Part shown: positions 1-55,028 of the stretch, one piece after another
Numbering within the stretch: position 1 is the first letter of the stretch
Layout of the letters: each line of letters begins with the position of its first letter
Assembly: GCA_016871775.1 (NCBI GenBank)
Contig: VHCI01000005.1
Span: forward strand, 1 to 55,028
Length of the DNA: 55,028 nt
Direction of reading: 5' to 3'
Origin: Verrucomicrobiota bacterium
GTDB lineage: Bacteria > Verrucomicrobiota > Verrucomicrobiia > Opitutales > Opitutaceae
Translations under genes and position numbers: made by a program
Notes under the pieces: model-generated
What the model saw: only the letters and a program-made list of their open reading frames with translations
Database searches by the model: none
Told to the model about the DNA's origin: nothing

Positions 1-520
1 GGCTCGCATCAAACTCCACCGGCAACGTCACCAAGTGGAAGAGGCAGATCACGCCCAGCGCCACCGCACCGACCGTCAGCAAGGTTCCGCCGATCGCGGT
101 CGAAAGCAGGACGATGCCCGCGATCATTACGAAGTTCGCCACGCCCGCCGCGATCTGGGTCGCCGGCGCCATCGTCTGGCGGACGTTCATCATCGCATAG
201 CCGACTTTGTGCTGGATCGCGTGACCCGCCTCGTGGGCGGCCACGCCTAGCGCGGCCAGGCTGGTGCCGTGATAGTTGTGATGTGACAGCGCCAGACGCT
301 TGTTCAGCGGGTCATAGTGGTCGGTCAGCTCGCCCGGGACCTCGACGATCTCGACGTCGCTGATGCCAGCCGAACGCATCACCGCCTCGGCGGCCTCCAC
401 GCCGCGAATGTGACCGCGCGACGGGATTTCCACGTTCCGCGCGTACGCGCGCCGAATTTTCATCTGCGCGTACAGGCCAAACAACATCGGGACAATGATG
501 AGGAGAAACCAGATAAACAT
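1..520 (-). CDS. YugP-type neutral zinc metallopeptidase (3' end missing)
   Basis: Read on the minus strand, an ATG at 520 opens a frame that runs off the window edge (173 codons visible, no stop). The product starts with a hydrophobic segment (MFIWFLLIIVPMLFGLYAQ), has the zinc-peptidase signature HEAGHAIQHK near residue 93, and then further long hydrophobic stretches. This order (TM helix, HExxH, TM helices) is that of the membrane zinc metallopeptidase family PF04298 (B. subtilis YugP). A zinc-dependent membrane protease is inferred; the substrate is unknown. It is downstream of the M3 peptidase gene on the same strand, separated by 140 bp that contain a stem-loop. Confidence 0.85.
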   Translation of the reverse strand, partial: MFIWFLLIIVPMLFGLYAQMKIRRAYARNVEIPSRGHIRGVEAAEAVMRSAGISDVEIVEVPGELTDHYDPLNKRLALSHHNYHGTSLAALGVAAHEAGHAIQHKVGYAMMNVRQTMAPATQIAAGVANFVMIAGIVLLSTAIGGTLLTVGAVALGVICLFHLVTLPVEFDAS

Positions 521-595
521 AAGCAAATGGGTTTTGAGGACGAGGAGATGATGACTGCAGAGAGAAATTAGGCAAACGCGCGGTTTTGCCAGAGG

Positions 596-642
596 AAAAA
601 GACCACGCTGGAAAGCGACGGGCGGCGTTCCATCCGTCGCTT
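596..642 (-). terminator. stem-loop 3' of the M3 peptidase gene
   Basis: A perfect 9-bp inverted repeat (aagcgacgg at 613-621, ccgtcgctt at 634-642) with a 12-nt loop lies 18 bp beyond the stop of the M3 peptidase gene. On the minus strand a run of five T (596-600) follows only after about 12 further bases, so it is an imperfect intrinsic terminator or an mRNA-stabilising hairpin. Confidence 0.45.
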
Positions 643-660
643 CCCGGGGCCTGGCCGGCT

Positions 661-2715
661 TTACGCCGCCAACCCGCACCGTCGCAGTAGGGCCTGCGGG
701 TCGGGATCACGCCCAAGGAAAGAACGGAACAGCACGGCCGGATCCTCCGCGTTGCCGCGGCTGAGGATGCAACGGACAAACTCCGCGCCCACCTCCCTGC
801 TGAAGATCCCCTCGCGCTGGAAACGCGTGAAGGCGTCGGCCTCCAGCACCTCCGCCCACTTGTACGAATAATACCCGGCCGCGTAGCCGACCGGATCTCC
901 GAACAGATGGGTGAAACGTTTCACGATGGTTGGCGCAGGCGGCTCGGTCGGCACTAGGCAGTCCGCCACCGCCGCCCGCAACCGCGGCTCAACGTCGCCC
1001 GCCCCGGCATAGTCGGCCGTATGCATATGCAAAAGCAGGTCCAGCTTACCGAAGGCCACCTGCCGCATCGTCGCGCTCGCCGCCCGGAAGTTACGCGCCG
1101 CCTGCATCCGCCCGAACAACTCCTCCGGGATCGGCGCCCCCGTTTCGTGGTGCCGCGCGAACAGGTCCAAGCCCTCCCGCTCCCACGTCCAGTTCTCGAA
1201 GATCTGCGAGGGCAGCTCGACGAAGTCCCAAGCCACGTTGACGCCATTGAGCGACTTAATCGGCACCTCGCCCAACAGGTGATGCAAGAGGTGGCCGAAC
1301 TCGTGGAAGATGGTCTCCACCTCGCGGTGGGTCAGCAGCGCCGGGCGATCGCCCGCGGGCGGCGTCATGTTGCCGCAGATAAGGCCCAGGTGCGGGAGGC
1401 GCGTCCCATCGGGCTGCGGGCCACCGGTGATGAGGTAGTTCATCCACGCCCCACCCCGCTTCGACTCGCGCGGATGCCAGTCGGCATAGAACGACCCGAC
1501 GTGCCGCCCCGCCCGGTCGTGCATCTCGTAAAACCGGACCTCGGGGTGCCAGACCGGCACCGTGCCCGGGGCGTGTTCCGTGACCTTCAGGCCGAAGACC
1601 CGGCCGGCAATCTCGAACAGGCCGGCAATGACGCGGTCCATCGGCAGGTACGGGCGCAGCGCCTCCTCGTCGAACTGGTAGCTGGCCTGCCGCAGGCGCT
1701 CGGCCCAGAAGCCGACGTCCCACGGAGCGAGGCGCCGGACCGGCTCGCCGGTGCCGGCCGCCCGGAACTCCTCCAGTTCCTTGGCCTCCCGCGCGAACGG
1801 GGCGAGGCAGCGGTTCCGGAAGTCCTCGACGAAAGCCAGCGCCCGCGCGCCCTGCCCGGCCATCCGGCGGCGCAGGACGCTGTCCGCGAAATGATCCTGG
1901 CCCAGCAGCTTGGCCTTCTCGGCCCGGAGTTGCAGGAGACGCTCGATCTGGGGCGCGTTGTCGTGGGGGGTGTGGGAGCCGATGGCGGCGCTGGCGCTCC
2001 AGACCTGCCGGCGGATGTCCTCGTCGCGCAGGTGCATCAGCACCGGCTCCAGCGAGGGTTGGTGGAGCGTGAAGCGCCAGCCCTCCAATCCCTTGGCTTC
2101 GGCGCTGCGGCGGGCCGCGGCCTTGGCCTGGGACGGCAGGCCCTCGAGGCGGGCCTCCTCCGCGGGCGGAATCACCAACTGCCAGGCATTCGTGGCATCA
2201 AGGACGTTCTCCCCGAACTTCTGGGCCACTTGGGCCATTTCTGTCTGAAGGGCCTCCAAGCGAGCGCGGGCGTTCGCCGGCAGGTCCGCGCCGGCGTCCC
2301 GGAAGTCCTTAACCGTTTCCTCAAGGAACCGGCGCTGCACCCCGGACAGCGCGGCCGCGGCGGGAGTCGCGGCGAAGGCCCGCAACCGGGCCCAAAGGTC
2401 GGGTTTAAGGGGAATGCGGGCGAAGAAGGCGGTCACGCGCGGCAGCACCTCGCTGTGCGCGGCCCGGAGCGCCGGCTCGTCGGCGACGGACTGCTGGTGC
2501 CCGACCTTGGACCAGACCAGGTTCAGCTCCTCAGTCACCCGCTCTAGGGCCAGAAAGGTGTTCTCAAAGGTTACCGCGGCCAGGTCGACGGCCGTGATGG
2601 CGGCGAGGGCCGATTCGGCGCGGCCGAGGGCGGCATTGACGGCGGGCACAACATGGTTCGCCGTGAGCTCGGGCCAACGGATCCGGAAGTCGTCGCGCAG
2701 ATACGGATTGCTCAT
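661..2715 (-). CDS. M3 family oligopeptidase (oligopeptidase A-like)
   Basis: A 684-residue protein of the length of oligopeptidase A/PrlC. The metallopeptidase M3 signature HEFGH is at 471-475, inside the conserved context EVETIFHEFGHLLHHLL. Family members are cytosolic zinc peptidases that degrade short peptides, including cleaved signal peptides. There is no signal peptide. The ATG at 2715 (MSNPYLRDDF) is preferred because family homology begins there; an in-frame start 63 bp upstream would overlap the preceding receptor gene. The gene lies 50 bp after a TonB receptor gene on the same strand and could be co-transcribed with it. Confidence 0.93.
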   Translation of the reverse strand: MSNPYLRDDFRIRWPELTANHVVPAVNAALGRAESALAAITAVDLAAVTFENTFLALERVTEELNLVWSKVGHQQSVADEPALRAAHSEVLPRVTAFFARIPLKPDLWARLRAFAATPAAAALSGVQRRFLEETVKDFRDAGADLPANARARLEALQTEMAQVAQKFGENVLDATNAWQLVIPPAEEARLEGLPSQAKAAARRSAEAKGLEGWRFTLHQPSLEPVLMHLRDEDIRRQVWSASAAIGSHTPHDNAPQIERLLQLRAEKAKLLGQDHFADSVLRRRMAGQGARALAFVEDFRNRCLAPFAREAKELEEFRAAGTGEPVRRLAPWDVGFWAERLRQASYQFDEEALRPYLPMDRVIAGLFEIAGRVFGLKVTEHAPGTVPVWHPEVRFYEMHDRAGRHVGSFYADWHPRESKRGGAWMNYLITGGPQPDGTRLPHLGLICGNMTPPAGDRPALLTHREVETIFHEFGHLLHHLLGEVPIKSLNGVNVAWDFVELPSQIFENWTWEREGLDLFARHHETGAPIPEELFGRMQAARNFRAASATMRQVAFGKLDLLLHMHTADYAGAGDVEPRLRAAVADCLVPTEPPAPTIVKRFTHLFGDPVGYAAGYYSYKWAEVLEADAFTRFQREGIFSREVGAEFVRCILSRGNAEDPAVLFRSFLGRDPDPQALLRRCGLAA

Positions 2716-2765
2716 CGCGCGCAGAAACGAGCCCCCGCCGGTGGAGTCAAACTGCAAAGCCCGCC

Positions 2766-4622
2766 TCACCAGCGCCAAGCGGCACTGAAGGAAGGCTGGC
2801 GCGGGGACGCGGGCACCGCGGGGATCTCCTGGAACCGGTCGTCCCAGAGGTTCTCGAGCAACAGGGAGACTTCGAGCCGCGGCTGGGAGGCGGGACGATA
2901 GGCGAGGCCGAGCGTGCCGTGCAGCGCCCGCTCGCCCCCGATGCTCCGCAGCAGGTTGGGCGCTTGCCGGCGCCAGGCGTGGTCAAGGCTTAAGACCCAG
3001 TCGCGGCCCAGCTGGGCCTGCACCGCGAGGGTGGCGCGGTGGCGGGCATAGTTGAGCGCGTAGAAACTGGCGTCCACCCCGGTCACCCGGTAGGTATCGT
3101 CCTTGGTCAGCGCGGTGTACCCGAGGACCACCGCGGCGCGGTCCCAAGAGCGTCGGGCTTGGGCCTCGAAGCCGGCGACGTCGACGTCCATCGGGCTGGC
3201 GGAGCGGGCCGTCACCCCGCGGCGGAAGGTCCAGTCGACTAAGCGGCGGTCGGCGCGGGTGAAGGCGGAGGCGGAGGCGTCCCAGCCGGCCACGCGGAAA
3301 GCGGCCCCGACCTCGAGCGTGGTGGCGGCGGCGCGGCCGAGGCGGGGGCTGCCGCGGAAGAGGCCGGCCGAGGCGCTGGAGGCCAGCGCGGTGTAGGTGG
3401 GAAGCTGGGTCGCCCGGATGGCCGACAGGTGCAGGCGCTGCAGCGGGTTGCCGGGCGCGAGGGTCCGCTCGAGGGCCAGGAGCGGCGAGAGGCTGCCCGG
3501 CTCGCGGTTTGAATCATCGTGCACCAGGCCGGCCCGAGCCCGGAGCGCCCCACCGCCGGCCCGCGCCGTCTCGCGCCCCACCAGGAGGGCGAGCCTCGTG
3601 GTCGCGCGGGAGGCGTAGGGACCGAACAGGAGGGAGGTGGAGCGCATGCGGTCCGCCTGTGCTTCGCCCTTCAGTTCGTAATCCAAGCCCGCCCATCGGC
3701 CGTGCAGGCGGGCGGCGCCGCCGCGGAGCCAGGTCGTATGCTGGAACGGATGCACCGGCCCGAGCGGGGCGAAGCGGTTGAAGGCGTAGTCGTCCTTGTG
3801 GCGACGTTCGAACACCGCGGCCTCCCAGCCGCCCTCCGCGGCGCGGTCCTGGCGGTGACTGAGCAGGATAAGCCGGGTCTGCAGGTTCTCGAACTCGGGG
3901 CTGTTGAAGGGAGTGTAGAGGTTGGGCCAGCCGAACCGTTTGCCCTGATAGCCGGCAAACAGGTCCGTCTGACCCGCGGGGCTCCGGTGCTGCAGGCGGA
4001 CGTTGGCCCGATCGAACTCGTGGTCGCCGTGGAGGATCGCCCCATCCGCAACGGACCGGGCCAGGGAGAACTCGATCCCGCTCCCATGCCCCGAGTTTCC
4101 GGCAGGGCGGACCCACGCGTGCCGCAGCTCGGCGCGGCGCAGGCCGTGGGCACCGGCCCCGACCCGCACCCCGCCCCCGGCGCGCAAAGTCCGCCAATCC
4201 TGCCGCAGGCCGCCCGCGGTGGCATTGAGGGGGCCAAGGGCCAGTTCGGCCCCGAAGAGCAGCTGCGGCGGCGTAAGCATCGCCGGATCGACGGGCAGCT
4301 CGGCTAGGTAATGGCCCGTCTGCGGGTCACCCAGGGAGACGGCCCCGAGCGCCCAGCCGGTGCTTTCAAAGGTGCCGCCGCGCAGCGTGAGGTCGGCCTG
4401 CCCTTCCACCAGGTTGCGGGCCTGCAGGTCCACGCGTGGCTCGTAACGGAGCACCGAGACCGGCATCGCGAAAGTGCCGCCCGGGGCTTGGTTCGCCACC
4501 CGCGGCGACGCGACCGTGAGCGGATCAAGCTGCATCTCGGGGGCGCCCGCGCGAAGGCCGGCCGGTCCGACCGCCAGCAGCGCCAGCAGGGCCAGCAGGA
4601 GATTGTTCAGCTGAAAAAGCAT
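2766..4622 (-). CDS. small TonB-dependent outer-membrane receptor
   Basis: A 618-residue protein with an N-terminal signal peptide (LLLALLALLAVGPAGLRA), a plug-like segment with TLRGG near residue 80, many alternating beta-strand segments, and a C-terminal LLLENLWDDRFQEIP block ending in Trp. These fit a beta-barrel receptor of BtuB-like size. The ligand cannot be told from sequence; no cobalamin riboswitch is visible in the short upstream gap. The gene is downstream of a ferredoxin gene on the same strand, but a terminator separates the two. Confidence 0.8.
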   Translation of the reverse strand: MLFQLNNLLLALLALLAVGPAGLRAGAPEMQLDPLTVASPRVANQAPGGTFAMPVSVLRYEPRVDLQARNLVEGQADLTLRGGTFESTGWALGAVSLGDPQTGHYLAELPVDPAMLTPPQLLFGAELALGPLNATAGGLRQDWRTLRAGGGVRVGAGAHGLRRAELRHAWVRPAGNSGHGSGIEFSLARSVADGAILHGDHEFDRANVRLQHRSPAGQTDLFAGYQGKRFGWPNLYTPFNSPEFENLQTRLILLSHRQDRAAEGGWEAAVFERRHKDDYAFNRFAPLGPVHPFQHTTWLRGGAARLHGRWAGLDYELKGEAQADRMRSTSLLFGPYASRATTRLALLVGRETARAGGGALRARAGLVHDDSNREPGSLSPLLALERTLAPGNPLQRLHLSAIRATQLPTYTALASSASAGLFRGSPRLGRAAATTLEVGAAFRVAGWDASASAFTRADRRLVDWTFRRGVTARSASPMDVDVAGFEAQARRSWDRAAVVLGYTALTKDDTYRVTGVDASFYALNYARHRATLAVQAQLGRDWVLSLDHAWRRQAPNLLRSIGGERALHGTLGLAYRPASQPRLEVSLLLENLWDDRFQEIPAVPASPRQPSFSAAWRW

Positions 4623-4646
4623 TGGACTTAACTTAATGGTCAGGGC

Positions 4647-4675
4647 AAAAAAAGCCCCGGCGCGGAAGCCGGGGC
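4647..4675 (-). terminator. intrinsic terminator of the ferredoxin gene
   Basis: An 8-bp GC stem (gccccggc 4654-4661, gccggggc 4668-4675) with a 6-nt loop is followed on the minus strand by seven T (4647-4653). It lies 25 bp past the ferredoxin stop. Confidence 0.85.
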
Positions 4676-4699
4676 GGGATCACGGGGGAGACGGGCGCC

Positions 4700-4936
4700 T
4701 CAGGACTCGCCGTCGTTGCCGATGGCCTCAACCGGACAGCCCTCGAGGGCCTCCATGCACTGAGCAACCTCTTCCTCGGTAGTCGGCTGCTTCATCACGA
4801 AGGAATAGCCCCCCTCGTCGTGACGGGTGAAGAATGAAGGCGCCGTCTCGCGGCAGAGGTCGCAGTCGATGCACTGCTGATCGACATAAAACTTGCCTGC
4901 AACGTTCGTGGGCCACTTATCGGACTTATTCGCCAT
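4700..4936 (-). CDS. single-cluster 4Fe-4S ferredoxin
   Basis: A 78-residue soluble protein with C22-x2-C25-x2-C28 followed by C60 and C67-Pro (GCPVEAIG), the layout of a Fer4_15-type ferredoxin binding one [4Fe-4S] cluster; five cysteines are present, so C60 may be a spare or partner cysteine. The acidic C-terminus suits an electron carrier. The start at 4936 is the only ATG before the cysteine block. It is transcribed alone, with its own terminator, and divergently from the rhomboid-like gene. The redox partner is unknown. Confidence 0.92.
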   Translation of the reverse strand: MANKSDKWPTNVAGKFYVDQQCIDCDLCRETAPSFFTRHDEGGYSFVMKQPTTEEEVAQCMEALEGCPVEAIGNDGES

Positions 4937-4941
4937 GGTAC

Positions 4942-4973
4942 TGTAAAGAAGGTGCCTGCTTTAGGGCTGTCAA
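4942..4973 (-). promoter_or_regulatory. candidate promoter of the ferredoxin gene
   Basis: On the minus strand a perfect -35 hexamer TTGACA (4968-4973) is followed 18 bp later by TCTTTA (4944-4949) or 20 bp later by TTTACA (4942-4947). Transcription would begin about at the ATG at 4936, so the mRNA might be leaderless. The -35 is strong and the -10 weak. Confidence 0.4.
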
Positions 4974-5022
4974 GCACCCGGCGCCTGCTTGTCTTCCGCC
5001 GTGTGGGCCGCAGGCTGGAGGA

Positions 5023-5850
5023 ATGCATCCCGCGATCCGAACGGCGCTCGCTCCCCCGGGGCGGGCGTTGCCGCTGCTGGCGGGTATGCTCGCGGCGGCC
5101 TTCGCGTTGCAGGTGGCCGGGGAGGCGGGCTGGCAGGCCGCGGCGAGTTGGAGTAAGGCGACGCTGGGCCTGACCCCCGCCGCGTGGACCGCAGGCGAGT
5201 ACTGGCGCCTCGCCTCTTATGGTCTGATCCACAGTACGACCAATCTCTTCCATCTGGGGCTGGTGCTGGCCGCGGTCCTGGGCCCGGGGATGGCGCTGGC
5301 CCGCGAGCTCGGCCCGCGGCTGCCTCTAGGCGCTTGGGTGGTAGGCCAGCTCGTGGGTGGCCTTTGCTGGCTCGGCTTCCACCGGGACGCCGGGGAACTG
5401 CATTTCGGAGCGACCGCCGGGGCCTACGCTCTGCTCGCGGCCTACGCGGTGCGTCACCCGGACCGAGTCTTCCGGCTGCTGGTATGTTTCGTCGTGCCCC
5501 TGCGGCTCCGGCCGCGCACCGTGCTGCTGGCCTTGCTGGCGGGCGAAGCATTCTTCCTCCTAATCGGCGAGGTGCTCCAGCGCGCCCTGCCCTTCGCCCC
5601 CGCCGCCTCGGCCCATCTCGCCGGAGCAGTGGCCGGGTGGCTGGCTCTCCGCCTCAGCCGGCCAGCGCCATCGGAACGCCCGGAGCTTGGCCCAGCGCAG
5701 ATTGACGAGCCCGGCCCGGAGCCGGGAATCGACCCGCGGGCAGAGCTCGACCGCATCCTCGACAAGATCAACCAGACCGGCCTCGGCTCGCTCTCCCCTG
5801 CCGAGCGGCGCACCCTCGCCGCCGCGCGCGACCTGTTGTCGCGCCCGTGA
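5023..5850 (+). CDS. rhomboid-family membrane protein lacking the catalytic serine
   Basis: A 275-residue multi-span protein. The rhomboid L1 signature EYWRL is at 59-63 with H70 (GlpG H145 position), and the final catalytic-helix histidine is present (SAHLAGAVAG, H198). The GxSG serine motif reads G129-A-T131-A-G-A-Y-A-L, so threonine sits at the nucleophile position and alanine replaces the next glycine. No asparagine aligns with the oxyanion Asn154 of GlpG. The C-terminus (about 215-275) is a polar, acidic cytoplasmic tail ending in a short helical domain (SLSPAERRTLAAARDLL). The ATG at 5023 is chosen because the longer open frame overlaps the ferredoxin gene; a GGAG lies immediately before it, unusually close. 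Possibly an inactive, binding-only rhomboid. Confidence 0.8.
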   Translation: MHPAIRTALAPPGRALPLLAGMLAAAFALQVAGEAGWQAAASWSKATLGLTPAAWTAGEYWRLASYGLIHSTTNLFHLGLVLAAVLGPGMALARELGPRLPLGAWVVGQLVGGLCWLGFHRDAGELHFGATAGAYALLAAYAVRHPDRVFRLLVCFVVPLRLRPRTVLLALLAGEAFFLLIGEVLQRALPFAPAASAHLAGAVAGWLALRLSRPAPSERPELGPAQIDEPGPEPGIDPRAELDRILDKINQTGLGSLSPAERRTLAAARDLLSRP

Positions 5851-5910
5851 TCCCATGTGCTTCCGGCGCTTGACTGGAGCCCGAAGCGAACAAACTCCCC
5901 TTCCCGCCCC

Positions 5911-8136
5911 ATGCCGCCCCTCTCCTTCTGCTCCAGACCCCTCGCGTTCGTCCTTTGCCTGCTGGCTGGCGCCGGGTCGTTGCTCGGCGCCACGGACCGC
6001 AAGCGCTTCACCACGCCCCCAACCCTAGCGGCGGAAGCCAGCACCCTGACCAAGCTGCTAGATGAGCTGCATTACAACCGGGACGCCGTCCGGAGCGCGG
6101 ACTACGTGAACGTCGTGGCCGACTACATGGGCGAGCTCGACGGCCAGCGGCTGTTTTTTCTTGGTTCGGACCGCGCTCGCTTCACCGCAGAATACAGCAA
6201 GAACGTTTATTACAACGCGGCCTTCCTCGGGAACATCAATGCCGCTTACGAAATCTTCTACGCCTACCAGGAGCGGGTGGAGCACCGCGTGGCGTGGATC
6301 CTAGCACGCCTCGAACAGCCGCTGGACCTGACCACGGACGAGACCTATCGGATGGACCGCCAGAAGGCCGAATGGGCTGCGGACGACGCTGCGGCGGACG
6401 ACCTGTGGGTGCGGCGCCTCAAGTTCGAGCTGATCCAGGAGATCCTGGCCAAGAAGACCCTGGAGGAGTCCAAGGCGCAGATCCGCAAGCGCTACGAGCG
6501 GATGCTGCGCAACGTGGGCGAGATCGAGGGCAACGAACTGGCGGAACTGTTCCTCACCACCATCGCCAAACTCTACGATCCGCATTCTACCTATTTCTCC
6601 GCTGCGACCTACGAGGACTTCGGCATCCAGATGAAGCTGCAGCTGGTCGGCATCGGCGCCGTGCTGGGCACCGAGGACGACGTTTGCGTGGTCAAGGAGA
6701 TCATCCCCGGCGGTCCCGCCGACCTCGGCCGGGAGCTGAAGCCGAACGACAAGATTCTGGCCGTGGCCGAGAGGGGCGGGGAGCCCTTCGAGACCTTCGG
6801 CCTGAAGCTGCGTAAGGTCGTCGAGCGCATCCGCGGCAAGAAGGGCACCGAGGTGGTGCTGACCGTGCAGCCCGCGGACGGCGACAGCTCCGTCCGCAAG
6901 CAAGTCGTGATCACGCGCGATAAGGTGAAGATCAACTCGGCCCGCGCGCGGGGCGCCATCTTCGACCTCCCAGGCGACGACGGGAAGACCCAGCCTTTCG
7001 GCGTCATCACGCTCCCTGCGTTCTATGGACCCGCCGACGAAGGCGACACGGATGGTGAGCGCACGACCGCCTCGCGGGACGTGGCCCGCCTGATCGAACA
7101 GTTCAAGCAGGCCGGCATCGAGGGCCTCGTGCTCGACCTGCGGCGCAACGGGGGCGGGTTTCTGACCGAGGCGGTGGAACTCGCGGGCCTGTTCATCAGC
7201 CGCGGCCCGGTGGTCCAGATCAAGGCCTACAACGGGGAAATCCACGTCGACAATGACCGGGACCCGCGGATCGCCTATGCGGGTCCGTTGGCGGTGCTGG
7301 TCGACCGGTTCAGCGCCTCCGCCTCGGAGATCGTGGCCGGGGCGCTCCAGAATTACGGCCGGGCGATCGTGGTCGGGGACAGTTCCACCCACGGCAAGGG
7401 CTCGGTACAGCAGGTGGTCGAGATGAAGCAGTTGTCGCGGGCCCTGTCGCTCGCCCCCAAGACCGGCGCGGCCAAGTTCACCATCCAGAAGTACTACCTG
7501 CCGAGCGGCGCCTCCACGCAGTTGAAGGGCGTGGTGCCGGACATCACCCTTCCCTGCATCGAGGACTTCCTGCCCATCGGCGAGGCGGACCTGCCGCGCG
7601 CCCTGGTCTGGGACCAGATCCCGTCCAGCTTCTTCGAGGGCGAGCCCCTAGACGCGAAGGTGCGCGAGCCCCTGCGGGCCGCCAGTGCGGAACGCCAAGC
7701 GCGGCTCCCGGAGTTCGCCTACCTGAGGAAGGTCGTGGACCGCTTCAAGGAGCGTCAGGAGCAGAAGCTGATCTCCCTGAATCTGGAAGAGCGGCAGGGG
7801 CAAAAGGCGGAGGACAATGTCTTCCGCAAGGAGATCCGGGCGGAGAAGGACGAGATTGCAAAGGGCGACTATCCTTTCCGCACCTTTTACCTCGGCCCGC
7901 CGCCCACGCCCCGGATCAAGGCGCCCAAGAAAGAAGACGACGAGGATGACCTCGGCCCGGCCGAGGACGAAAACGAGACCTACGTGAAGGCGGACGTCCA
8001 TCTGCGCGAGGCGCTGCGGGTGGTCAGCGACGCGGTGCGGCTGGGCCGCAACCGCGAGACTTGGGCACAGAACCGTCCGCCGCTCACCGCCGCCACCACT
8101 CCTGCGGCGCTCAGCCCGGCCAAACCGCGAGGATAA
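5911..8136 (+). CDS. Tsp/Prc-type S41 carboxy-terminal processing protease
   Basis: A 741-residue protein with a signal peptide (LAFVLCLLAGAGSLLGA), an N-terminal Tsp-type helical domain (about 35-235), a PDZ domain (about 240-340), and an S41 protease domain. The catalytic pair is predicted as S470 (SASASEI) and K496 (HGKGSVQ), matching E. coli Tsp spacing within one residue. A charged C-terminal extension has an acidic KKEDDEDD stretch. Family members act in the periplasm on protein C-termini, for example of envelope proteins. The ATG at 5911 is chosen because it opens directly on the signal peptide; an upstream GTG at 5857 would add a non-hydrophobic leader. The 3' end overlaps the convergent prmC gene by 26 bp. 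Confidence 0.93.
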   Translation: MPPLSFCSRPLAFVLCLLAGAGSLLGATDRKRFTTPPTLAAEASTLTKLLDELHYNRDAVRSADYVNVVADYMGELDGQRLFFLGSDRARFTAEYSKNVYYNAAFLGNINAAYEIFYAYQERVEHRVAWILARLEQPLDLTTDETYRMDRQKAEWAADDAAADDLWVRRLKFELIQEILAKKTLEESKAQIRKRYERMLRNVGEIEGNELAELFLTTIAKLYDPHSTYFSAATYEDFGIQMKLQLVGIGAVLGTEDDVCVVKEIIPGGPADLGRELKPNDKILAVAERGGEPFETFGLKLRKVVERIRGKKGTEVVLTVQPADGDSSVRKQVVITRDKVKINSARARGAIFDLPGDDGKTQPFGVITLPAFYGPADEGDTDGERTTASRDVARLIEQFKQAGIEGLVLDLRRNGGGFLTEAVELAGLFISRGPVVQIKAYNGEIHVDNDRDPRIAYAGPLAVLVDRFSASASEIVAGALQNYGRAIVVGDSSTHGKGSVQQVVEMKQLSRALSLAPKTGAAKFTIQKYYLPSGASTQLKGVVPDITLPCIEDFLPIGEADLPRALVWDQIPSSFFEGEPLDAKVREPLRAASAERQARLPEFAYLRKVVDRFKERQEQKLISLNLEERQGQKAEDNVFRKEIRAEKDEIAKGDYPFRTFYLGPPPTPRIKAPKKEDDEDDLGPAEDENETYVKADVHLREALRVVSDAVRLGRNRETWAQNRPPLTAATTPAALSPAKPRG

Positions 8137-8965
8137 ACCGGGCGCGGCCCGTTAGGTCCGGCCGGGCTTCCACCGCTTGGAAGCCCGCCGCCTGCAACCG
8201 CGCGGAAAGGTCCGCGTGGTGGTCGCAACCGGTCTCCAAGGCCAGCAGGCCGCCCGGCCGAAGAAAGGCCGGAGCGCGGGCTATGATCGCCCGCAGGTCC
8301 GCTAGCCCCTCCTCCGGCGCCTCCAGCGCGGCCCGGGGCTCGTGTTGGCGGACCTCGGGGGCAGCGGCAGCCACCTCGGCGGCGGTCAGGTAGGGTGGAT
8401 TGGAAACAATCGCATCGAAAGGTCCGAGGAGGACACCCTCGAACCAGTTCGCGGCAACCGCCCGGATGCGGCCCTCCAGGCCGAGCGCGGCAAAGTTCTC
8501 CCGGGCCAAGGCCAGGGCCTCTGGGCAGCGTTCCGCCGCCACCACGGTTGCCGAGGGCCACAGGGTCGCGAGCGCAGCGGCGATGGCGCCCGAGCCAGTG
8601 CCGAGGTCCAAGGCGCGCAGGACCGGCGGCTGGGTTCCGGCCCAAGCGTGCACCAGTTCCACCAGCAGTTCGGTTTCCGGCCGGGGAATGAGCCCGCGGC
8701 AGTCGACCTTGAGCCGCAGCCCGCGGAATTCCGTTTCCCCCAGAATGTACTGCAGCGGCTCCTGCTGGCCCCGGCGCCGGACAAGCGGCCGGAGCTGGTC
8801 CAGTTCCGCGGCAGTTAGCGGGCGCTCGAACTCGAGGTAGAGCTGCATCCGGCGGCGGCCGATGACGTGCCCGAGCAGCAACTCGGCGTTGAGGCGGGGC
8901 GAGGAGACGCCCCGGCCGGCGAGGAATTCCGTGGTGCGCTTGATGATTTCGAGGACCGTCAGCAC
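8111..8965 (-). CDS. prmC: release factor glutamine N5-methyltransferase
   Basis: A 284-residue protein with an N-terminal helical domain (1-75), the SAM-binding motif DLGTGSG (120-126) and the catalytic NPPYL (189-193) typical of PrmC/HemK. It methylates the glutamine of the GGQ motif of release factors, and it directly follows the RF1 gene, the usual arrangement. The start is a GTG at 8965, one base after the prfA stop, so the two genes are almost certainly translationally coupled. Its 3' end overlaps the S41 protease gene tail to tail. Confidence 0.96.
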   Translation of the reverse strand: MLTVLEIIKRTTEFLAGRGVSSPRLNAELLLGHVIGRRRMQLYLEFERPLTAAELDQLRPLVRRRGQQEPLQYILGETEFRGLRLKVDCRGLIPRPETELLVELVHAWAGTQPPVLRALDLGTGSGAIAAALATLWPSATVVAAERCPEALALARENFAALGLEGRIRAVAANWFEGVLLGPFDAIVSNPPYLTAAEVAAAAPEVRQHEPRAALEAPEEGLADLRAIIARAPAFLRPGGLLALETGCDHHADLSARLQAAGFQAVEARPDLTGRARFILAVWPG

Positions 8966-8966
8966 G

Positions 8967-10082
8967 TCAATCGATCTCCTGGGCGCGGGGCGGGGCGTAG
9001 TCCGCCCCGGTGAGGGCGGCGAGCTTCGCTTGGTAGTCCGCCTTCTGCAGGGCGGCGATGACCGGCTCCAGCTTGCCCTCCATCACCTGCGGCAGGTTGT
9101 ACAAGGTAAGTCCGATCCGGTGGTCGGTGACACGGTTTTGGGGAAAGTTATAGGTGCGGATGCGTTCGCTGCGGTCGCCGGACCCGATCTGACTACGGCG
9201 GGCGTCAGCGTACTTGGCGCGCTCCTCCTCGTCGCGGCGCTGCAGCAGCCGGGAGCGCAGGACGGTCAGCGCGCGGGCCTTGTTTTTCAATTGGGAGCGT
9301 TCGTCGGCACAGGAGACGATGAGCCCGGAGGGCCGGTGCAGAATCTGGACGGCCGAGTCGGTGGTGTTGACTCCCTGCCCACCCGGGCCGCTGGCGCGGC
9401 TTACGGTGATCTCGAGGTCCTCGGGATCGAGCTGCACGTCGACCTCCTCCGCCTCCGGCAGCACGGCGACGGTGACCGTCGAAGTGTGGATGCGGCCGTT
9501 GGCCTCGGTGACCGGCACCCGCTGGACGCGGTGCACCCCGCTCTCGAACTTCAACTGGCGATAGACCTCGGGGCCGGTGATGAGGAAGATGACTTCCTTG
9601 AAGCCACCGCGCTCGGAGGTGCTGCTGCTCATCGGCTGGATCTTCCAGTCGTGCTCGTCCGCATAGCGGGAATAGAGCCGAAACAGTTCGGCCGCGAACA
9701 GGCTGGCCTCGTCGCCGCCGGTGCCGGCCCGGATTTCCATCACCGTGTTGCGGGAGTCGGTGGCCTCGGGCGGGATCATCGCGAGGAGGACCTCCTGCCG
9801 GACAGTGGCGAGGCGGGCATCCAGTTCCGGGAGTTCGGCCGCGGCGAGTTCGCGGAGTTCAGCGTCGGCGGCGGGATCGCGGCCGAGCGCGCGGGCCTCG
9901 GCGGCCTCGCGGAGGAGGCGTTCGTGGAGGCGGTGTTGCTCGACCAGAGCAGTGAGGCGCTGATGTTCCCGGGTGACCTCGGCGGCGCGGCGCGGCGCGG
10001 CGTAAAACGAGGCCTCCGCCATCTGGGCGGAGAGCTCGTCGAGCCGCCGCTGGAACGGCGCGAGGGCGGGCAGGTCATCCAT
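8967..10082 (-). CDS. prfA: peptide chain release factor 1
   Basis: A 371-residue class I release factor. The GGQ peptidyl-tRNA hydrolysis motif is at 234-236 (SGPGGQGVNT). The anticodon-like tripeptide is PVT (190-192, in RVPVTEANGRIHTS), corresponding to PAT/PxT of RF1 rather than SPF of RF2, so UAA/UAG recognition is predicted. There is no programmed frameshift, as expected for RF1. The ATG at 10082 (MDDLPALAPF) is preferred over an in-frame start 105 bp upstream, whose leader is Arg-rich and not family-like. First gene of a prfA-prmC pair. Confidence 0.96.
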   Translation of the reverse strand: MDDLPALAPFQRRLDELSAQMAEASFYAAPRRAAEVTREHQRLTALVEQHRLHERLLREAAEARALGRDPAADAELRELAAAELPELDARLATVRQEVLLAMIPPEATDSRNTVMEIRAGTGGDEASLFAAELFRLYSRYADEHDWKIQPMSSSTSERGGFKEVIFLITGPEVYRQLKFESGVHRVQRVPVTEANGRIHTSTVTVAVLPEAEEVDVQLDPEDLEITVSRASGPGGQGVNTTDSAVQILHRPSGLIVSCADERSQLKNKARALTVLRSRLLQRRDEEERAKYADARRSQIGSGDRSERIRTYNFPQNRVTDHRIGLTLYNLPQVMEGKLEPVIAALQKADYQAKLAALTGADYAPPRAQEID

Positions 10083-10198
10083 AAGGCGCGGAGCGTGGGG
10101 AGGATTTGCGCATTGCGCCACCCTGCGCTTGCGGTTTTCGTCCCGCCGCGAAGCCGAGCGGGCCCGCCCCGCCACCGCAGGGCCCACCCTTCGCCGAT

Positions 10199-11224
10199 AT
10201 GCCCGCCAACCTCTTCCCGCAGAACACCATCGCGCTGATCTGGGACTTCGACAAGACCCTGATACCGGGATATATGCAGTCGCCGTTGTTCCGGCGCTAC
10301 GGGGTGGACGAGGCGGCCTTTTGGCAGGAGACGAACCGGCTGGCGGCGCATTACCGGGAGCGGGGCTACCATCTGTCGCCGGAGATTGCGTACTTGAACC
10401 ACCTGTTGACCTACGTGCAGGCGGGGCCGCTGGCGGGGTTGAACAACCGGATCCTGCAGGAGTGCGGCCGGGACATCCAGTTCTACCCTGGCCTGCCGGA
10501 GTTTTTCGCGCTGGCGCAAGCCTTCACGCGGGAGAAGCCCGAGTACGTGAAGCACGAGATCACTCTGGAGCATTATGTAGTGAGCACGGGCCTCGCGCCG
10601 ATGATCCGGGGCAGCGCGATCGCGGGGCACGTCGGCGGCATCTGGGCCTGCGAGTTCATCGAGAACCCGCTACCGCCTGGTTTCCTGCGCCAGAAGGAGC
10701 TGCCGATCGAGGCCTGCGCCGAGATCGCACAGATCGGGATGGTGATCGACAACACGACGAAGACGCGGGCGATCTTCGAGATAAACAAGGGGACCAACCG
10801 GAACCCAGCGATCGATGTGAATTCGAAAATCTCCCCGGAGGACCGCCGCATCCCGGTGGCCAACATGATCTACATCGCGGATGGTCCGAGCGACGTGCCG
10901 AGCTTCGCGGTGGTCAAGAAGGGCGGCGGCCAAGCCTACGCCGTTTACAATCCCGTCAAGCCGGAGGAGTTTGAGCAGAACGACCGTCTGCTGCAATCGG
11001 GCCGCATCCACGGATACGGGCCGGCGGACTATCGTCCCGAATCGAGCACGTTCCAGTGGCTGCGACTGCATATCCGCCACTTGAGCGACCGGATCGTGGC
11101 CGACCGAGAGGCGGCCGTGGCAGCGCGGGCGACGCGCCCGCCTCGGCACCTGAATGCCACCCCAGAGGAGATCGCGGCCCGCCAGCGCCCCCAGACGCCT
11201 ACCCAATCCTCGTTCCTGGAGTAA
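10199..11224 (+). CDS. HAD-superfamily phosphatase-like hydrolase
   Basis: A 341-residue soluble protein with the HAD motif I D16-F-D18-K-T (LIWDFDKTLIPG) near the N-terminus and a later IYIADGPSDVPSF block that fits motif IV (metal-binding aspartates). This suggests a phosphoserine-phosphatase-like hydrolase with an aspartyl-phosphate intermediate and Mg2+; the substrate is unknown. The ATG at 10199 begins just before the HAD core. It is divergent from prfA across about 116 bp. The last 40 residues are polar and probably disordered. Confidence 0.8.
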   Translation: MPANLFPQNTIALIWDFDKTLIPGYMQSPLFRRYGVDEAAFWQETNRLAAHYRERGYHLSPEIAYLNHLLTYVQAGPLAGLNNRILQECGRDIQFYPGLPEFFALAQAFTREKPEYVKHEITLEHYVVSTGLAPMIRGSAIAGHVGGIWACEFIENPLPPGFLRQKELPIEACAEIAQIGMVIDNTTKTRAIFEINKGTNRNPAIDVNSKISPEDRRIPVANMIYIADGPSDVPSFAVVKKGGGQAYAVYNPVKPEEFEQNDRLLQSGRIHGYGPADYRPESSTFQWLRLHIRHLSDRIVADREAAVAARATRPPRHLNATPEEIAARQRPQTPTQSSFLE

Positions 11225-11264
11225 GCTGCGCTCAGGGAACTAATCGCAGGCGGCCGCCCGTGAC

Positions 11265-11295
11265 AAAAAAAGAGGGCCGCCCGAGCGGGCGGCCC
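11265..11295 (-). terminator. intrinsic terminator of the repeat-protein gene
   Basis: A 10-bp perfect GC inverted repeat (gggccgcccg 11274-11283, cgggcggccc 11286-11295) is followed on the minus strand by a T-run interrupted near the stem (11265-11273). It lies 26 bp past the stop of the gene at 11321. Confidence 0.85.
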
Positions 11296-11320
11296 ACAGC
11301 TTGGAGGAATGATTCGAGCC

Positions 11321-12163
11321 TTAGGTGCTGCCGCTCACCACCGGCGTATCGATCGCGGTCTGCGTCGTCGTCGTTTGCTGGGTGGTCGTCTGCTGGGTGA
11401 CTGTCGTGGTCGTAGTCGCCGCGGGCGACGCGGTGACCGCGCTGCTGATCGCCGCCGCTTGCGCCGGCGCGGCGGTAGTGGCAGCGTTAGTGATGGTCGA
11501 CTGCAACGTTGGCGCCGCCGCAACGGCGCCCACGGTGACGGAGGCGGCAGCGGCAGGCGGCACGGACGATACGGCGGCGGCGGTAACAGCAGCGACTGCG
11601 GCTTGGGCTTGAGCCGGAGACGCAGTGGACATGGTGTTGACGACCGCGCTCACCGCTGCGCCGGTCACGGCGGGGGCCGAGGCAACCGGCACGGCAGTCA
11701 CCGCGGCAGCGGTTACAGCGGCGACCGCGGCCTGCGCAAGAGCCGGTGCCGCAGTGGACAATGTGACGGCGACCGCGCTCACCGCCGCGCCGGTCACGGC
11801 GGGGGCCGAGGCGGCCGGCACGGCAGACACCGCGGCAGCAGTAACAGCGGCGACCGTATTTTGCACTTGGGCCGGGGCTGCGGCGGCGGTGGTCATCGTA
11901 GTGACGACGGCGCTGATGGCGGCGGTGGTGACGGCCGTGGCGACCTCAACCTGAGCGGTGGAGCCAGCGAAAGCCTTGATGACGGCATCGACGATGGCGG
12001 AGGCTTGGGCGGGGTTGGCCTTGACGGCGGCCTCGACCAGCGCGGCGGCTTTGCCGGGATTCGCCCTAGCCTGCTGGGCCACTTCCTCGGCGGTCTGCGC
12101 TTGCAGGGCGGGAATCGCGGCTAGGAAGCCCGCGACGAACGTTAGAACAGTACGAATTTTCAT
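11321..12163 (-). CDS. secreted Ala/Val/Thr-rich protein with 43-residue tandem repeats
   Basis: A 280-residue protein with a clear signal peptide (MKIRTVLTFVAGFLAAIPALQA). The first part (about 23-75) is an ordinary Ala-rich helical segment (EEVAQQARANPGKAAALVEA). The middle (about 105-225) holds about three copies of a 43-residue unit built around AVAAVTAAAVTAVP, SAPAVTGAAVSAV and a Thr/Ser-rich link. The C-terminus is Thr/Gln-rich (TTQQTTTT), like a spacer. No catalytic residues, cysteines or known domain are visible. It could be an envelope or surface structural protein; no function is assigned. On the minus strand a TTGACG hexamer (12208-12213) is a possible -35. The gene has its own strong terminator. 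Confidence 0.75.
   Translation of the reverse strand: MKIRTVLTFVAGFLAAIPALQAQTAEEVAQQARANPGKAAALVEAAVKANPAQASAIVDAVIKAFAGSTAQVEVATAVTTAAISAVVTTMTTAAAAPAQVQNTVAAVTAAAVSAVPAASAPAVTGAAVSAVAVTLSTAAPALAQAAVAAVTAAAVTAVPVASAPAVTGAAVSAVVNTMSTASPAQAQAAVAAVTAAAVSSVPPAAAASVTVGAVAAAPTLQSTITNAATTAAPAQAAAISSAVTASPAATTTTTVTQQTTTQQTTTTQTAIDTPVVSGST
11661..11918. repeat. 129-bp in-frame tandem repeat inside the Ala/Val-rich gene
   Basis: The string ccggtcacggcgggggccga begins at 11661 and again at 11790, a period of 129 bp, i.e. 43 codons. Surrounding bases are also well conserved between the copies, so the units differ by few substitutions. The outer limits given are approximate. Confidence 0.75.
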
Positions 12164-12326
12164 AAGAGAAAACTTATCTCCACGATGGGAGCCCTAGCTC
12201 GCGCTGACGTCAAGAAATAATCTTCTACGCGGACCTCCCCGGAAGCCCCGATTCAGCAAAAATGAACGTGGGCGGGAAAAACCGGGGGCGATTGGCCAGG
12301 GCGGACGAACGTGCTTTAATCTCCTG

Positions 12327-12545
12327 ATGCTCGTGATCCGCCGTCTGGTCGACCGACGCCGCGCCTACACCGCGCTGCTGCTGCCCGGGGAGCCGCCGCG
12401 GGTCTTTCCCACCAGCGACCATGAGCACGCTCGGATCCTGCAAATCTACAAGCAGGACCGGCCCTACGAGGGGATCGTAAACGACTTCACCGAGTTGCCC
12501 GATGCGCCGGCCCTAGCGAGGCCGGACGGCTCAAAGGCGCGCTGA
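12327..12545 (+). CDS. small hypothetical protein
   Basis: A 72-residue protein rich in charged residues (starts MLVIRRLVDRRRAYTALLLPG) with no signal peptide or recognised domain. Codons have the G/C-ending third positions of neighbouring genes, which supports a real gene, but it is short. It ends 15 bp inside the 3' end of the convergent TonB receptor gene. It is not recognised; the compact sequence looks like a small soluble protein. Confidence 0.45.
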   Translation: MLVIRRLVDRRRAYTALLLPGEPPRVFPTSDHEHARILQIYKQDRPYEGIVNDFTELPDAPALARPDGSKAR

Positions 12546-14879
12546 GAGGCTGGCCTGAAAGGTCCGACCTGGATGCCGCTGGACCGAGTTGCTGTCGGCC
12601 AGCTTATAGATCTCCTGATTATCCATCACGTTCTGGACCTTGGCCCCGAAGGTGTAGCGGACGCGGCCCGCGCCGGGGAGCGCGTAGCGGAGGACGGCGT
12701 CGAAGCGCCATTTGCCGGGCATCGTCCAGAAGGGGGTGTTGGCGATTCCCCCGAGGGTGGTGAGCACGGCCGAATCGATCGGACGGTCGCCGATGAAGAT
12801 GGAGCCGAGGGCCAGGTCGAGGCCTCGCAAGGCACCAGAGCGGAAGGCGTACTTGTTGAAGGCCGTGAACATATGGTACGGCGCGTACATCGAGCGCTGG
12901 CCGGTGCGGGTGTCGCGCGAGTCATTGTAGGCGTAGCCGCCCATCACGGACCAGGCCTCGCTGAAGCGGGCGTTGAGGTTGAACTCCACGCCGCGCGAAC
13001 GGATGCCGTCGATCAGGGTGTACCAGTCGCCGTCGCGGTTCGGATTATCGACCGCGATGTTCTGCTGGCGGATCTCGTAGGCCGCGAGGAGCCCCTGGAT
13101 GCGGTCGCCGGCGAGGCTAAAGCGCAGGCCCAGCTCGCGCTGGTTGCCCTCCTCGGGATCGATCGGGGTGCCGTCAGGCTGGCGGAGGAAGCCGGGGACG
13201 AACGAGCTGTTGGCGTTGGCGTACAACGTAAGGGAGCGGGCCCGGTTGAGGTGCCAGACGACGCCCGCGCTGAAGGTGGTCGCGTCCCCTTGGTTATCAA
13301 AGATGGACAGCCCGGTGAACCCGTTGCGGCGCCGGTCCTCGGTGCGGGTATGGCGCACGCCGCCGGTGAGGAAGAGGCGTTCCTCGAGGAAGGAGACCAC
13401 ATCGGCCGCATAGTACTCCGTGTTTTCGGTGTGGTCTAGGTTGCGGTTGCCCGCGGGCAGAGGCGGACGGTCCGCCTTGGCCGGCACGGGGGGCGAGCGC
13501 GTGGGATCGACCGCGTTCAGCGGCGGGATCATGTGGGGATTGTAGCCGGCCCGGCGCACATCCGCGAGGACCTCGGCCAGAGTCAGGTTCGGGAACACAC
13601 TGTAACGGCTCCCCACGCTGGCCGTCGGCCAGCGCTGATTCAGCGTCGCCGCGGTCGCCGCGAGGCCGCCCCGGTTGTAGATGCCATCCCGGTTCCAGAT
13701 CTCCCCGTCGGAGACGTCCCAGCTGAAGCCGACGAGGGCGCGGTGCCGAGCGGGCCCGGTGGTGAAGTTCGCCACCAGCTCGTTGCGGGAGCGCCAGTTG
13801 TCCACGTCCTGCGTGCGCACGCGCCAGCGGCGCGGCATCAGCACGGCATCGCGGAGGATGGTGAGGGAACCCTGCTCCGGCTGGTGCTCATCGTACCGCT
13901 GGTCCTTGGTGTCGTGCGCGACCTGGAGCCGCAGTTGCAGTTGCCGACCGAAGGCGTGCTGGAAGTCGGCCATCGTGAAGCCACGGTCCCAGCGGCGGAG
14001 ATCGCCTGCGGAGGCGTAGCCCTGGCGGTTGTCGCCATAGGAGAGGAACGAGCCGTCGGGCAGGGCGAAGCCGCGGGGCTCGGCGCGCATCATCGGCTGG
14101 CGCCAGACGGCGCCGCCGTCCTCCTCCCGCACGAAGAGGTGCTCGACCGCCAGCCGTGTCACCGGGGTAATCTGCCAGGCCACCACCGCGGAGAACGCCT
14201 TCTCCCCGTGCGTGATGCGCCGGTAATAGAAGCCATCGTCGTAGACGCCCGTGACGCGGAAGGAGACCGGCGAGCGGGCGCCACCCAGGCGCGCGGAGTA
14301 GTCCACCTCGGCCCGCCAGCTCTCGACCGGGCCCGCGCTCAGCCGCACGGTGGTCTGCGGGCGGTCCAAGGGACGCTTGGTGACGCGGTTGACGGTCGCG
14401 GCATAGCCGCCTTGGCCAAAGAGGACGGCCGCGGGGCCCTTAAGCACCTCCACGCGTTCGACGTTGGCCAGCGAGACCTTGCCGATGCTCTCCTGCTGGA
14501 GGAACCCGTTGATGAACTTCGTGTTCGCGTTGGCGAAGCCGCGGACCGTCCACGCGTCGTTGTTGGAGGTCGCGACGAAGCCGGGCACGTACTCGAGGAC
14601 ATCCTCCGTGCTGCGGGCGAGCGTGTCCTCGAGGAACGCCTGGTTCAAGACGGTCACGTTCATCGGGATGTCCCCGATGGCGGTGTTCATCCGCGTGACC
14701 TCGGCGGCGTGGGTCGACTGGTAGCCGATGTCGCGGGTGCTGCTGACCTCGAAGGTCGAGAGCGCCACCGGGTCCTGGCCCTCGGCCGGCCGGGGGGCCG
14801 GAATGCCTTGGGCCGGGAGGAGCGGGGCAAGGGCAAGGGACGCAAGCAGGGCGCGAAGAGGGCAACAGGCGGTACGCAT
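12531..14879 (-). CDS. TonB-dependent siderophore-type receptor
   Basis: A 782-residue outer-membrane receptor: signal peptide (LLASLALAPLLPAQG), short N-terminal extension (ALSTFEVSSTRDIGYQS), plug domain from about 55 (MNVTVLNQAFLED, then WTVRGF, then VEVLKGPAAVLFGQGG), and a barrel ending in SLSARL. The GPAAVLFGQG block is typical of ferric-siderophore receptors (FhuA/FhuE-like), so ferric chelate uptake is the best guess. The ATG at 14879 is chosen because it starts the signal peptide. It is divergent from the liv cassette; no Fur box was convincingly identified in the 233-bp gap. Confidence 0.9.
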   Translation of the reverse strand: MRTACCPLRALLASLALAPLLPAQGIPAPRPAEGQDPVALSTFEVSSTRDIGYQSTHAAEVTRMNTAIGDIPMNVTVLNQAFLEDTLARSTEDVLEYVPGFVATSNNDAWTVRGFANANTKFINGFLQQESIGKVSLANVERVEVLKGPAAVLFGQGGYAATVNRVTKRPLDRPQTTVRLSAGPVESWRAEVDYSARLGGARSPVSFRVTGVYDDGFYYRRITHGEKAFSAVVAWQITPVTRLAVEHLFVREEDGGAVWRQPMMRAEPRGFALPDGSFLSYGDNRQGYASAGDLRRWDRGFTMADFQHAFGRQLQLRLQVAHDTKDQRYDEHQPEQGSLTILRDAVLMPRRWRVRTQDVDNWRSRNELVANFTTGPARHRALVGFSWDVSDGEIWNRDGIYNRGGLAATAATLNQRWPTASVGSRYSVFPNLTLAEVLADVRRAGYNPHMIPPLNAVDPTRSPPVPAKADRPPLPAGNRNLDHTENTEYYAADVVSFLEERLFLTGGVRHTRTEDRRRNGFTGLSIFDNQGDATTFSAGVVWHLNRARSLTLYANANSSFVPGFLRQPDGTPIDPEEGNQRELGLRFSLAGDRIQGLLAAYEIRQQNIAVDNPNRDGDWYTLIDGIRSRGVEFNLNARFSEAWSVMGGYAYNDSRDTRTGQRSMYAPYHMFTAFNKYAFRSGALRGLDLALGSIFIGDRPIDSAVLTTLGGIANTPFWTMPGKWRFDAVLRYALPGAGRVRYTFGAKVQNVMDNQEIYKLADSNSVQRHPGRTFQASLSARL

Positions 14880-15112
14880 TGAAAGCGAGGGTGCGGGGGA
14901 AAAAAGCGCCGCCACGGGCGGACTCAAACGAACCTGAGCGGTCCCCTTTTAGAACCGAGCATGGATGCTCCCCGGAAGACCGCCGCCGCCACCTCCCTTC
15001 GCCGCGCCGCCCTCATCGGCCCCGAATACTTGGCAGACTGGCGCGATTCCACAGCCGCCACGGCCGAAAGGCGGGGTTGACCGACCGCGGACCGGCGCCA
15101 AACCTCCGCGGC

Positions 15113-16003
15113 TTGTCCGAGTTTCTCCAGCAATTGCTGAACGGCATCTCCCTGGGCGCGATCTACGCCCTCATCGCGCTTGGCTACACGATGGTCTACG
15201 GGGTGTTGCGCTTCATCAACTTTGCCCACGCCGACCTCTTCATGGTGGGGGCCTTTCTAGGCTACTTTGGTGGCCGCATCGTCCCGGCGGGCACCCTTTT
15301 CGGCGGCCTGGGCGTCCTAGCCCTCGCGATGGCGGGCTGCGCGGTGCTGGGCATCCTGATTGAACGTCTAGCATACCGGCCGCTGCGGGGCGCCCCCACC
15401 CTCAACGTGCTGATCACGGCGATCGGCGTGTCTCTGCTGATTGAATACAGTGGCCAGTTAGTGCTGGGCGCCGCGCCACGGACGTTTCCAGACCTTTTCC
15501 CCACCGGGCGCTTCAACCTGGGCCCCGTCGTCGTGACGACCAACCAGTTGGTCGTCATCGGCGTTGCCGTGCTGCTGATGATCGGGCTGGAGCTGATCGT
15601 CCATCGGACGCGGATCGGCACGGCGATGCGGGCGGTGGCCCTGAACCCGCGGGCGGCGCAGTTGGTCGGGATCAACAACGACTTGGTGATCTCCTTCACC
15701 TTCGGTCTCGGTTCCGCCCTGGCCGGGGCGGGCGGCATTTTGTATGCGCTGAACTATCCTTCGATTGACCCGCTGATGGGCGTGATGCCCGGCTTGAAGG
15801 CGTTCGTGGCGGCAGTGCTCGGCGGGATCGGCAACATCCCCGGCGCGGCCTTGGGGGGCCTCCTGATCGGCGTCGTAGAAACCTACGTTGGCGGAAGCGC
15901 TTGGTCGACCTACAAGGACGCGATCGCCTTCACGGTGCTGATTCTGGTACTGCTCCTGCGCCCCGCCGGCCTGCTGGGGCGGGTCACCGTGGAGAAGGTC
16001 TGA
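15113..16003 (+). CDS. livH: branched-chain amino acid-type ABC permease LivH
   Basis: A 296-residue, highly hydrophobic permease whose N-terminus (SEFLQQLLNGISLG, then YALIALGYTMVYG, then INFAHAD) follows E. coli LivH closely, including the gate-region sequence. The most consistent start is a TTG at 15113, aligning with the LivH N-terminus; the upstream extension is Arg/Pro-rich and not family-like. It is first gene of a tight livHMGF operon (LivM begins 1 bp after the stop). It should form the membrane channel with LivM for import of a branched-chain amino acid or a related small acid. Confidence 0.9.
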   Translation: MSEFLQQLLNGISLGAIYALIALGYTMVYGVLRFINFAHADLFMVGAFLGYFGGRIVPAGTLFGGLGVLALAMAGCAVLGILIERLAYRPLRGAPTLNVLITAIGVSLLIEYSGQLVLGAAPRTFPDLFPTGRFNLGPVVVTTNQLVVIGVAVLLMIGLELIVHRTRIGTAMRAVALNPRAAQLVGINNDLVISFTFGLGSALAGAGGILYALNYPSIDPLMGVMPGLKAFVAAVLGGIGNIPGAALGGLLIGVVETYVGGSAWSTYKDAIAFTVLILVLLLRPAGLLGRVTVEKV

Positions 16004-16004
16004 G

Positions 16005-16949
16005 ATGCGTCATCCGCTTCTGCTTCTTCTCACCGCGCTCGTGGGCAGCGGACTGGTGGCGCTGGCGGCGCCTCTGCTGAACCCGTACCACCTTGACGTG
16101 CTGATCGGCGTGGGGATCAACGTGATTCTGGCCGTCTCGCTGAATCTGGTGAACGGCTACACCGGCCAGTTCTCGCTGGGCCATGCGGGGTTTATGGCGG
16201 TGGGCGCGTACCTTTCAGCCGCGGTCTCCCTGTTTTTGGCGCCGACGCTGTTCGGGGACCTCGCGGAGGCGGGCGGATTGGTTCAGGGGACGGCGTTCCT
16301 GCTGGCGCTGCTGATCGGGGGGGGCGCGGCGGCCGGGGCGGGGCTGCTGGTCGGGGTGCCCTCGCTGCGGTTGCGCGGGGACTACCTCGCCTTGGTCACC
16401 TTGGGTTTCGGGGAGATCATCCGGGTGATCTTCCAGAACCTGGAGGTCTTGGGGGGCGCGCTGGGGCTCAACGCCATCCCGGCCTACACCAACATCTTCT
16501 GGGTGCTGGCGAGCGTCGCGATCACCATCTACGTGGTGCTGGCGCTGGTGCATTCGACTTTCGGACGGGGATTCCTGGCGGTGCACGACGACGAGATCGC
16601 GGCGGCGGCGGTGGGGCTCAATCCGACCCGCTACAAGGTGGTGGCGTTCGTGGTGGGAGCCTTTTTCGCCGGGATCGCCGGCGGCCTGTACGGCCACTTC
16701 AAGCTGACGATCACGCCAACCGGCTTTGATTTCACCCGAAGCATCGAGGTCGTGGTGATGGTGATCTTGGGCGGGATGGGCCACACGGCGGGGGTGATCG
16801 GCGCCGCGGTGCTGCTCACCCTGTTGCCCGAGGTGCTCCGGCCGATCGCCGAGTACCGGATGATCCTGTATGCGCTGCTGCTTATTTTGCTAATGATCCT
16901 GCGGCCCGAAGGCCTGCTCGCCCGCCCCCGCCGGGGCGGGACAGCCTGA
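16005..16949 (+). CDS. livM: branched-chain amino acid-type ABC permease LivM
   Basis: A 314-residue permease with about eight to ten hydrophobic helices and the LivM hallmark segment [25 protein letters not shown] (residues about 45-69), plus the later [19 protein letters not shown] block that contacts the ATPases. It partners LivH. It begins 1 bp after livH and ends 4 bp before livG, so the genes are one operon. Confidence 0.94.
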
Positions 16950-16953
16950 ACCA

Positions 16954-17742
16954 ATGGCGGCGCTGCTGGAACTCCGGGGGGCGACGCTCCGCTTCGGGGG
17001 CCTCTCCGCGGTGAACGCGGTGGATCTGACGATCGGCGAGGGCGAGCTCTGCGGGCTGATCGGGCCAAACGGGGCCGGCAAAACAACCGTCTTCAACCTG
17101 ATCACTGGCGTCTACCCGCCCTCCGCCGGGGCGCTGCGGTTCCGCGGCTGGGACCTGGCCGGCCTGCGTCCCGACGAGATCACGGCGCTAGGCATCGCGC
17201 GGACCTTCCAGAACATCCGGCTCTTCGGCCGCCTGTCGGTGCTGGATAACGTGCGCACCGCCTCGAACCTGCACCGCGGTACGCGGCCGTGGCAGGCCCT
17301 GCTGCGGGGCGCAGCCTTCACGCGGGACGAGGCGGACCTGACGCGCCGGGCGGAGGAGTTGCTAGAACTCTTCAATCTCAGCCCCCGGCGCGACGACCCC
17401 GCGCGCAGCCTGCCCTACGGCGAGCAACGGCGGTTGGAGATCGTGCGCTGCCTAGCCACGCGCCCGCGATTAATGCTGCTCGACGAGCCCGCCGCAGGGA
17501 TGAATCCGACCGAGAAGGTTGAACTGATCAGCCTCATCCAGCGCGTGCAGCGCGAGTTTTCCCTCTCGATCCTGCTGGTCGAGCATTCGATGCGGGTCGT
17601 GATGGGGTGCTGCCGGCGGATCGCGGTGTTGGACTACGGCGTGAAAATCGCCGAGGGCACGCCGGCGGAGATTCAGGCGAACCCCAAGGTCATCGAGGCC
17701 TACCTCGGCGAGGACCACCACCGCAACCTGTTCCACCATTGA
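16954..17742 (+). CDS. livG: branched-chain amino acid-type ABC ATPase LivG
   Basis: A 262-residue ABC ATPase with Walker A GPNGAGKT (37-44), the LivG-type signature [11 protein letters not shown] in place of LSGGQ, and Walker [14 protein letters not shown]. LivG and LivF form the heterodimeric ATPase of the transporter. The last codons overlap the first codon of livF by 4 bp (TTGA), indicating translational coupling. Confidence 0.95.
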
Positions 17743-18455
17743 GCGCGCCCCTGCTCCAAGTCTCCGACCTGCGGATCTCCTACGGCGCCATCACCGCGCT
17801 GAGCGGGGTTTCGTTTGCTATCGGCGAAGGGGAGATCGTGACCCTGATCGGGGGCAACGGGGCGGGCAAGACCACCACCCTGCGGGCGCTCTCGGGCCTG
17901 GTCCGGGCCAGCGGTGCCGCGGAGTTCGACGGCCAGCCGCTGCTGGGCCAGCCGGCCCACCAGATCGTCGCCCGCGGGCTGGGCCACGTGCCGGAGGGGC
18001 GGATGGTGTTCGCCAACCTGACCGTCGCCGAAAACCTCGCGATGGGCGCTTACCTGGACCGCGACCGGGACCGCGTGACGCGGAACCGCGAGGAGGTGTT
18101 CGCACTGTTCCCCCGCTTGCGGGAGCGCCTGCGCCAGACCGCGGGCACCCTGTCCGGCGGGGAGCAGCAGATGCTGGCGATCGGCCGGGCCCTGATGGGC
18201 AACCCGCGCTTCCTGATGCTCGACGAGCCGTCCCTCGGCATCGCGCCGCGGCTCATCACCGCAATCTTTGAACAGATCGTGGCGATCAACCGCCAGCGGG
18301 GAATCACCATCCTGCTGGTGGAGCAAAACGCCAATCTAGCCCTCGAGGTGTCCAGCCGTGCCTACGTTTTGGAAACCGGGCGCATCGTGATGTCCGGCCC
18401 GAGTCCGGAGCTGCGGGTGGACCCGCGGCTGAAGGCAACCTACTTGGGCGGCTAA
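17739..18455 (+). CDS. livF: branched-chain amino acid-type ABC ATPase LivF
   Basis: A 238-residue ABC ATPase, close to the usual LivF length. Walker A is GGNGAGKTTT, the signature LSGGEQQMLAIGRALM, and Walker B LMLDEPSLGIAP. The start is a TTG at 17739, overlapping the livG stop; the frame remains open upstream, but family homology ([15 protein letters not shown]) starts here. No periplasmic binding protein gene (livJ/livK type) follows: beyond the stop is about 890 bp of non-coding and decayed sequence. Confidence 0.94.
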   Translation: MSAPLLQVSDLRISYGAITALSGVSFAIGEGEIVTLIGGNGAGKTTTLRALSGLVRASGAAEFDGQPLLGQPAHQIVARGLGHVPEGRMVFANLTVAENLAMGAYLDRDRDRVTRNREEVFALFPRLRERLRQTAGTLSGGEQQMLAIGRALMGNPRFLMLDEPSLGIAPRLITAIFEQIVAINRQRGITILLVEQNANLALEVSSRAYVLETGRIVMSGPSPELRVDPRLKATYLGG

Positions 18456-18599
18456 CACCGCCAGACTGTCCGTCGTCCGCCGCCTTGCCCCGCGGCGCCC
18501 GTTCCCTGCCCTGCCCCCCAATGCCCCTTCGTTCGCCCGGCACCCCGAGGGCCTTACTGCCCTGCTTGCCCTCCTGGCGCCGGCCGCCGCCCCCGCAGC
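18456..18599. other. intergenic DNA after livF, nothing recognised
   Basis: No gene, terminator with a T-run, or RNA gene is evident between the livF stop and the first readable piece of the glycoside hydrolase remnant. It may be further decayed sequence from the same remnant. The short stretch after the remnant (19220-19343) holds a 7-bp hairpin (gggcggc 19232-19238, gccgccc 19246-19252) with no T-run. Confidence 0.5.
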
Positions 18600-19219
18600 G
18601 GGGGTCTGGGGCGGCGCGAATGGGCTGGCCCAGATGCTGACCGTCCTTCACCTCCGGCGGCTCACCGCGCACCTCCGACGCGGAGCCGGAAGTAGCGGTG
18701 CCACTATGGCCCGTCGTCGCAGGCGCCAGCAGGGCCCTCGCGCTGAACGGCGAATGGCAGGTGGAGTTCGTGGCGGGCGGCCCGGAGCCGCCCTGCCCTT
18801 CGCGCACGCCGGCCTGTGCGCGCCGGGAACTAGCTGGCCAGAGAGGCGACGCAGCGATTCGCCGGCACGCCCCGTTGCCGGATCGAGATTGAGGCCTTGG
18901 CCCAGCCGGCGGCCGACTGGAGCCTAAACTTGGGTGACGTCCGCGAGAGCGCTCGGGTGAAGCTCAAAGGTCAGCCGTCGGGCACCTCCTCAAAGCGTGC
19001 CTTCCCGACTAAAAATTGAACGAGTTGGCCCGCCTGGAGCGGAACGTCCTGAAACTGAAGATCACCAACCTCGCCACCGACCGCATCCGCGACCTCGACC
19101 GGCGCAAGGTGAACTGGAAGATGATGCGCGAGATCAACTCTGTGAACATCAACTACAAGACGTTCGATGACGCGGGCTGGCCGCGGCAGCCGTCCGGGCC
19201 CAAGGGCCGGTCACGCTAA
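18600..19219 (+). pseudogene. frameshifted remnant of a glycoside hydrolase C-terminus
   Basis: Pieces of one protein can be read in changing frames. Near 18634 the text TVLHLRRLTAHLRR appears in one frame. From about 18686 EPEVAVPLWPVVAG then ALNGEWQVEFVAGG appears in a second. From 18885 EIEALAQPAADWSLNLGDVRE then ARVKL appears in a third, which ends in a stop at 19017. From 19021 NELARLERNVLKLKITNLA, NRIRDLDRR-like DRIRDLDRRKVNWKMM and YKTFDDAGWP appear in the second frame again. Pieces in this order resemble the C-terminal beta-sandwich of GH106/GH2-like enzymes (alpha-L-rhamnosidase type). At least two frameshifts and one stop make it inactive. Family name is an inference from memory. 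Confidence 0.55.
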
Positions 19220-19343
19220 CCCCGCAGCGGCGGGCGGCCCGTAAAGCCGCCCCCGGGGCGGCCGTGGCGATTCGGGTTGTGCCTCGCGGGGCTGGTCCTA
19301 CGCTCACCCAAATGCGCGTGGTGTCCCTCAGCCTTGACCGAAC

Positions 19344-20660
19344 GTGGAAGTCCTGAAGATCGTTGTGGAGGTGTTGCTGGTGCTTGGCTTGGTGGCCGCC
19401 AACGGCTTCTTTGTCGCGGCGGAGTTTGCCTTAGTGAAGATCCGCGCCAGCCAGTTGCGCCCTTTGGCGCGGAACGGGGGCTGGCGGGTGCGGATGGCGC
19501 TATTCGCGACCACCCACCTGGATGCGGTGCTCTCCTCAACCCAGTTGGGCATCACCCTAACCAGTCTCGGTTTGGGCTGGCTCGGGGAGCCAGTGATCGG
19601 CGAGCGGCTGAAGCCTTTGCTGGGTCACCTGGGGATCACGGATCCGGCGGCGGTGAAATCCATCTCGTTCGCACTGGCGTTCTCGGTGATCACCTTCCTG
19701 CACATCGTGCTGGGGGAGCTCACCCCGAAGTCGCTCGCGATCCAGCGGCCGAAAGCGGTGTCGCTGCGGGTGGCGGGGCCGCTGGTGTTGTTCTACAAGG
19801 CCTTCTTCCCGCTCATCTGGGTGCTCAACGGGACCGCCAATCGGATCCTGCGCTGGGCCGGCCTAGAACCAGCGAGCGAGGGCGAACACGGCTTCAGTTC
19901 GGAGGAGCTGGAGTACGTCTTCAGCCAGGCGCGGCACAGCCATCCAGGCGATGCCCTGATCAACCGCATCATGGTGAGTTCGCTGCGCCTGCGGTCGGTC
20001 ACGGCCCAACAGGTGATGCGACCTCGGGACCAAATGGTGGTGTTGTGGGCGGACCGTCCGATGGAGGAAAACCTCCGCATCGCGCAAACGGCGGGCTTCA
20101 GCCGCTTCCCGGTCTGCCGGGGCTCCTTGGACGACGTGCAGGGCCTCCTTTTGGTGCGCGAATGGCTCTGGCAAGCGCACGCGCTGGGCCTGGAGACGTC
20201 CTTCGAGCCACTGCTGCGGCCCGCGCTCACCTTTATGCTGCGGACGCCGGTGCACACAATGATCGAGCTGTTCCGGCAGTCGCGGGTGCATCTGGCAGTG
20301 GTGCTGGATGCGGACCTGAAGACGGCGGGACTGGTTAGCCTAGAGGATGTGCTGGAGGAAATCGTAGGGGATATCCGCGACGAGCTGGACATTGGGAGAG
20401 GGCCGGTATTCGCGCGGGAGGAGGCCGCGATCGAGGTGAGCGGGCGCTTCACGATGCGCGAGTTGCAGGCCGAGACCGGCTGGTCCCTGGAATGGGAGCC
20501 GCGCGAGACCGTGGCCTGCTGGGCGGAGCGCCATCGGGGCCGTCCGCTGCGGCGGGGCGAGATCCTCGACGTAGGTGAATTCCGGGTATCCGCGCTCGAG
20601 GTTGGGGCCGAGAAGGCCCGTCGCGTCCGCGTCGAGCGCCTGCCGGCGACGCACCCGTGA
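19344..20660 (+). CDS. CorC/HlyC-type (CNNM/DUF21-CBS) membrane protein
   Basis: A 438-residue protein in the order DUF21 transmembrane domain (about 1-190, starting VVEVLLVLGLVAANGFFVAAEF), a CBS-domain pair (about 205-335), and a C-terminal CorC_HlyC domain (about 345-430). This family (YfjD/MpfA/CorC type) is linked to Mg2+ or Co2+ efflux and divalent-cation homeostasis; substrate not determinable. The start is a GTG at 19344. It stands alone between a pseudogene and htpG. Confidence 0.9.
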   Translation: MEVLKIVVEVLLVLGLVAANGFFVAAEFALVKIRASQLRPLARNGGWRVRMALFATTHLDAVLSSTQLGITLTSLGLGWLGEPVIGERLKPLLGHLGITDPAAVKSISFALAFSVITFLHIVLGELTPKSLAIQRPKAVSLRVAGPLVLFYKAFFPLIWVLNGTANRILRWAGLEPASEGEHGFSSEELEYVFSQARHSHPGDALINRIMVSSLRLRSVTAQQVMRPRDQMVVLWADRPMEENLRIAQTAGFSRFPVCRGSLDDVQGLLLVREWLWQAHALGLETSFEPLLRPALTFMLRTPVHTMIELFRQSRVHLAVVLDADLKTAGLVSLEDVLEEIVGDIRDELDIGRGPVFAREEAAIEVSGRFTMRELQAETGWSLEWEPRETVACWAERHRGRPLRRGEILDVGEFRVSALEVGAEKARRVRVERLPATHP

Positions 20661-20722
20661 GAGGAGCGACGCCGCGCCGCTTGATTTTTCCCCGTCCGCC
20701 CTAAACTAGACCCTTTCCTGGT

Positions 20723-22564
20723 ATGTCGACCACCACGCCCGAGAAGTTTGAGTTCCAAGCCGAGATCAAGCAGCTGCTCGATATCGTCATCCACTCCCTG
20801 TACACGGAGAAGGAGATCTTCATCCGGGAGCTGGTCTCCAACGCTTCTGACGCCCTCGAGAAGCTGCGGCACACGCAGCTGACGGAGAAGAACGTGCACA
20901 ACGACCAGCTGCCGCTGGAGATTAACGTCACCTCGGATGAGAAGGCGAAGCAGATCACCATTCAGGACCACGGCATCGGGATGACGCGCGCCGAGCTGAT
21001 CCGGAACCTAGGCACGATCGCGCATTCGGGCTCAAAGGCCTTCCTGAAGTCGCTGGGCGAGGCCGGGGCGAAGAATTCGAACCTGATCGGCCAGTTCGGC
21101 GTGGGCTTCTATTCCGCCTTCATGGCGGCGAAGTCGGTGCGCGTGCACTCGCACTCCTGGCAGCCGGGCGAGGCGGGGCACGTCTGGACGAGCGACGGTT
21201 CGGGCAGCTACGCGATCGAGGAGAGCGCGGGGGAACAGCGCGGGGCCAAGATCGTCCTCGACCTGAAGGACGAGTGCGCGGAGTTCGCGGAGGAGTGGCG
21301 CCTGAAGGAGATTCTGGAGCGGTACAGCGCGTTCGTGGCCTTCCCGATCAACCTGAACGGCAAGCGCCTGAACACCGTGCAGGCGCTGTGGCTGCGGAAC
21401 AAAGCGGAGATCAAGGACGAGGAGTACACCGAGTTCTACAAGTTCCAGGCCCACGCCTCCGATGCGCCCCGGCTGCGGCTGCATTTCAGCGCGGACGCGC
21501 CACTCTCGATCAATGCCCTGGTGTTCGTGCCGCAGGAGAACACCGAGAAACTAGGCTTCGCGCGCTTGGAGCCGTCCGTGGCCCTCTATTGCCGCAAGGT
21601 CCTGATCGAGGCCAAGCCGAAGGACCTGCTCCCGGAATGGATGCGCTTCCTCAAGGGCGTGGTCGACAGCGAGGATCTTCCGCTGCACATCTCGCGCGAG
21701 ACGATGCAGGACAAAGCGCTCGTCGAGAAGCTGAACCGGGTCATCACCAAGCGGTTCCTTAAGTTCCTCGAGGAGGAGGCCCGCAACCGGCCGGAAGACT
21801 TTGAAGCGTTTAGCCGCGAGTTCGGCCAGTTCCTGAAGGAGGGCGCCGCGCTCGACTTCACCCACAAGGAGCAGCTGATGAAGCTGCTCCGCTTCGAGTC
21901 TTCGCTCACCGCCGCGGGCAAGACCACCTCGCTGGCCGACTACGTCACCCGGATGGGCGGCGAGCAGAAGGAAATTTATTACCTGACGGGCCCCAGCCGC
22001 GCGGCGATCGAGAGCGGCCCGTACCTCGAGGGTTTCAAAGCCCGCAACCTCGAAGTGCTCTTCTGCTACGAGGCGGTCGACGACTACGTGATGAACAATG
22101 CCCGTGAGTTCGACTCCCGGAAGCTGATCGCGGCCGACCACGCGGACGTGAAGCTGTCCGACCTGCCGCGGTCCGAGGGCGCCCTCGGGGAGGCGGCGGT
22201 GCAGGAACTGACCAGCTGGCTCAAGACGACCCTCGGTGAGCGGGTGGCGGAGGTGAAGGCGAGCGACCGGCTGGTGGACTCACCCGTGCTGGCGGTGAAC
22301 GCGGACCGTTTCACGTCCCCGCACCTGCGGCGCGTGATGAAGGCGATGAACCGCCCGGGGGCGGACGCGCCGCTGCGGGTTAACCTGGAGCTGAACCCGC
22401 GCCACGCCGTTATCCGGCGCCTGCACGAGATGCACTCGGCGAACCCGGACCGGGCCAAGCTGGTGGCGGAGCAACTCTTGGACAACGCCCTGATCGGGGC
22501 CGGGCTGCTGGACGACCCCAGCGCGATGGTCGCCCGTCTGAATAAGCTGCTGGAGGCCGTGTAA
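20723..22564 (+). CDS. htpG: molecular chaperone HtpG (Hsp90)
   Basis: A 613-residue Hsp90 of normal bacterial length. The N-terminal GHKL ATPase motifs are visible: ELVSNASDALEKLR (ATP/Mg binding), DHGIGM, and GQFGVGFYSAFMAA (lid). The middle domain carries the RFLKGVVDSEDLPLHISRE block with the conserved arginine, and a C-terminal dimerisation domain follows. It is a cytosolic ATP-dependent chaperone. Upstream, TTGATT (20681-20686) with TAAACT (20702-20707) is a weak candidate promoter; no CIRCE element is seen. The A-run at its stop codon belongs to a terminator for the opposite-strand gene. Confidence 0.97.
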   Translation: MSTTTPEKFEFQAEIKQLLDIVIHSLYTEKEIFIRELVSNASDALEKLRHTQLTEKNVHNDQLPLEINVTSDEKAKQITIQDHGIGMTRAELIRNLGTIAHSGSKAFLKSLGEAGAKNSNLIGQFGVGFYSAFMAAKSVRVHSHSWQPGEAGHVWTSDGSGSYAIEESAGEQRGAKIVLDLKDECAEFAEEWRLKEILERYSAFVAFPINLNGKRLNTVQALWLRNKAEIKDEEYTEFYKFQAHASDAPRLRLHFSADAPLSINALVFVPQENTEKLGFARLEPSVALYCRKVLIEAKPKDLLPEWMRFLKGVVDSEDLPLHISRETMQDKALVEKLNRVITKRFLKFLEEEARNRPEDFEAFSREFGQFLKEGAALDFTHKEQLMKLLRFESSLTAAGKTTSLADYVTRMGGEQKEIYYLTGPSRAAIESGPYLEGFKARNLEVLFCYEAVDDYVMNNAREFDSRKLIAADHADVKLSDLPRSEGALGEAAVQELTSWLKTTLGERVAEVKASDRLVDSPVLAVNADRFTSPHLRRVMKAMNRPGADAPLRVNLELNPRHAVIRRLHEMHSANPDRAKLVAEQLLDNALIGAGLLDDPSAMVARLNKLLEAV

Positions 22565-22599
22565 AAAAACGGGGGCCGCCGCTTCGCGGCGTGCCCCCC
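22563..22599 (-). terminator. intrinsic terminator of the single-domain DUF1080 gene
   Basis: A GC-rich hairpin (left arm 22571-22582, right arm 22586-22598 with one bulged base) is followed on the minus strand by seven T (22563-22569). The T-run overlaps the htpG stop codon on the opposite strand, so the two gene ends share this site. It lies 45 bp past the stop of the DUF1080 gene. Confidence 0.8.
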
Positions 22600-22643
22600 G
22601 GGATTCGCAGGCCTGCGCTCGGCGCGCTGTTCTCAGCCCTGAC

Positions 22644-23297
22644 TCAGGGCAGCGCACGCACCTTGATATTCTTGTACATCACCTTGCTCTCCGGGTCGTG
22701 GCCCTGGATCGCGAAGGTGCCCTGCGAGACCATCCGGCCCTTCATGTTGGCCGGCGGGGCGGCGGGCGTGGGCTCGGTGAAGTCCACGATCGTCTTCCCG
22801 TTGACGGAGGTAACGATCTTCTTGCCCTGAACGCGCACGACCATCGTGTACCACTCACCGTCCTTGGCGGGAGCGTCGGCGTTGTCCTTGATGCCGTAAA
22901 GGCCCGCGCCCTTCTTCACGTCCTTGTGAGTGTTGTTGACCTGGACCTCGTAGCCCTTGTCCGGCCAGCCGGTCTCTTGATAGGCGGTGTGGAAATAGAC
23001 GCCCGAGTTGGCCTTGGGGAAGGTCTTAATGTCGAGGGAGAGCTCGAAGTTCTTGAAGTTGGCGCCGCTGACCGGGCCAGTGTAGAAAAGGTGCGAGCGT
23101 TTACCGAAGACCACGAGGTGCTCGTCCTGGACAGTGAAGACGCCGGGGTTCTCGCTGGCCCTCCAGCCGTCGAGGTTCTTGCCATTGAAGAGGAGCTGCC
23201 AGCCGGCGGCCTTTTCCGCGGCGGTCAGGGTGTTGATTTCGGTGGCGTGGCTGCAGAGGGCGGCCGACAGCAGGGCTGCGATCAGGATTTTTTTCAT
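22644..23297 (-). CDS. secreted DUF1080 protein (3-keto-disaccharide hydrolase fold)
   Basis: A 217-residue single-domain protein with a signal peptide (MKKILIAALLSAALCSHA). The concanavalin-like domain PF06439 is recognised by GWQLLFNGKNLDGWR near the start, then FELSLDIKTFPKANSGVYF, then YEVQVNN, ending KVMYKNIKVRALP. PF06439 members include enzymes that act on 3-keto-glycosides. It is downstream of the DUF2062 gene on the same strand (41 bp gap), possibly an operon. Here a third DUF1080 domain lies within 3.2 kb of the double-domain protein on the other strand. Confidence 0.9.
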   Translation of the reverse strand: MKKILIAALLSAALCSHATEINTLTAAEKAAGWQLLFNGKNLDGWRASENPGVFTVQDEHLVVFGKRSHLFYTGPVSGANFKNFELSLDIKTFPKANSGVYFHTAYQETGWPDKGYEVQVNNTHKDVKKGAGLYGIKDNADAPAKDGEWYTMVVRVQGKKIVTSVNGKTIVDFTEPTPAAPPANMKGRMVSQGTFAIQGHDPESKVMYKNIKVRALP

Positions 23298-23338
23298 TGG
23301 GTGGGGATGAGGGGAGAAGGTTGGCAGGGCCGAGGGCC

Positions 23339-23893
23339 TCAGGGCGAGCCTGGACCTGTTTTCGAAAGGCCGCTCCGGGGCCGCGGGGCGTCGCGCCACG
23401 CGCGGAGAATGATCGCGTAGCCAATCACCCCGCCCAGCAGCCCGACCACCACGCTTCCGAGGTAGAGGGGGCCCACGTAAACGGCCAGAACCTGATCCAA
23501 GGAACCGATATTCTGGCGGAAATCGGCGGCCTGGACCCACGCCTCCCGAGGGGTGCGGCCGAGCACCAGTTCGCCAACGAAAAAGCACACCGGCAGGTGC
23601 ACGGGGGCGGTGATGGGCGTCGAGAGGAACTGCATCGCGATGCAGAGGAGAAGGTTCCCGCGCACCAGCAGGGCGGCGATGGTGGCGAAGACCGACTGCA
23701 GCGGCAGGAAGGGCGTGACCGTGACGGGAAAGCCGACGAGCCAGGCGCGGGCTAGGGAGCTCGCCGTGGGGCGCCACAGCTCCTTGGCGAGGATGCGGTC
23801 GCCGAACCAGGAGTGCAGCTTGCCGCCCCGCATATGGCGGCGGGAGAGCTTCTGCCGGTACAGCCAACGGATGGCCCAGAGCGGGATGCGCAT
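23339..23893 (-). CDS. DUF2062 membrane protein
   Basis: A 184-residue protein with an N-terminal basic segment (WLYRQKLSRRHMRGG) and about three hydrophobic helices. The DUF2062 pattern (VGFPVTVTPFLPLQSVFATIAALLVRGN) lies in the middle. Function of this family is unknown, although it is sometimes fused to or found near glycosyltransferases. It is upstream of the single-domain DUF1080 gene on the same strand. The Arg/Pro-rich C-terminus may be unstructured. Confidence 0.85.
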   Translation of the reverse strand: MRIPLWAIRWLYRQKLSRRHMRGGKLHSWFGDRILAKELWRPTASSLARAWLVGFPVTVTPFLPLQSVFATIAALLVRGNLLLCIAMQFLSTPITAPVHLPVCFFVGELVLGRTPREAWVQAADFRQNIGSLDQVLAVYVGPLYLGSVVVGLLGGVIGYAIILRAWRDAPRPRSGLSKTGPGSP

Positions 23894-24363
23894 CGCTCAG
23901 GCGGGGGCCGCGGGCCGCGGTGACGTCGCGCCGTGGAGTCGATCCGACAGCAGGGACCGGTAACCGGGATTGGGACGGGGCTCGGATGGTTGGATTACCG
24001 CCACGACAGGACCAACGTGGCCCGGCCACGATCCGCGGGGCCAGACAATTCCGCTTAGCCGGCACGATTCAAATGAAGGCGGAGCAGCGGGGTGAGATGG
24101 CGAGCGCATTTCAGGGGCAAGAGACCGAGGAACACCCGGAGGATATGGGGGCGGGAGAGCGCCACGGAAAGGTACCGGCGGGGGAACGTACGTTAAGCCG
24201 TACGTCGGTCAACCGCGGCCTTTGGGCGCAGCGTCCCGGCTCAGGCATCCGCCCCGGCCCGCGCCGGCGGCAACCGCGGCGCCCCAACCCGCGTCTTGCC
24301 TCGCACCCGCCGAAGGTCTCCACTCAAATCATCCTGCGGCTCAACCCCTGCTTCCCCCCCCTA
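23894..24363. other. 470-bp intergenic region between divergent genes
   Basis: No protein-coding segment is supported here although one frame stays open into the downstream gene. The only structure noticed is the inverted repeat at 24186-24205. It presumably holds the promoters of the DUF2062 gene (minus strand) and the double-DUF1080 operon (plus strand); no strong -35/-10 pair was found. Confidence 0.5.
24186..24205. promoter_or_regulatory. 7-bp perfect inverted repeat, candidate operator
   Basis: acgtacg (24186-24192), six-base spacer ttaagc, cgtacgt (24199-24205). Both arms are themselves palindromic-like (acgtacgt). No T-run follows, so a terminator is unlikely. It is about 160 bp upstream of the double-DUF1080 gene and may be a regulator site. 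Confidence 0.3.
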
Positions 24364-25779
24364 ATGCCCCCCTGCCTTGCCCTCGCGCGCTCGCTGCTGC
24401 TCACCCTCGCCCTGACGGCCGGGGCTATCGCCGCCGCCCCGCCGGCCGGCTTCACCGCCCTGTTCAACGGCCGTGACCTGAGCGGCTGGCGTGGCGGCTC
24501 GACCTACGACCACCGGCAGTTGCTGGCCCTGCCCGCGGCCGAGCGCGACGCGCTGGTCGCGAAGTGGACCGCCAGCCTTACCGAGCTCAAGGACGGCCAG
24601 CCGCATTGGCGCGTCGAGAAGGGCGTGTTGGTCAACGATGGCCTGGGAGGCTACGCGACCACGCTCCGTGACTACGGCGACTTCGAGCTCCGGCTGGAGT
24701 ACAAGCTCGCGGCGGGTGCCGACTCCGGGATCTATCTCCGCGGCGTGCCTCAGGTGCAAATCTGGGACACGAACATTCCGGAGACGAACCCGCAGAATCC
24801 GATCGGCTACGCCCTAGGCTCGGGCGGGCTCTGGAACAACACCAAGGGCACGCCCGGCCGCGATCCGCTCGTCAAGGCGGACCAGCCGGTGGGCGAATGG
24901 AACGCCCTCCGCATCGTGATGGTGGGCAGCCGCGTCAGCGTGTGGCTCAACGAAAGCCAAGTGGTCGACCACGTGGTCTTGGAGAATTACTACGACAAGA
25001 ACAACAAGCAGCTGAAGCCCGCCGACCGCCGGCCGGTGCCTGCGCAGGGGCCGATCCAGCTGCAGACCCACGGCGGCGCGACCCACTGGCGGAACATCCA
25101 CGTCCGCGAAATCGGCACCACGGAGGCCAACCAATGGCTCGCGGGCCGGGGCGGCGCGGGGTTCACCTCCATCTTCAACGGCCGCGACTTCACCGGCTGG
25201 CAGATCGACACCCGCGACACCAAGGCGGGCAACAAGGCCCCGGGCGACGTGATGGAGGCCAAGGACGGCACCATCGTGTGGAAGCAGGGCAAGGGCGGCA
25301 CGCCATACTGGAACACCGAGGTGGGCGACTTTGTGGCACGGCTGCAGTTCAAGCTCCCCCCCGGAGGCAACAACGGGCTGGCGATCCGTTATCCGGGCAC
25401 CGGCAACGCGGCCTACGACGGGATGACCGAGCTGCAGGTCCTCGACGAGGCCTACAACACGGTGAAGAAGCTCCCCCCGGCCAAGCACATCGACGTGCGG
25501 CAGTACCACGGCTCGGCCTACGGCCTGGTCGCCGCCGCCCGCGGTTACCTGCGCCCGGTGGGCGAATGGAACTTCCAGGAAGTCTCCGTGAAGGGCTCCA
25601 CGATCCGCGTGGAACTCAACGGGACGGTCATCCTCGACACTGATCTCGCCAAGGTCGATCTCGCCCAGGCGATGGGCGGCAAGGCCCACCCCGGCAAGGA
25701 CCGCAAGACCGGTTACTTCGGCCTCGCCGGACACACCGATCCGGTGGCCTTCAAGGACCTCGCCATCCGGAAGCTCTGA
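24364..25779 (+). CDS. secreted protein with two DUF1080 domains
   Basis: A 471-residue protein with a signal peptide (LARSLLLTLALTAGAIAA). Two PF06439 domains sit in tandem: the first from GFTALFNGRDLSGWRGG (about 25-255), the second from FTSIFNGRDFTGWQ (about 265-470). Each carries its own DSGIYLRG- or NNGLAIRYPG-type beta-sandwich core and ends with a KDLAIRKL-like strand. The domain is found in enzymes cleaving 3-keto-glycosides. The ATG at 24364 is chosen because it opens on the signal peptide. It is first gene of an operon: the isomerase starts 2 bp after its stop. Confidence 0.9.
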   Translation: MPPCLALARSLLLTLALTAGAIAAAPPAGFTALFNGRDLSGWRGGSTYDHRQLLALPAAERDALVAKWTASLTELKDGQPHWRVEKGVLVNDGLGGYATTLRDYGDFELRLEYKLAAGADSGIYLRGVPQVQIWDTNIPETNPQNPIGYALGSGGLWNNTKGTPGRDPLVKADQPVGEWNALRIVMVGSRVSVWLNESQVVDHVVLENYYDKNNKQLKPADRRPVPAQGPIQLQTHGGATHWRNIHVREIGTTEANQWLAGRGGAGFTSIFNGRDFTGWQIDTRDTKAGNKAPGDVMEAKDGTIVWKQGKGGTPYWNTEVGDFVARLQFKLPPGGNNGLAIRYPGTGNAAYDGMTELQVLDEAYNTVKKLPPAKHIDVRQYHGSAYGLVAAARGYLRPVGEWNFQEVSVKGSTIRVELNGTVILDTDLAKVDLAQAMGGKAHPGKDRKTGYFGLAGHTDPVAFKDLAIRKL

Positions 25780-25781
25780 CG

Positions 25782-26702
25782 ATGCACCGCCGCGCCTTCA
25801 TGCAGGCCGCCACCGCGGCCGCCGCCCTGCCGGTTCTGGCCTCCGCCGCGGACGCCGGTTCCCAGCCTACCAAGCGCCCGCTCCGGAAAGGCTATATGTA
25901 CGGCGGGGGGCCGCGCCGGGATCCAAAGACGGGCGGCGGCCCCAGTCTCGCCGAGACCTTCAAGCACCTGAAAACCGCCGGCTTTGCCGGGGTCGAGGTG
26001 AACAGCGGGATGAATCAGGCCGACGTGCTCGCCGCCCGCGACGCCGCCGGCCTCGCGGTGCACAGCGTCGTCATCGCCACCCATTGGTCGCATCCCCTCT
26101 CCTCCCCTGACGCGGCGGTTCGCCAGACCGGTCTGGACGGGCTCCGGCAGGGCCTGATGGACGCCAAGGCCTACGGGGCGGACGCGGTGCTGCTGGTGCC
26201 GGGCGTGGTGAACCAGGAGATCTCCTATGACCAGGCGTGGGACCGCTCGATCGCCGAGATCCGGAAGGCCCTGCCCCTGGCGGCGGAGCTGCAGGTCGCG
26301 ATCGCGATCGAGAACGTCTGGAACAAGTTCTTGCTCAGTCCCCGCGAGGCGGCCGCCTATGTCGATCAGTTCCAGTCGCCGTGGGCGCGCTGGTATTTCG
26401 ACGTGGGGAACGTGGTCGACTATGGCTGGCCCGACCAGTGGATCCGCACGCTGGGCCTGCGCATCGCCAAGGTGCACGTGAAGGAATACAGCCGGAAGCT
26501 GCGGGACGAGAAGGGCCCGCGCGCCGGTTTCGACATCGAGCTCCACCAGGGGGACAGCAACTGGCCCGCGGTGGTCGCGGCGCTGGATGCGGTCCGCTAT
26601 GCGGGCTGGATCACTTCCGAGCAACGGCGCACGCCGGGCTTGTCCGACCCCGAATGGTTCGGCAAACTCGCGTCCCAGATGGACCGCATCATCGCCCTCT
26701 GA
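25782..26702 (+). CDS. Tat-exported sugar phosphate isomerase/epimerase-like protein
   Basis: A 306-residue TIM-barrel protein of the xylose isomerase-like AP_endonuc_2 family. A twin-arginine signal is visible at the N-terminus (MHRRAFMQAATAAAALP). Later blocks IENVWNKF (carboxylate ligand), FDVGNVVDYG and IAKVHVKEY fit the metal-site strands. Export implies the substrate is a free sugar or keto-sugar in the periplasm, not a phosphate. It follows the double-DUF1080 gene at 2 bp and precedes the Gfo/Idh gene, so the three likely act in one pathway. Confidence 0.88.
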   Translation: MHRRAFMQAATAAAALPVLASAADAGSQPTKRPLRKGYMYGGGPRRDPKTGGGPSLAETFKHLKTAGFAGVEVNSGMNQADVLAARDAAGLAVHSVVIATHWSHPLSSPDAAVRQTGLDGLRQGLMDAKAYGADAVLLVPGVVNQEISYDQAWDRSIAEIRKALPLAAELQVAIAIENVWNKFLLSPREAAAYVDQFQSPWARWYFDVGNVVDYGWPDQWIRTLGLRIAKVHVKEYSRKLRDEKGPRAGFDIELHQGDSNWPAVVAALDAVRYAGWITSEQRRTPGLSDPEWFGKLASQMDRIIAL

Positions 26703-26725
26703 AACCCTTAATCCGCCCAGTCGAT

Positions 26726-28009
26726 ATGGATTCCCCCGCCTCCCCCATCGTCCGCCGGAGCTTCCTGAAAGCTTCCGCCGGCCTCGCCGCCGCCACCGCA
26801 ACGCCCCGCTTCCTCAGCGCGGCCGAGCGCGCCCGTTCCATCGGAGCCAACAGCCGCATCCGCATCGCCCAAATCGGGTGCGGCAGCCGCGGCATCGGCG
26901 CCCATCTGGCCGGCATCCAGAAGCACGCCCAAGCCACCAACATCGAGGTCGTGGCGGTTTCCGATCCGTGGCGCGTGGCCCGCGAGAAGGCCCAGGCCAA
27001 GGCGAAGGAGGCCTTCGGCAGCGACGCGAAGATGTGCGTCTCCTACCGCGAGGTCCTCGAGATGAAGGATGTGGACGCGGTGATGATCGCCTCGCCCGAC
27101 CACCTGCACACCCTGCACCTTGAGGCCGCGGCCAAGGCGAACAAGCACATCTACGTCGAGAAGCCCCTCGCGACCGAGTTCGACCAGCTGCTGCGCTCGT
27201 ACGATGCCGCCAAGGCCGCGCAGGCCCGCGGCTCCATCATCCAGGTCGGCACGCAGCTCCGCAGCATCCCCGGCGTCGCCGGCGCGCGGGAGCTTGTGAA
27301 GAGCGGCCTCCTCGGCAAGATCACGCGCGTCGACGAGACCCGTAACTCCGAGAAGCCCTACTGGTACTCCTACCTCGGCCGGGACGTGAAGGAGGCGGAT
27401 GTCGACTGGAAGGAGTTCCTCAATGACCGGAAGGCGCGCGCCTTCGATGCCCGCCAATACGCGGCCTGGTACGGCTATTACGAGTTCTGCCAGGGCCCCG
27501 TGCCTCAATGGGGCGCCCACTTCCTCGACCTGATGCACTACGTGACAGCCTGCGGCTTCCCGGAGTCCTGCATGTGCATCGGCGGCGTCACCTATTGGAA
27601 GGACGAGAACCGCTTCACCACGCCCGACAACGTAATGGCGACGTGGATGTACCCGGACGGGATGATGGTCACCAGCTCGAACAACTTTGGCAACAGCTCC
27701 GGCAACCTGCGGAAGTTTTTCGGCGACAAGGGCACGCTCGACGTGGGCAACTGGAACGTCCCGACCTACAGCGCGGAGGGTGGCCCGAAGCGCGATGGCA
27801 AGATTCGCGGCAAGCAGGAGGTCACGCCGATCGAGCGCCCGGACCACTTTCTGAATTGGCTGCAGTGCATGCGGGACAACCAGACCCCGCACGCGGACAT
27901 CGACGCGGGCTACCAGCACGCGGTCGCCGTCCTGATGGCGGTGATCTCCTACGACACCGGCAAGAAGACGCTGTACGATCACGCCAAGCGCCGGATCACG
28001 ACCGCCTGA
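26726..28009 (+). CDS. Tat-exported Gfo/Idh/MocA family oxidoreductase
   Basis: A 427-residue protein with a twin-arginine signal (VRRSFLKASAGLAAATATPRF), an NAD(P)-binding Rossmann segment (IAQIGCGSRGIGAH, about 48-60), the Gfo/Idh catalytic EKPLA (145-149), and a C-terminal alpha/beta domain. These enzymes oxidise sugar hydroxyls with NAD(P), and exported members carry a tightly bound cofactor, as in glucose-fructose oxidoreductase. With DUF1080 and the isomerase it fits C3 oxidation of a glycoside. The start is 23 bp after the isomerase stop. Confidence 0.9.
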   Translation: MDSPASPIVRRSFLKASAGLAAATATPRFLSAAERARSIGANSRIRIAQIGCGSRGIGAHLAGIQKHAQATNIEVVAVSDPWRVAREKAQAKAKEAFGSDAKMCVSYREVLEMKDVDAVMIASPDHLHTLHLEAAAKANKHIYVEKPLATEFDQLLRSYDAAKAAQARGSIIQVGTQLRSIPGVAGARELVKSGLLGKITRVDETRNSEKPYWYSYLGRDVKEADVDWKEFLNDRKARAFDARQYAAWYGYYEFCQGPVPQWGAHFLDLMHYVTACGFPESCMCIGGVTYWKDENRFTTPDNVMATWMYPDGMMVTSSNNFGNSSGNLRKFFGDKGTLDVGNWNVPTYSAEGGPKRDGKIRGKQEVTPIERPDHFLNWLQCMRDNQTPHADIDAGYQHAVAVLMAVISYDTGKKTLYDHAKRRITTA

Positions 28010-28037
28010 GCACGGGGCATCGCTCCCCTGACCAGTA

Positions 28038-28063
28038 CGCCCCTTTCCGGGCGGGACTTTTTT
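28038..28063 (+). terminator. candidate terminator after the Gfo/Idh gene
   Basis: A short 5-bp GC stem (cgccc 28038-28042, gggcg 28049-28053) with a six-base loop is followed by a T-run (28058-28063). It lies 29 bp past the last gene of the double-DUF1080 operon. The stem is short but the T-run is clean. Confidence 0.55.
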
Positions 28064-28092
28064 GGACCCCGCGCCTGGGCGGGAGCAGCTCC

Positions 28093-30372
28093 TCACTTGA
28101 GAATCCGGAACATACTGCTGTAGTCATCCGTCCAGAGGGCGATGTCCAAACGGGGCGGCACCGGGGCGCTGGCGGCCCGGCGCAGGCTTTCCCGGTTCAT
28201 CAAGGCCTGGTCCTTGCTCAGGACCATCCAGGAGGCCGCGTAGTACCACCAGCCGCCCTCCAGGTCCTCGGCCATCCCGTCCTCGCTGTCGAAGTGCAGC
28301 GACGCGTAGCCGAACTCCCGGGCCGCATTCTCGACCACCGGACGCAGGTCCAGGTAGCGGTTGGAGATGTTCACCAGAATCAACCCGTCCGGCTTCAGGT
28401 GGCGCTGGTAGATCGCGAACGCCTCGCGCGTCAGCAGGTGGACCGGGACGGCGTCGCTACTGAAGGCGTCCATGATGAGGACGTCGTAGGCCTGTGGAGG
28501 CTCGTTCTCCATCGAGAGGCGGGCGTCACCCATCACCAGCTCGACTTTCGCGGGGCACAGTTCGAGGTAGCGGAAGGGCCGGCGCGCGATGTCAACCACC
28601 TGCGGGTTGATCTCGTAGATCCGCACGGTGTCCCCCGCGCGCCCGTAGGCGGCGAGGGTGCCGACCCCGAGGCCCAGAATGGCGATCCGGCTCCCCTGAC
28701 GGCCCTCCAGCTCGCGGAAGGCCCGGCCGATGCCCGAGGAAGGTCCGAAGTAGGAGGTGATCATCGGGGCGCGCGCCTCGTCGACAAACTGGAACCCGTG
28801 GGTGATGCGCCCGTGCTGGAGGAGAAGGTGGTGCGACTGGGGGTTGCCACGTTCGTATTCGAAGACCGATAGGACCCCGTAGAAGTTGCGGCCGCTGACG
28901 AGCGCGCCCTGGCGGGTGCTGTGGATCTGCAGGCTGAGCGCCGTCACCAGGGCGACCAGGCCCGCGCCGAGCAGCCCGGCGGTCAGGCGGTGCCAGTTGA
29001 CCGCGGCCCGCCGCTCGCGCCAGATGAGGAACAGGCCGGCGGCGACCACCAGCGCCCAGGGGAGCCAGGGACGCAGGCTGAGGAAGTCCCACGCCCGCGC
29101 CAGCCAGCCCACGGTGCCGAACTCCGTCCGCAGCCACTGCCCGCCGCCGGAGGTGAGCCGGGAGAGCCCGCCGGCGCCCAGCAAGGCCAGCAGCACGCCC
29201 AGAATCCGCCAGCGCGCCGGGGAAAGCGCGGTCCGGTCGCGCAGGGTGAGGACGAGCAGCAGCGCCACGCAGAGCGCGAGGCTGAGGTGGGTCTCGTAAT
29301 AGTTATCGAAGACGGCCGGGGCCACCAGGGCCACGAACAGGCCACCCAAGGCGCCGCCCGCGGAGATGCACAGGTAGAATTCGGTGAGGTGGCGCGGGTG
29401 CGGCCGGAGGTGGTACAACTCGCCGTGGCACACCATGCAGCCGACAAAGAGGGTCACGGCGTAGATCGCCACCTGCGCCCGGATGTCCATATCCGCACCT
29501 TTGATCAGCGCGTGGGCGGCGGCGGCCATCGCGGCGGCTAAGGCGAGGGTAGAGTAAAATCGCGAGTACCAGCGGGGCCCGTCGAAGCTGATGATGAACG
29601 TCAGCAGGTACAGGGCGAGCGGGACCACCCACAGGAAGGGGATGACGGCGACGTCCTGGCACATCTTGTTGGTGACCGCGAGGAGGAGCACCGAGGCGCA
29701 GGCGGGCAGCGCGAGCCACAGCAGGCGGACCCCGGCGCCGGGGTTCGGCGCTTCCCGTTCGGTCGCGGCGGCGGCCGCGGCCGGATAGGGCCGCAATTGG
29801 AAGACCCGCCAGGCGCAGGCGGCACATCCCGCCGCGTAGAGCACGAGGCCCCAGGACCAGCCGACGGCCTGAGCCTGCCGGGAGAAGGACGTCTCGACGT
29901 AGAAGGGGTAGCTGACCAGCGCGAGGAGGGAACCGACGTTCGAGAGCGCGTAGAGGCGCCAAGGCGAGGCGTTCGGGGAGGTCCGGCGGAACCACTCCTG
30001 CATCAGGGGACCGGTGGCGGCCAAGACCAAATAAGGCAGGCCAAGGGTCGCGGCGAGGAGGGTGAGGATGTGCCAGGTGGGATTGCCTGCCCCGGCGGGC
30101 TTCCAGGCCTCGCCCGGCGAGATGGGCAGGGTGAGCAGGGCCGCAAGCAGGAGCATCAGGTGCACGCCGACCTGCGCCCGCGGCTGGAGGTGGCGGCTCA
30201 GGGCGTGGGCGTAGGCGTACCCACCGAGCAGCAGCACCTGAAAGAACAGCATGCAGGTCGTCCAGACCCCCGGGCTGCCGCCGAACCAAGGCAAGATGAA
30301 CTTGCCGATGAGCGGCTGCACTTGGAAGAGCAGGAAGGCGCCGGTGAAGATGGTCAGGGCGAAGGGCAGCAT
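28093..30372 (-). CDS. fused MFS/spermidine synthase-like membrane protein
   Basis: A 759-residue protein. About a dozen hydrophobic helices (1-500, starting FALTIFTGAFLLFQVQPLIGK) form an MFS-like region; a soluble C-terminal domain carries the SAM-binding GLGVGTLAAYG (567-577), then VRIYEINPQVV and DVLIMDAFSSDAVP, as in spermidine synthases. Proteins of this fused type are widespread, but polyamine synthesis is unproven for them; a transport-linked aminopropyl or methyl transfer is possible. It is convergent with the Gfo/Idh operon and divergent from the small coiled-coil gene. Confidence 0.9.
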   Translation of the reverse strand: MLPFALTIFTGAFLLFQVQPLIGKFILPWFGGSPGVWTTCMLFFQVLLLGGYAYAHALSRHLQPRAQVGVHLMLLLAALLTLPISPGEAWKPAGAGNPTWHILTLLAATLGLPYLVLAATGPLMQEWFRRTSPNASPWRLYALSNVGSLLALVSYPFYVETSFSRQAQAVGWSWGLVLYAAGCAACAWRVFQLRPYPAAAAAATEREAPNPGAGVRLLWLALPACASVLLLAVTNKMCQDVAVIPFLWVVPLALYLLTFIISFDGPRWYSRFYSTLALAAAMAAAAHALIKGADMDIRAQVAIYAVTLFVGCMVCHGELYHLRPHPRHLTEFYLCISAGGALGGLFVALVAPAVFDNYYETHLSLALCVALLLVLTLRDRTALSPARWRILGVLLALLGAGGLSRLTSGGGQWLRTEFGTVGWLARAWDFLSLRPWLPWALVVAAGLFLIWRERRAAVNWHRLTAGLLGAGLVALVTALSLQIHSTRQGALVSGRNFYGVLSVFEYERGNPQSHHLLLQHGRITHGFQFVDEARAPMITSYFGPSSGIGRAFRELEGRQGSRIAILGLGVGTLAAYGRAGDTVRIYEINPQVVDIARRPFRYLELCPAKVELVMGDARLSMENEPPQAYDVLIMDAFSSDAVPVHLLTREAFAIYQRHLKPDGLILVNISNRYLDLRPVVENAAREFGYASLHFDSEDGMAEDLEGGWWYYAASWMVLSKDQALMNRESLRRAASAPVPPRLDIALWTDDYSSMFRILK

Positions 30373-30509
30373 CGGGGAGCGTGGAGACGGCCGGGATGGA
30401 CAAGGCTAAACGCCCTGCCGAGGCAAACGTTTCACGGCTGCGGCCCGCCAAAAAAGCCTAGCCTTCCCTCCGCCGAACGCCCCTAGTGACTTAGATAACT
30501 TTCCCGGCA

Positions 30510-30935
30510 ATGCGCCTCCCAACCTTCCTCGCCCCGCTCAGCCTCCTCGCCGCGTCGCTCCCGGCGGCCCAGCCCGCCGCGAAGGCGGACGCGCCCAAGG
30601 CCCAGAAGCTCGTGCAGGTCTCGACCCTGAACACGATCGAGGCGAACCGGGAGTTCCAGGCCAACGTGCAGTTGCTGCAGGCCCAGCGGCAGGCGGCGGT
30701 CGAGCTCAACACCGCGCTCGAACGCGAAAAGGATGCGGCCAAGCAGAAGGAGCTAAAGGGCCGCCTCGAGACCCTGATGACGAAGCTGAACGAGAACAAC
30801 GCCCTGATGCGCAAGACCTACGGCTTCTCCCTGGACCGGAATTACTCGGTCGTGATCGAGAAGGCGCACATCCATATGTTCGTGACCGAGGAAGAGGCGG
30901 CGCAGCTCGAGCAGGCGGCGGCCAAGAAGAAGTGA
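30510..30935 (+). CDS. small exported coiled-coil protein, function unknown
   Basis: A 141-residue protein with a signal peptide (FLAPLSLLAASLPAAQPA) and a long helical, Gln/Glu/Lys-rich segment (about 40-105, NVQLLQAQRQAAVELNTALE) likely to form a coiled coil, then a short strand-rich part (YSVVIEKAHIHMFVTEEE) and a Lys-rich tail. There is no lipobox. A periplasmic scaffold or chaperone-like role is conceivable by shape (OmpH-like length), but no motif confirms it. It stands alone, divergent from the fused MFS protein. Confidence 0.75.
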   Translation: MRLPTFLAPLSLLAASLPAAQPAAKADAPKAQKLVQVSTLNTIEANREFQANVQLLQAQRQAAVELNTALEREKDAAKQKELKGRLETLMTKLNENNALMRKTYGFSLDRNYSVVIEKAHIHMFVTEEEAAQLEQAAAKKK

Positions 30936-31152
30936 CCGCCGCCCGGGCGGATGAGCCCGCTCTCTGCCTCGCGAGAACAATGACCGCCCCTCCACGACGA
31001 TTGGCGGAACCGCGGACGCCCCTTGGCCAAGCTTTCCGGGCGGATGGGCGACAGTAACGGGAAAGGTGGGCGGGGGCGCCCGAATTCACGCAAACGAAGG
31101 TCTAGGGGACGGCGGGATGGACCACGCCGCTCAGGGCTGTTCTAGGGGAGGC

Positions 31153-34100
31153 CTATTGGCACGCCTCGCAGGTTTCCCCGCGGCGCATCGCCTCGATGCC
31201 GCAGGCCTTCTTCTCCTCCTCGGAGAATTCCCGCTTGGCGGCAGACTTGGCCTCGGCCTCGGCGGCGATGCCCCGGACCTCCTTCTTAGCGGCGACGGTG
31301 GCCTTCTCGATGTTGGAGGCCCCGAGGCTGCGGAGGTAATAGGTGGTCTTGAGCCCCGCGTGCCACGCATGCCGGTACATATGGCTCAGCGTCTTGAGGT
31401 CGGGGGTCTTGATCCAGAGGTTCACCGACTGAGCCTGGTCGATCCACTTCTGGCGTCGGGCGGCGGCGTCGACGATCCACTTGTGGTCGATGTCGAAGGC
31501 GGTGAGGTACTTGACCTTGAGGTCGGCGGGAATGCGCTCGATGTCCTTCAGCTCGCCGTCGAAGTACTTCAGGTTGTCGATCATATCCTGATCCCACAGC
31601 CCGCGGGCCTTGAGGTCCTTCACGAGGAAGGGGTTCAGGACGATGAACTCACCCGAGAGGTTAGATTTGACGAAGAGGTTCTTGTAGGTCGGCTCGATGC
31701 AGGGCGAGGTGGCCGTGATATTTGAGATCGTCGCGGTGGGCGCGATGGCGAGACAGTTGGAGTTCCGCATCCCTTGACGCGCGATCTTCTGGCGCAGGGG
31801 CGTCCAGTCTAGCCGGCCACCGCGCGGAACCTCCACCGGCAGGCCGCGCTCCTTTTCCAGCAGGTCGAGAGTATCTTGGGGCAACAGCCCGCGGTCCCAC
31901 TTCGAGCCCTTGTAGCTGGAATACGTGCCGCGTTCCGCGGCCAAGTCGGAGCTGGCCTCATAGGCGTAGAAGGCGACCGCCTCCATCGCCTCGTCGTTGA
32001 AATCCACCGCCTCCGGGGAGGCGAAAGCGTGGCCGCGGAGGTAAAGGGCGTGAGCGAGGCCCATCACCCCCATCCCGATCGGACGGTGGCGCAGGTTGGA
32101 GACTTTGGCCGCCTCGGTCGGGTAAAAGTTGATGTCGATGACGTTGTCGAGGGCGCGCACCGCAGTGCGGACGGTCTCGCGCAGCATCTCGTGGTCCAGT
32201 GAGCCGTCGGGCCTGAGGTGGCTGTCGAGGATGACGGAGCCGAGGTTGCAGACGGCGGTCTCCTCGTTGCTGGTGTTGAGCGTGATCTCCGTGCAGAGGT
32301 TGGACGAGTGGATCACGCCGACGTGGTCCTGCGGCGAGCGCAGGTTGCAGGCGTCCTTGAAGGTGATCCAAGGATGGCCGGTCTCGAAGAGCATCGAGAG
32401 CATCTTCTTCCAGAGCTCTAGCGCCTCAATCTTTTGCCCGTGGATGCGACCCTCCTCAGCGAGGCGCTCGTACTCGAGATAGCGGCGCTCGAAAGCGGCC
32501 CCGTAAAGTTCGTGCAGGTCCTCCACCTGATTGGAGCGGAACAGGGTCCAGTGCTGACGCGCCTCCATCCGCTTCATGAACAGGTCCGGGATCCAATTGG
32601 CCGTGTTCATATCGTGCGTTCGACGGCGATCGTCGCCCGTGTTCTTGCGGAGCTCGAGGAACTCGAAGATGTCGTTATGCCAAGTCTCGAGGTAAGCGCA
32701 GCCGGAACCCTTGCGCTTGCCGCCCTGGTTCACCGCGACGAGCTGGTCGTTGTGGAGCTTAAGGAAGGGGATGACGCCCTGCGACTCGCCATTGGTGCCG
32801 GAGATGTGGGCTCCGGTGCCGCGGACCGCGGTCCAGGAACCGCCCAACCCGCCCGCCCACTTCGCGAGGAACGCGTTGTCGGCGATGCCGCGGAGCATGA
32901 TGCTCTCGAGGGAGTCATCGACGTAATAGAGGTAGCAGGAGGAGAGCTGGGAATGGAGCGTCCCGGAATTGAAAAGCGTGGGCGTGCTGCTGCAGAAGCG
33001 GCGGCTCTTGTAGAGCTCATAGAGCCCCGCCACGCAGGCCTCGCGGTCGCCCGGCTCGTCCAGCATCAGCCCCATCGACACGCGCAGCCAGAAATACTGG
33101 GGCGTCTCAAGGCGGCGGGAAGGCTTCCGGGTCTTGTCGATGATCAGGTAGCGGTCGTAGAGGGTCTGGATGCCGAGGAAGTCGAACTCTAGGTCGGAGG
33201 AGGGATCGAGGATCGCAGCCAGACGGGAGAGGTCGTATTCAAGGAGGCGGGGATTGAGCCGCTTGATGGCGACCCCGCGCTCGAGGTACTTGCGGAAGCC
33301 GCGCTGGTGGGACGCTTTGAGGGCGCCGATCCCATCGCGCATGATGTCCCAGCCGAGAACCTCCTCATATATGTAGGTCAGCTGGATGCGGCCGGCGAAC
33401 TTGGCGAAGTCGGCGTCCCGCTCGATCAGCGTCTTCGAATTGAGGACGATCGTGGCGTCGAGGTCCTTCTGGCTGATTTGGTCATAGACCGAGCGGCGGA
33501 GCTCAGCCTCGATCTCATCGTTGGACAGGAAGAGGTCTAGGCCAATGCGGGCGAACTCGATGCGGCGGCGGAGGTCGGCGCCGTCCCAGAATACGTTGCT
33601 GCCGTCGGCCTTCTTGACCACGATCATCGAAGCTTGGCCGGCAGCGGGGGTGGCCTCAGGGGCCGCGGCCACGGCGGGCACAACCAGCCCGAGGTCCCGG
33701 GCGGCGGCGCGCTCGGCGCGGAACAGGATGTAGGCCTCGGCCACCTTGTAATGGCCTGCCTTCATCAGCTCCTCCTGCACCATGTCCTGGATCTCCTCGA
33801 TGTGGATGAAGGACTGCTTCGAGGAATGCACCCGCTGCGACACCGCCCGGGTGATGGCGACAGCGGGGGCGGAATCCCGCTGGAGCGAAAGGAAAGTCTT
33901 CCGGACCGCGATCTCGACCTTGCGCTCGCTCCACGGGACAACCTGGTTGTTGCGCCGGATCACCCGCAGGGTCGAGACGGCGGCCGCCTCGCGGTCCACG
34001 GCGATCTTGCGGGCACGGTTGAGGAGGAGGCTCTTGGCGATAAAATAGGAATTGTTGTCGACCAAGGTCTTCTCGATGAGCTCGTAGAGGGCATCAAGCG

Positions 34101-34431
34101 AGAGCCGGACCGGCGCCTGTCCTCGAGCGAGCTCGGCGAGGTGACCAGCGACCTCGCGGCAGATCTTGGCGACCCAGAGGCGGTTCTGCTCGGTGAAGAT
34201 CTCCTTCTCGCCGCGCGCGAGATGCACGTTGGTCAGCGCCTTCCCGAGGGTGTCGGCCACCTCCGCCAGCGCGAATCGCTCCTCCCCGTGCGGGCACAAG
34301 AGGACGATCTCCGGCACCGAGATGCCTTGACCCGCGATCACGTCGCGCCACGCGTAATGCGGCTTCTGTTCGACCGGGGCGTGGACCGTGCGTTTGAGGG
34401 CGAGATCGTGGGCCAGCGAAGGATGACTCAT
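31153..34431 (-). CDS. nrdA: class I ribonucleotide reductase large subunit, long ATP-cone N-terminus
   Basis: A 1092-residue NrdA, much longer than the 761 residues of E. coli. Three N-terminal ATP-cone-like segments are seen: a diverged one (about 40-145), a canonical one (about 154-245, VIRRNNQVVPWSERKVE), and one at the usual NrdA N-terminus (about 268-360, VVKKADGSNVFWDGAD). The catalytic barrel has SSC (C499), NLCTEI (N711, C713, E715) and AVCNLGS (C728), the active-site cysteine set; the C-terminal CEAC (C1088, C1091) is the redox relay to thioredoxin. It reduces ribonucleotides with NrdB. The ATG at 34431 is preferred over one 8 codons upstream. It is downstream of nrdB on the same strand, with a terminator between. 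Confidence 0.96.
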   Translation of the reverse strand: MSHPSLAHDLALKRTVHAPVEQKPHYAWRDVIAGQGISVPEIVLLCPHGEERFALAEVADTLGKALTNVHLARGEKEIFTEQNRLWVAKICREVAGHLAELARGQAPVRLSLDALYELIEKTLVDNNSYFIAKSLLLNRARKIAVDREAAAVSTLRVIRRNNQVVPWSERKVEIAVRKTFLSLQRDSAPAVAITRAVSQRVHSSKQSFIHIEEIQDMVQEELMKAGHYKVAEAYILFRAERAAARDLGLVVPAVAAAPEATPAAGQASMIVVKKADGSNVFWDGADLRRRIEFARIGLDLFLSNDEIEAELRRSVYDQISQKDLDATIVLNSKTLIERDADFAKFAGRIQLTYIYEEVLGWDIMRDGIGALKASHQRGFRKYLERGVAIKRLNPRLLEYDLSRLAAILDPSSDLEFDFLGIQTLYDRYLIIDKTRKPSRRLETPQYFWLRVSMGLMLDEPGDREACVAGLYELYKSRRFCSSTPTLFNSGTLHSQLSSCYLYYVDDSLESIMLRGIADNAFLAKWAGGLGGSWTAVRGTGAHISGTNGESQGVIPFLKLHNDQLVAVNQGGKRKGSGCAYLETWHNDIFEFLELRKNTGDDRRRTHDMNTANWIPDLFMKRMEARQHWTLFRSNQVEDLHELYGAAFERRYLEYERLAEEGRIHGQKIEALELWKKMLSMLFETGHPWITFKDACNLRSPQDHVGVIHSSNLCTEITLNTSNEETAVCNLGSVILDSHLRPDGSLDHEMLRETVRTAVRALDNVIDINFYPTEAAKVSNLRHRPIGMGVMGLAHALYLRGHAFASPEAVDFNDEAMEAVAFYAYEASSDLAAERGTYSSYKGSKWDRGLLPQDTLDLLEKERGLPVEVPRGGRLDWTPLRQKIARQGMRNSNCLAIAPTATISNITATSPCIEPTYKNLFVKSNLSGEFIVLNPFLVKDLKARGLWDQDMIDNLKYFDGELKDIERIPADLKVKYLTAFDIDHKWIVDAAARRQKWIDQAQSVNLWIKTPDLKTLSHMYRHAWHAGLKTTYYLRSLGASNIEKATVAAKKEVRGIAAEAEAKSAAKREFSEEEKKACGIEAMRRGETCEACQ

Positions 34432-34463
34432 GGCGGCGGGAAGGGACGGCGGCAAAGGGGGGG

Positions 34464-34495
34464 AAAAACGAACGCCCCTCCATGGGCGGAGGGGC
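34464..34495 (-). terminator. terminator between nrdB and nrdA
   Basis: An 8-bp perfect stem (gcccctcc 34474-34481, ggaggggc 34488-34495) with a 6-nt loop is followed on the minus strand by GTTC and then five T (34464-34468). It lies 60 bp past the nrdB stop and about 33 bp before the nrdA start, so it may attenuate or insulate nrdA transcription. Confidence 0.65.
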
Positions 34496-34554
34496 CGGGA
34501 AACGGTGGGGCGGGGCGGAGACTGGACGGGGCGGAGCGGGGCAGAAACGGACGC

Positions 34555-35640
34555 TCAGAGGTCGTCGTCGCGAACGGGGTTGAGGGCGGACGCCTTCTGA
34601 TACTCGGTGACACGACCCTCGAAAAAGTTCTGCTCCTTCTTAATGTCCATCATTTCGGCGAGCCAGGGCAGGGGATTCTTCACCCCGGGAGAGAGCGGCG
34701 CCAGCCCGCAGCTCTCGAGGCGACGGTCAGCGATATAATCGATGTAGGTAATGAAATCGTCGGCGGACAGACCGATCGAGTTAACCGGCAGACAGTCGCG
34801 GATGAATTCCTTCTCGAGCTCGACCGCCTCGCGCATCAGACCGCGGAGCTCGTCCTTGAAATCGGGTGTCCAGATTTCGCGATTCTCGTCGACTAGGTCC
34901 ATAAAGAGGTTCCGGAAGACCTCGATGTGGTTGGATTCGTCGCGCAGGGTGTAGCGGAACATCTGGCCGATGCCCGGAAATTTATTTTGACGGTATAGCG
35001 AAAGCACCATCCCGAAAAGCCCGTAGAACTGAGTGCCCTCCATGCACTGACCGAAGACGAAGACGTTGCGAGCGAGCAGGCGCTTGTTCTCCGGCCGCGT
35101 GAGGTCGAGGTCCCGGCGCAGAGCGCGCGAAGTGCGGGTGACAAACTCGTTCTTTCGGACGATCGTCGGGATGTCCTCGAACATCGACTCGCACTCGTGC
35201 GGGTTGATCTGCAGCGAAGAGATCATGTAGAGGAGGGAATCCGCGTGGATGTTCTCCTCGTGGGCGTGGCGGCCCAGGACCAGCTTGAGCTCCGGGGCCG
35301 TCACCAGTTCGCGCACCACGTGCTGAATGTTGTCCCCCACGATGCCCTCGGCGGCCGAAAAGTAGCCAATGCCCATCCGGATGATCCAGCGCTCGACCTC
35401 CGAGACCGTCTTCTCGTCCCGCCATTGCTCGATATCCTTACCCATCGGGATATCCTCCGGCTCCCAGTGGTTCGCCTTCATCGTCCGATAGAGGTCATAG
35501 GCCCACTGGTACTTAAGCGGCAGCAAATTGAAGGTCATCGATTCCCGGCCGTTGATCACCTGCTTGGCGGCGAAGGCGGCCTCGGCCTTATTCTGGTCGA
35601 GGACGAAGGACTTGGCGCCGATCTGGAAGGTCTTTTGCAT
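34555..35640 (-). CDS. nrdB: class I ribonucleotide reductase small subunit, Leu at the radical site
   Basis: A 361-residue ferritin-like R2 protein. All six dimetal ligands are found: E98, E129, H132, E201, E235 and H238, with spacing like that of the class Ic R2 of Chlamydia trachomatis (first ligand Glu, not Asp). The radical position, four residues after the first histidine, is L136 (ENIHADSLLYMI), whereas class Ia has Tyr and Chlamydia has Phe. A tyrosine remains at Y138, and the C-terminal relay Y347 (EGRVTEYQ) is present. A stable tyrosyl radical is therefore not expected at the usual place. The ATG at 35640 is chosen because homology starts at MQKTFQIG. It is first of nrdB-nrdA. Confidence 0.95.
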   Translation of the reverse strand: MQKTFQIGAKSFVLDQNKAEAAFAAKQVINGRESMTFNLLPLKYQWAYDLYRTMKANHWEPEDIPMGKDIEQWRDEKTVSEVERWIIRMGIGYFSAAEGIVGDNIQHVVRELVTAPELKLVLGRHAHEENIHADSLLYMISSLQINPHECESMFEDIPTIVRKNEFVTRTSRALRRDLDLTRPENKRLLARNVFVFGQCMEGTQFYGLFGMVLSLYRQNKFPGIGQMFRYTLRDESNHIEVFRNLFMDLVDENREIWTPDFKDELRGLMREAVELEKEFIRDCLPVNSIGLSADDFITYIDYIADRRLESCGLAPLSPGVKNPLPWLAEMMDIKKEQNFFEGRVTEYQKASALNPVRDDDL

Positions 35641-35738
35641 GGTGCGGGAAAGGTCGGAAACGGGCAGGAACGCGGGCTTTTCGGAGACGAGGGAACGAGG
35701 GGCGATGCTAAGTTGTTGGAAGTTATTGACGCCCTTTT

Positions 35739-35780
35739 GACCACAACGGGCTGTGGTTATTACTCGCGCCGACCACAACC
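35739..35780. promoter_or_regulatory. paired repeats, candidate NrdR-type operator
   Basis: gaccacaac occurs at 35739-35747 and again at 35771-35779, exactly 32 bp apart. The first copy is half of a palindrome (ccacaacgggctgtgg, 35741-35756). Known NrdR boxes come in pairs about 31-32 bp apart upstream of nrd genes, so the geometry fits; the bases differ from the published AT-rich consensus, so this is tentative. The second repeat abuts the proposed -10. Confidence 0.4.
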
Positions 35781-35807
35781 TATGGGAATCGGACCTATAC
35801 CCGTCAA
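35779..35807 (-). promoter_or_regulatory. candidate sigma70-type promoter of nrdB
   Basis: On the minus strand TTGACG (35802-35807) is followed 17 bp later by CATAGG (35779-35784). The start of nrdB is about 135 bp downstream, leaving a long leader that holds the palindrome at 35741-35756. In the rest of 35641-36047 no gene was recognised. Confidence 0.5.
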
Positions 35808-36047
35808 TCGCGGAGGCGAAAAAGTCCGCAAATTTTCCCGAAAAATCTGCTTGCGGCACCATGCCCTGCTTCCCCGCGGTCGGCACGCCGCGGCTTGTAT
35901 CCGTCGAGCTTTTACGCGGCCCTAATCGCATACCGCTCCGCTGGGTGCGCGGGTGCCCTTCCAGCTGTCTCCATAATTCGGCGACGGGGTCAGGGATCGT
36001 CCCGGCACGAAGAGGGTGGGGAAACGGCCGGCGACCGTTGACCCCGC

Positions 36048-36077
36048 AAAAAAAGCGGACCGCCCGGGGCGGCCCGC
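36048..36077 (-). terminator. intrinsic terminator of the Oar-like receptor gene
   Basis: A 10-bp stem with one mismatch (arms 36055-36064 and 36068-36077) and a 3-nt loop is followed on the minus strand by seven T (36048-36054). It lies 27 bp past the receptor stop. Confidence 0.8.
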
Positions 36078-36103
36078 CTTGCGTGGCCGGACTCGGCCGA
36101 TGC

Positions 36104-39100
36104 TCAGAAACTGAGCCGGGCCCCCAGCTGGATGCGCCAGCGGGACATGCCGTTCTCGATGTTGAAGCCGACCGGCTCCGAGGTGTAAGTCGGGCGGATG
36201 CGGCCGTCGACGCCGTAGGCGGAGGCGTTGGTCAGGGTGCGGGTGCGGAACACGCCGTTACTCAAGAAGGGTGAGACCTCGTTGTAGCCGAAGAAGTCCT
36301 TGCTGAGGAAGGCCCCGAGGTTGATGAAGTCGAAGAACAAGTCGAGGCGCACGCGGCCCGCGAGCGGGATGTTGTGCGCGACCTTCAGGTCGAGGCGGTT
36401 CACCCAGGGCTCGGTAAACGCGTTCTTCGGCGCGATGCCGCCGGCGTAGGCCGAGAGCTCGCTGCCCTGCACGAAGGAGAGGAACTCATCGCGCTGCGCC
36501 GGGGTCATCCCGGAGAAGTCGAAGCGCGGGTCATTGGCCCCGCTCGGGACCGCGACGGTGTCGTTGAACGAGACGCTGTCGCCATTGAGGTCACCGCCGA
36601 AGACCCAGCTGTAGGGGTTGCCAGTGCGGCCCTCGTAGGAGACCGAAACGCGGGTGCGCTGGCCCTTGATCAGCTGGAAGTCGCGCGTGACCGCCGCTTG
36701 AACGCGGTGGCGGATCTCGAAGTCCGCCGTGCCCTTGGTGACCGTGTTCTGGTTGAACACAACGTTGCGGTTCCACTGACCGCCGGCGGTGGTCTGACCG
36801 ATCGCCTGAGCCTCGGTCGCGGAGCCGTGCGTGTAGGAAAGGTCGAAGCCCCACCTCTGCTTTACCGGGCGGGACCAGTTGAGCGTGAGGTAGGTCGACT
36901 CGCCGACGGAGGCGTTGCGCACGCGGATCAGCGTGGTGTAGCCGGCGAAGCGGGCGTTGGCCGCCGTCGACGGGTTGCCCGCGAAGCGCTGACGGCCATC
37001 CGCCCCGACGGTGGTGGCGCGGATGTTTTCGTTGGTCACGAACAGCGCCTGATCGATGACGCTGTGTACAATCTCGAAGCCGAGCACGGACTCGAAGAGC
37101 GGGACCTTGCGCTCGATCGCGAGGTTCGCCCGCCACGTCTGGGGTAGCTCGGTGCCCTCGTCGATCCAGTTGACCTCGCGGCGGAGCGTCGGGACATCGC
37201 GGCCGGTGCCGATCGGGTTGGCGGGGTCGAAGGCCGTCCGAAGGTAGCCGGTGAGCGTGTTCGGCAGTTCGCCCTGCGCGGAGGCGAGGGTGAAGCCGCC
37301 GACGCCGGTCTGGCCGAAGGAGTTCGAGAAGATGACCCACGGGGCGCGGCCGAAGAAGTGGCCGACCCCGCCGCGGACCTGCAGGCGGCGCTCCTCGTCG
37401 AGCGCGAGGTTGAAGCCGAGGCGCGGCGAGAAGCTCATCGTGCCATCCGGGGTCGCATCGTTGCGGAAGCCGGTCGCGGCCAGGAACGCCTGGTTCAGCG
37501 CGGGGCGGACGCTCGTGTCCACCAGCTCGAGGCGCACGCCGCCAGTGAGCGACAGGCGCGAGTTCACGTCCCACTTGGCTTGGGCGAAGACGCCGGTCGT
37601 AGTCAGGTCCGAAATGTCGGCGACCGGGCGGGCCGCAGGATCGTAGGCGTTACGCTCGATCACGGCGTTGGTGTCGGCGAGGAAGTCCGCGAAGGTCCGA
37701 TAGGCGACGCGACCGTAGGAGCCCTGGCGGAAGAGGTTGTAGAAGTCGGTCTGCTCGAGCTCGAAGCCGCCGGAGAACACGAAGTTCCTCCACGCGTAGG
37801 ACGCGATCGCACTCATCTGCTCGCTATCGACCGCAATCACGTTGCCGTGGCGGAACTGCTCGGTCCCGGCGACGTAACCGCCGTTTGTGGTGGTCGAGCC
37901 GTTAACCTGGTTCAAGCCGGTGACGCCGGCGATCAGGATCATTGGGGACACCGTGTTGAGGGGCGTTTGTTGGTCCTGCTTGGTCGAGGAGTACTTCAGC
38001 TCGGTGGAGAGGTTGCGGGTCCATTGGCTATTCAGCTGGCCGGCGATGGTCTTCTCCTCGCGGGTCTGGGCGTAGAAGTGGCCGTCGGAGGCGGTGGTGA
38101 TGCCGGCGGAGACGCCGTTAAGGGTCAGCGAGGAGCTGGCAAAGTTGCCGAACTGGGGCACCTCACCCTCGGTGGTGGTGTAGCGGAGGCTCAGGCGGTG
38201 ATCGGCGTTGATGTTCCAGTCGACCTTGGCGCTGAACTTCTTGTCGGAGGCGACGTTGGAGGTCTGGCCGGTAACGGCGTTGCCCCAGTTAATTGTGCGG
38301 CCGGCGGCCTGCGAGATCTGGCCGAGGCGCTGGAGGATCTGGGGCTCCTGCCCGGTGAGGAAGAGCGGGTCGCGGCCGGCGCTGGTACTCTCAAAATCCT
38401 CGTAAGAAACGAAGAAGAAGAGGCGATCCTTTAGGATCGGGCCGCCGAGGGTGGCGCCGAGCGTCTGGCGCTCAAGCCGGGGCGTGAACTTGGAGCCATT
38501 GCGAGCGTTCTCGCGGGGATTGTAGCCCTGGAGCTTGAAGCCGAGCAGCTCATCGCCGCGGAAGTAGGTGTAGACCGAGCCGCGGAATTGGTTGGTGCCG
38601 GACTTGGTGACGGCGTTGATCGACGCGCCGGTGAAGCCGGCCTGGCGGACGTCGTAGGGCGAGACCTGCACCGCCAGCTGTTCGATGGTGTCGAGCGAGA
38701 GCGGATTGAAGAACGAAGCGAGGCCGGTGCCGTTCAGGCCGAACAGGTCGTTGATCCGCGAGCCGTCGATCTGGATCGAGTTGAAGCGGTTGTTCTGGCC
38801 CAGCGCGGTGATCTGAGACTCCTCGCGGTCGCCGAAGGTCTCGCGCAGGGTGACCAGCGGGGAGGCGCTAATCATATCCGCGAGGGAACGCTCGGAGGTG
38901 GGGCGGGACTCGAGGCGCTCGGAGGAGAGGGTGACGCCGGCGCCGGTCGCGGAGCCATCGAGGTCGGACTTCGAGGCGGTGGCGACGAAGCGCTCGAGGA
39001 CGATCACGTCCGACTTGAGCGTGATGTTCACGTCAATGTCGGTGCCCAGCTGCGTGAACAACTCCGAGGAGGGGGTGCCGCTAAAGCCGGCCGCGGTGGC

Positions 39101-39355
39101 GGTGAGGGAGTAGGGCCCGCCAACCGGGAGACCCCGGAGGTTGTAACGGCCGCCCTCGGACGTGACGGCGGAGAACCGCGCGTTAGTCGGGGTGTAGACC
39201 GCGCTGACGGTGGCGCCGGCGACCGGCTTGCCCGTCGTATCGCGGACCAGACCGGAGATGCCGGCGGTGGTGAGCTGCGCCCGTGCGGACGGGACGAGAA
39301 AGCCGGCCCAGAGGGTCAGCAGCGTGATCAAAGGTCGGAGGAACTGAGTTTGCAT
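36104..39355 (-). CDS. Oar-like TonB-dependent receptor with carboxypeptidase-regulatory domain
   Basis: A 1083-residue outer-membrane protein: signal peptide (LLTLWAGFLVPSARA), an N-terminal carboxypeptidase regulatory-like domain (about 32-110, ISGLVRDTTGKPVAGATV), a plug (about 130-240, with SIQIDGSRINDLFGLNGTG), and a long barrel ending QLGARLSF. Oar-type receptors import large or unknown substrates, often peptides or glycans. The ATG at 39355 is chosen because it starts the signal peptide. It is transcribed alone, with a strong terminator, and is divergent from the TMTC-like gene. Confidence 0.92.
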   Translation of the reverse strand: MQTQFLRPLITLLTLWAGFLVPSARAQLTTAGISGLVRDTTGKPVAGATVSAVYTPTNARFSAVTSEGGRYNLRGLPVGGPYSLTATAAGFSGTPSSELFTQLGTDIDVNITLKSDVIVLERFVATASKSDLDGSATGAGVTLSSERLESRPTSERSLADMISASPLVTLRETFGDREESQITALGQNNRFNSIQIDGSRINDLFGLNGTGLASFFNPLSLDTIEQLAVQVSPYDVRQAGFTGASINAVTKSGTNQFRGSVYTYFRGDELLGFKLQGYNPRENARNGSKFTPRLERQTLGATLGGPILKDRLFFFVSYEDFESTSAGRDPLFLTGQEPQILQRLGQISQAAGRTINWGNAVTGQTSNVASDKKFSAKVDWNINADHRLSLRYTTTEGEVPQFGNFASSSLTLNGVSAGITTASDGHFYAQTREEKTIAGQLNSQWTRNLSTELKYSSTKQDQQTPLNTVSPMILIAGVTGLNQVNGSTTTNGGYVAGTEQFRHGNVIAVDSEQMSAIASYAWRNFVFSGGFELEQTDFYNLFRQGSYGRVAYRTFADFLADTNAVIERNAYDPAARPVADISDLTTTGVFAQAKWDVNSRLSLTGGVRLELVDTSVRPALNQAFLAATGFRNDATPDGTMSFSPRLGFNLALDEERRLQVRGGVGHFFGRAPWVIFSNSFGQTGVGGFTLASAQGELPNTLTGYLRTAFDPANPIGTGRDVPTLRREVNWIDEGTELPQTWRANLAIERKVPLFESVLGFEIVHSVIDQALFVTNENIRATTVGADGRQRFAGNPSTAANARFAGYTTLIRVRNASVGESTYLTLNWSRPVKQRWGFDLSYTHGSATEAQAIGQTTAGGQWNRNVVFNQNTVTKGTADFEIRHRVQAAVTRDFQLIKGQRTRVSVSYEGRTGNPYSWVFGGDLNGDSVSFNDTVAVPSGANDPRFDFSGMTPAQRDEFLSFVQGSELSAYAGGIAPKNAFTEPWVNRLDLKVAHNIPLAGRVRLDLFFDFINLGAFLSKDFFGYNEVSPFLSNGVFRTRTLTNASAYGVDGRIRPTYTSEPVGFNIENGMSRWRIQLGARLSF

Positions 39356-39534
39356 GCGCTTGGTTTGGTTCGGTGTAAGCCCAATCCGCACCTTCAGCCT
39401 CCGAGCCCGGAGGAGTCAAGGCGCTGGGCAGCGATCACCGGGGGTGGCGGCGTTTGACCCAACCGTAACTTGACGCCCACCCGCCGCAAAAAGGTTTCCC
39501 TCGCGCCCCCCTGCCCCCTTGCCTCACCTGTCCA

Positions 39535-41388
39535 ATGCCCTCCGACCCGCGCCCGTCGCCGCCGCCCGGCCCACCCTCCGGTCCGGGCGTGCCGCGGCTG
39601 GTCTGGGCGGCCGCGGGGGCGATCCTGCTGCCGCTCGCCGTGCTGCCCGCGCTGCCGGGTCCCCTCCTGTTGGACGACGGTCCGGCGCTGGCCTTGGCGC
39701 ACCAGATCGCCGGGCCGGCCGGCTGGGCGGAGGCGTGGCGGCCGGGTGCGGATCCGGGCGAGACCCTGCGGGGACGCCCCCTCAGCGCCTGGTCCTTCGG
39801 GCTGCAGGCGACCGCTGGCCTCACCTCCCCTCTGGCGCTGCGGCTGGTCAATCTGGTGCTGCACGCGGGGGCGGCGTGGCTGCTGGCCGGATTGGTCCGG
39901 CGCACCCTGATCCGCCTGCGGTGGGCGCCGGCCCCCGCAGCGACGGCGGCAGCCCTGGCCGCGCTGGTCTGGCTGGTGCACCCGCTCGCGCTGACCGCCG
40001 TCGTGTACGTCGTCCAGCGGGCCGAGATTCTGGCCGGGCTGGGGATGCTGGCTGCCCTGGCGGCCTTCGCCCGGGGGATGGAAAGTTCCCTGCCCGGGCC
40101 TTGGCTGGCCTGGTCGGCCGCGGCCGGCTTGGCCGCCGCCCTCGCGAAGGAGAGCGCCGCGGGCCTGCCCCTGCTGGTCGCCCTCTACGACCGGTGCTTC
40201 GTCGCCGGCTCGTGGCGGGCTGTTTTCCGCGCGCGCCGAGCCTACTACCTTGCGCTCACGACCGGGTGGCTCGTGCTGGCGGCGCTGGTCCTCGCCGGGG
40301 CCGGCCGCGGGGGGACGGCGGGATGGGACAGCCCGGTCGGAGTTGGGGCCTACCTGCTCACGCAAGGGGAGGCCGTGGCCGGCTACCTCTGGCACATCCT
40401 CTGGCCCTATCCGCTCACCTTTGACCACGGTCCAGTCGTCGCGACCTTGCCCGGAGCCCTCGCGCCGGGACTACTGGTGCTGGCCCTGCTGGCCGCGTCC
40501 GTCTGGGGCGTCGGGCGCGGCCATCCGCTCGGTTTTGCGGGCGGCGCCTTCTTCCTGTGCCTAGCGCCCTCCTCAAGCGTGGTGCCGGTGGCCTCGCAGA
40601 CCATCGCGGAGCACCGGATGTACCTCGCCCTAGCCGCGCCGGTGGCCCTGTTGGTGGCCGGCGGGCTGCGCCGGGCACCACGCGGAGGTACCCTCGCGGC
40701 GGGGGCGGCGGCGCTCGCCCTCACGGGCGTCTCCGCGGCGCGCCATCAAAGTTACCGGGATGAAGTGACGCTCTGGAGCGAGACCGCGACCCGGCGGCCG
40801 GACAATCCCCGGGCGCACCACAATCTGGGACAGGCGGTCTTCGCGCGGGGGGATCCGGCCGCGGCGGAGGCGCATTTCCGCCGGGCGGAGCGCCTGCGGC
40901 CCGGCGATCCCGACACGCGCCACAATCTCGCCCTGTGCGCCTTGCGCCTAGGGCGGACCGAGGAGGCCCGCGCGCTGCTGGAGGAGAACCGGGCGCGCGC
41001 GCCGGACCACGCCCCAAGCGCACTGGCCCTGGGGGAGGTCTGCGGCGAACTTGGCCGGCGGGCACTCGCGGCCGGACGCGCCGCGGAGGCCAGGGAGCAT
41101 TTTACCGCCGCCGCCGCGCTCCGCCCCCGGGATCCCCGACCGCGCCACAATCTCGGTAACGTCCTGCTCGAGCTCGATGCCGTCGAAGCCGCCCTCGCCG
41201 CGTGGCGCGAGGCCCTGGCCATCGACCCGGACTTTGGCGAATCGCGCCGGGCTCTCGCCCTCGTGCTGCTGCGGACCGGGCGGGCGGCGGAGGCGCTCCC
41301 CCACCTCGAGCGCCTGGCGCGCGAGGAACCGGGCCGGGCGGACCTCCGGGCCGCGTTGAGCGAGGCCCGCCAGGCCGCCGGCCGCTGA
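39535..41388 (+). CDS. TMTC-like multi-span membrane protein with C-terminal TPRs
   Basis: A 617-residue protein. The N-terminal two thirds has about ten hydrophobic helices with an LLDDGPALAL segment after the first helix and RPLSAWSF, a layout seen in TMTC-like (DUF1736) protein glycosyltransferases; the paired acid after the first helix is typical of GT-C enzymes. The C-terminal third (about 420-615) has TPR repeats, e.g. PRAHHNLGQAVFARGDPAAAEAHFRRAERLRPGDPDTRHNLA in pieces repeated at about 34-residue steps. Protein O-glycosylation is a guess. recQ begins 11 bp after the stop. Confidence 0.75.
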   Translation: MPSDPRPSPPPGPPSGPGVPRLVWAAAGAILLPLAVLPALPGPLLLDDGPALALAHQIAGPAGWAEAWRPGADPGETLRGRPLSAWSFGLQATAGLTSPLALRLVNLVLHAGAAWLLAGLVRRTLIRLRWAPAPAATAAALAALVWLVHPLALTAVVYVVQRAEILAGLGMLAALAAFARGMESSLPGPWLAWSAAAGLAAALAKESAAGLPLLVALYDRCFVAGSWRAVFRARRAYYLALTTGWLVLAALVLAGAGRGGTAGWDSPVGVGAYLLTQGEAVAGYLWHILWPYPLTFDHGPVVATLPGALAPGLLVLALLAASVWGVGRGHPLGFAGGAFFLCLAPSSSVVPVASQTIAEHRMYLALAAPVALLVAGGLRRAPRGGTLAAGAAALALTGVSAARHQSYRDEVTLWSETATRRPDNPRAHHNLGQAVFARGDPAAAEAHFRRAERLRPGDPDTRHNLALCALRLGRTEEARALLEENRARAPDHAPSALALGEVCGELGRRALAAGRAAEAREHFTAAAALRPRDPRPRHNLGNVLLELDAVEAALAAWREALAIDPDFGESRRALALVLLRTGRAAEALPHLERLAREEPGRADLRAALSEARQAAGR

Positions 41389-41399
41389 ATCCCCTTCCC

Positions 41400-43232
41400 G
41401 TGTCCGACCTAGACCTGCTGCTCCGCAACACCTTCGGTTATTCGTCCTTCCGCCCCCTCCAGCGCGAGATCTGCGCGGCCGCGCTGGCAGGGAAGGATGT
41501 GTTCGCCCTGCTGCCCACCGGGGGCGGCAAGTCGCTTTGCTTCCAGTTGCCGGCGCTGGCCCGCGCCGGCCTGACGGTGGTCGTGTCGCCGTTGATCGCC
41601 CTAATGAAGGACCAGGTCGACGCCCTGCAGGCGAGCGGCGTCGCGGCGACCTTCCTCAACTCGACCCTCGACGCGGAGAACGCGCGTTCGCGGCTGCGCG
41701 GCCTACACCGCGGCGAGTTCCGCCTCCTGTACGCGGCCCCGGAGCGCCTGCTGCTGGAGGGTTGGGAGGAGAACCTGCGCCGCTGGAACGTCACCGCGAT
41801 CGCCATCGACGAGGCCCACTGCGTGTCCGAGTGGGGCCACGACTTCCGGCCGGAGTACCGTCAACTGAGCCGGCTGCGGGCGGCCCTGCCGGAGGTGCCC
41901 GTGATGGCGCTGACCGCGACGGCCACGGGCCGGGTGCGGGAGGACATCGTCCGCCAGCTCGGCCTGCGTGACCCGGAGGTGTTCGTCGCCAGCTTCAACC
42001 GGCCGAACCTGACGTACCGGGTACGGCCCAAGGACGAGCCGTTGAAGCAGGTGATCGCGTTCGTCCGCCAACGTGAGGGGGACAGCGGCATCATCTACTG
42101 CGCGAGCCGGGCCGCGGCCGAGCGCGTGGCGGAGGGGCTGGCCGGCCGCGGCTTCGCGGCGCGGCCCTACCACGCGGGCCTCGACGCGGAGACTCGCGCG
42201 CGCCACCAGGAGGCGTTCCTGCGGGACGAGACCCGCATCATCTGCGCGACCATCGCCTTCGGGATGGGGATCAACAAGCCGAACGTCCGCTGGGTGATCC
42301 ACCACGACCTGCCGAAGAACATCGAGGGCTATTACCAGGAGACCGGCCGCGCCGGGCGCGACGGGCTGCCCGGGGACTGCCTGCTGCTATTCAGTCCCGG
42401 CGACATCGCCAAGCAGACGCACTTCCTCGACGAGATCACGGACGCGCAGGAGCAAGAGGCGGCGCGGACCCAGCTCCGTCAGATCGTGCGCTTCGCGGAG
42501 AGCGCGGGCTGCCGCCGCGCCGAGCTGCTCGCCTACTTCGGGGAGACCTACCCAGAGCCGGCCTGCGGCGCCTGCGACAACTGCCTGGAGCCGCGCGAGA
42601 CCTACGACGGCACGCTCGTGGCGCAGAAGTTCCTCTCGTGCGTCTACCGCATCGTCCGCCACAGCGGCTTCAGTGTCGGCCTCAACCACGTGGTCGAGGT
42701 CCTCACCGGCGCCGGGACGGAGAAGATCCAGCGCTGGGGCCACGACCGCCTGACGACCTACGGGATCGGCACCGAGCTGGACCGGTCCCAATGGGCGGGG
42801 GTTGGCCGCGAGTTGCTGCGCCTGGGCCTGCTGCAGGTGGCGGCGGGCGAGTTCGCCACCCTGGAACTGACCGCGGCCGGGGCGGACGCGCTGCGGCAGC
42901 GCACCCCGCTCACGCTGACGAAGCCCCTCGCCCTGCCGCAGGCGCGGCGATCCCCGGCGCGCCGGGCGGGCGAGATCGAGTGCGACGAGATCCTGTTCGG
43001 CCGCCTGCGGGCCCTGCGCAAGCGGCTGGCCGACGAGCGGCGGGTGCCCGCGTACATCATCTTCGGGGACAACACGCTGCGGGCGATGGCCCGGCATTAC
43101 CCGGTGGAGGATGCCCAGCTCGAGGGGATCCCGGGGATCGGCGAGCGGAAGCGGGCGGAGTTCGGCGGGCTCTTCACCGCCGAGATCGCCGCCTACCTCG
43201 CGAGCCACTCGCGCCAAGCCTTCAACGACTGA
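41400..43232 (+). CDS. recQ: ATP-dependent DNA helicase RecQ
   Basis: A 610-residue RecQ-type helicase with Walker A LPTGGGKS (38-45), DEAH (137-140), motif VI QETGRAGRDG, a zinc site from C371, C389, C392 and C395, an RQC winged-helix region, and a C-terminal HRDC domain (about 530-605, ending IPGIGERKRAEFG). It unwinds DNA in 3'-5' direction during recombination and repair. The start is a GTG at 41400, which aligns with family N-termini (SDLDLLLRNTFGYSSFRPLQ). The 3' end overlaps the convergent symporter gene by 11 bp. Confidence 0.96.
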   Translation: MSDLDLLLRNTFGYSSFRPLQREICAAALAGKDVFALLPTGGGKSLCFQLPALARAGLTVVVSPLIALMKDQVDALQASGVAATFLNSTLDAENARSRLRGLHRGEFRLLYAAPERLLLEGWEENLRRWNVTAIAIDEAHCVSEWGHDFRPEYRQLSRLRAALPEVPVMALTATATGRVREDIVRQLGLRDPEVFVASFNRPNLTYRVRPKDEPLKQVIAFVRQREGDSGIIYCASRAAAERVAEGLAGRGFAARPYHAGLDAETRARHQEAFLRDETRIICATIAFGMGINKPNVRWVIHHDLPKNIEGYYQETGRAGRDGLPGDCLLLFSPGDIAKQTHFLDEITDAQEQEAARTQLRQIVRFAESAGCRRAELLAYFGETYPEPACGACDNCLEPRETYDGTLVAQKFLSCVYRIVRHSGFSVGLNHVVEVLTGAGTEKIQRWGHDRLTTYGIGTELDRSQWAGVGRELLRLGLLQVAAGEFATLELTAAGADALRQRTPLTLTKPLALPQARRSPARRAGEIECDEILFGRLRALRKRLADERRVPAYIIFGDNTLRAMARHYPVEDAQLEGIPGIGERKRAEFGGLFTAEIAAYLASHSRQAFND

Positions 43233-44787
43233 GCGGCTCCCCCGCCGGGTCCGCGCCGCGGTCCGGCGCGGCCGGCGCGGGCGTCCAGACCGTCAACCCG
43301 CGGAGGTCGCGGGTCTCCGGCAGGAACCAGCGGCCAAGCACCCACGCGGTGGCGATGAAGAACCCGTTGACCACGGCGCCCACCCAGTAGCTGTGCAGCG
43401 GCAGCCGCCAGGCCTCGGGCAGCACCCGGAGCACGCCGAGGCCGAGGTAAACGTTGAGCGCGATGGCCAGCGCGAGGGCCCAGCCGACCGCGCGGCCGCC
43501 GACGCGCGGGCAGAAGAAACCCACGAGGTAGACGCCGGTGATCGCGCCCCCGAGCACGCTGAAGACGATCAGGCTGACGTCGTTCATACTCTCCTTCTCG
43601 AGCCCCGCGAACCACCACGCGCCCGCGGTCATCGCGACGATCGCGCCGGCGGTGACCAGCCGCGCGGCACCGAGGTAGAACCGGTCGCTGCGCCCCGGGG
43701 CGAGGTGCGGCCGCAGGAGGTCCACCACGGTCACGGTGGCGATGGAGTTCACCCCGGAGTCGAGCGAGCTCATCGCCGCGGCGATGACGGCCGCGATCAC
43801 GAGCCCGGCCAGACCCTCGGGGATGCGGGTCAGGACGAAGTACGGCAGCACCTGGTCGGGCTGCAGCCGGGCGACGGCCGGATCGGGCAGGACCCGGAAG
43901 TAGACGAAGAGGGCGGTGCCGATGAAGAAGAAGGTCGTCCACATCGGCAGCGCGATGCCGGAGAAGAGCAGCGTGGCCCGGCGGGCGTCGCGCAGCGAGC
44001 GGGCGGAGACGTAGCGCTGCACCATCGTCTGCTCGCCCGAGTAGATGTTGAGCCAGTTCACGACGCCGAGGATGAGCACGGTCCAGAAGGTCCGTTGGCC
44101 GACATCCCAGTCCATCGCGCCGAGGCTGAACTTGCCCTCCGCGGCGCCCACCGCGAGCACCTGCGGCAGCCCGCCGGGCAGCTGGAGCACGACCGCCGCG
44201 AGGCAGCACGCGCCGCCCGCCAGCATAATCAGGGCCTGGATGGCGCCGGCCCATACGACGGTCTCCATCCCGCCGGCGATGGTGTAGAGGGCGACGAAGA
44301 TCCCGCCCCCCAGGATGACCCAGCCGATCGGCGCGCCGGTGAGGAACTGCAGGGGGAGCGAGACGAGGTAGAGCACCTGGGCAACGCGGATCAATTGGAG
44401 GAGGATGAAGCCCAGCGTCCCGTAGATGCGCGGGAAGGTGCCGAAGCGGTCGCCGAGGTACTCGAAGGCCGAGGTGAGGCCCGCCCGCCGGAAGAACGGG
44501 ATGAACACCAGCGCCGCGAGCAGCGCGAGGGGCGGGACCACGAGGTTCACGGTGAGCTGGCGCCAATCGAGCACGTAGGCCGCCGCGGGCAGGGCCAGAA
44601 AGGTGGTCGAGCTGATGATCGTGCCCAGCATCGAGAGCGCCACCGCCCAGCCAGGGAAGTTGCGCCGGCCCACGAAGTAGTTCTCGGCGGCGCTGGTCCG
44701 GCGGGCCAGGTACAGGCCCAGCCCCAGCATCGCCGCCACGTAGACCAGCACGGCGGCGACATCCCAGGGACGCGAGGCGATGTTCAT
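43222..44787 (-). CDS. sodium:solute symporter (SSS family)
   Basis: A 521-residue membrane protein with about 13-14 hydrophobic helices and the SSS features ENYFVGRRNFPGWAVALSMLGTIISSTTFLA near residues 35-65 and ASRSLRDA-like AMSSLDSGVNSIATVTVVDL later. It should couple Na+ uptake to a small solute, plausibly a sugar or sugar acid released by the upstream enzymes. It is last gene of the minus-strand locus; it starts 43 bp after the BNR-repeat gene. The 3' end overlaps recQ tail to tail. Confidence 0.92.
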   Translation of the reverse strand: MNIASRPWDVAAVLVYVAAMLGLGLYLARRTSAAENYFVGRRNFPGWAVALSMLGTIISSTTFLALPAAAYVLDWRQLTVNLVVPPLALLAALVFIPFFRRAGLTSAFEYLGDRFGTFPRIYGTLGFILLQLIRVAQVLYLVSLPLQFLTGAPIGWVILGGGIFVALYTIAGGMETVVWAGAIQALIMLAGGACCLAAVVLQLPGGLPQVLAVGAAEGKFSLGAMDWDVGQRTFWTVLILGVVNWLNIYSGEQTMVQRYVSARSLRDARRATLLFSGIALPMWTTFFFIGTALFVYFRVLPDPAVARLQPDQVLPYFVLTRIPEGLAGLVIAAVIAAAMSSLDSGVNSIATVTVVDLLRPHLAPGRSDRFYLGAARLVTAGAIVAMTAGAWWFAGLEKESMNDVSLIVFSVLGGAITGVYLVGFFCPRVGGRAVGWALALAIALNVYLGLGVLRVLPEAWRLPLHSYWVGAVVNGFFIATAWVLGRWFLPETRDLRGLTVWTPAPAAPDRGADPAGEPLSR

Positions 44788-44830
44788 CGGCCAAAGGGTC
44801 CGGGAAACGGGCCGCGGCGGCGAGGCGGCA

Positions 44831-46057
44831 TCAGAGCTCCCCGCGGTGCAGGCGCTCCACCTCGTCGAGCGCCACCCGGATCACCTCGATCGAGCGTTTC
44901 CCGCGGGAGTAGGTGATCAGCAGGTGGCCGTCGTGCTCGATGACGTGCGGGTACTGGACGCTGCCCGAGGTGTGCCCCGCGTCGAAGGCGCCGCCCGCGG
45001 CGTCCACCGGCACCGGGAGGCGCCCCATCCGCGTGAAGGTGACCCCGTCGGCGGAGGTGGACAGGCAGAGCGGATTGCGGCCCTTGGGGTTGGCGTTGCT
45101 CACCAGCGCGTAAAAGCCGCGCGAGGTGCGGAGGCAGAAGAACTTCGAGGTGGCGTCCGGGAAATTCGTCTTCTCCGTCGCCGACCAGGTCAGGCCGCTG
45201 TCGGCGGAGACGGCGCGGTAGAAGCGGCCGGAGCGGGCGTTATCGCGGAACAGCCCCAGCAGGCGCCCGTCCGGCAGGGTCCACCAATCCGGCTCCTCGG
45301 GCCGGAATCCGTCGGCGACCGCCTCGGTGACGATCGGGGAGCGCCGCCACGCGTCGGGGCGGGTCACGCCGCCGCTGAGCAGGAAGACGTTGCGCTGGTA
45401 ATCGGGGGCCCGGCAGATCATCCCCCACTCGCCGTTGGGCAGGCGGGCCGGGGGGAAGTTGTTGATCGCGCCGTCGGCGATGACCCCGAGCGGCTTCCAC
45501 TCGCCGGCCTCGGGCAGCCACTCCCAGCCGTGCAACTGGAGGCTGGGGCCGAAGAAGCGCACGCGCCCGCCCTGGTAGGCCTCGTCGTGGCTGGCCAGCG
45601 CGAGAAGCTTGCCTTCGCGCAGCCAAAGCCCCCGGGCGATGTAGCGGAAGCCGTCGCGGGAGGGCGGCCCGGCGAGGAGGCGCGGCTCGCTCCAGCGGAG
45701 CCCGTCCGCACTGGTCGCGAAGCGCAGGTGCTGCGTGGGGTGGTCCTCGACCTGGCGGCCGTGGCTCCACATCGCCCAGTACCGGCCCCCGAAATGCGCG
45801 AGGTAGGAGTGCAGCCGGAAGTTCCACTTGCCGGGGTCGTGGAGGTCGGCGTGGTCGAAGATCACGGCTTCCATCCCGCGGACGTCGTGCGGGCCGCGGG
45901 TGACGAGGCCGTGGCCGCCGCGGAGGACGGGCAGCCGGGCGTAATCGATCCGCCCGGGATCCTCGCCGGAGCCGGCGAGACGGAGCATCGGGGGCAACGT
46001 GGGGGCGGCGACGGCCGCGCCCGCGGCAAAGGCGGCGAGCAGGAGGAGGGACTTCAT
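44831..46057 (-). CDS. secreted BNR-repeat (sialidase-fold) protein, copy 1
   Basis: A 408-residue protein with signal peptide (MKSLLLLAAFAAGAAVAA) and a beta-propeller-type sequence. Asp-box motifs are visible (SADSGLTWS, SADGLRWS). It matches copy 2 (50649-51893) along its whole length: IARGLWLREGKLLALAS, INNFPPARLPNGEW, WWTLPDGRLLGLFRDNA and LVSNANPKGR recur. No FRIP motif or arginine triad of true sialidases is evident, so sialic acid cleavage is doubtful; glycan hydrolysis or lyase action is likely. The ATG at 46057 starts the signal peptide. It is between sulfatase and symporter genes, 40 bp and 43 bp apart. Confidence 0.85.
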   Translation of the reverse strand: MKSLLLLAAFAAGAAVAAPTLPPMLRLAGSGEDPGRIDYARLPVLRGGHGLVTRGPHDVRGMEAVIFDHADLHDPGKWNFRLHSYLAHFGGRYWAMWSHGRQVEDHPTQHLRFATSADGLRWSEPRLLAGPPSRDGFRYIARGLWLREGKLLALASHDEAYQGGRVRFFGPSLQLHGWEWLPEAGEWKPLGVIADGAINNFPPARLPNGEWGMICRAPDYQRNVFLLSGGVTRPDAWRRSPIVTEAVADGFRPEEPDWWTLPDGRLLGLFRDNARSGRFYRAVSADSGLTWSATEKTNFPDATSKFFCLRTSRGFYALVSNANPKGRNPLCLSTSADGVTFTRMGRLPVPVDAAGGAFDAGHTSGSVQYPHVIEHDGHLLITYSRGKRSIEVIRVALDEVERLHRGEL

Positions 46058-46097
46058 CGGCGGAGGAGAGCGATCGCGGGGGAAGGGGAGGAAGGAC

Positions 46098-47432
46098 TCA
46101 GCGGGGGCGCGGCGGGGGTCCGACTTCGCGCTCCCAGTCCGCGAGCGCGCGCCGCAGGTCGGCCACGACGGAGGGCTGGCCGGCGGCGAGGTCCGCCGAC
46201 TCCCCGGGATCGGCGGCCAGATCGAACAAGGCGGTTCCGGCCTGCTCCGCAATGAGCTTCCACGGCCCGCGCCGGACCGCCCGGGCGGTGCCCGTCCGCC
46301 AGAACACGGTGCGCGCGGGCAAGGGCTCGCCCCGCAGGAGCAACCCGCTCAGGTCCGTGCCGTCTACGGTCGGGGCCGCCACGCCCGCGAGGGACGCGAA
46401 GGTCGGGAGCAGGTCCATCGACAAGGCCGTCGCCGCCGAAACCCGGCCGGGGGCGATCCGGCCCGGCCACCGGGCAATCGCGGGCACGCGGTGTCCCCCC
46501 TCGTGCAGGTCCCCCTTCTGGCCGCGCCAGGGCGCGTTGCTGCCCACCCACGAGTAGGCGCCGTTGTCGGAAGTGACGAACACCAGCGTGTTCCCGCGGA
46601 GGCCCGCGGAGTCGAGCGCCGCGAGGATCGCGCCGACGCTCGCGTCCACGCCCTCGACCATCTCCCGGTAAGCCCGGGGGAAGTCGGTCTTCGGCAGGGG
46701 ACCGTACTTGCTGTCGCCTTCCCACGTGCGGCCCGGCGTGCGATGCGGCGGGTCGCGCGGACCCTGGAAAGGGAAGTGGACCGCGAGCTGGGGCACGTAG
46801 AGAAAGAAGGGCCGCTCGCGGTGCCGGCGAATGAAATCAACCGCGGCCCGCGTCACCACGTCGACCAGATAGCCCGGCTCGTCGGCGAGGCGCTGGTCCC
46901 GCCACCAGTCGAGGTTCCCGTCGCGGGAGACGTGGGAATGGTAATCCGGGTTGTTGTTGGCGACGCGGCTCTCGTGGAAGCCCTGGTCGTTGGGACCGAA
47001 GCGGGTGACGTGGCCGACGTGCCATTTGCCGAAGACCGCGCTGCGGTAGCCGGCGGGCGCGAGCGTCTCGGCGATGGTCACGCGGTCGAGCGGGAGACCC
47101 TCGGTGCGGTTGAAACCGATGGCGCCCTCGATTCGGTGACGCTGCGGATACTGGCCGGTAAGGAGGGCGGCGCGGGTGGGGCTGCAGACGGCGCCGTTCG
47201 AGTGGAAGTCCGTGAACCGCAACCCCTCCGCGGCCAACCGGTCGAGGTGCGGGGTGCGATGCCACGTGCTGCCGTAACACCCCAGATCGCCGTAGCCCAG
47301 ATCATCGATGAGGATGAGCACCAGGTTCGGCGGCCCAGGCGCGGGGGTGACGGCACGAGCGTCCGTGGCGCACGCCAAGGAACCCGCCACGGCGACGGCG
47401 AGAAGGATCCGGAGGCGACGGGCGGGCTTCAT
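46098..47432 (-). CDS. secreted arylsulfatase-family sulfatase
   Basis: A 444-residue type I sulfatase. After a signal peptide (RLRILLAVAVAGSLACATDA) come the metal-binding DD (43-44, LIDDLGYGD) and the formylglycine site C83-S-P-T-R87 (CSPTRAALLTG), the C-x-P-x-R rule. The cysteine must be oxidised by a formylglycine-generating enzyme not seen in the window. It presumably removes sulfate from a glycan imported or degraded by the locus. It precedes BNR copy 1 by 40 bp and follows the TonB receptor after 128 bp. Confidence 0.94.
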   Translation of the reverse strand: MKPARRLRILLAVAVAGSLACATDARAVTPAPGPPNLVLILIDDLGYGDLGCYGSTWHRTPHLDRLAAEGLRFTDFHSNGAVCSPTRAALLTGQYPQRHRIEGAIGFNRTEGLPLDRVTIAETLAPAGYRSAVFGKWHVGHVTRFGPNDQGFHESRVANNNPDYHSHVSRDGNLDWWRDQRLADEPGYLVDVVTRAAVDFIRRHRERPFFLYVPQLAVHFPFQGPRDPPHRTPGRTWEGDSKYGPLPKTDFPRAYREMVEGVDASVGAILAALDSAGLRGNTLVFVTSDNGAYSWVGSNAPWRGQKGDLHEGGHRVPAIARWPGRIAPGRVSAATALSMDLLPTFASLAGVAAPTVDGTDLSGLLLRGEPLPARTVFWRTGTARAVRRGPWKLIAEQAGTALFDLAADPGESADLAAGQPSVVADLRRALADWEREVGPPPRPR

Positions 47433-47441
47433 CGGAGGAAG

Positions 47442-47507
47442 GCGGGCGCCCCCGGAAAGGCCAAACGCCGCTCGGCTCCGTCGGTTGGGGCGAAGCGGAG
47501 CGCCCGC
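47442..47507. repeat. nested inverted repeat between receptor and sulfatase genes
   Basis: gcgggcgc (47442-47449) pairs with gcgcccgc (47500-47507), and a smaller 6-bp stem (gctccg / cggagc) lies inside. No T-run is present, so it is not a standard intrinsic terminator; it may be an mRNA processing or stabilising structure between the two genes. Confidence 0.35.
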
Positions 47508-47560
47508 TGGCAGGGCGAAGCATCCAGGGCAGATGCCGCACGCGGGGCCCTCATCGGGAC

Positions 47561-50527
47561 TCAGAACCGCCCCGTGAAGCCGACGTTGAAACGCCGGCCG
47601 TAGTCATCGGCGAAAGTCACGCGACCCTGGTCGTCACCGGTGTAGTTCTGGGGCCAGTTGTTGCCGAGGTTGATGGCGTCGAAGTAGACTCCGAGCCGCG
47701 GGCTGAAGGCGTACTTGACGCTGAAGTCCGTCGTCTCGTACGGCCGGAAGCTGCTCTGGGCGAAAACGTTCGCGTTGTAGCTGCGGAGCTGGGCGCTGGT
47801 GGAGCGCCACGCGAGCCGCGTCTCAAGCTTGCGCCACCGGTAGGTGAGCCCGGCGTTGGCCGTCCGCGGGATGAAGCCGGCGAGGGCGCGCGCGCCGCCC
47901 GCGTAGATGCCCTCCGTCCGGAGCGAGGTGTAGTTGCCGAAGACCGTCAGCCCCTGCAGAAGCCGGGGCAGGAAGACGAGCTGCTGGGAGTAATTGATCT
48001 CCCAGCCCTCCACCTTGGCCTTCCCGCCGTTGGAGGTCGTGTTGAGGGTGAAGCCCCCGAAGTCGCCGCCGAAGCCGTTGTCGGCGCCGAAGTCGATCTC
48101 ATCGCTCGTGCGCACGAGGAAGTTGGTGATGTGCTTGCGGAAGTAACCGGCCGACAGCAACCCGGCGGGCTCCAGGTAGTACTCGAGCGTGAAATCGTAG
48201 TTCAGCGCGTGCTGGGGGCGCAGGCCCGCCGCGTTCTGGGTCACCGTCCCGAGGCCGGTGGCCGCGCTGTAGCTGACGGTCGTCGTCGGGTAGAGGTCCG
48301 TCATATTGGGCCGGGCCGCGCTGGTCGTGACGCTCGCCCGGGCGGTCAGGTTCGGCCGGATCGCGTGGCGCAGGTGGAGGCTGGGGAAATAGTCGTCGTA
48401 GCTCCGCTGGCGGCTCACGCGGGCCACGGTGGGGCGGCGCGGATCCGCGTTGCGGGCCGTGGCATCGACCTCCGTGCGCTCGAAACGTACGCCGCCAAGC
48501 ACATTCAGGCGCCCGAGCTGCACGCGGAACTGGCCGTAGGCGCCGAGCACGTCCTCGGTGAGCTCCCTCACGTCGGGCGCGGCGGTGACGGAGGTCCCCT
48601 CCGGGGTGAACCATCCGGGCTGCGCGCCGAAGACCTGCCACACCGTGGGAAAGTGGACGCCGGGCAGGTCGGGCCAGACCCCGTTGCGCTGGTCGAAGAG
48701 CGGGTGCGCCGGCTCCCTCCGGATGAACTGCGCGAGGTTGTCGTCGTTGGCCCCGGTCGCCGCGACGGTGCCGGCGACGCCGTCGGGGCCGGTGAAGGTC
48801 CAGTTCGGGCGCGCGACCCGCAGGACACGGTCCTGCTGCCGCCACGCGCCGCCCAGCTTCAGCTGCGCCGCCCACGTCCCGCGCAGCTCCCGGGTGTAGT
48901 CGAGCTTGGCGTTGAGCATCGTCTCATCGCTGCTTTCGGGCTGCTGGAGCAGGCGCGCCCGGTAGTTGCGCCAGTCGGTGTTCATCCCGATGGAGGGGCC
49001 GAAGGTCTGGCGGAAGACGGGGCGCGAGCGGTTGTCGCGGGAGTCGACCGACATCCCGATCAGCGGTTGGAAGGCGAGGTTGAAGGTGCGGAGGTTGCTC
49101 GCGAAACTCGAGGGGTTGTAGGTGAAGCGGCCGGAGAGGCGCTGGTCGCCGCCGAACCGGTAGTCGGCCCCGATCTCCCCGAGGTACTGCCGGCCCAGCT
49201 TCACGTTCCACGTGCCCTCGCTCACCCAGGAGACCGCGAGCATCTCGGTGAAGCTGTCCGTGAAGCCGGGGGCGACGCCGGCGACCACGTTGGTCGCGCT
49301 GCGCGGCTGCGCTCCGGCCTCGATCTGCGCCCGGCTGACGCGGGTGTAGTCCGCCACCTGGGTCGGGCCCGCGGGCGTCCCGGCGAACACCTGCCGCGGA
49401 CTGTCGAAGTAATAGTAATTGTACTGGAGCTTCAGGTAGGTGCTGAGGCCGCTCGCCGGCCGGTAATCGAACTTCAACCCGCCGCCCATGCGCACGCGCC
49501 CGTTGACGTTGGAGAGGCTGCGCGCCTGCGTCGCACGCCCATCCGGCTGGTTCCGCACCGTCTGCACGCGGTCCCGCGGCGCCTCGGTGTCCGTGTAGCT
49601 GAGCGACACCGCGAGGCCGAGGTCGCGGTTGCGCCCGAGGCGCGTGAGGTAGGTCAACGCCGCGTTCGGCGTCGGGTTCCGGAGGTCCGCGCGGAAGGCG
49701 TTGTAGTTGAAGCCGACGCGGTAGGTGAGGACGTCATCCTTGAAGTCGAGGGCGGACTTGGTGACGAGATTGGTCGCGCCGCCGATGGAGTCGGCGGGCA
49801 TGTCGGGCGTGGGCGCCTTGGTGACCTCGACCTCCTTGATGAACTCGGCCGGAATCTGGTCGCTCTGCGCGCCGCGGTCGCCCTGGGTGCTGAAGCCGGA
49901 GAACGCGCCTGCGGCCCGCACACCGTCGACGTTGAGGGCGCTGAACTCGACCGGTGTGCCGCGGATGCGAATGCCCACGACCTCGCCGTTCTCGATCTCG
50001 CCGGTCACTCCAGGCAGACGCACCATCAGATTGCCGATGTTGCCATCGGCCACGCTGCCGAAAGCGTCGGTCGACACGACGTTGACCACATTGGCGGCGG
50101 TGCGCTGGCGGGTGAGCGACGCCGCCTCACCCTCGCGGTCCGCGGAGACGGTGAACGCCGCGAGTTGCAGCGCCCCGGGCGAAAGCGGGACCTCCACCGT
50201 CGCCGTCTGCCCCGGGCGCACTTCGACCACGGGGGTGGCCACCTCCAGACCGGTGTAGAACACCCGCAGGCGGCGGGAGCCCGCGGCGACCGCCTCCAGT
50301 CGGAAGGCCCCGTCCCGGTCCGTGAACACGCTTGCGCCGCCATCCACGGCGACCTCCGCCCCGGCGAGGTACGCGCCGGTGGTCGCGTTGACCACACGGC
50401 CAGCAACGGAGCCCCGCGCGCCAGCCTCGGCGGCGGACAGGGCGGGGAGGGAAACGCGGCCAGCCGCCACAAGGGCGAGCACGGCGAGAAGCGGGCGCAG
50501 ACGGCGCAGGATGGGGTGGCAGGACAT
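47561..50527 (-). CDS. large TonB-dependent receptor of the glycan locus
   Basis: A 988-residue outer-membrane receptor: signal peptide (LLAVLALVAAGRVSLPALSA), a carboxypeptidase regulatory-like domain (about 37-110, GSVAGRVVNATTGAYLAGAEV), a plug with NVVNVVSTDAFGSVADGNIGN and VRLPGV, and a barrel ending in RRFNVGFTGRF. The plug style is that of TIGR01782-type carbohydrate receptors of Caulobacter and Verrucomicrobia. It probably imports oligosaccharides produced by the secreted enzymes. The ATG at 50527 starts the signal peptide. One copy of the shared 15-bp box lies 96 bp upstream. Confidence 0.92.
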   Translation of the reverse strand: MSCHPILRRLRPLLAVLALVAAGRVSLPALSAAEAGARGSVAGRVVNATTGAYLAGAEVAVDGGASVFTDRDGAFRLEAVAAGSRRLRVFYTGLEVATPVVEVRPGQTATVEVPLSPGALQLAAFTVSADREGEAASLTRQRTAANVVNVVSTDAFGSVADGNIGNLMVRLPGVTGEIENGEVVGIRIRGTPVEFSALNVDGVRAAGAFSGFSTQGDRGAQSDQIPAEFIKEVEVTKAPTPDMPADSIGGATNLVTKSALDFKDDVLTYRVGFNYNAFRADLRNPTPNAALTYLTRLGRNRDLGLAVSLSYTDTEAPRDRVQTVRNQPDGRATQARSLSNVNGRVRMGGGLKFDYRPASGLSTYLKLQYNYYYFDSPRQVFAGTPAGPTQVADYTRVSRAQIEAGAQPRSATNVVAGVAPGFTDSFTEMLAVSWVSEGTWNVKLGRQYLGEIGADYRFGGDQRLSGRFTYNPSSFASNLRTFNLAFQPLIGMSVDSRDNRSRPVFRQTFGPSIGMNTDWRNYRARLLQQPESSDETMLNAKLDYTRELRGTWAAQLKLGGAWRQQDRVLRVARPNWTFTGPDGVAGTVAATGANDDNLAQFIRREPAHPLFDQRNGVWPDLPGVHFPTVWQVFGAQPGWFTPEGTSVTAAPDVRELTEDVLGAYGQFRVQLGRLNVLGGVRFERTEVDATARNADPRRPTVARVSRQRSYDDYFPSLHLRHAIRPNLTARASVTTSAARPNMTDLYPTTTVSYSAATGLGTVTQNAAGLRPQHALNYDFTLEYYLEPAGLLSAGYFRKHITNFLVRTSDEIDFGADNGFGGDFGGFTLNTTSNGGKAKVEGWEINYSQQLVFLPRLLQGLTVFGNYTSLRTEGIYAGGARALAGFIPRTANAGLTYRWRKLETRLAWRSTSAQLRSYNANVFAQSSFRPYETTDFSVKYAFSPRLGVYFDAINLGNNWPQNYTGDDQGRVTFADDYGRRFNVGFTGRF

Positions 50528-50622
50528 AGGGGAAAGGGGGGGGCCTAGGCAGGGGCCGGGAGGGGTAACGGCAGGAGAAGCCCCCGCGGGACCCGGCGCA
50601 GAGGCGAAATTGCTAACAAGAT

Positions 50623-50637
50623 GGGGAAAAAGGTAGC
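50623..50637 (-). promoter_or_regulatory. shared box, copy A (upstream of the TonB receptor)
   Basis: ggggaaaaaggtagc on the plus strand (minus-strand reading GCTACCTTTTTCCCC), identical to copy B. It lies 96 bp upstream of the receptor start. See copies B (51951-51965) and C (54733-54747). Confidence 0.7.
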
Positions 50638-50648
50638 ACCGCCCCGGG

Positions 50649-51893
50649 TCAGCCACCGCCGACGCCGCCAAGGTCCGCCACCCGCACGCGCTGGATCTCG
50701 ACCGACTGCTTGCCCCCCGAATGCGCGACGTAAACGTGCCCGTCGTGCTCGTAGACGTGGGGGTAATCCACGTGGCGGCCGCCCACCAGGTAGAACAACT
50801 GGTCGAAGACGATCCCGTCGCGGCTCACCGCGAGCGTGAGCGGGTCGCGGCCCCGGGGGTTGGCGTTCGACACGAGGACGTAGCGGCCGTCCCGCAAGCG
50901 GAGGCCGTGCAGCTTGGAGCGGGCGTCCGGGAAGTCCGTCGCGACCGGGCGGCTCCAGGTGCGGCCGGCGTCGGTTGAGAACGACCGGAAGATGTAGCCA
51001 CTCTTGGCGTTGTCCCGGAACAGGGCCACGAGGTTGCCATCGGGCAGGGTCCACCAGATCGGCTCCTCGGCCTTGAGGGCGACGTCCCCGCCGGCGCCGC
51101 CCACCACGGGCACCGAGGTCCAGTCGTTGAGGGCACGCACGCCGCCGATGAGCAGTTCCACGCCGGTCCGATTGTAATCGTGCTTGCGCCGCGTCATCGC
51201 CCACTCGCCCGTCGGCAGGCGCTGCGGCGGGAAGTTGTTGATGGCGTCCTTCTGCACCACGCCGGCGTCGTCCCAGCGGTCGGCGGCGGCGTTCCAGCGC
51301 CAGGCCCGCAGCTCGAGGCTGGGACCGAAGAACCCGGCGGCCTCGTCGAGCGACGCGAGCGCGAGCAGTTCGCCGTCGCGCACCCAGAAGCCGCGGGCGA
51401 TGTAGCGGAGGCCCTCCTTGCGGCGGGTGTTGTAGTGCGGCGAGTCCGGGCCCGAGCCCGGCGGGTAACCGGTGAGGAAGCGCGGGGCCTCCCAGCGGCG
51501 GCCGTCGGCGCTGGTGGCGAACTTCACGACCTGCCCGACCATATCCTCGATGCGCGGGCCGTCGCTCCACATCGCCCAGTAGCGGCCGGCGTGGTGGATG
51601 AGGTAATTGTGCTGGTTGACGCCGCCGACGTCCTTGGCGAGGCGGCCGGCCGGGACGGGCGTCCCGGGGCGGGCGCGCACGTCGCTGACCACGACGTGTT
51701 CGACCGGGAGGCGGGGCAGGCGCGCGAAATCGATCGCGTGGGAGTCGGCGGGCAGGCCGGGCACCGCCAGCATCACGCGCGAGGCCGGGTTGCGCGCCGG
51801 ATGCGGCGGGCCGGAGACGGGGTTCGGATGGGCGGCGGCGAGGGGCGGCAGGGCGGCCAACAGGCCGAGGAGCAGGGCGGCAGGGGTACGCAT
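50649..51893 (-). CDS. secreted BNR-repeat (sialidase-fold) protein, copy 2
   Basis: A 414-residue paralogue of the BNR protein at 44831-46057, with signal peptide (ALLLGLLAALPPLAAAHP). Shared blocks are IARGFWVRDGELLALAS, INNFPPQRLPTGEWAM, WWTLPDGNLVALFRDNA and LVSNANPRGRDPLTL; an Asp box is STDAGRTWS. As in copy 1, sialidase signature residues are not evident. The two copies probably attack related linkages of one glycan. The ATG at 51893 starts the signal peptide. It is downstream of AraC on the same strand; copy B of the box lies in the short gap. Confidence 0.85.
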   Translation of the reverse strand: MRTPAALLLGLLAALPPLAAAHPNPVSGPPHPARNPASRVMLAVPGLPADSHAIDFARLPRLPVEHVVVSDVRARPGTPVPAGRLAKDVGGVNQHNYLIHHAGRYWAMWSDGPRIEDMVGQVVKFATSADGRRWEAPRFLTGYPPGSGPDSPHYNTRRKEGLRYIARGFWVRDGELLALASLDEAAGFFGPSLELRAWRWNAAADRWDDAGVVQKDAINNFPPQRLPTGEWAMTRRKHDYNRTGVELLIGGVRALNDWTSVPVVGGAGGDVALKAEEPIWWTLPDGNLVALFRDNAKSGYIFRSFSTDAGRTWSRPVATDFPDARSKLHGLRLRDGRYVLVSNANPRGRDPLTLAVSRDGIVFDQLFYLVGGRHVDYPHVYEHDGHVYVAHSGGKQSVEIQRVRVADLGGVGGG

Positions 51894-51950
51894 CGGGGGA
51901 AGAATCCGGCGGGGGCGCCGGCGGGACGCAGGAGAATTACCTCGCAAGAA

Positions 51951-51965
51951 GGGGAAAAAGGTAGC
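51951..51965 (-). promoter_or_regulatory. shared box, copy B (upstream of BNR protein copy 2)
   Basis: ggggaaaaaggtagc, identical to copy A, 58 bp upstream of the BNR copy 2 start and just past the AraC stop (51975). The flank cgcaagaa is similar to copies A (aacaagat) and C (cgccaaac). Confidence 0.7.
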
Positions 51966-51974
51966 GGGTGGCCC

Positions 51975-52859
51975 CTACCCTTCCTGCCGGCGCCGGTACT
52001 CGCCGGGGGTGAAGCCGTAGCGGCGCCGGAAACAGCGGATGAAGTACTGCACGTCGGAGAAGCCGCAGCGGCAGGCGACATCGGTGACGTTGTAACGCAG
52101 GTCCCGCAGGAAGTGCAGGCTGCGCTCCAGCCGGATGCCGTTCACGTAGGCCCGGAAGTTGCAGCGCGCGTGGGTGTGGAAGAAGCGGGAGAAATGGCTG
52201 GGGTGGCGCTGAAAGAAGGCGGCGGCACCCTTGCGGCTCAGCTGCGGGTCCGACCAGTGGTCCGAGAGGTAATCGCAGACCGACTGCCAGAGGACGCCCC
52301 GCCCCGCGCGGTCGTGGGCCGGGGCCCGCGCGACCAGCCCCGACAGTTCGGCCAGCAGGAGTTCCGCCAGCATCCGGAAAGACCGCTCCCCCACCCCGGG
52401 CGCCGGCGCGTCCCGCAGGAGTTGCAACAGGTGCTCGCCCTTCGCCCCGAGCGTCTCCCGGGTCAGCCATTCCGCCTCGTAACCGCCGGCGACGCTGCCA
52501 TCGCTGGCCATCCCCTCGCGGGCGTAGAGCGTGAGGCGCGTCGCGTCGGGGCGCAGCACCACCCCAAGCGAGCGGTAGGGTTTGCGCGGCACCGGGCAGA
52601 TCCAGGTGCAAGGGGCCAGGAACAGCACCTGCCCCGCCGCCAGGTCGAAGACCACCTCGCGCCCCTCCTCGACGGTCAGGAAACGGCCCCGTCCCTCGGT
52701 CACCACGATCAGCCGCGGCGCCTCCATAAAGAACGCGGGCTGCGCCTGCCGGGGACGCTCGCTGGAAAGCACGCGGCGGACCGGCAGCTCCGGGGGCGCC
52801 TTCAGCCAGCACCCGAGGGCCTCGAGGATCCGCTGACGCTCTCGCGGGACCGTCGGCAT
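51975..52859 (-). CDS. AraC-family transcriptional regulator
   Basis: A 294-residue regulator. The C-terminal third has the two helix-turn-helix units of AraC (CNFRAYVNGIRLERSLHFLRD, then VTDVACRCGFSDVQYFIRCFRRRYGFTPGEYRRR in pieces); the N-terminal part (about 30-130) has a cupin-like strand pattern with VEEGREVVFDLAAGQVLFL, likely the ligand-sensing domain. It likely senses an inducer from the glycan and activates the locus. It starts 12 bp after the oxidoreductase stop, so they form an operon, and copy B of the box lies 10 bp past its stop. Confidence 0.92.
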   Translation of the reverse strand: MPTVPRERQRILEALGCWLKAPPELPVRRVLSSERPRQAQPAFFMEAPRLIVVTEGRGRFLTVEEGREVVFDLAAGQVLFLAPCTWICPVPRKPYRSLGVVLRPDATRLTLYAREGMASDGSVAGGYEAEWLTRETLGAKGEHLLQLLRDAPAPGVGERSFRMLAELLLAELSGLVARAPAHDRAGRGVLWQSVCDYLSDHWSDPQLSRKGAAAFFQRHPSHFSRFFHTHARCNFRAYVNGIRLERSLHFLRDLRYNVTDVACRCGFSDVQYFIRCFRRRYGFTPGEYRRRQEG

Positions 52860-52871
52860 CGTGACGGCCGA

Positions 52872-54674
52872 TCAAGCGCGCCCGGCGGCCGCGGGCAAGG
52901 CGGCAGAATCCCCCTCCGTCCCGTGGACCTCCAAGGGGGGAGCGTCGAGCCGCACCGCCGCCGGCGGGGGCAGCGGCCCCCGCAGTCGCTCCGGCGCACC
53001 GTGCCAGAGCCGAACGCCTCCCGCCGGATCACCGTAAACGACCGCCAGACCCACCCGGGTCGCGACCGCCACCGGCGCCACCGCGGGATCCGCCACGGCC
53101 AAGGAGCTCCCCGGGGTCCACGTTGCTCCCGGACCCTCGAACTCCGCCCGCAGCGTCCCGCCCGCCACCGTCACCCGCAAGGGCGTCCCGTCATCCAGTC
53201 GCACGGTTTCGCCGGCGACCGGCGGCACGTTTTCCGGCGCGGCGGGGGCCGGCACCCAGCAGCGCTCAATCCGGTGGACGCACCCGCGGCCGTCCCCCTG
53301 ACGCCACCCCACCTCGAAGGTCGCGTGGCGCGTTTGCCGCAACGAAAGGGCGGCGGGCAGCGCCCCGGGGACGGGCTCGTCTCCCCCGAGGTCAGCCCGC
53401 AGGTAGTCGCCGTAGTCGGAGAGGTCGAGGGACTGGCCGCCCGCCACGATCGCGGCCTGCAGGGCGGGCACGTCGAGCGCGGTGAGGTCCACCCCGCGCT
53501 CCACCGCCTGGCGCGCCGCCAGGCCCGCCGCGAAGCCCATCTGCGCGACCACCGCCATCACGCGATAGGCGCTCATCGCCATCTGGTCGCCGGATGCCCC
53601 CCGGCCGGGGACCAGGAGGTTGCGCGCCCCGCGGGGGATCATCATCCGGAGGGGCAGGTGGTGCGGATCCAGCATATCCGTGATGCCCGTGCCCGCCCGT
53701 TGGGCCCGGTCCGGCCAATGGTAGTCGATGTGGTAGGTGTTGACCGCGACCGCGTCCGCGAAGCGCACCCCGCGGCGGGCCTCGGCCTCGGTCAGGATGT
53801 GCTCCCCCACGATCCGGCGTTCCTCGCGGATCCCGATCCCGCGCGAGACGGCGGCGAGGACGTGCGTGTCGAGGCGGCGGCCCCGGTAACCGGTCGTCTG
53901 GAGGTAGTGGATGAGGCCGTGCATCTGCCGCCGGGCGAAGATCTCCGCGGCGGAGCGGCTGCGGCCGTCGGCGGCGTCGAACCCGACCACCTTCATCTTC
54001 ACCTCCACCTTGCCGGAGGGGAAGCAGTGGAGGCTGGTCATCGGGATCTGGTCATCGCGCTCCCAGCGCGGGCAGCCCTCGGGCAGCACGGGCGTGACCT
54101 TGCGGCCGGTGTCCCACAGGGTAAAGTAGAGGCTCATCGGCAGTTGCCGGTTGGCGCCCTCGTGGAGGAAGGGGAACGCGGCGAGCGCGGCGACCACACA
54201 GGCGCCAGAGGCGTCGATCACCTGCCGCGGGGCGAACTCGACCAGGCCGCCGGCCGTGGCGACCGTCACCGCCCGCACCACGCCCTCCGCGGCCCGCACC
54301 GCGACGACGCGGGAGTGCAGGAGCACCTCGATGCCGGCGTCCACGACCATCTCCTGCAGGAAGAAGGCGCACCATTCGAGGTCGTAGGCGCGGCGGTCCT
54401 CGTTGGGCCGGTAGGGCTCGATCAGCCCGTGGCGCTCGAGGCGCCGCACCAGTTCCGCGAAGGGCCGGTTGACGCGCACGGAGTCTCCGCAGAAGCCCGC
54501 GACCCCGCCGGCCGTGCCCTGCCCGCCGAGGACGTTGCTCGGCTCCAGCAGGCAGACGCTCACCCCGGGCGCCCGCGCCGCGAGGGCGGCCAGCACGCCC
54601 GCGAACCCGCCGCCCACCACCAGCACATCGGGACACGGGGACTCCGGGGACGGGCAACTCGGGGGGGGATTCAC
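52872..54674 (-). CDS. FAD-dependent oxidoreductase
   Basis: A 600-residue protein of the FAD_oxidored type (PF12831-like). The dinucleotide-binding G-x-G-x-x-G is at 21-26 (VVGGGFAGVLAALAA), followed by LEPSNVLGGQGTAGGVAGF. A C-terminal domain of about 130 residues is Ala/Pro/Val-rich and beta-like. The start is a GTG at 54674; no signal peptide is evident, so it may be cytoplasmic. Such genes are common in Verrucomicrobial glycan loci but with unknown substrates; an oxidation of a sugar unit is possible. It is the first gene of an operon with AraC. Copy C of the box lies 59 bp upstream. Confidence 0.88.
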   Translation of the reverse strand: MNPPPSCPSPESPCPDVLVVGGGFAGVLAALAARAPGVSVCLLEPSNVLGGQGTAGGVAGFCGDSVRVNRPFAELVRRLERHGLIEPYRPNEDRRAYDLEWCAFFLQEMVVDAGIEVLLHSRVVAVRAAEGVVRAVTVATAGGLVEFAPRQVIDASGACVVAALAAFPFLHEGANRQLPMSLYFTLWDTGRKVTPVLPEGCPRWERDDQIPMTSLHCFPSGKVEVKMKVVGFDAADGRSRSAAEIFARRQMHGLIHYLQTTGYRGRRLDTHVLAAVSRGIGIREERRIVGEHILTEAEARRGVRFADAVAVNTYHIDYHWPDRAQRAGTGITDMLDPHHLPLRMMIPRGARNLLVPGRGASGDQMAMSAYRVMAVVAQMGFAAGLAARQAVERGVDLTALDVPALQAAIVAGGQSLDLSDYGDYLRADLGGDEPVPGALPAALSLRQTRHATFEVGWRQGDGRGCVHRIERCWVPAPAAPENVPPVAGETVRLDDGTPLRVTVAGGTLRAEFEGPGATWTPGSSLAVADPAVAPVAVATRVGLAVVYGDPAGGVRLWHGAPERLRGPLPPPAAVRLDAPPLEVHGTEGDSAALPAAAGRA

Positions 54675-54732
54675 CCCTGCAGGCTACCAGATTCCGGCCG
54701 CCGCGCCGCAAACGGTAAAGACAGCGCCAAAC

Positions 54733-54747
54733 GGGGAAAAATGTAGC
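54733..54747 (-). promoter_or_regulatory. shared box, copy C (upstream of the FAD oxidoreductase)
   Basis: ggggaaaaatgtagc, differing from copies A and B at one base. It is 59 bp upstream of the oxidoreductase start, almost the same distance as copy B to its gene. Because it lies between divergent genes, it could also act on the plus-strand gene at 54881. Confidence 0.65.
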
Positions 54748-54880
54748 GGAGCCCGCGCGTTCCACCCGCGGTCCGGCACCGAAAATGCGCGCCGCCGCCA
54801 CTAGGCGGTTGACCTCCCCCGCCTCGGCGCCTTCCGCTGGGGGAAGTCCCGCCCCGCCCGACCCCGCGCCCCCCTTTCCC

Positions 54881-55028
54881 ATGCCGAAAACCACCGCCGA
54901 CCTGAAGACGGTCAAGTCCAACACCCGTTCCCTCGTCGAGGGCGCGCTCGCCGACACCGGCGGCCTCCTGCGCCTCGCGCCCGCCTGGGTGCCCCGCTCC
55001 TTCCTGCAGCCCGCCCTGCGCATCAAGC
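54881..55028 (+). CDS. unidentified gene (5' part only)
   Basis: An ATG at 54881 opens a frame of 49 codons that continues past the window. The product begins MPKTTADLKTVKSNTRSLVE and has LAPAWVPRSFLQP; no signal peptide. It is soluble by appearance. I do not recognise the family with confidence. It is divergent from the FAD oxidoreductase and may share the regulatory region containing box copy C. Confidence 0.65.
   Translation, partial: MPKTTADLKTVKSNTRSLVEGALADTGGLLRLAPAWVPRSFLQPALRIK

Follow-up and report, generated by a model that had tools for sequence, protein, structure and literature searches.

Leucine in place of the radical tyrosine in a verrucomicrobial NrdB that is probably a class Ic-like RNR beta subunit

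Where a class I RNR keeps its oxidising equivalent if the beta subunit carries a leucine in place of the radical tyrosine is the question raised by an nrdB gene in a 55,028-nucleotide stretch of DNA from an Opitutaceae member of the Verrucomicrobiota (contig VHCI01000005.1; this whole stretch is called the window in the following). On the minus strand the gene is an open frame of 361 residues plus stop, while the plus strand of the same interval contains stops and encodes no RNR (Table 1). The coordinates given in the initial annotation were retained; the strand was absent there and is now added. In a phmmer search against the PDB the closest solved relative of the product is the Chlamydia trachomatis NrdB (4d8f, E 4.6e-79), and the nearest NCBIfam model is PRK07209 for the Pseudomonas aeruginosa-type NrdBza (332.9 bits). 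The phmmer alignment is gapless in the site region and places L136 at F127 and Y138 at Y129 of C. trachomatis NrdB. Moreover, all six metal ligands of the R2 fold are present in this alignment, i.e., E98, E129, H132, E201, E235 and H238, and E98 aligns to E89. This bears out what was initially proposed for the six ligands, for the leucine in the radical-tyrosine column and for a glutamate as first ligand as in class Ic.

Table 1. Features of the nrdAB locus and their positions in the window.
Feature	Position	Strand	Basis
Two-box element TGTGG-N16-CCACA-N6-TGTGG, NrdR-box-like	35740..35790	-	conserved spacing, repeats 32 bp apart
nrdB, 361 aa, class I RNR beta subunit, Leu136 at radical-Tyr column	34555..35640	-	translation, PF00268 E 1.5e-66
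E98 codon, first metal ligand, Glu not Asp	35347..35349	-	alignment to C. trachomatis E89
E129-x-x-H132 metal-ligand motif	35245..35256	-	alignments
Leu136 codon CTC, radical-tyrosine column	35233..35235	-	alignments
E201 codon, metal ligand	35038..35040	-	alignments
T231 codon, second-sphere position	34948..34950	-	clade conservation; class Id Thr191 column
E235-x-x-H238 metal-ligand motif	34927..34938	-	alignments
Y347 codon, C-terminal radical-transfer tyrosine, followed by acidic tail DDDL	34600..34602	-	conservation
nrdA, class I RNR alpha subunit	31153..34431	-	PF02867 E 2.4e-182, ATP-cone, PF00317

The survey of the leucine column that had been suggested initially drew its homologues from the phylum (388 genomes), from 80 named contigs and from plasmid and phage records, as well as from two other groups (199 and 299 genomes), which were reached via seemingly misbinned contigs. 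Of 228 distinct R2 proteins in the alignment, 144 combine a Glu first ligand with Leu in the radical column (Glu/Leu), 24 are Glu/Phe and 59 Asp/Tyr, and the one remaining protein is a degenerate paralog with Gln/Leu. This coupling is strict over the 227 intact proteins, with the counts referring to distinct sequences, many of them closely related, and not to independent events. The class Id pairing Glu/Tyr is an exception known outside this set and was encountered here in one Blattabacterium plasmid protein. Within the Leu clade the residue is invariant (144/144 distinct homologues) and is encoded by six different codons (CTG 60, CTC 59, TTG 9, CTT 9, CTA 4, TTA 3), showing that leucine is maintained by selection. 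Chance or a sequencing error, the latter having been considered in the initial annotation, is thereby ruled out as its origin.

Among the sources of the homologues are some odd records. Three loci filed as Rubrivivax (L035), Planctomycetaceae (L080) and Akkermansia muciniphila (L074) carry nrdB genes that are 85-98% identical to the present one, and these are likely misbinned or mislabelled assemblies. Furthermore, two genomes of the group around G388 (titled Planctomycetaceae) contain a Leu-type nrdB with 76% identity (L186, L187), due to either transfer or contamination.

At the sequence level, a leucine at the radical-tyrosine site is not new. As early as 2009, RNRdb used the names NrdB-Phe or NrdB-Leu for NrdBs whose centre is Mn(IV)-Fe(III) (PMC2795772), and the later definition of subclass Ic (NrdBzc) names Phe, Leu or Val for this site (PMC6370689). 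Phe or Leu is also found in the class Ic references (PMC12918982) and likewise in class O proteins (PMC9531940), and Hogbom 2010, as far as its content is conveyed by PMC3824934, gives Leu, Ile and Val. The protein is therefore a well-conserved member of the known NrdB-Leu type and not a distinct new variant as was initially thought. The Mn/Fe label of NrdB-Leu would apply to it by analogy; in the open-licence papers searched, neither a purified Leu-type enzyme nor one with measured metals or EPR was found.

The genome, which is 96% complete, encodes a single PF00268 protein and a single PF02867 protein, the latter being the product of nrdA directly downstream of nrdB on the same strand. For nrdA the ATG matching its relatives was taken as start, the ORF tool giving an upstream TTG at 34455. 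NrdA contains the catalytic cysteine motifs SSCYLY, NLCTEI and AVCNLGS, the tyrosine pair in TYYLR and a C-terminal CEACQ. Neither NrdD (family search) nor a monomeric class II NrdJ (model search) was found in the 96%-complete genome, and NrdI was not found in it either. The search for a monomeric RNR was needed because five relatives without nrdAB (G010, G075, G080, G099 and G284) match the model for the monomeric B12-dependent RNR, below its cut-off, although the PF02867 search of the first four, with G010 belonging to the same genus, had shown nothing. Opitutaceae seem to switch between nrdAB and the monomeric B12-dependent RNR. In the present genome nrdAB is the only RNR seen, with another gene being possible in the missing 4%. 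As the sole RNR found, the enzyme would have to work without the radical tyrosine. A role as a non-catalytic beta-prime subunit, for which the degenerate paralogs in the family give a precedent, or as an R2lox-like oxidase is extremely improbable for this protein, since the only NrdB of the genome adjoins its only NrdA, the ligands, Y347 and the acidic tail are intact and the NCBIfam R2lox models score 46.4 bits versus a cut-off of 194.

Three relatives carry tandem nrdB genes, and in one of them a copy has lost four ligands. This degenerate NrdB (L114:7455-8513, genome G379) is located just upstream of an intact one (L114:8583-9647), followed by nrdA at 10176-13442. It shows the exchanges E98Q, H132R, E235V and H238R and has lost the C-terminal tyrosine, while the open frame and the DDDL tail are kept; its product is possibly a bacterial beta-prime like the yeast Rnr4. 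G116 (L112:8447-9529) carries nrdB, a second nrdB and nrdA in this order, and the same tandem pair is present in G208 (L113:6896-7993). These second NrdBs have 56-59% identity, retain all ligands, carry V101D, Y138H and Y230N and are devoid of the NFFEGRV stretch ahead of the C-terminal tyrosine.

Upstream of nrdB a two-box element was identified (Table 1). Most of 121 upstream regions of Opitutaceae loci contain it with unchanged spacing, located at about -100 to -220, and its consensus was derived from 67 distinct copies. In the window the classical NrdR-box consensus gives chance-level matches only, the conserved element having another sequence. The presence of an nrdR gene in the genome together with the 32-bp repeat suggests that the element is probably an NrdR operator of unusual sequence.

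As position 136 holds no oxidisable residue, the oxidising equivalent must be held either by the metals or by a different residue. The usual tyrosyl radical, which was already considered impossible in the initial annotation, has no side chain at this position. A tyrosyl or other radical might be suspected elsewhere, for example on Y138, on Y230 or on Y93, which is specific to the clade, as Y138 and Y230 are near-invariant and Y93 is invariant in the Leu clade and Phe in the other types. However, the Y138 column holds a tyrosine in the other types as well (24/24 Phe-type, 42/59 Tyr-type), that of Y230 is likewise Tyr in all 24 Phe-type and most Tyr-type proteins, and three Leu-type proteins have His138; Y138 and Y230 are therefore no replacement for the lost tyrosine. 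Y93 lies five residues before a ligand on the same helix and, by helix geometry, should face away. Such a radical is thus very unlikely. The role of Y138 as a displaced radical site, as contemplated initially, is rejected both because of the gapless local alignment to F127/Y129 of C. trachomatis and because of the tyrosine being present there in Tyr-type enzymes as well. A literature search on Y129, Y222 and F127 of C. trachomatis NrdB returned nothing.

This leaves the metals as the probable seat of the oxidant, as was proposed before, and we regard the protein as probably a functional, class Ic-type beta subunit of a class I RNR, corresponding to NrdB-Leu of RNRdb or NrdBzc, in which a Mn(IV)/Fe(III) centre is the likeliest state. 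Mn(IV)/Fe(III) is put first because the ligands and the second sphere match the NrdBzc row, the fold matches C. trachomatis NrdB and the relay is kept. The first sphere E-E-H-E-E-H and the second-sphere residues E128 and D234 are those of the published NrdBzc (class Ic) row and differ from the class Id NrdBi row, which has Cys/Ser at the column of E128 (PMC6370689). The AlphaFold model of the protein (pLDDT 87.8), for which five rows from plasmid or phage records were left out of the input alignment, superimposes with VIA-align on C. trachomatis 4d8g with Z 42.4 and 2.3 A over 326 residues, followed by Aquifex aeolicus (Z 37.2) and the class Id protein of L. blandensis (Z 33.5). Both the best sequence and the best fold matches are thus Mn/Fe structures of C. 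trachomatis NrdB. Moreover, the relay residues W59, D234, Y230 and Y347 are conserved, with Y347 being invariant in the 144 Leu-type, 24 Phe-type and 59 Tyr-type proteins. The typical C-terminus of the Leu clade is an acidic tail, DDEL in 88 proteins and DDDL in 48, which together account for nearly all members; these tallies cover the Leu clade only, as the matches to the other types end before this position. Against Mn/Fe count T231, Q198, Q204 and M227, which differ from the second sphere of C. trachomatis.

Mechanistically, O2 (or peroxide) would oxidise the two-metal centre of this class Ic-like enzyme to high valence, with Mn(IV)/Fe(III) as the likeliest product, and the centre would thereby store the oxidising equivalent held by the tyrosyl radical in class Ia/Ib. 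Leu136 would act as an inert filler at the place of the tyrosine, and the hole would leave via W59, D234, the H132 side and the C-terminal Y347 to the tyrosine pair and the active-site cysteine of the adjoining NrdA.

A class Id-like dimanganese centre, Mn2(IV,III), which superoxide or peroxide would activate, with the leucine replacing the non-radical tyrosine of that class, is unlikely. The glutamate as first ligand is shared with class Id, and T231, which is Thr in 144/144 proteins of the Leu clade, occupies exactly the column of the class Id Thr191 (E195 minus 4), a column that is Ile in nearly all of Ia and Ic (24/24 Phe-type, 51/59 Tyr-type). T231 together with Q198 and Q204 marks the Leu clade, making a class Id-like cofactor a real though weaker rival. 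However, the second ligand is preceded by Glu128, the class Ic pattern, and not by Cys/Ser as in class Id, the position E98+4 is an invariant Gly102 in the Leu clade and no Lys, class Id retains and requires its tyrosine and the best matches are to class Ic. Similarly, a high-valence diiron centre or a so far unrecognised clade-specific chemistry has little probability: the long separate branch and the clade-specific second-sphere residues would accord with it, but no sequence feature favours it and Mn greatly enhances the activity of the C. trachomatis class Ic enzyme (PMC4118035).

The phylogeny bears on this question. After masking of the two trait columns and removal of long rows, the Leu proteins form one clade (99/95). 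The Phe type and the P. aeruginosa-like Tyr type group together to its exclusion, in trees that contain long branches and are rooted at the midpoint. Forcing Leu and Phe proteins into one clade lowered lnL by 20.3 (p-AU 0.047), and such a single clade is only marginally rejected. Because the Leu clade lies outside the Phe clade in these trees, the two may not have inherited their cofactor from a common ancestor. It is conceivable, though rather doubtful, that loss of the tyrosine in the verrucomicrobial Leu clade was independent of that in the Chlamydia Phe clade and that the mixed second sphere of the Leu clade, combining Leu136 with the class Id-like Thr231 and with Gln198 and Gln204, sustains a different oxidant from the Mn/Fe centre of Chlamydia, e.g., Mn2. 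A natural Leu-type enzyme bears on whether the tyrosine loss was a single or a repeated event, and it offers a means to ask what decides between Mn/Fe and Mn2 in the R2 scaffold. The tyrosine-less solution is spread through a whole Verrucomicrobiota clade, and in this genome it belongs to the only RNR found.

Compared to known systems, the protein agrees with NrdB-Leu of RNRdb and with NrdBzc in the leucine at the radical-tyrosine site, the glutamate as first ligand, the glutamate before the second ligand and D234, and no tested feature differs from NrdB-Leu, this likeness referring to the published definition and leaving clade identity with the RNRdb entries aside. With the R2c of C. trachomatis (1syy, 4d8f, 4m1i) it shares all ligands, the counterparts of W51, Y222, D226 and Y338, the fold and a partner NrdA with ATP-cone; it differs in having Leu136 versus Phe127, T231, Q198, Q204 and M227, at 37-40% identity and on a separate branch. 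The class Id NrdBi proteins (F. johnsoniae, L. blandensis, F. ignava) likewise have Glu as first ligand and Thr at the fourth Glu minus 4, but carry Tyr and Cys/Ser where this NrdB has Leu136 and Glu128, so that the Tyr/Glu pairing is replaced by Leu136 with E98; the studied subgroup has a helix-B Lys at E+4 in place of G102, and the similarity is much lower. The P. aeruginosa-type NrdBza (L174), presumed to be class Ia, has Asp as first ligand and Tyr in the radical column in contrast to Glu98 and Leu136. Class Ie has lost carboxylate ligands and forms a DOPA radical, whereas here the carboxylates are kept and the site holds no tyrosine. Finally, R2lox proteins are recognised by their NCBIfam cut-off and have no C-terminal tyrosine, whereas this NrdB scores below that cut-off, carries Y347 and a DDDL tail and is encoded next to nrdA.
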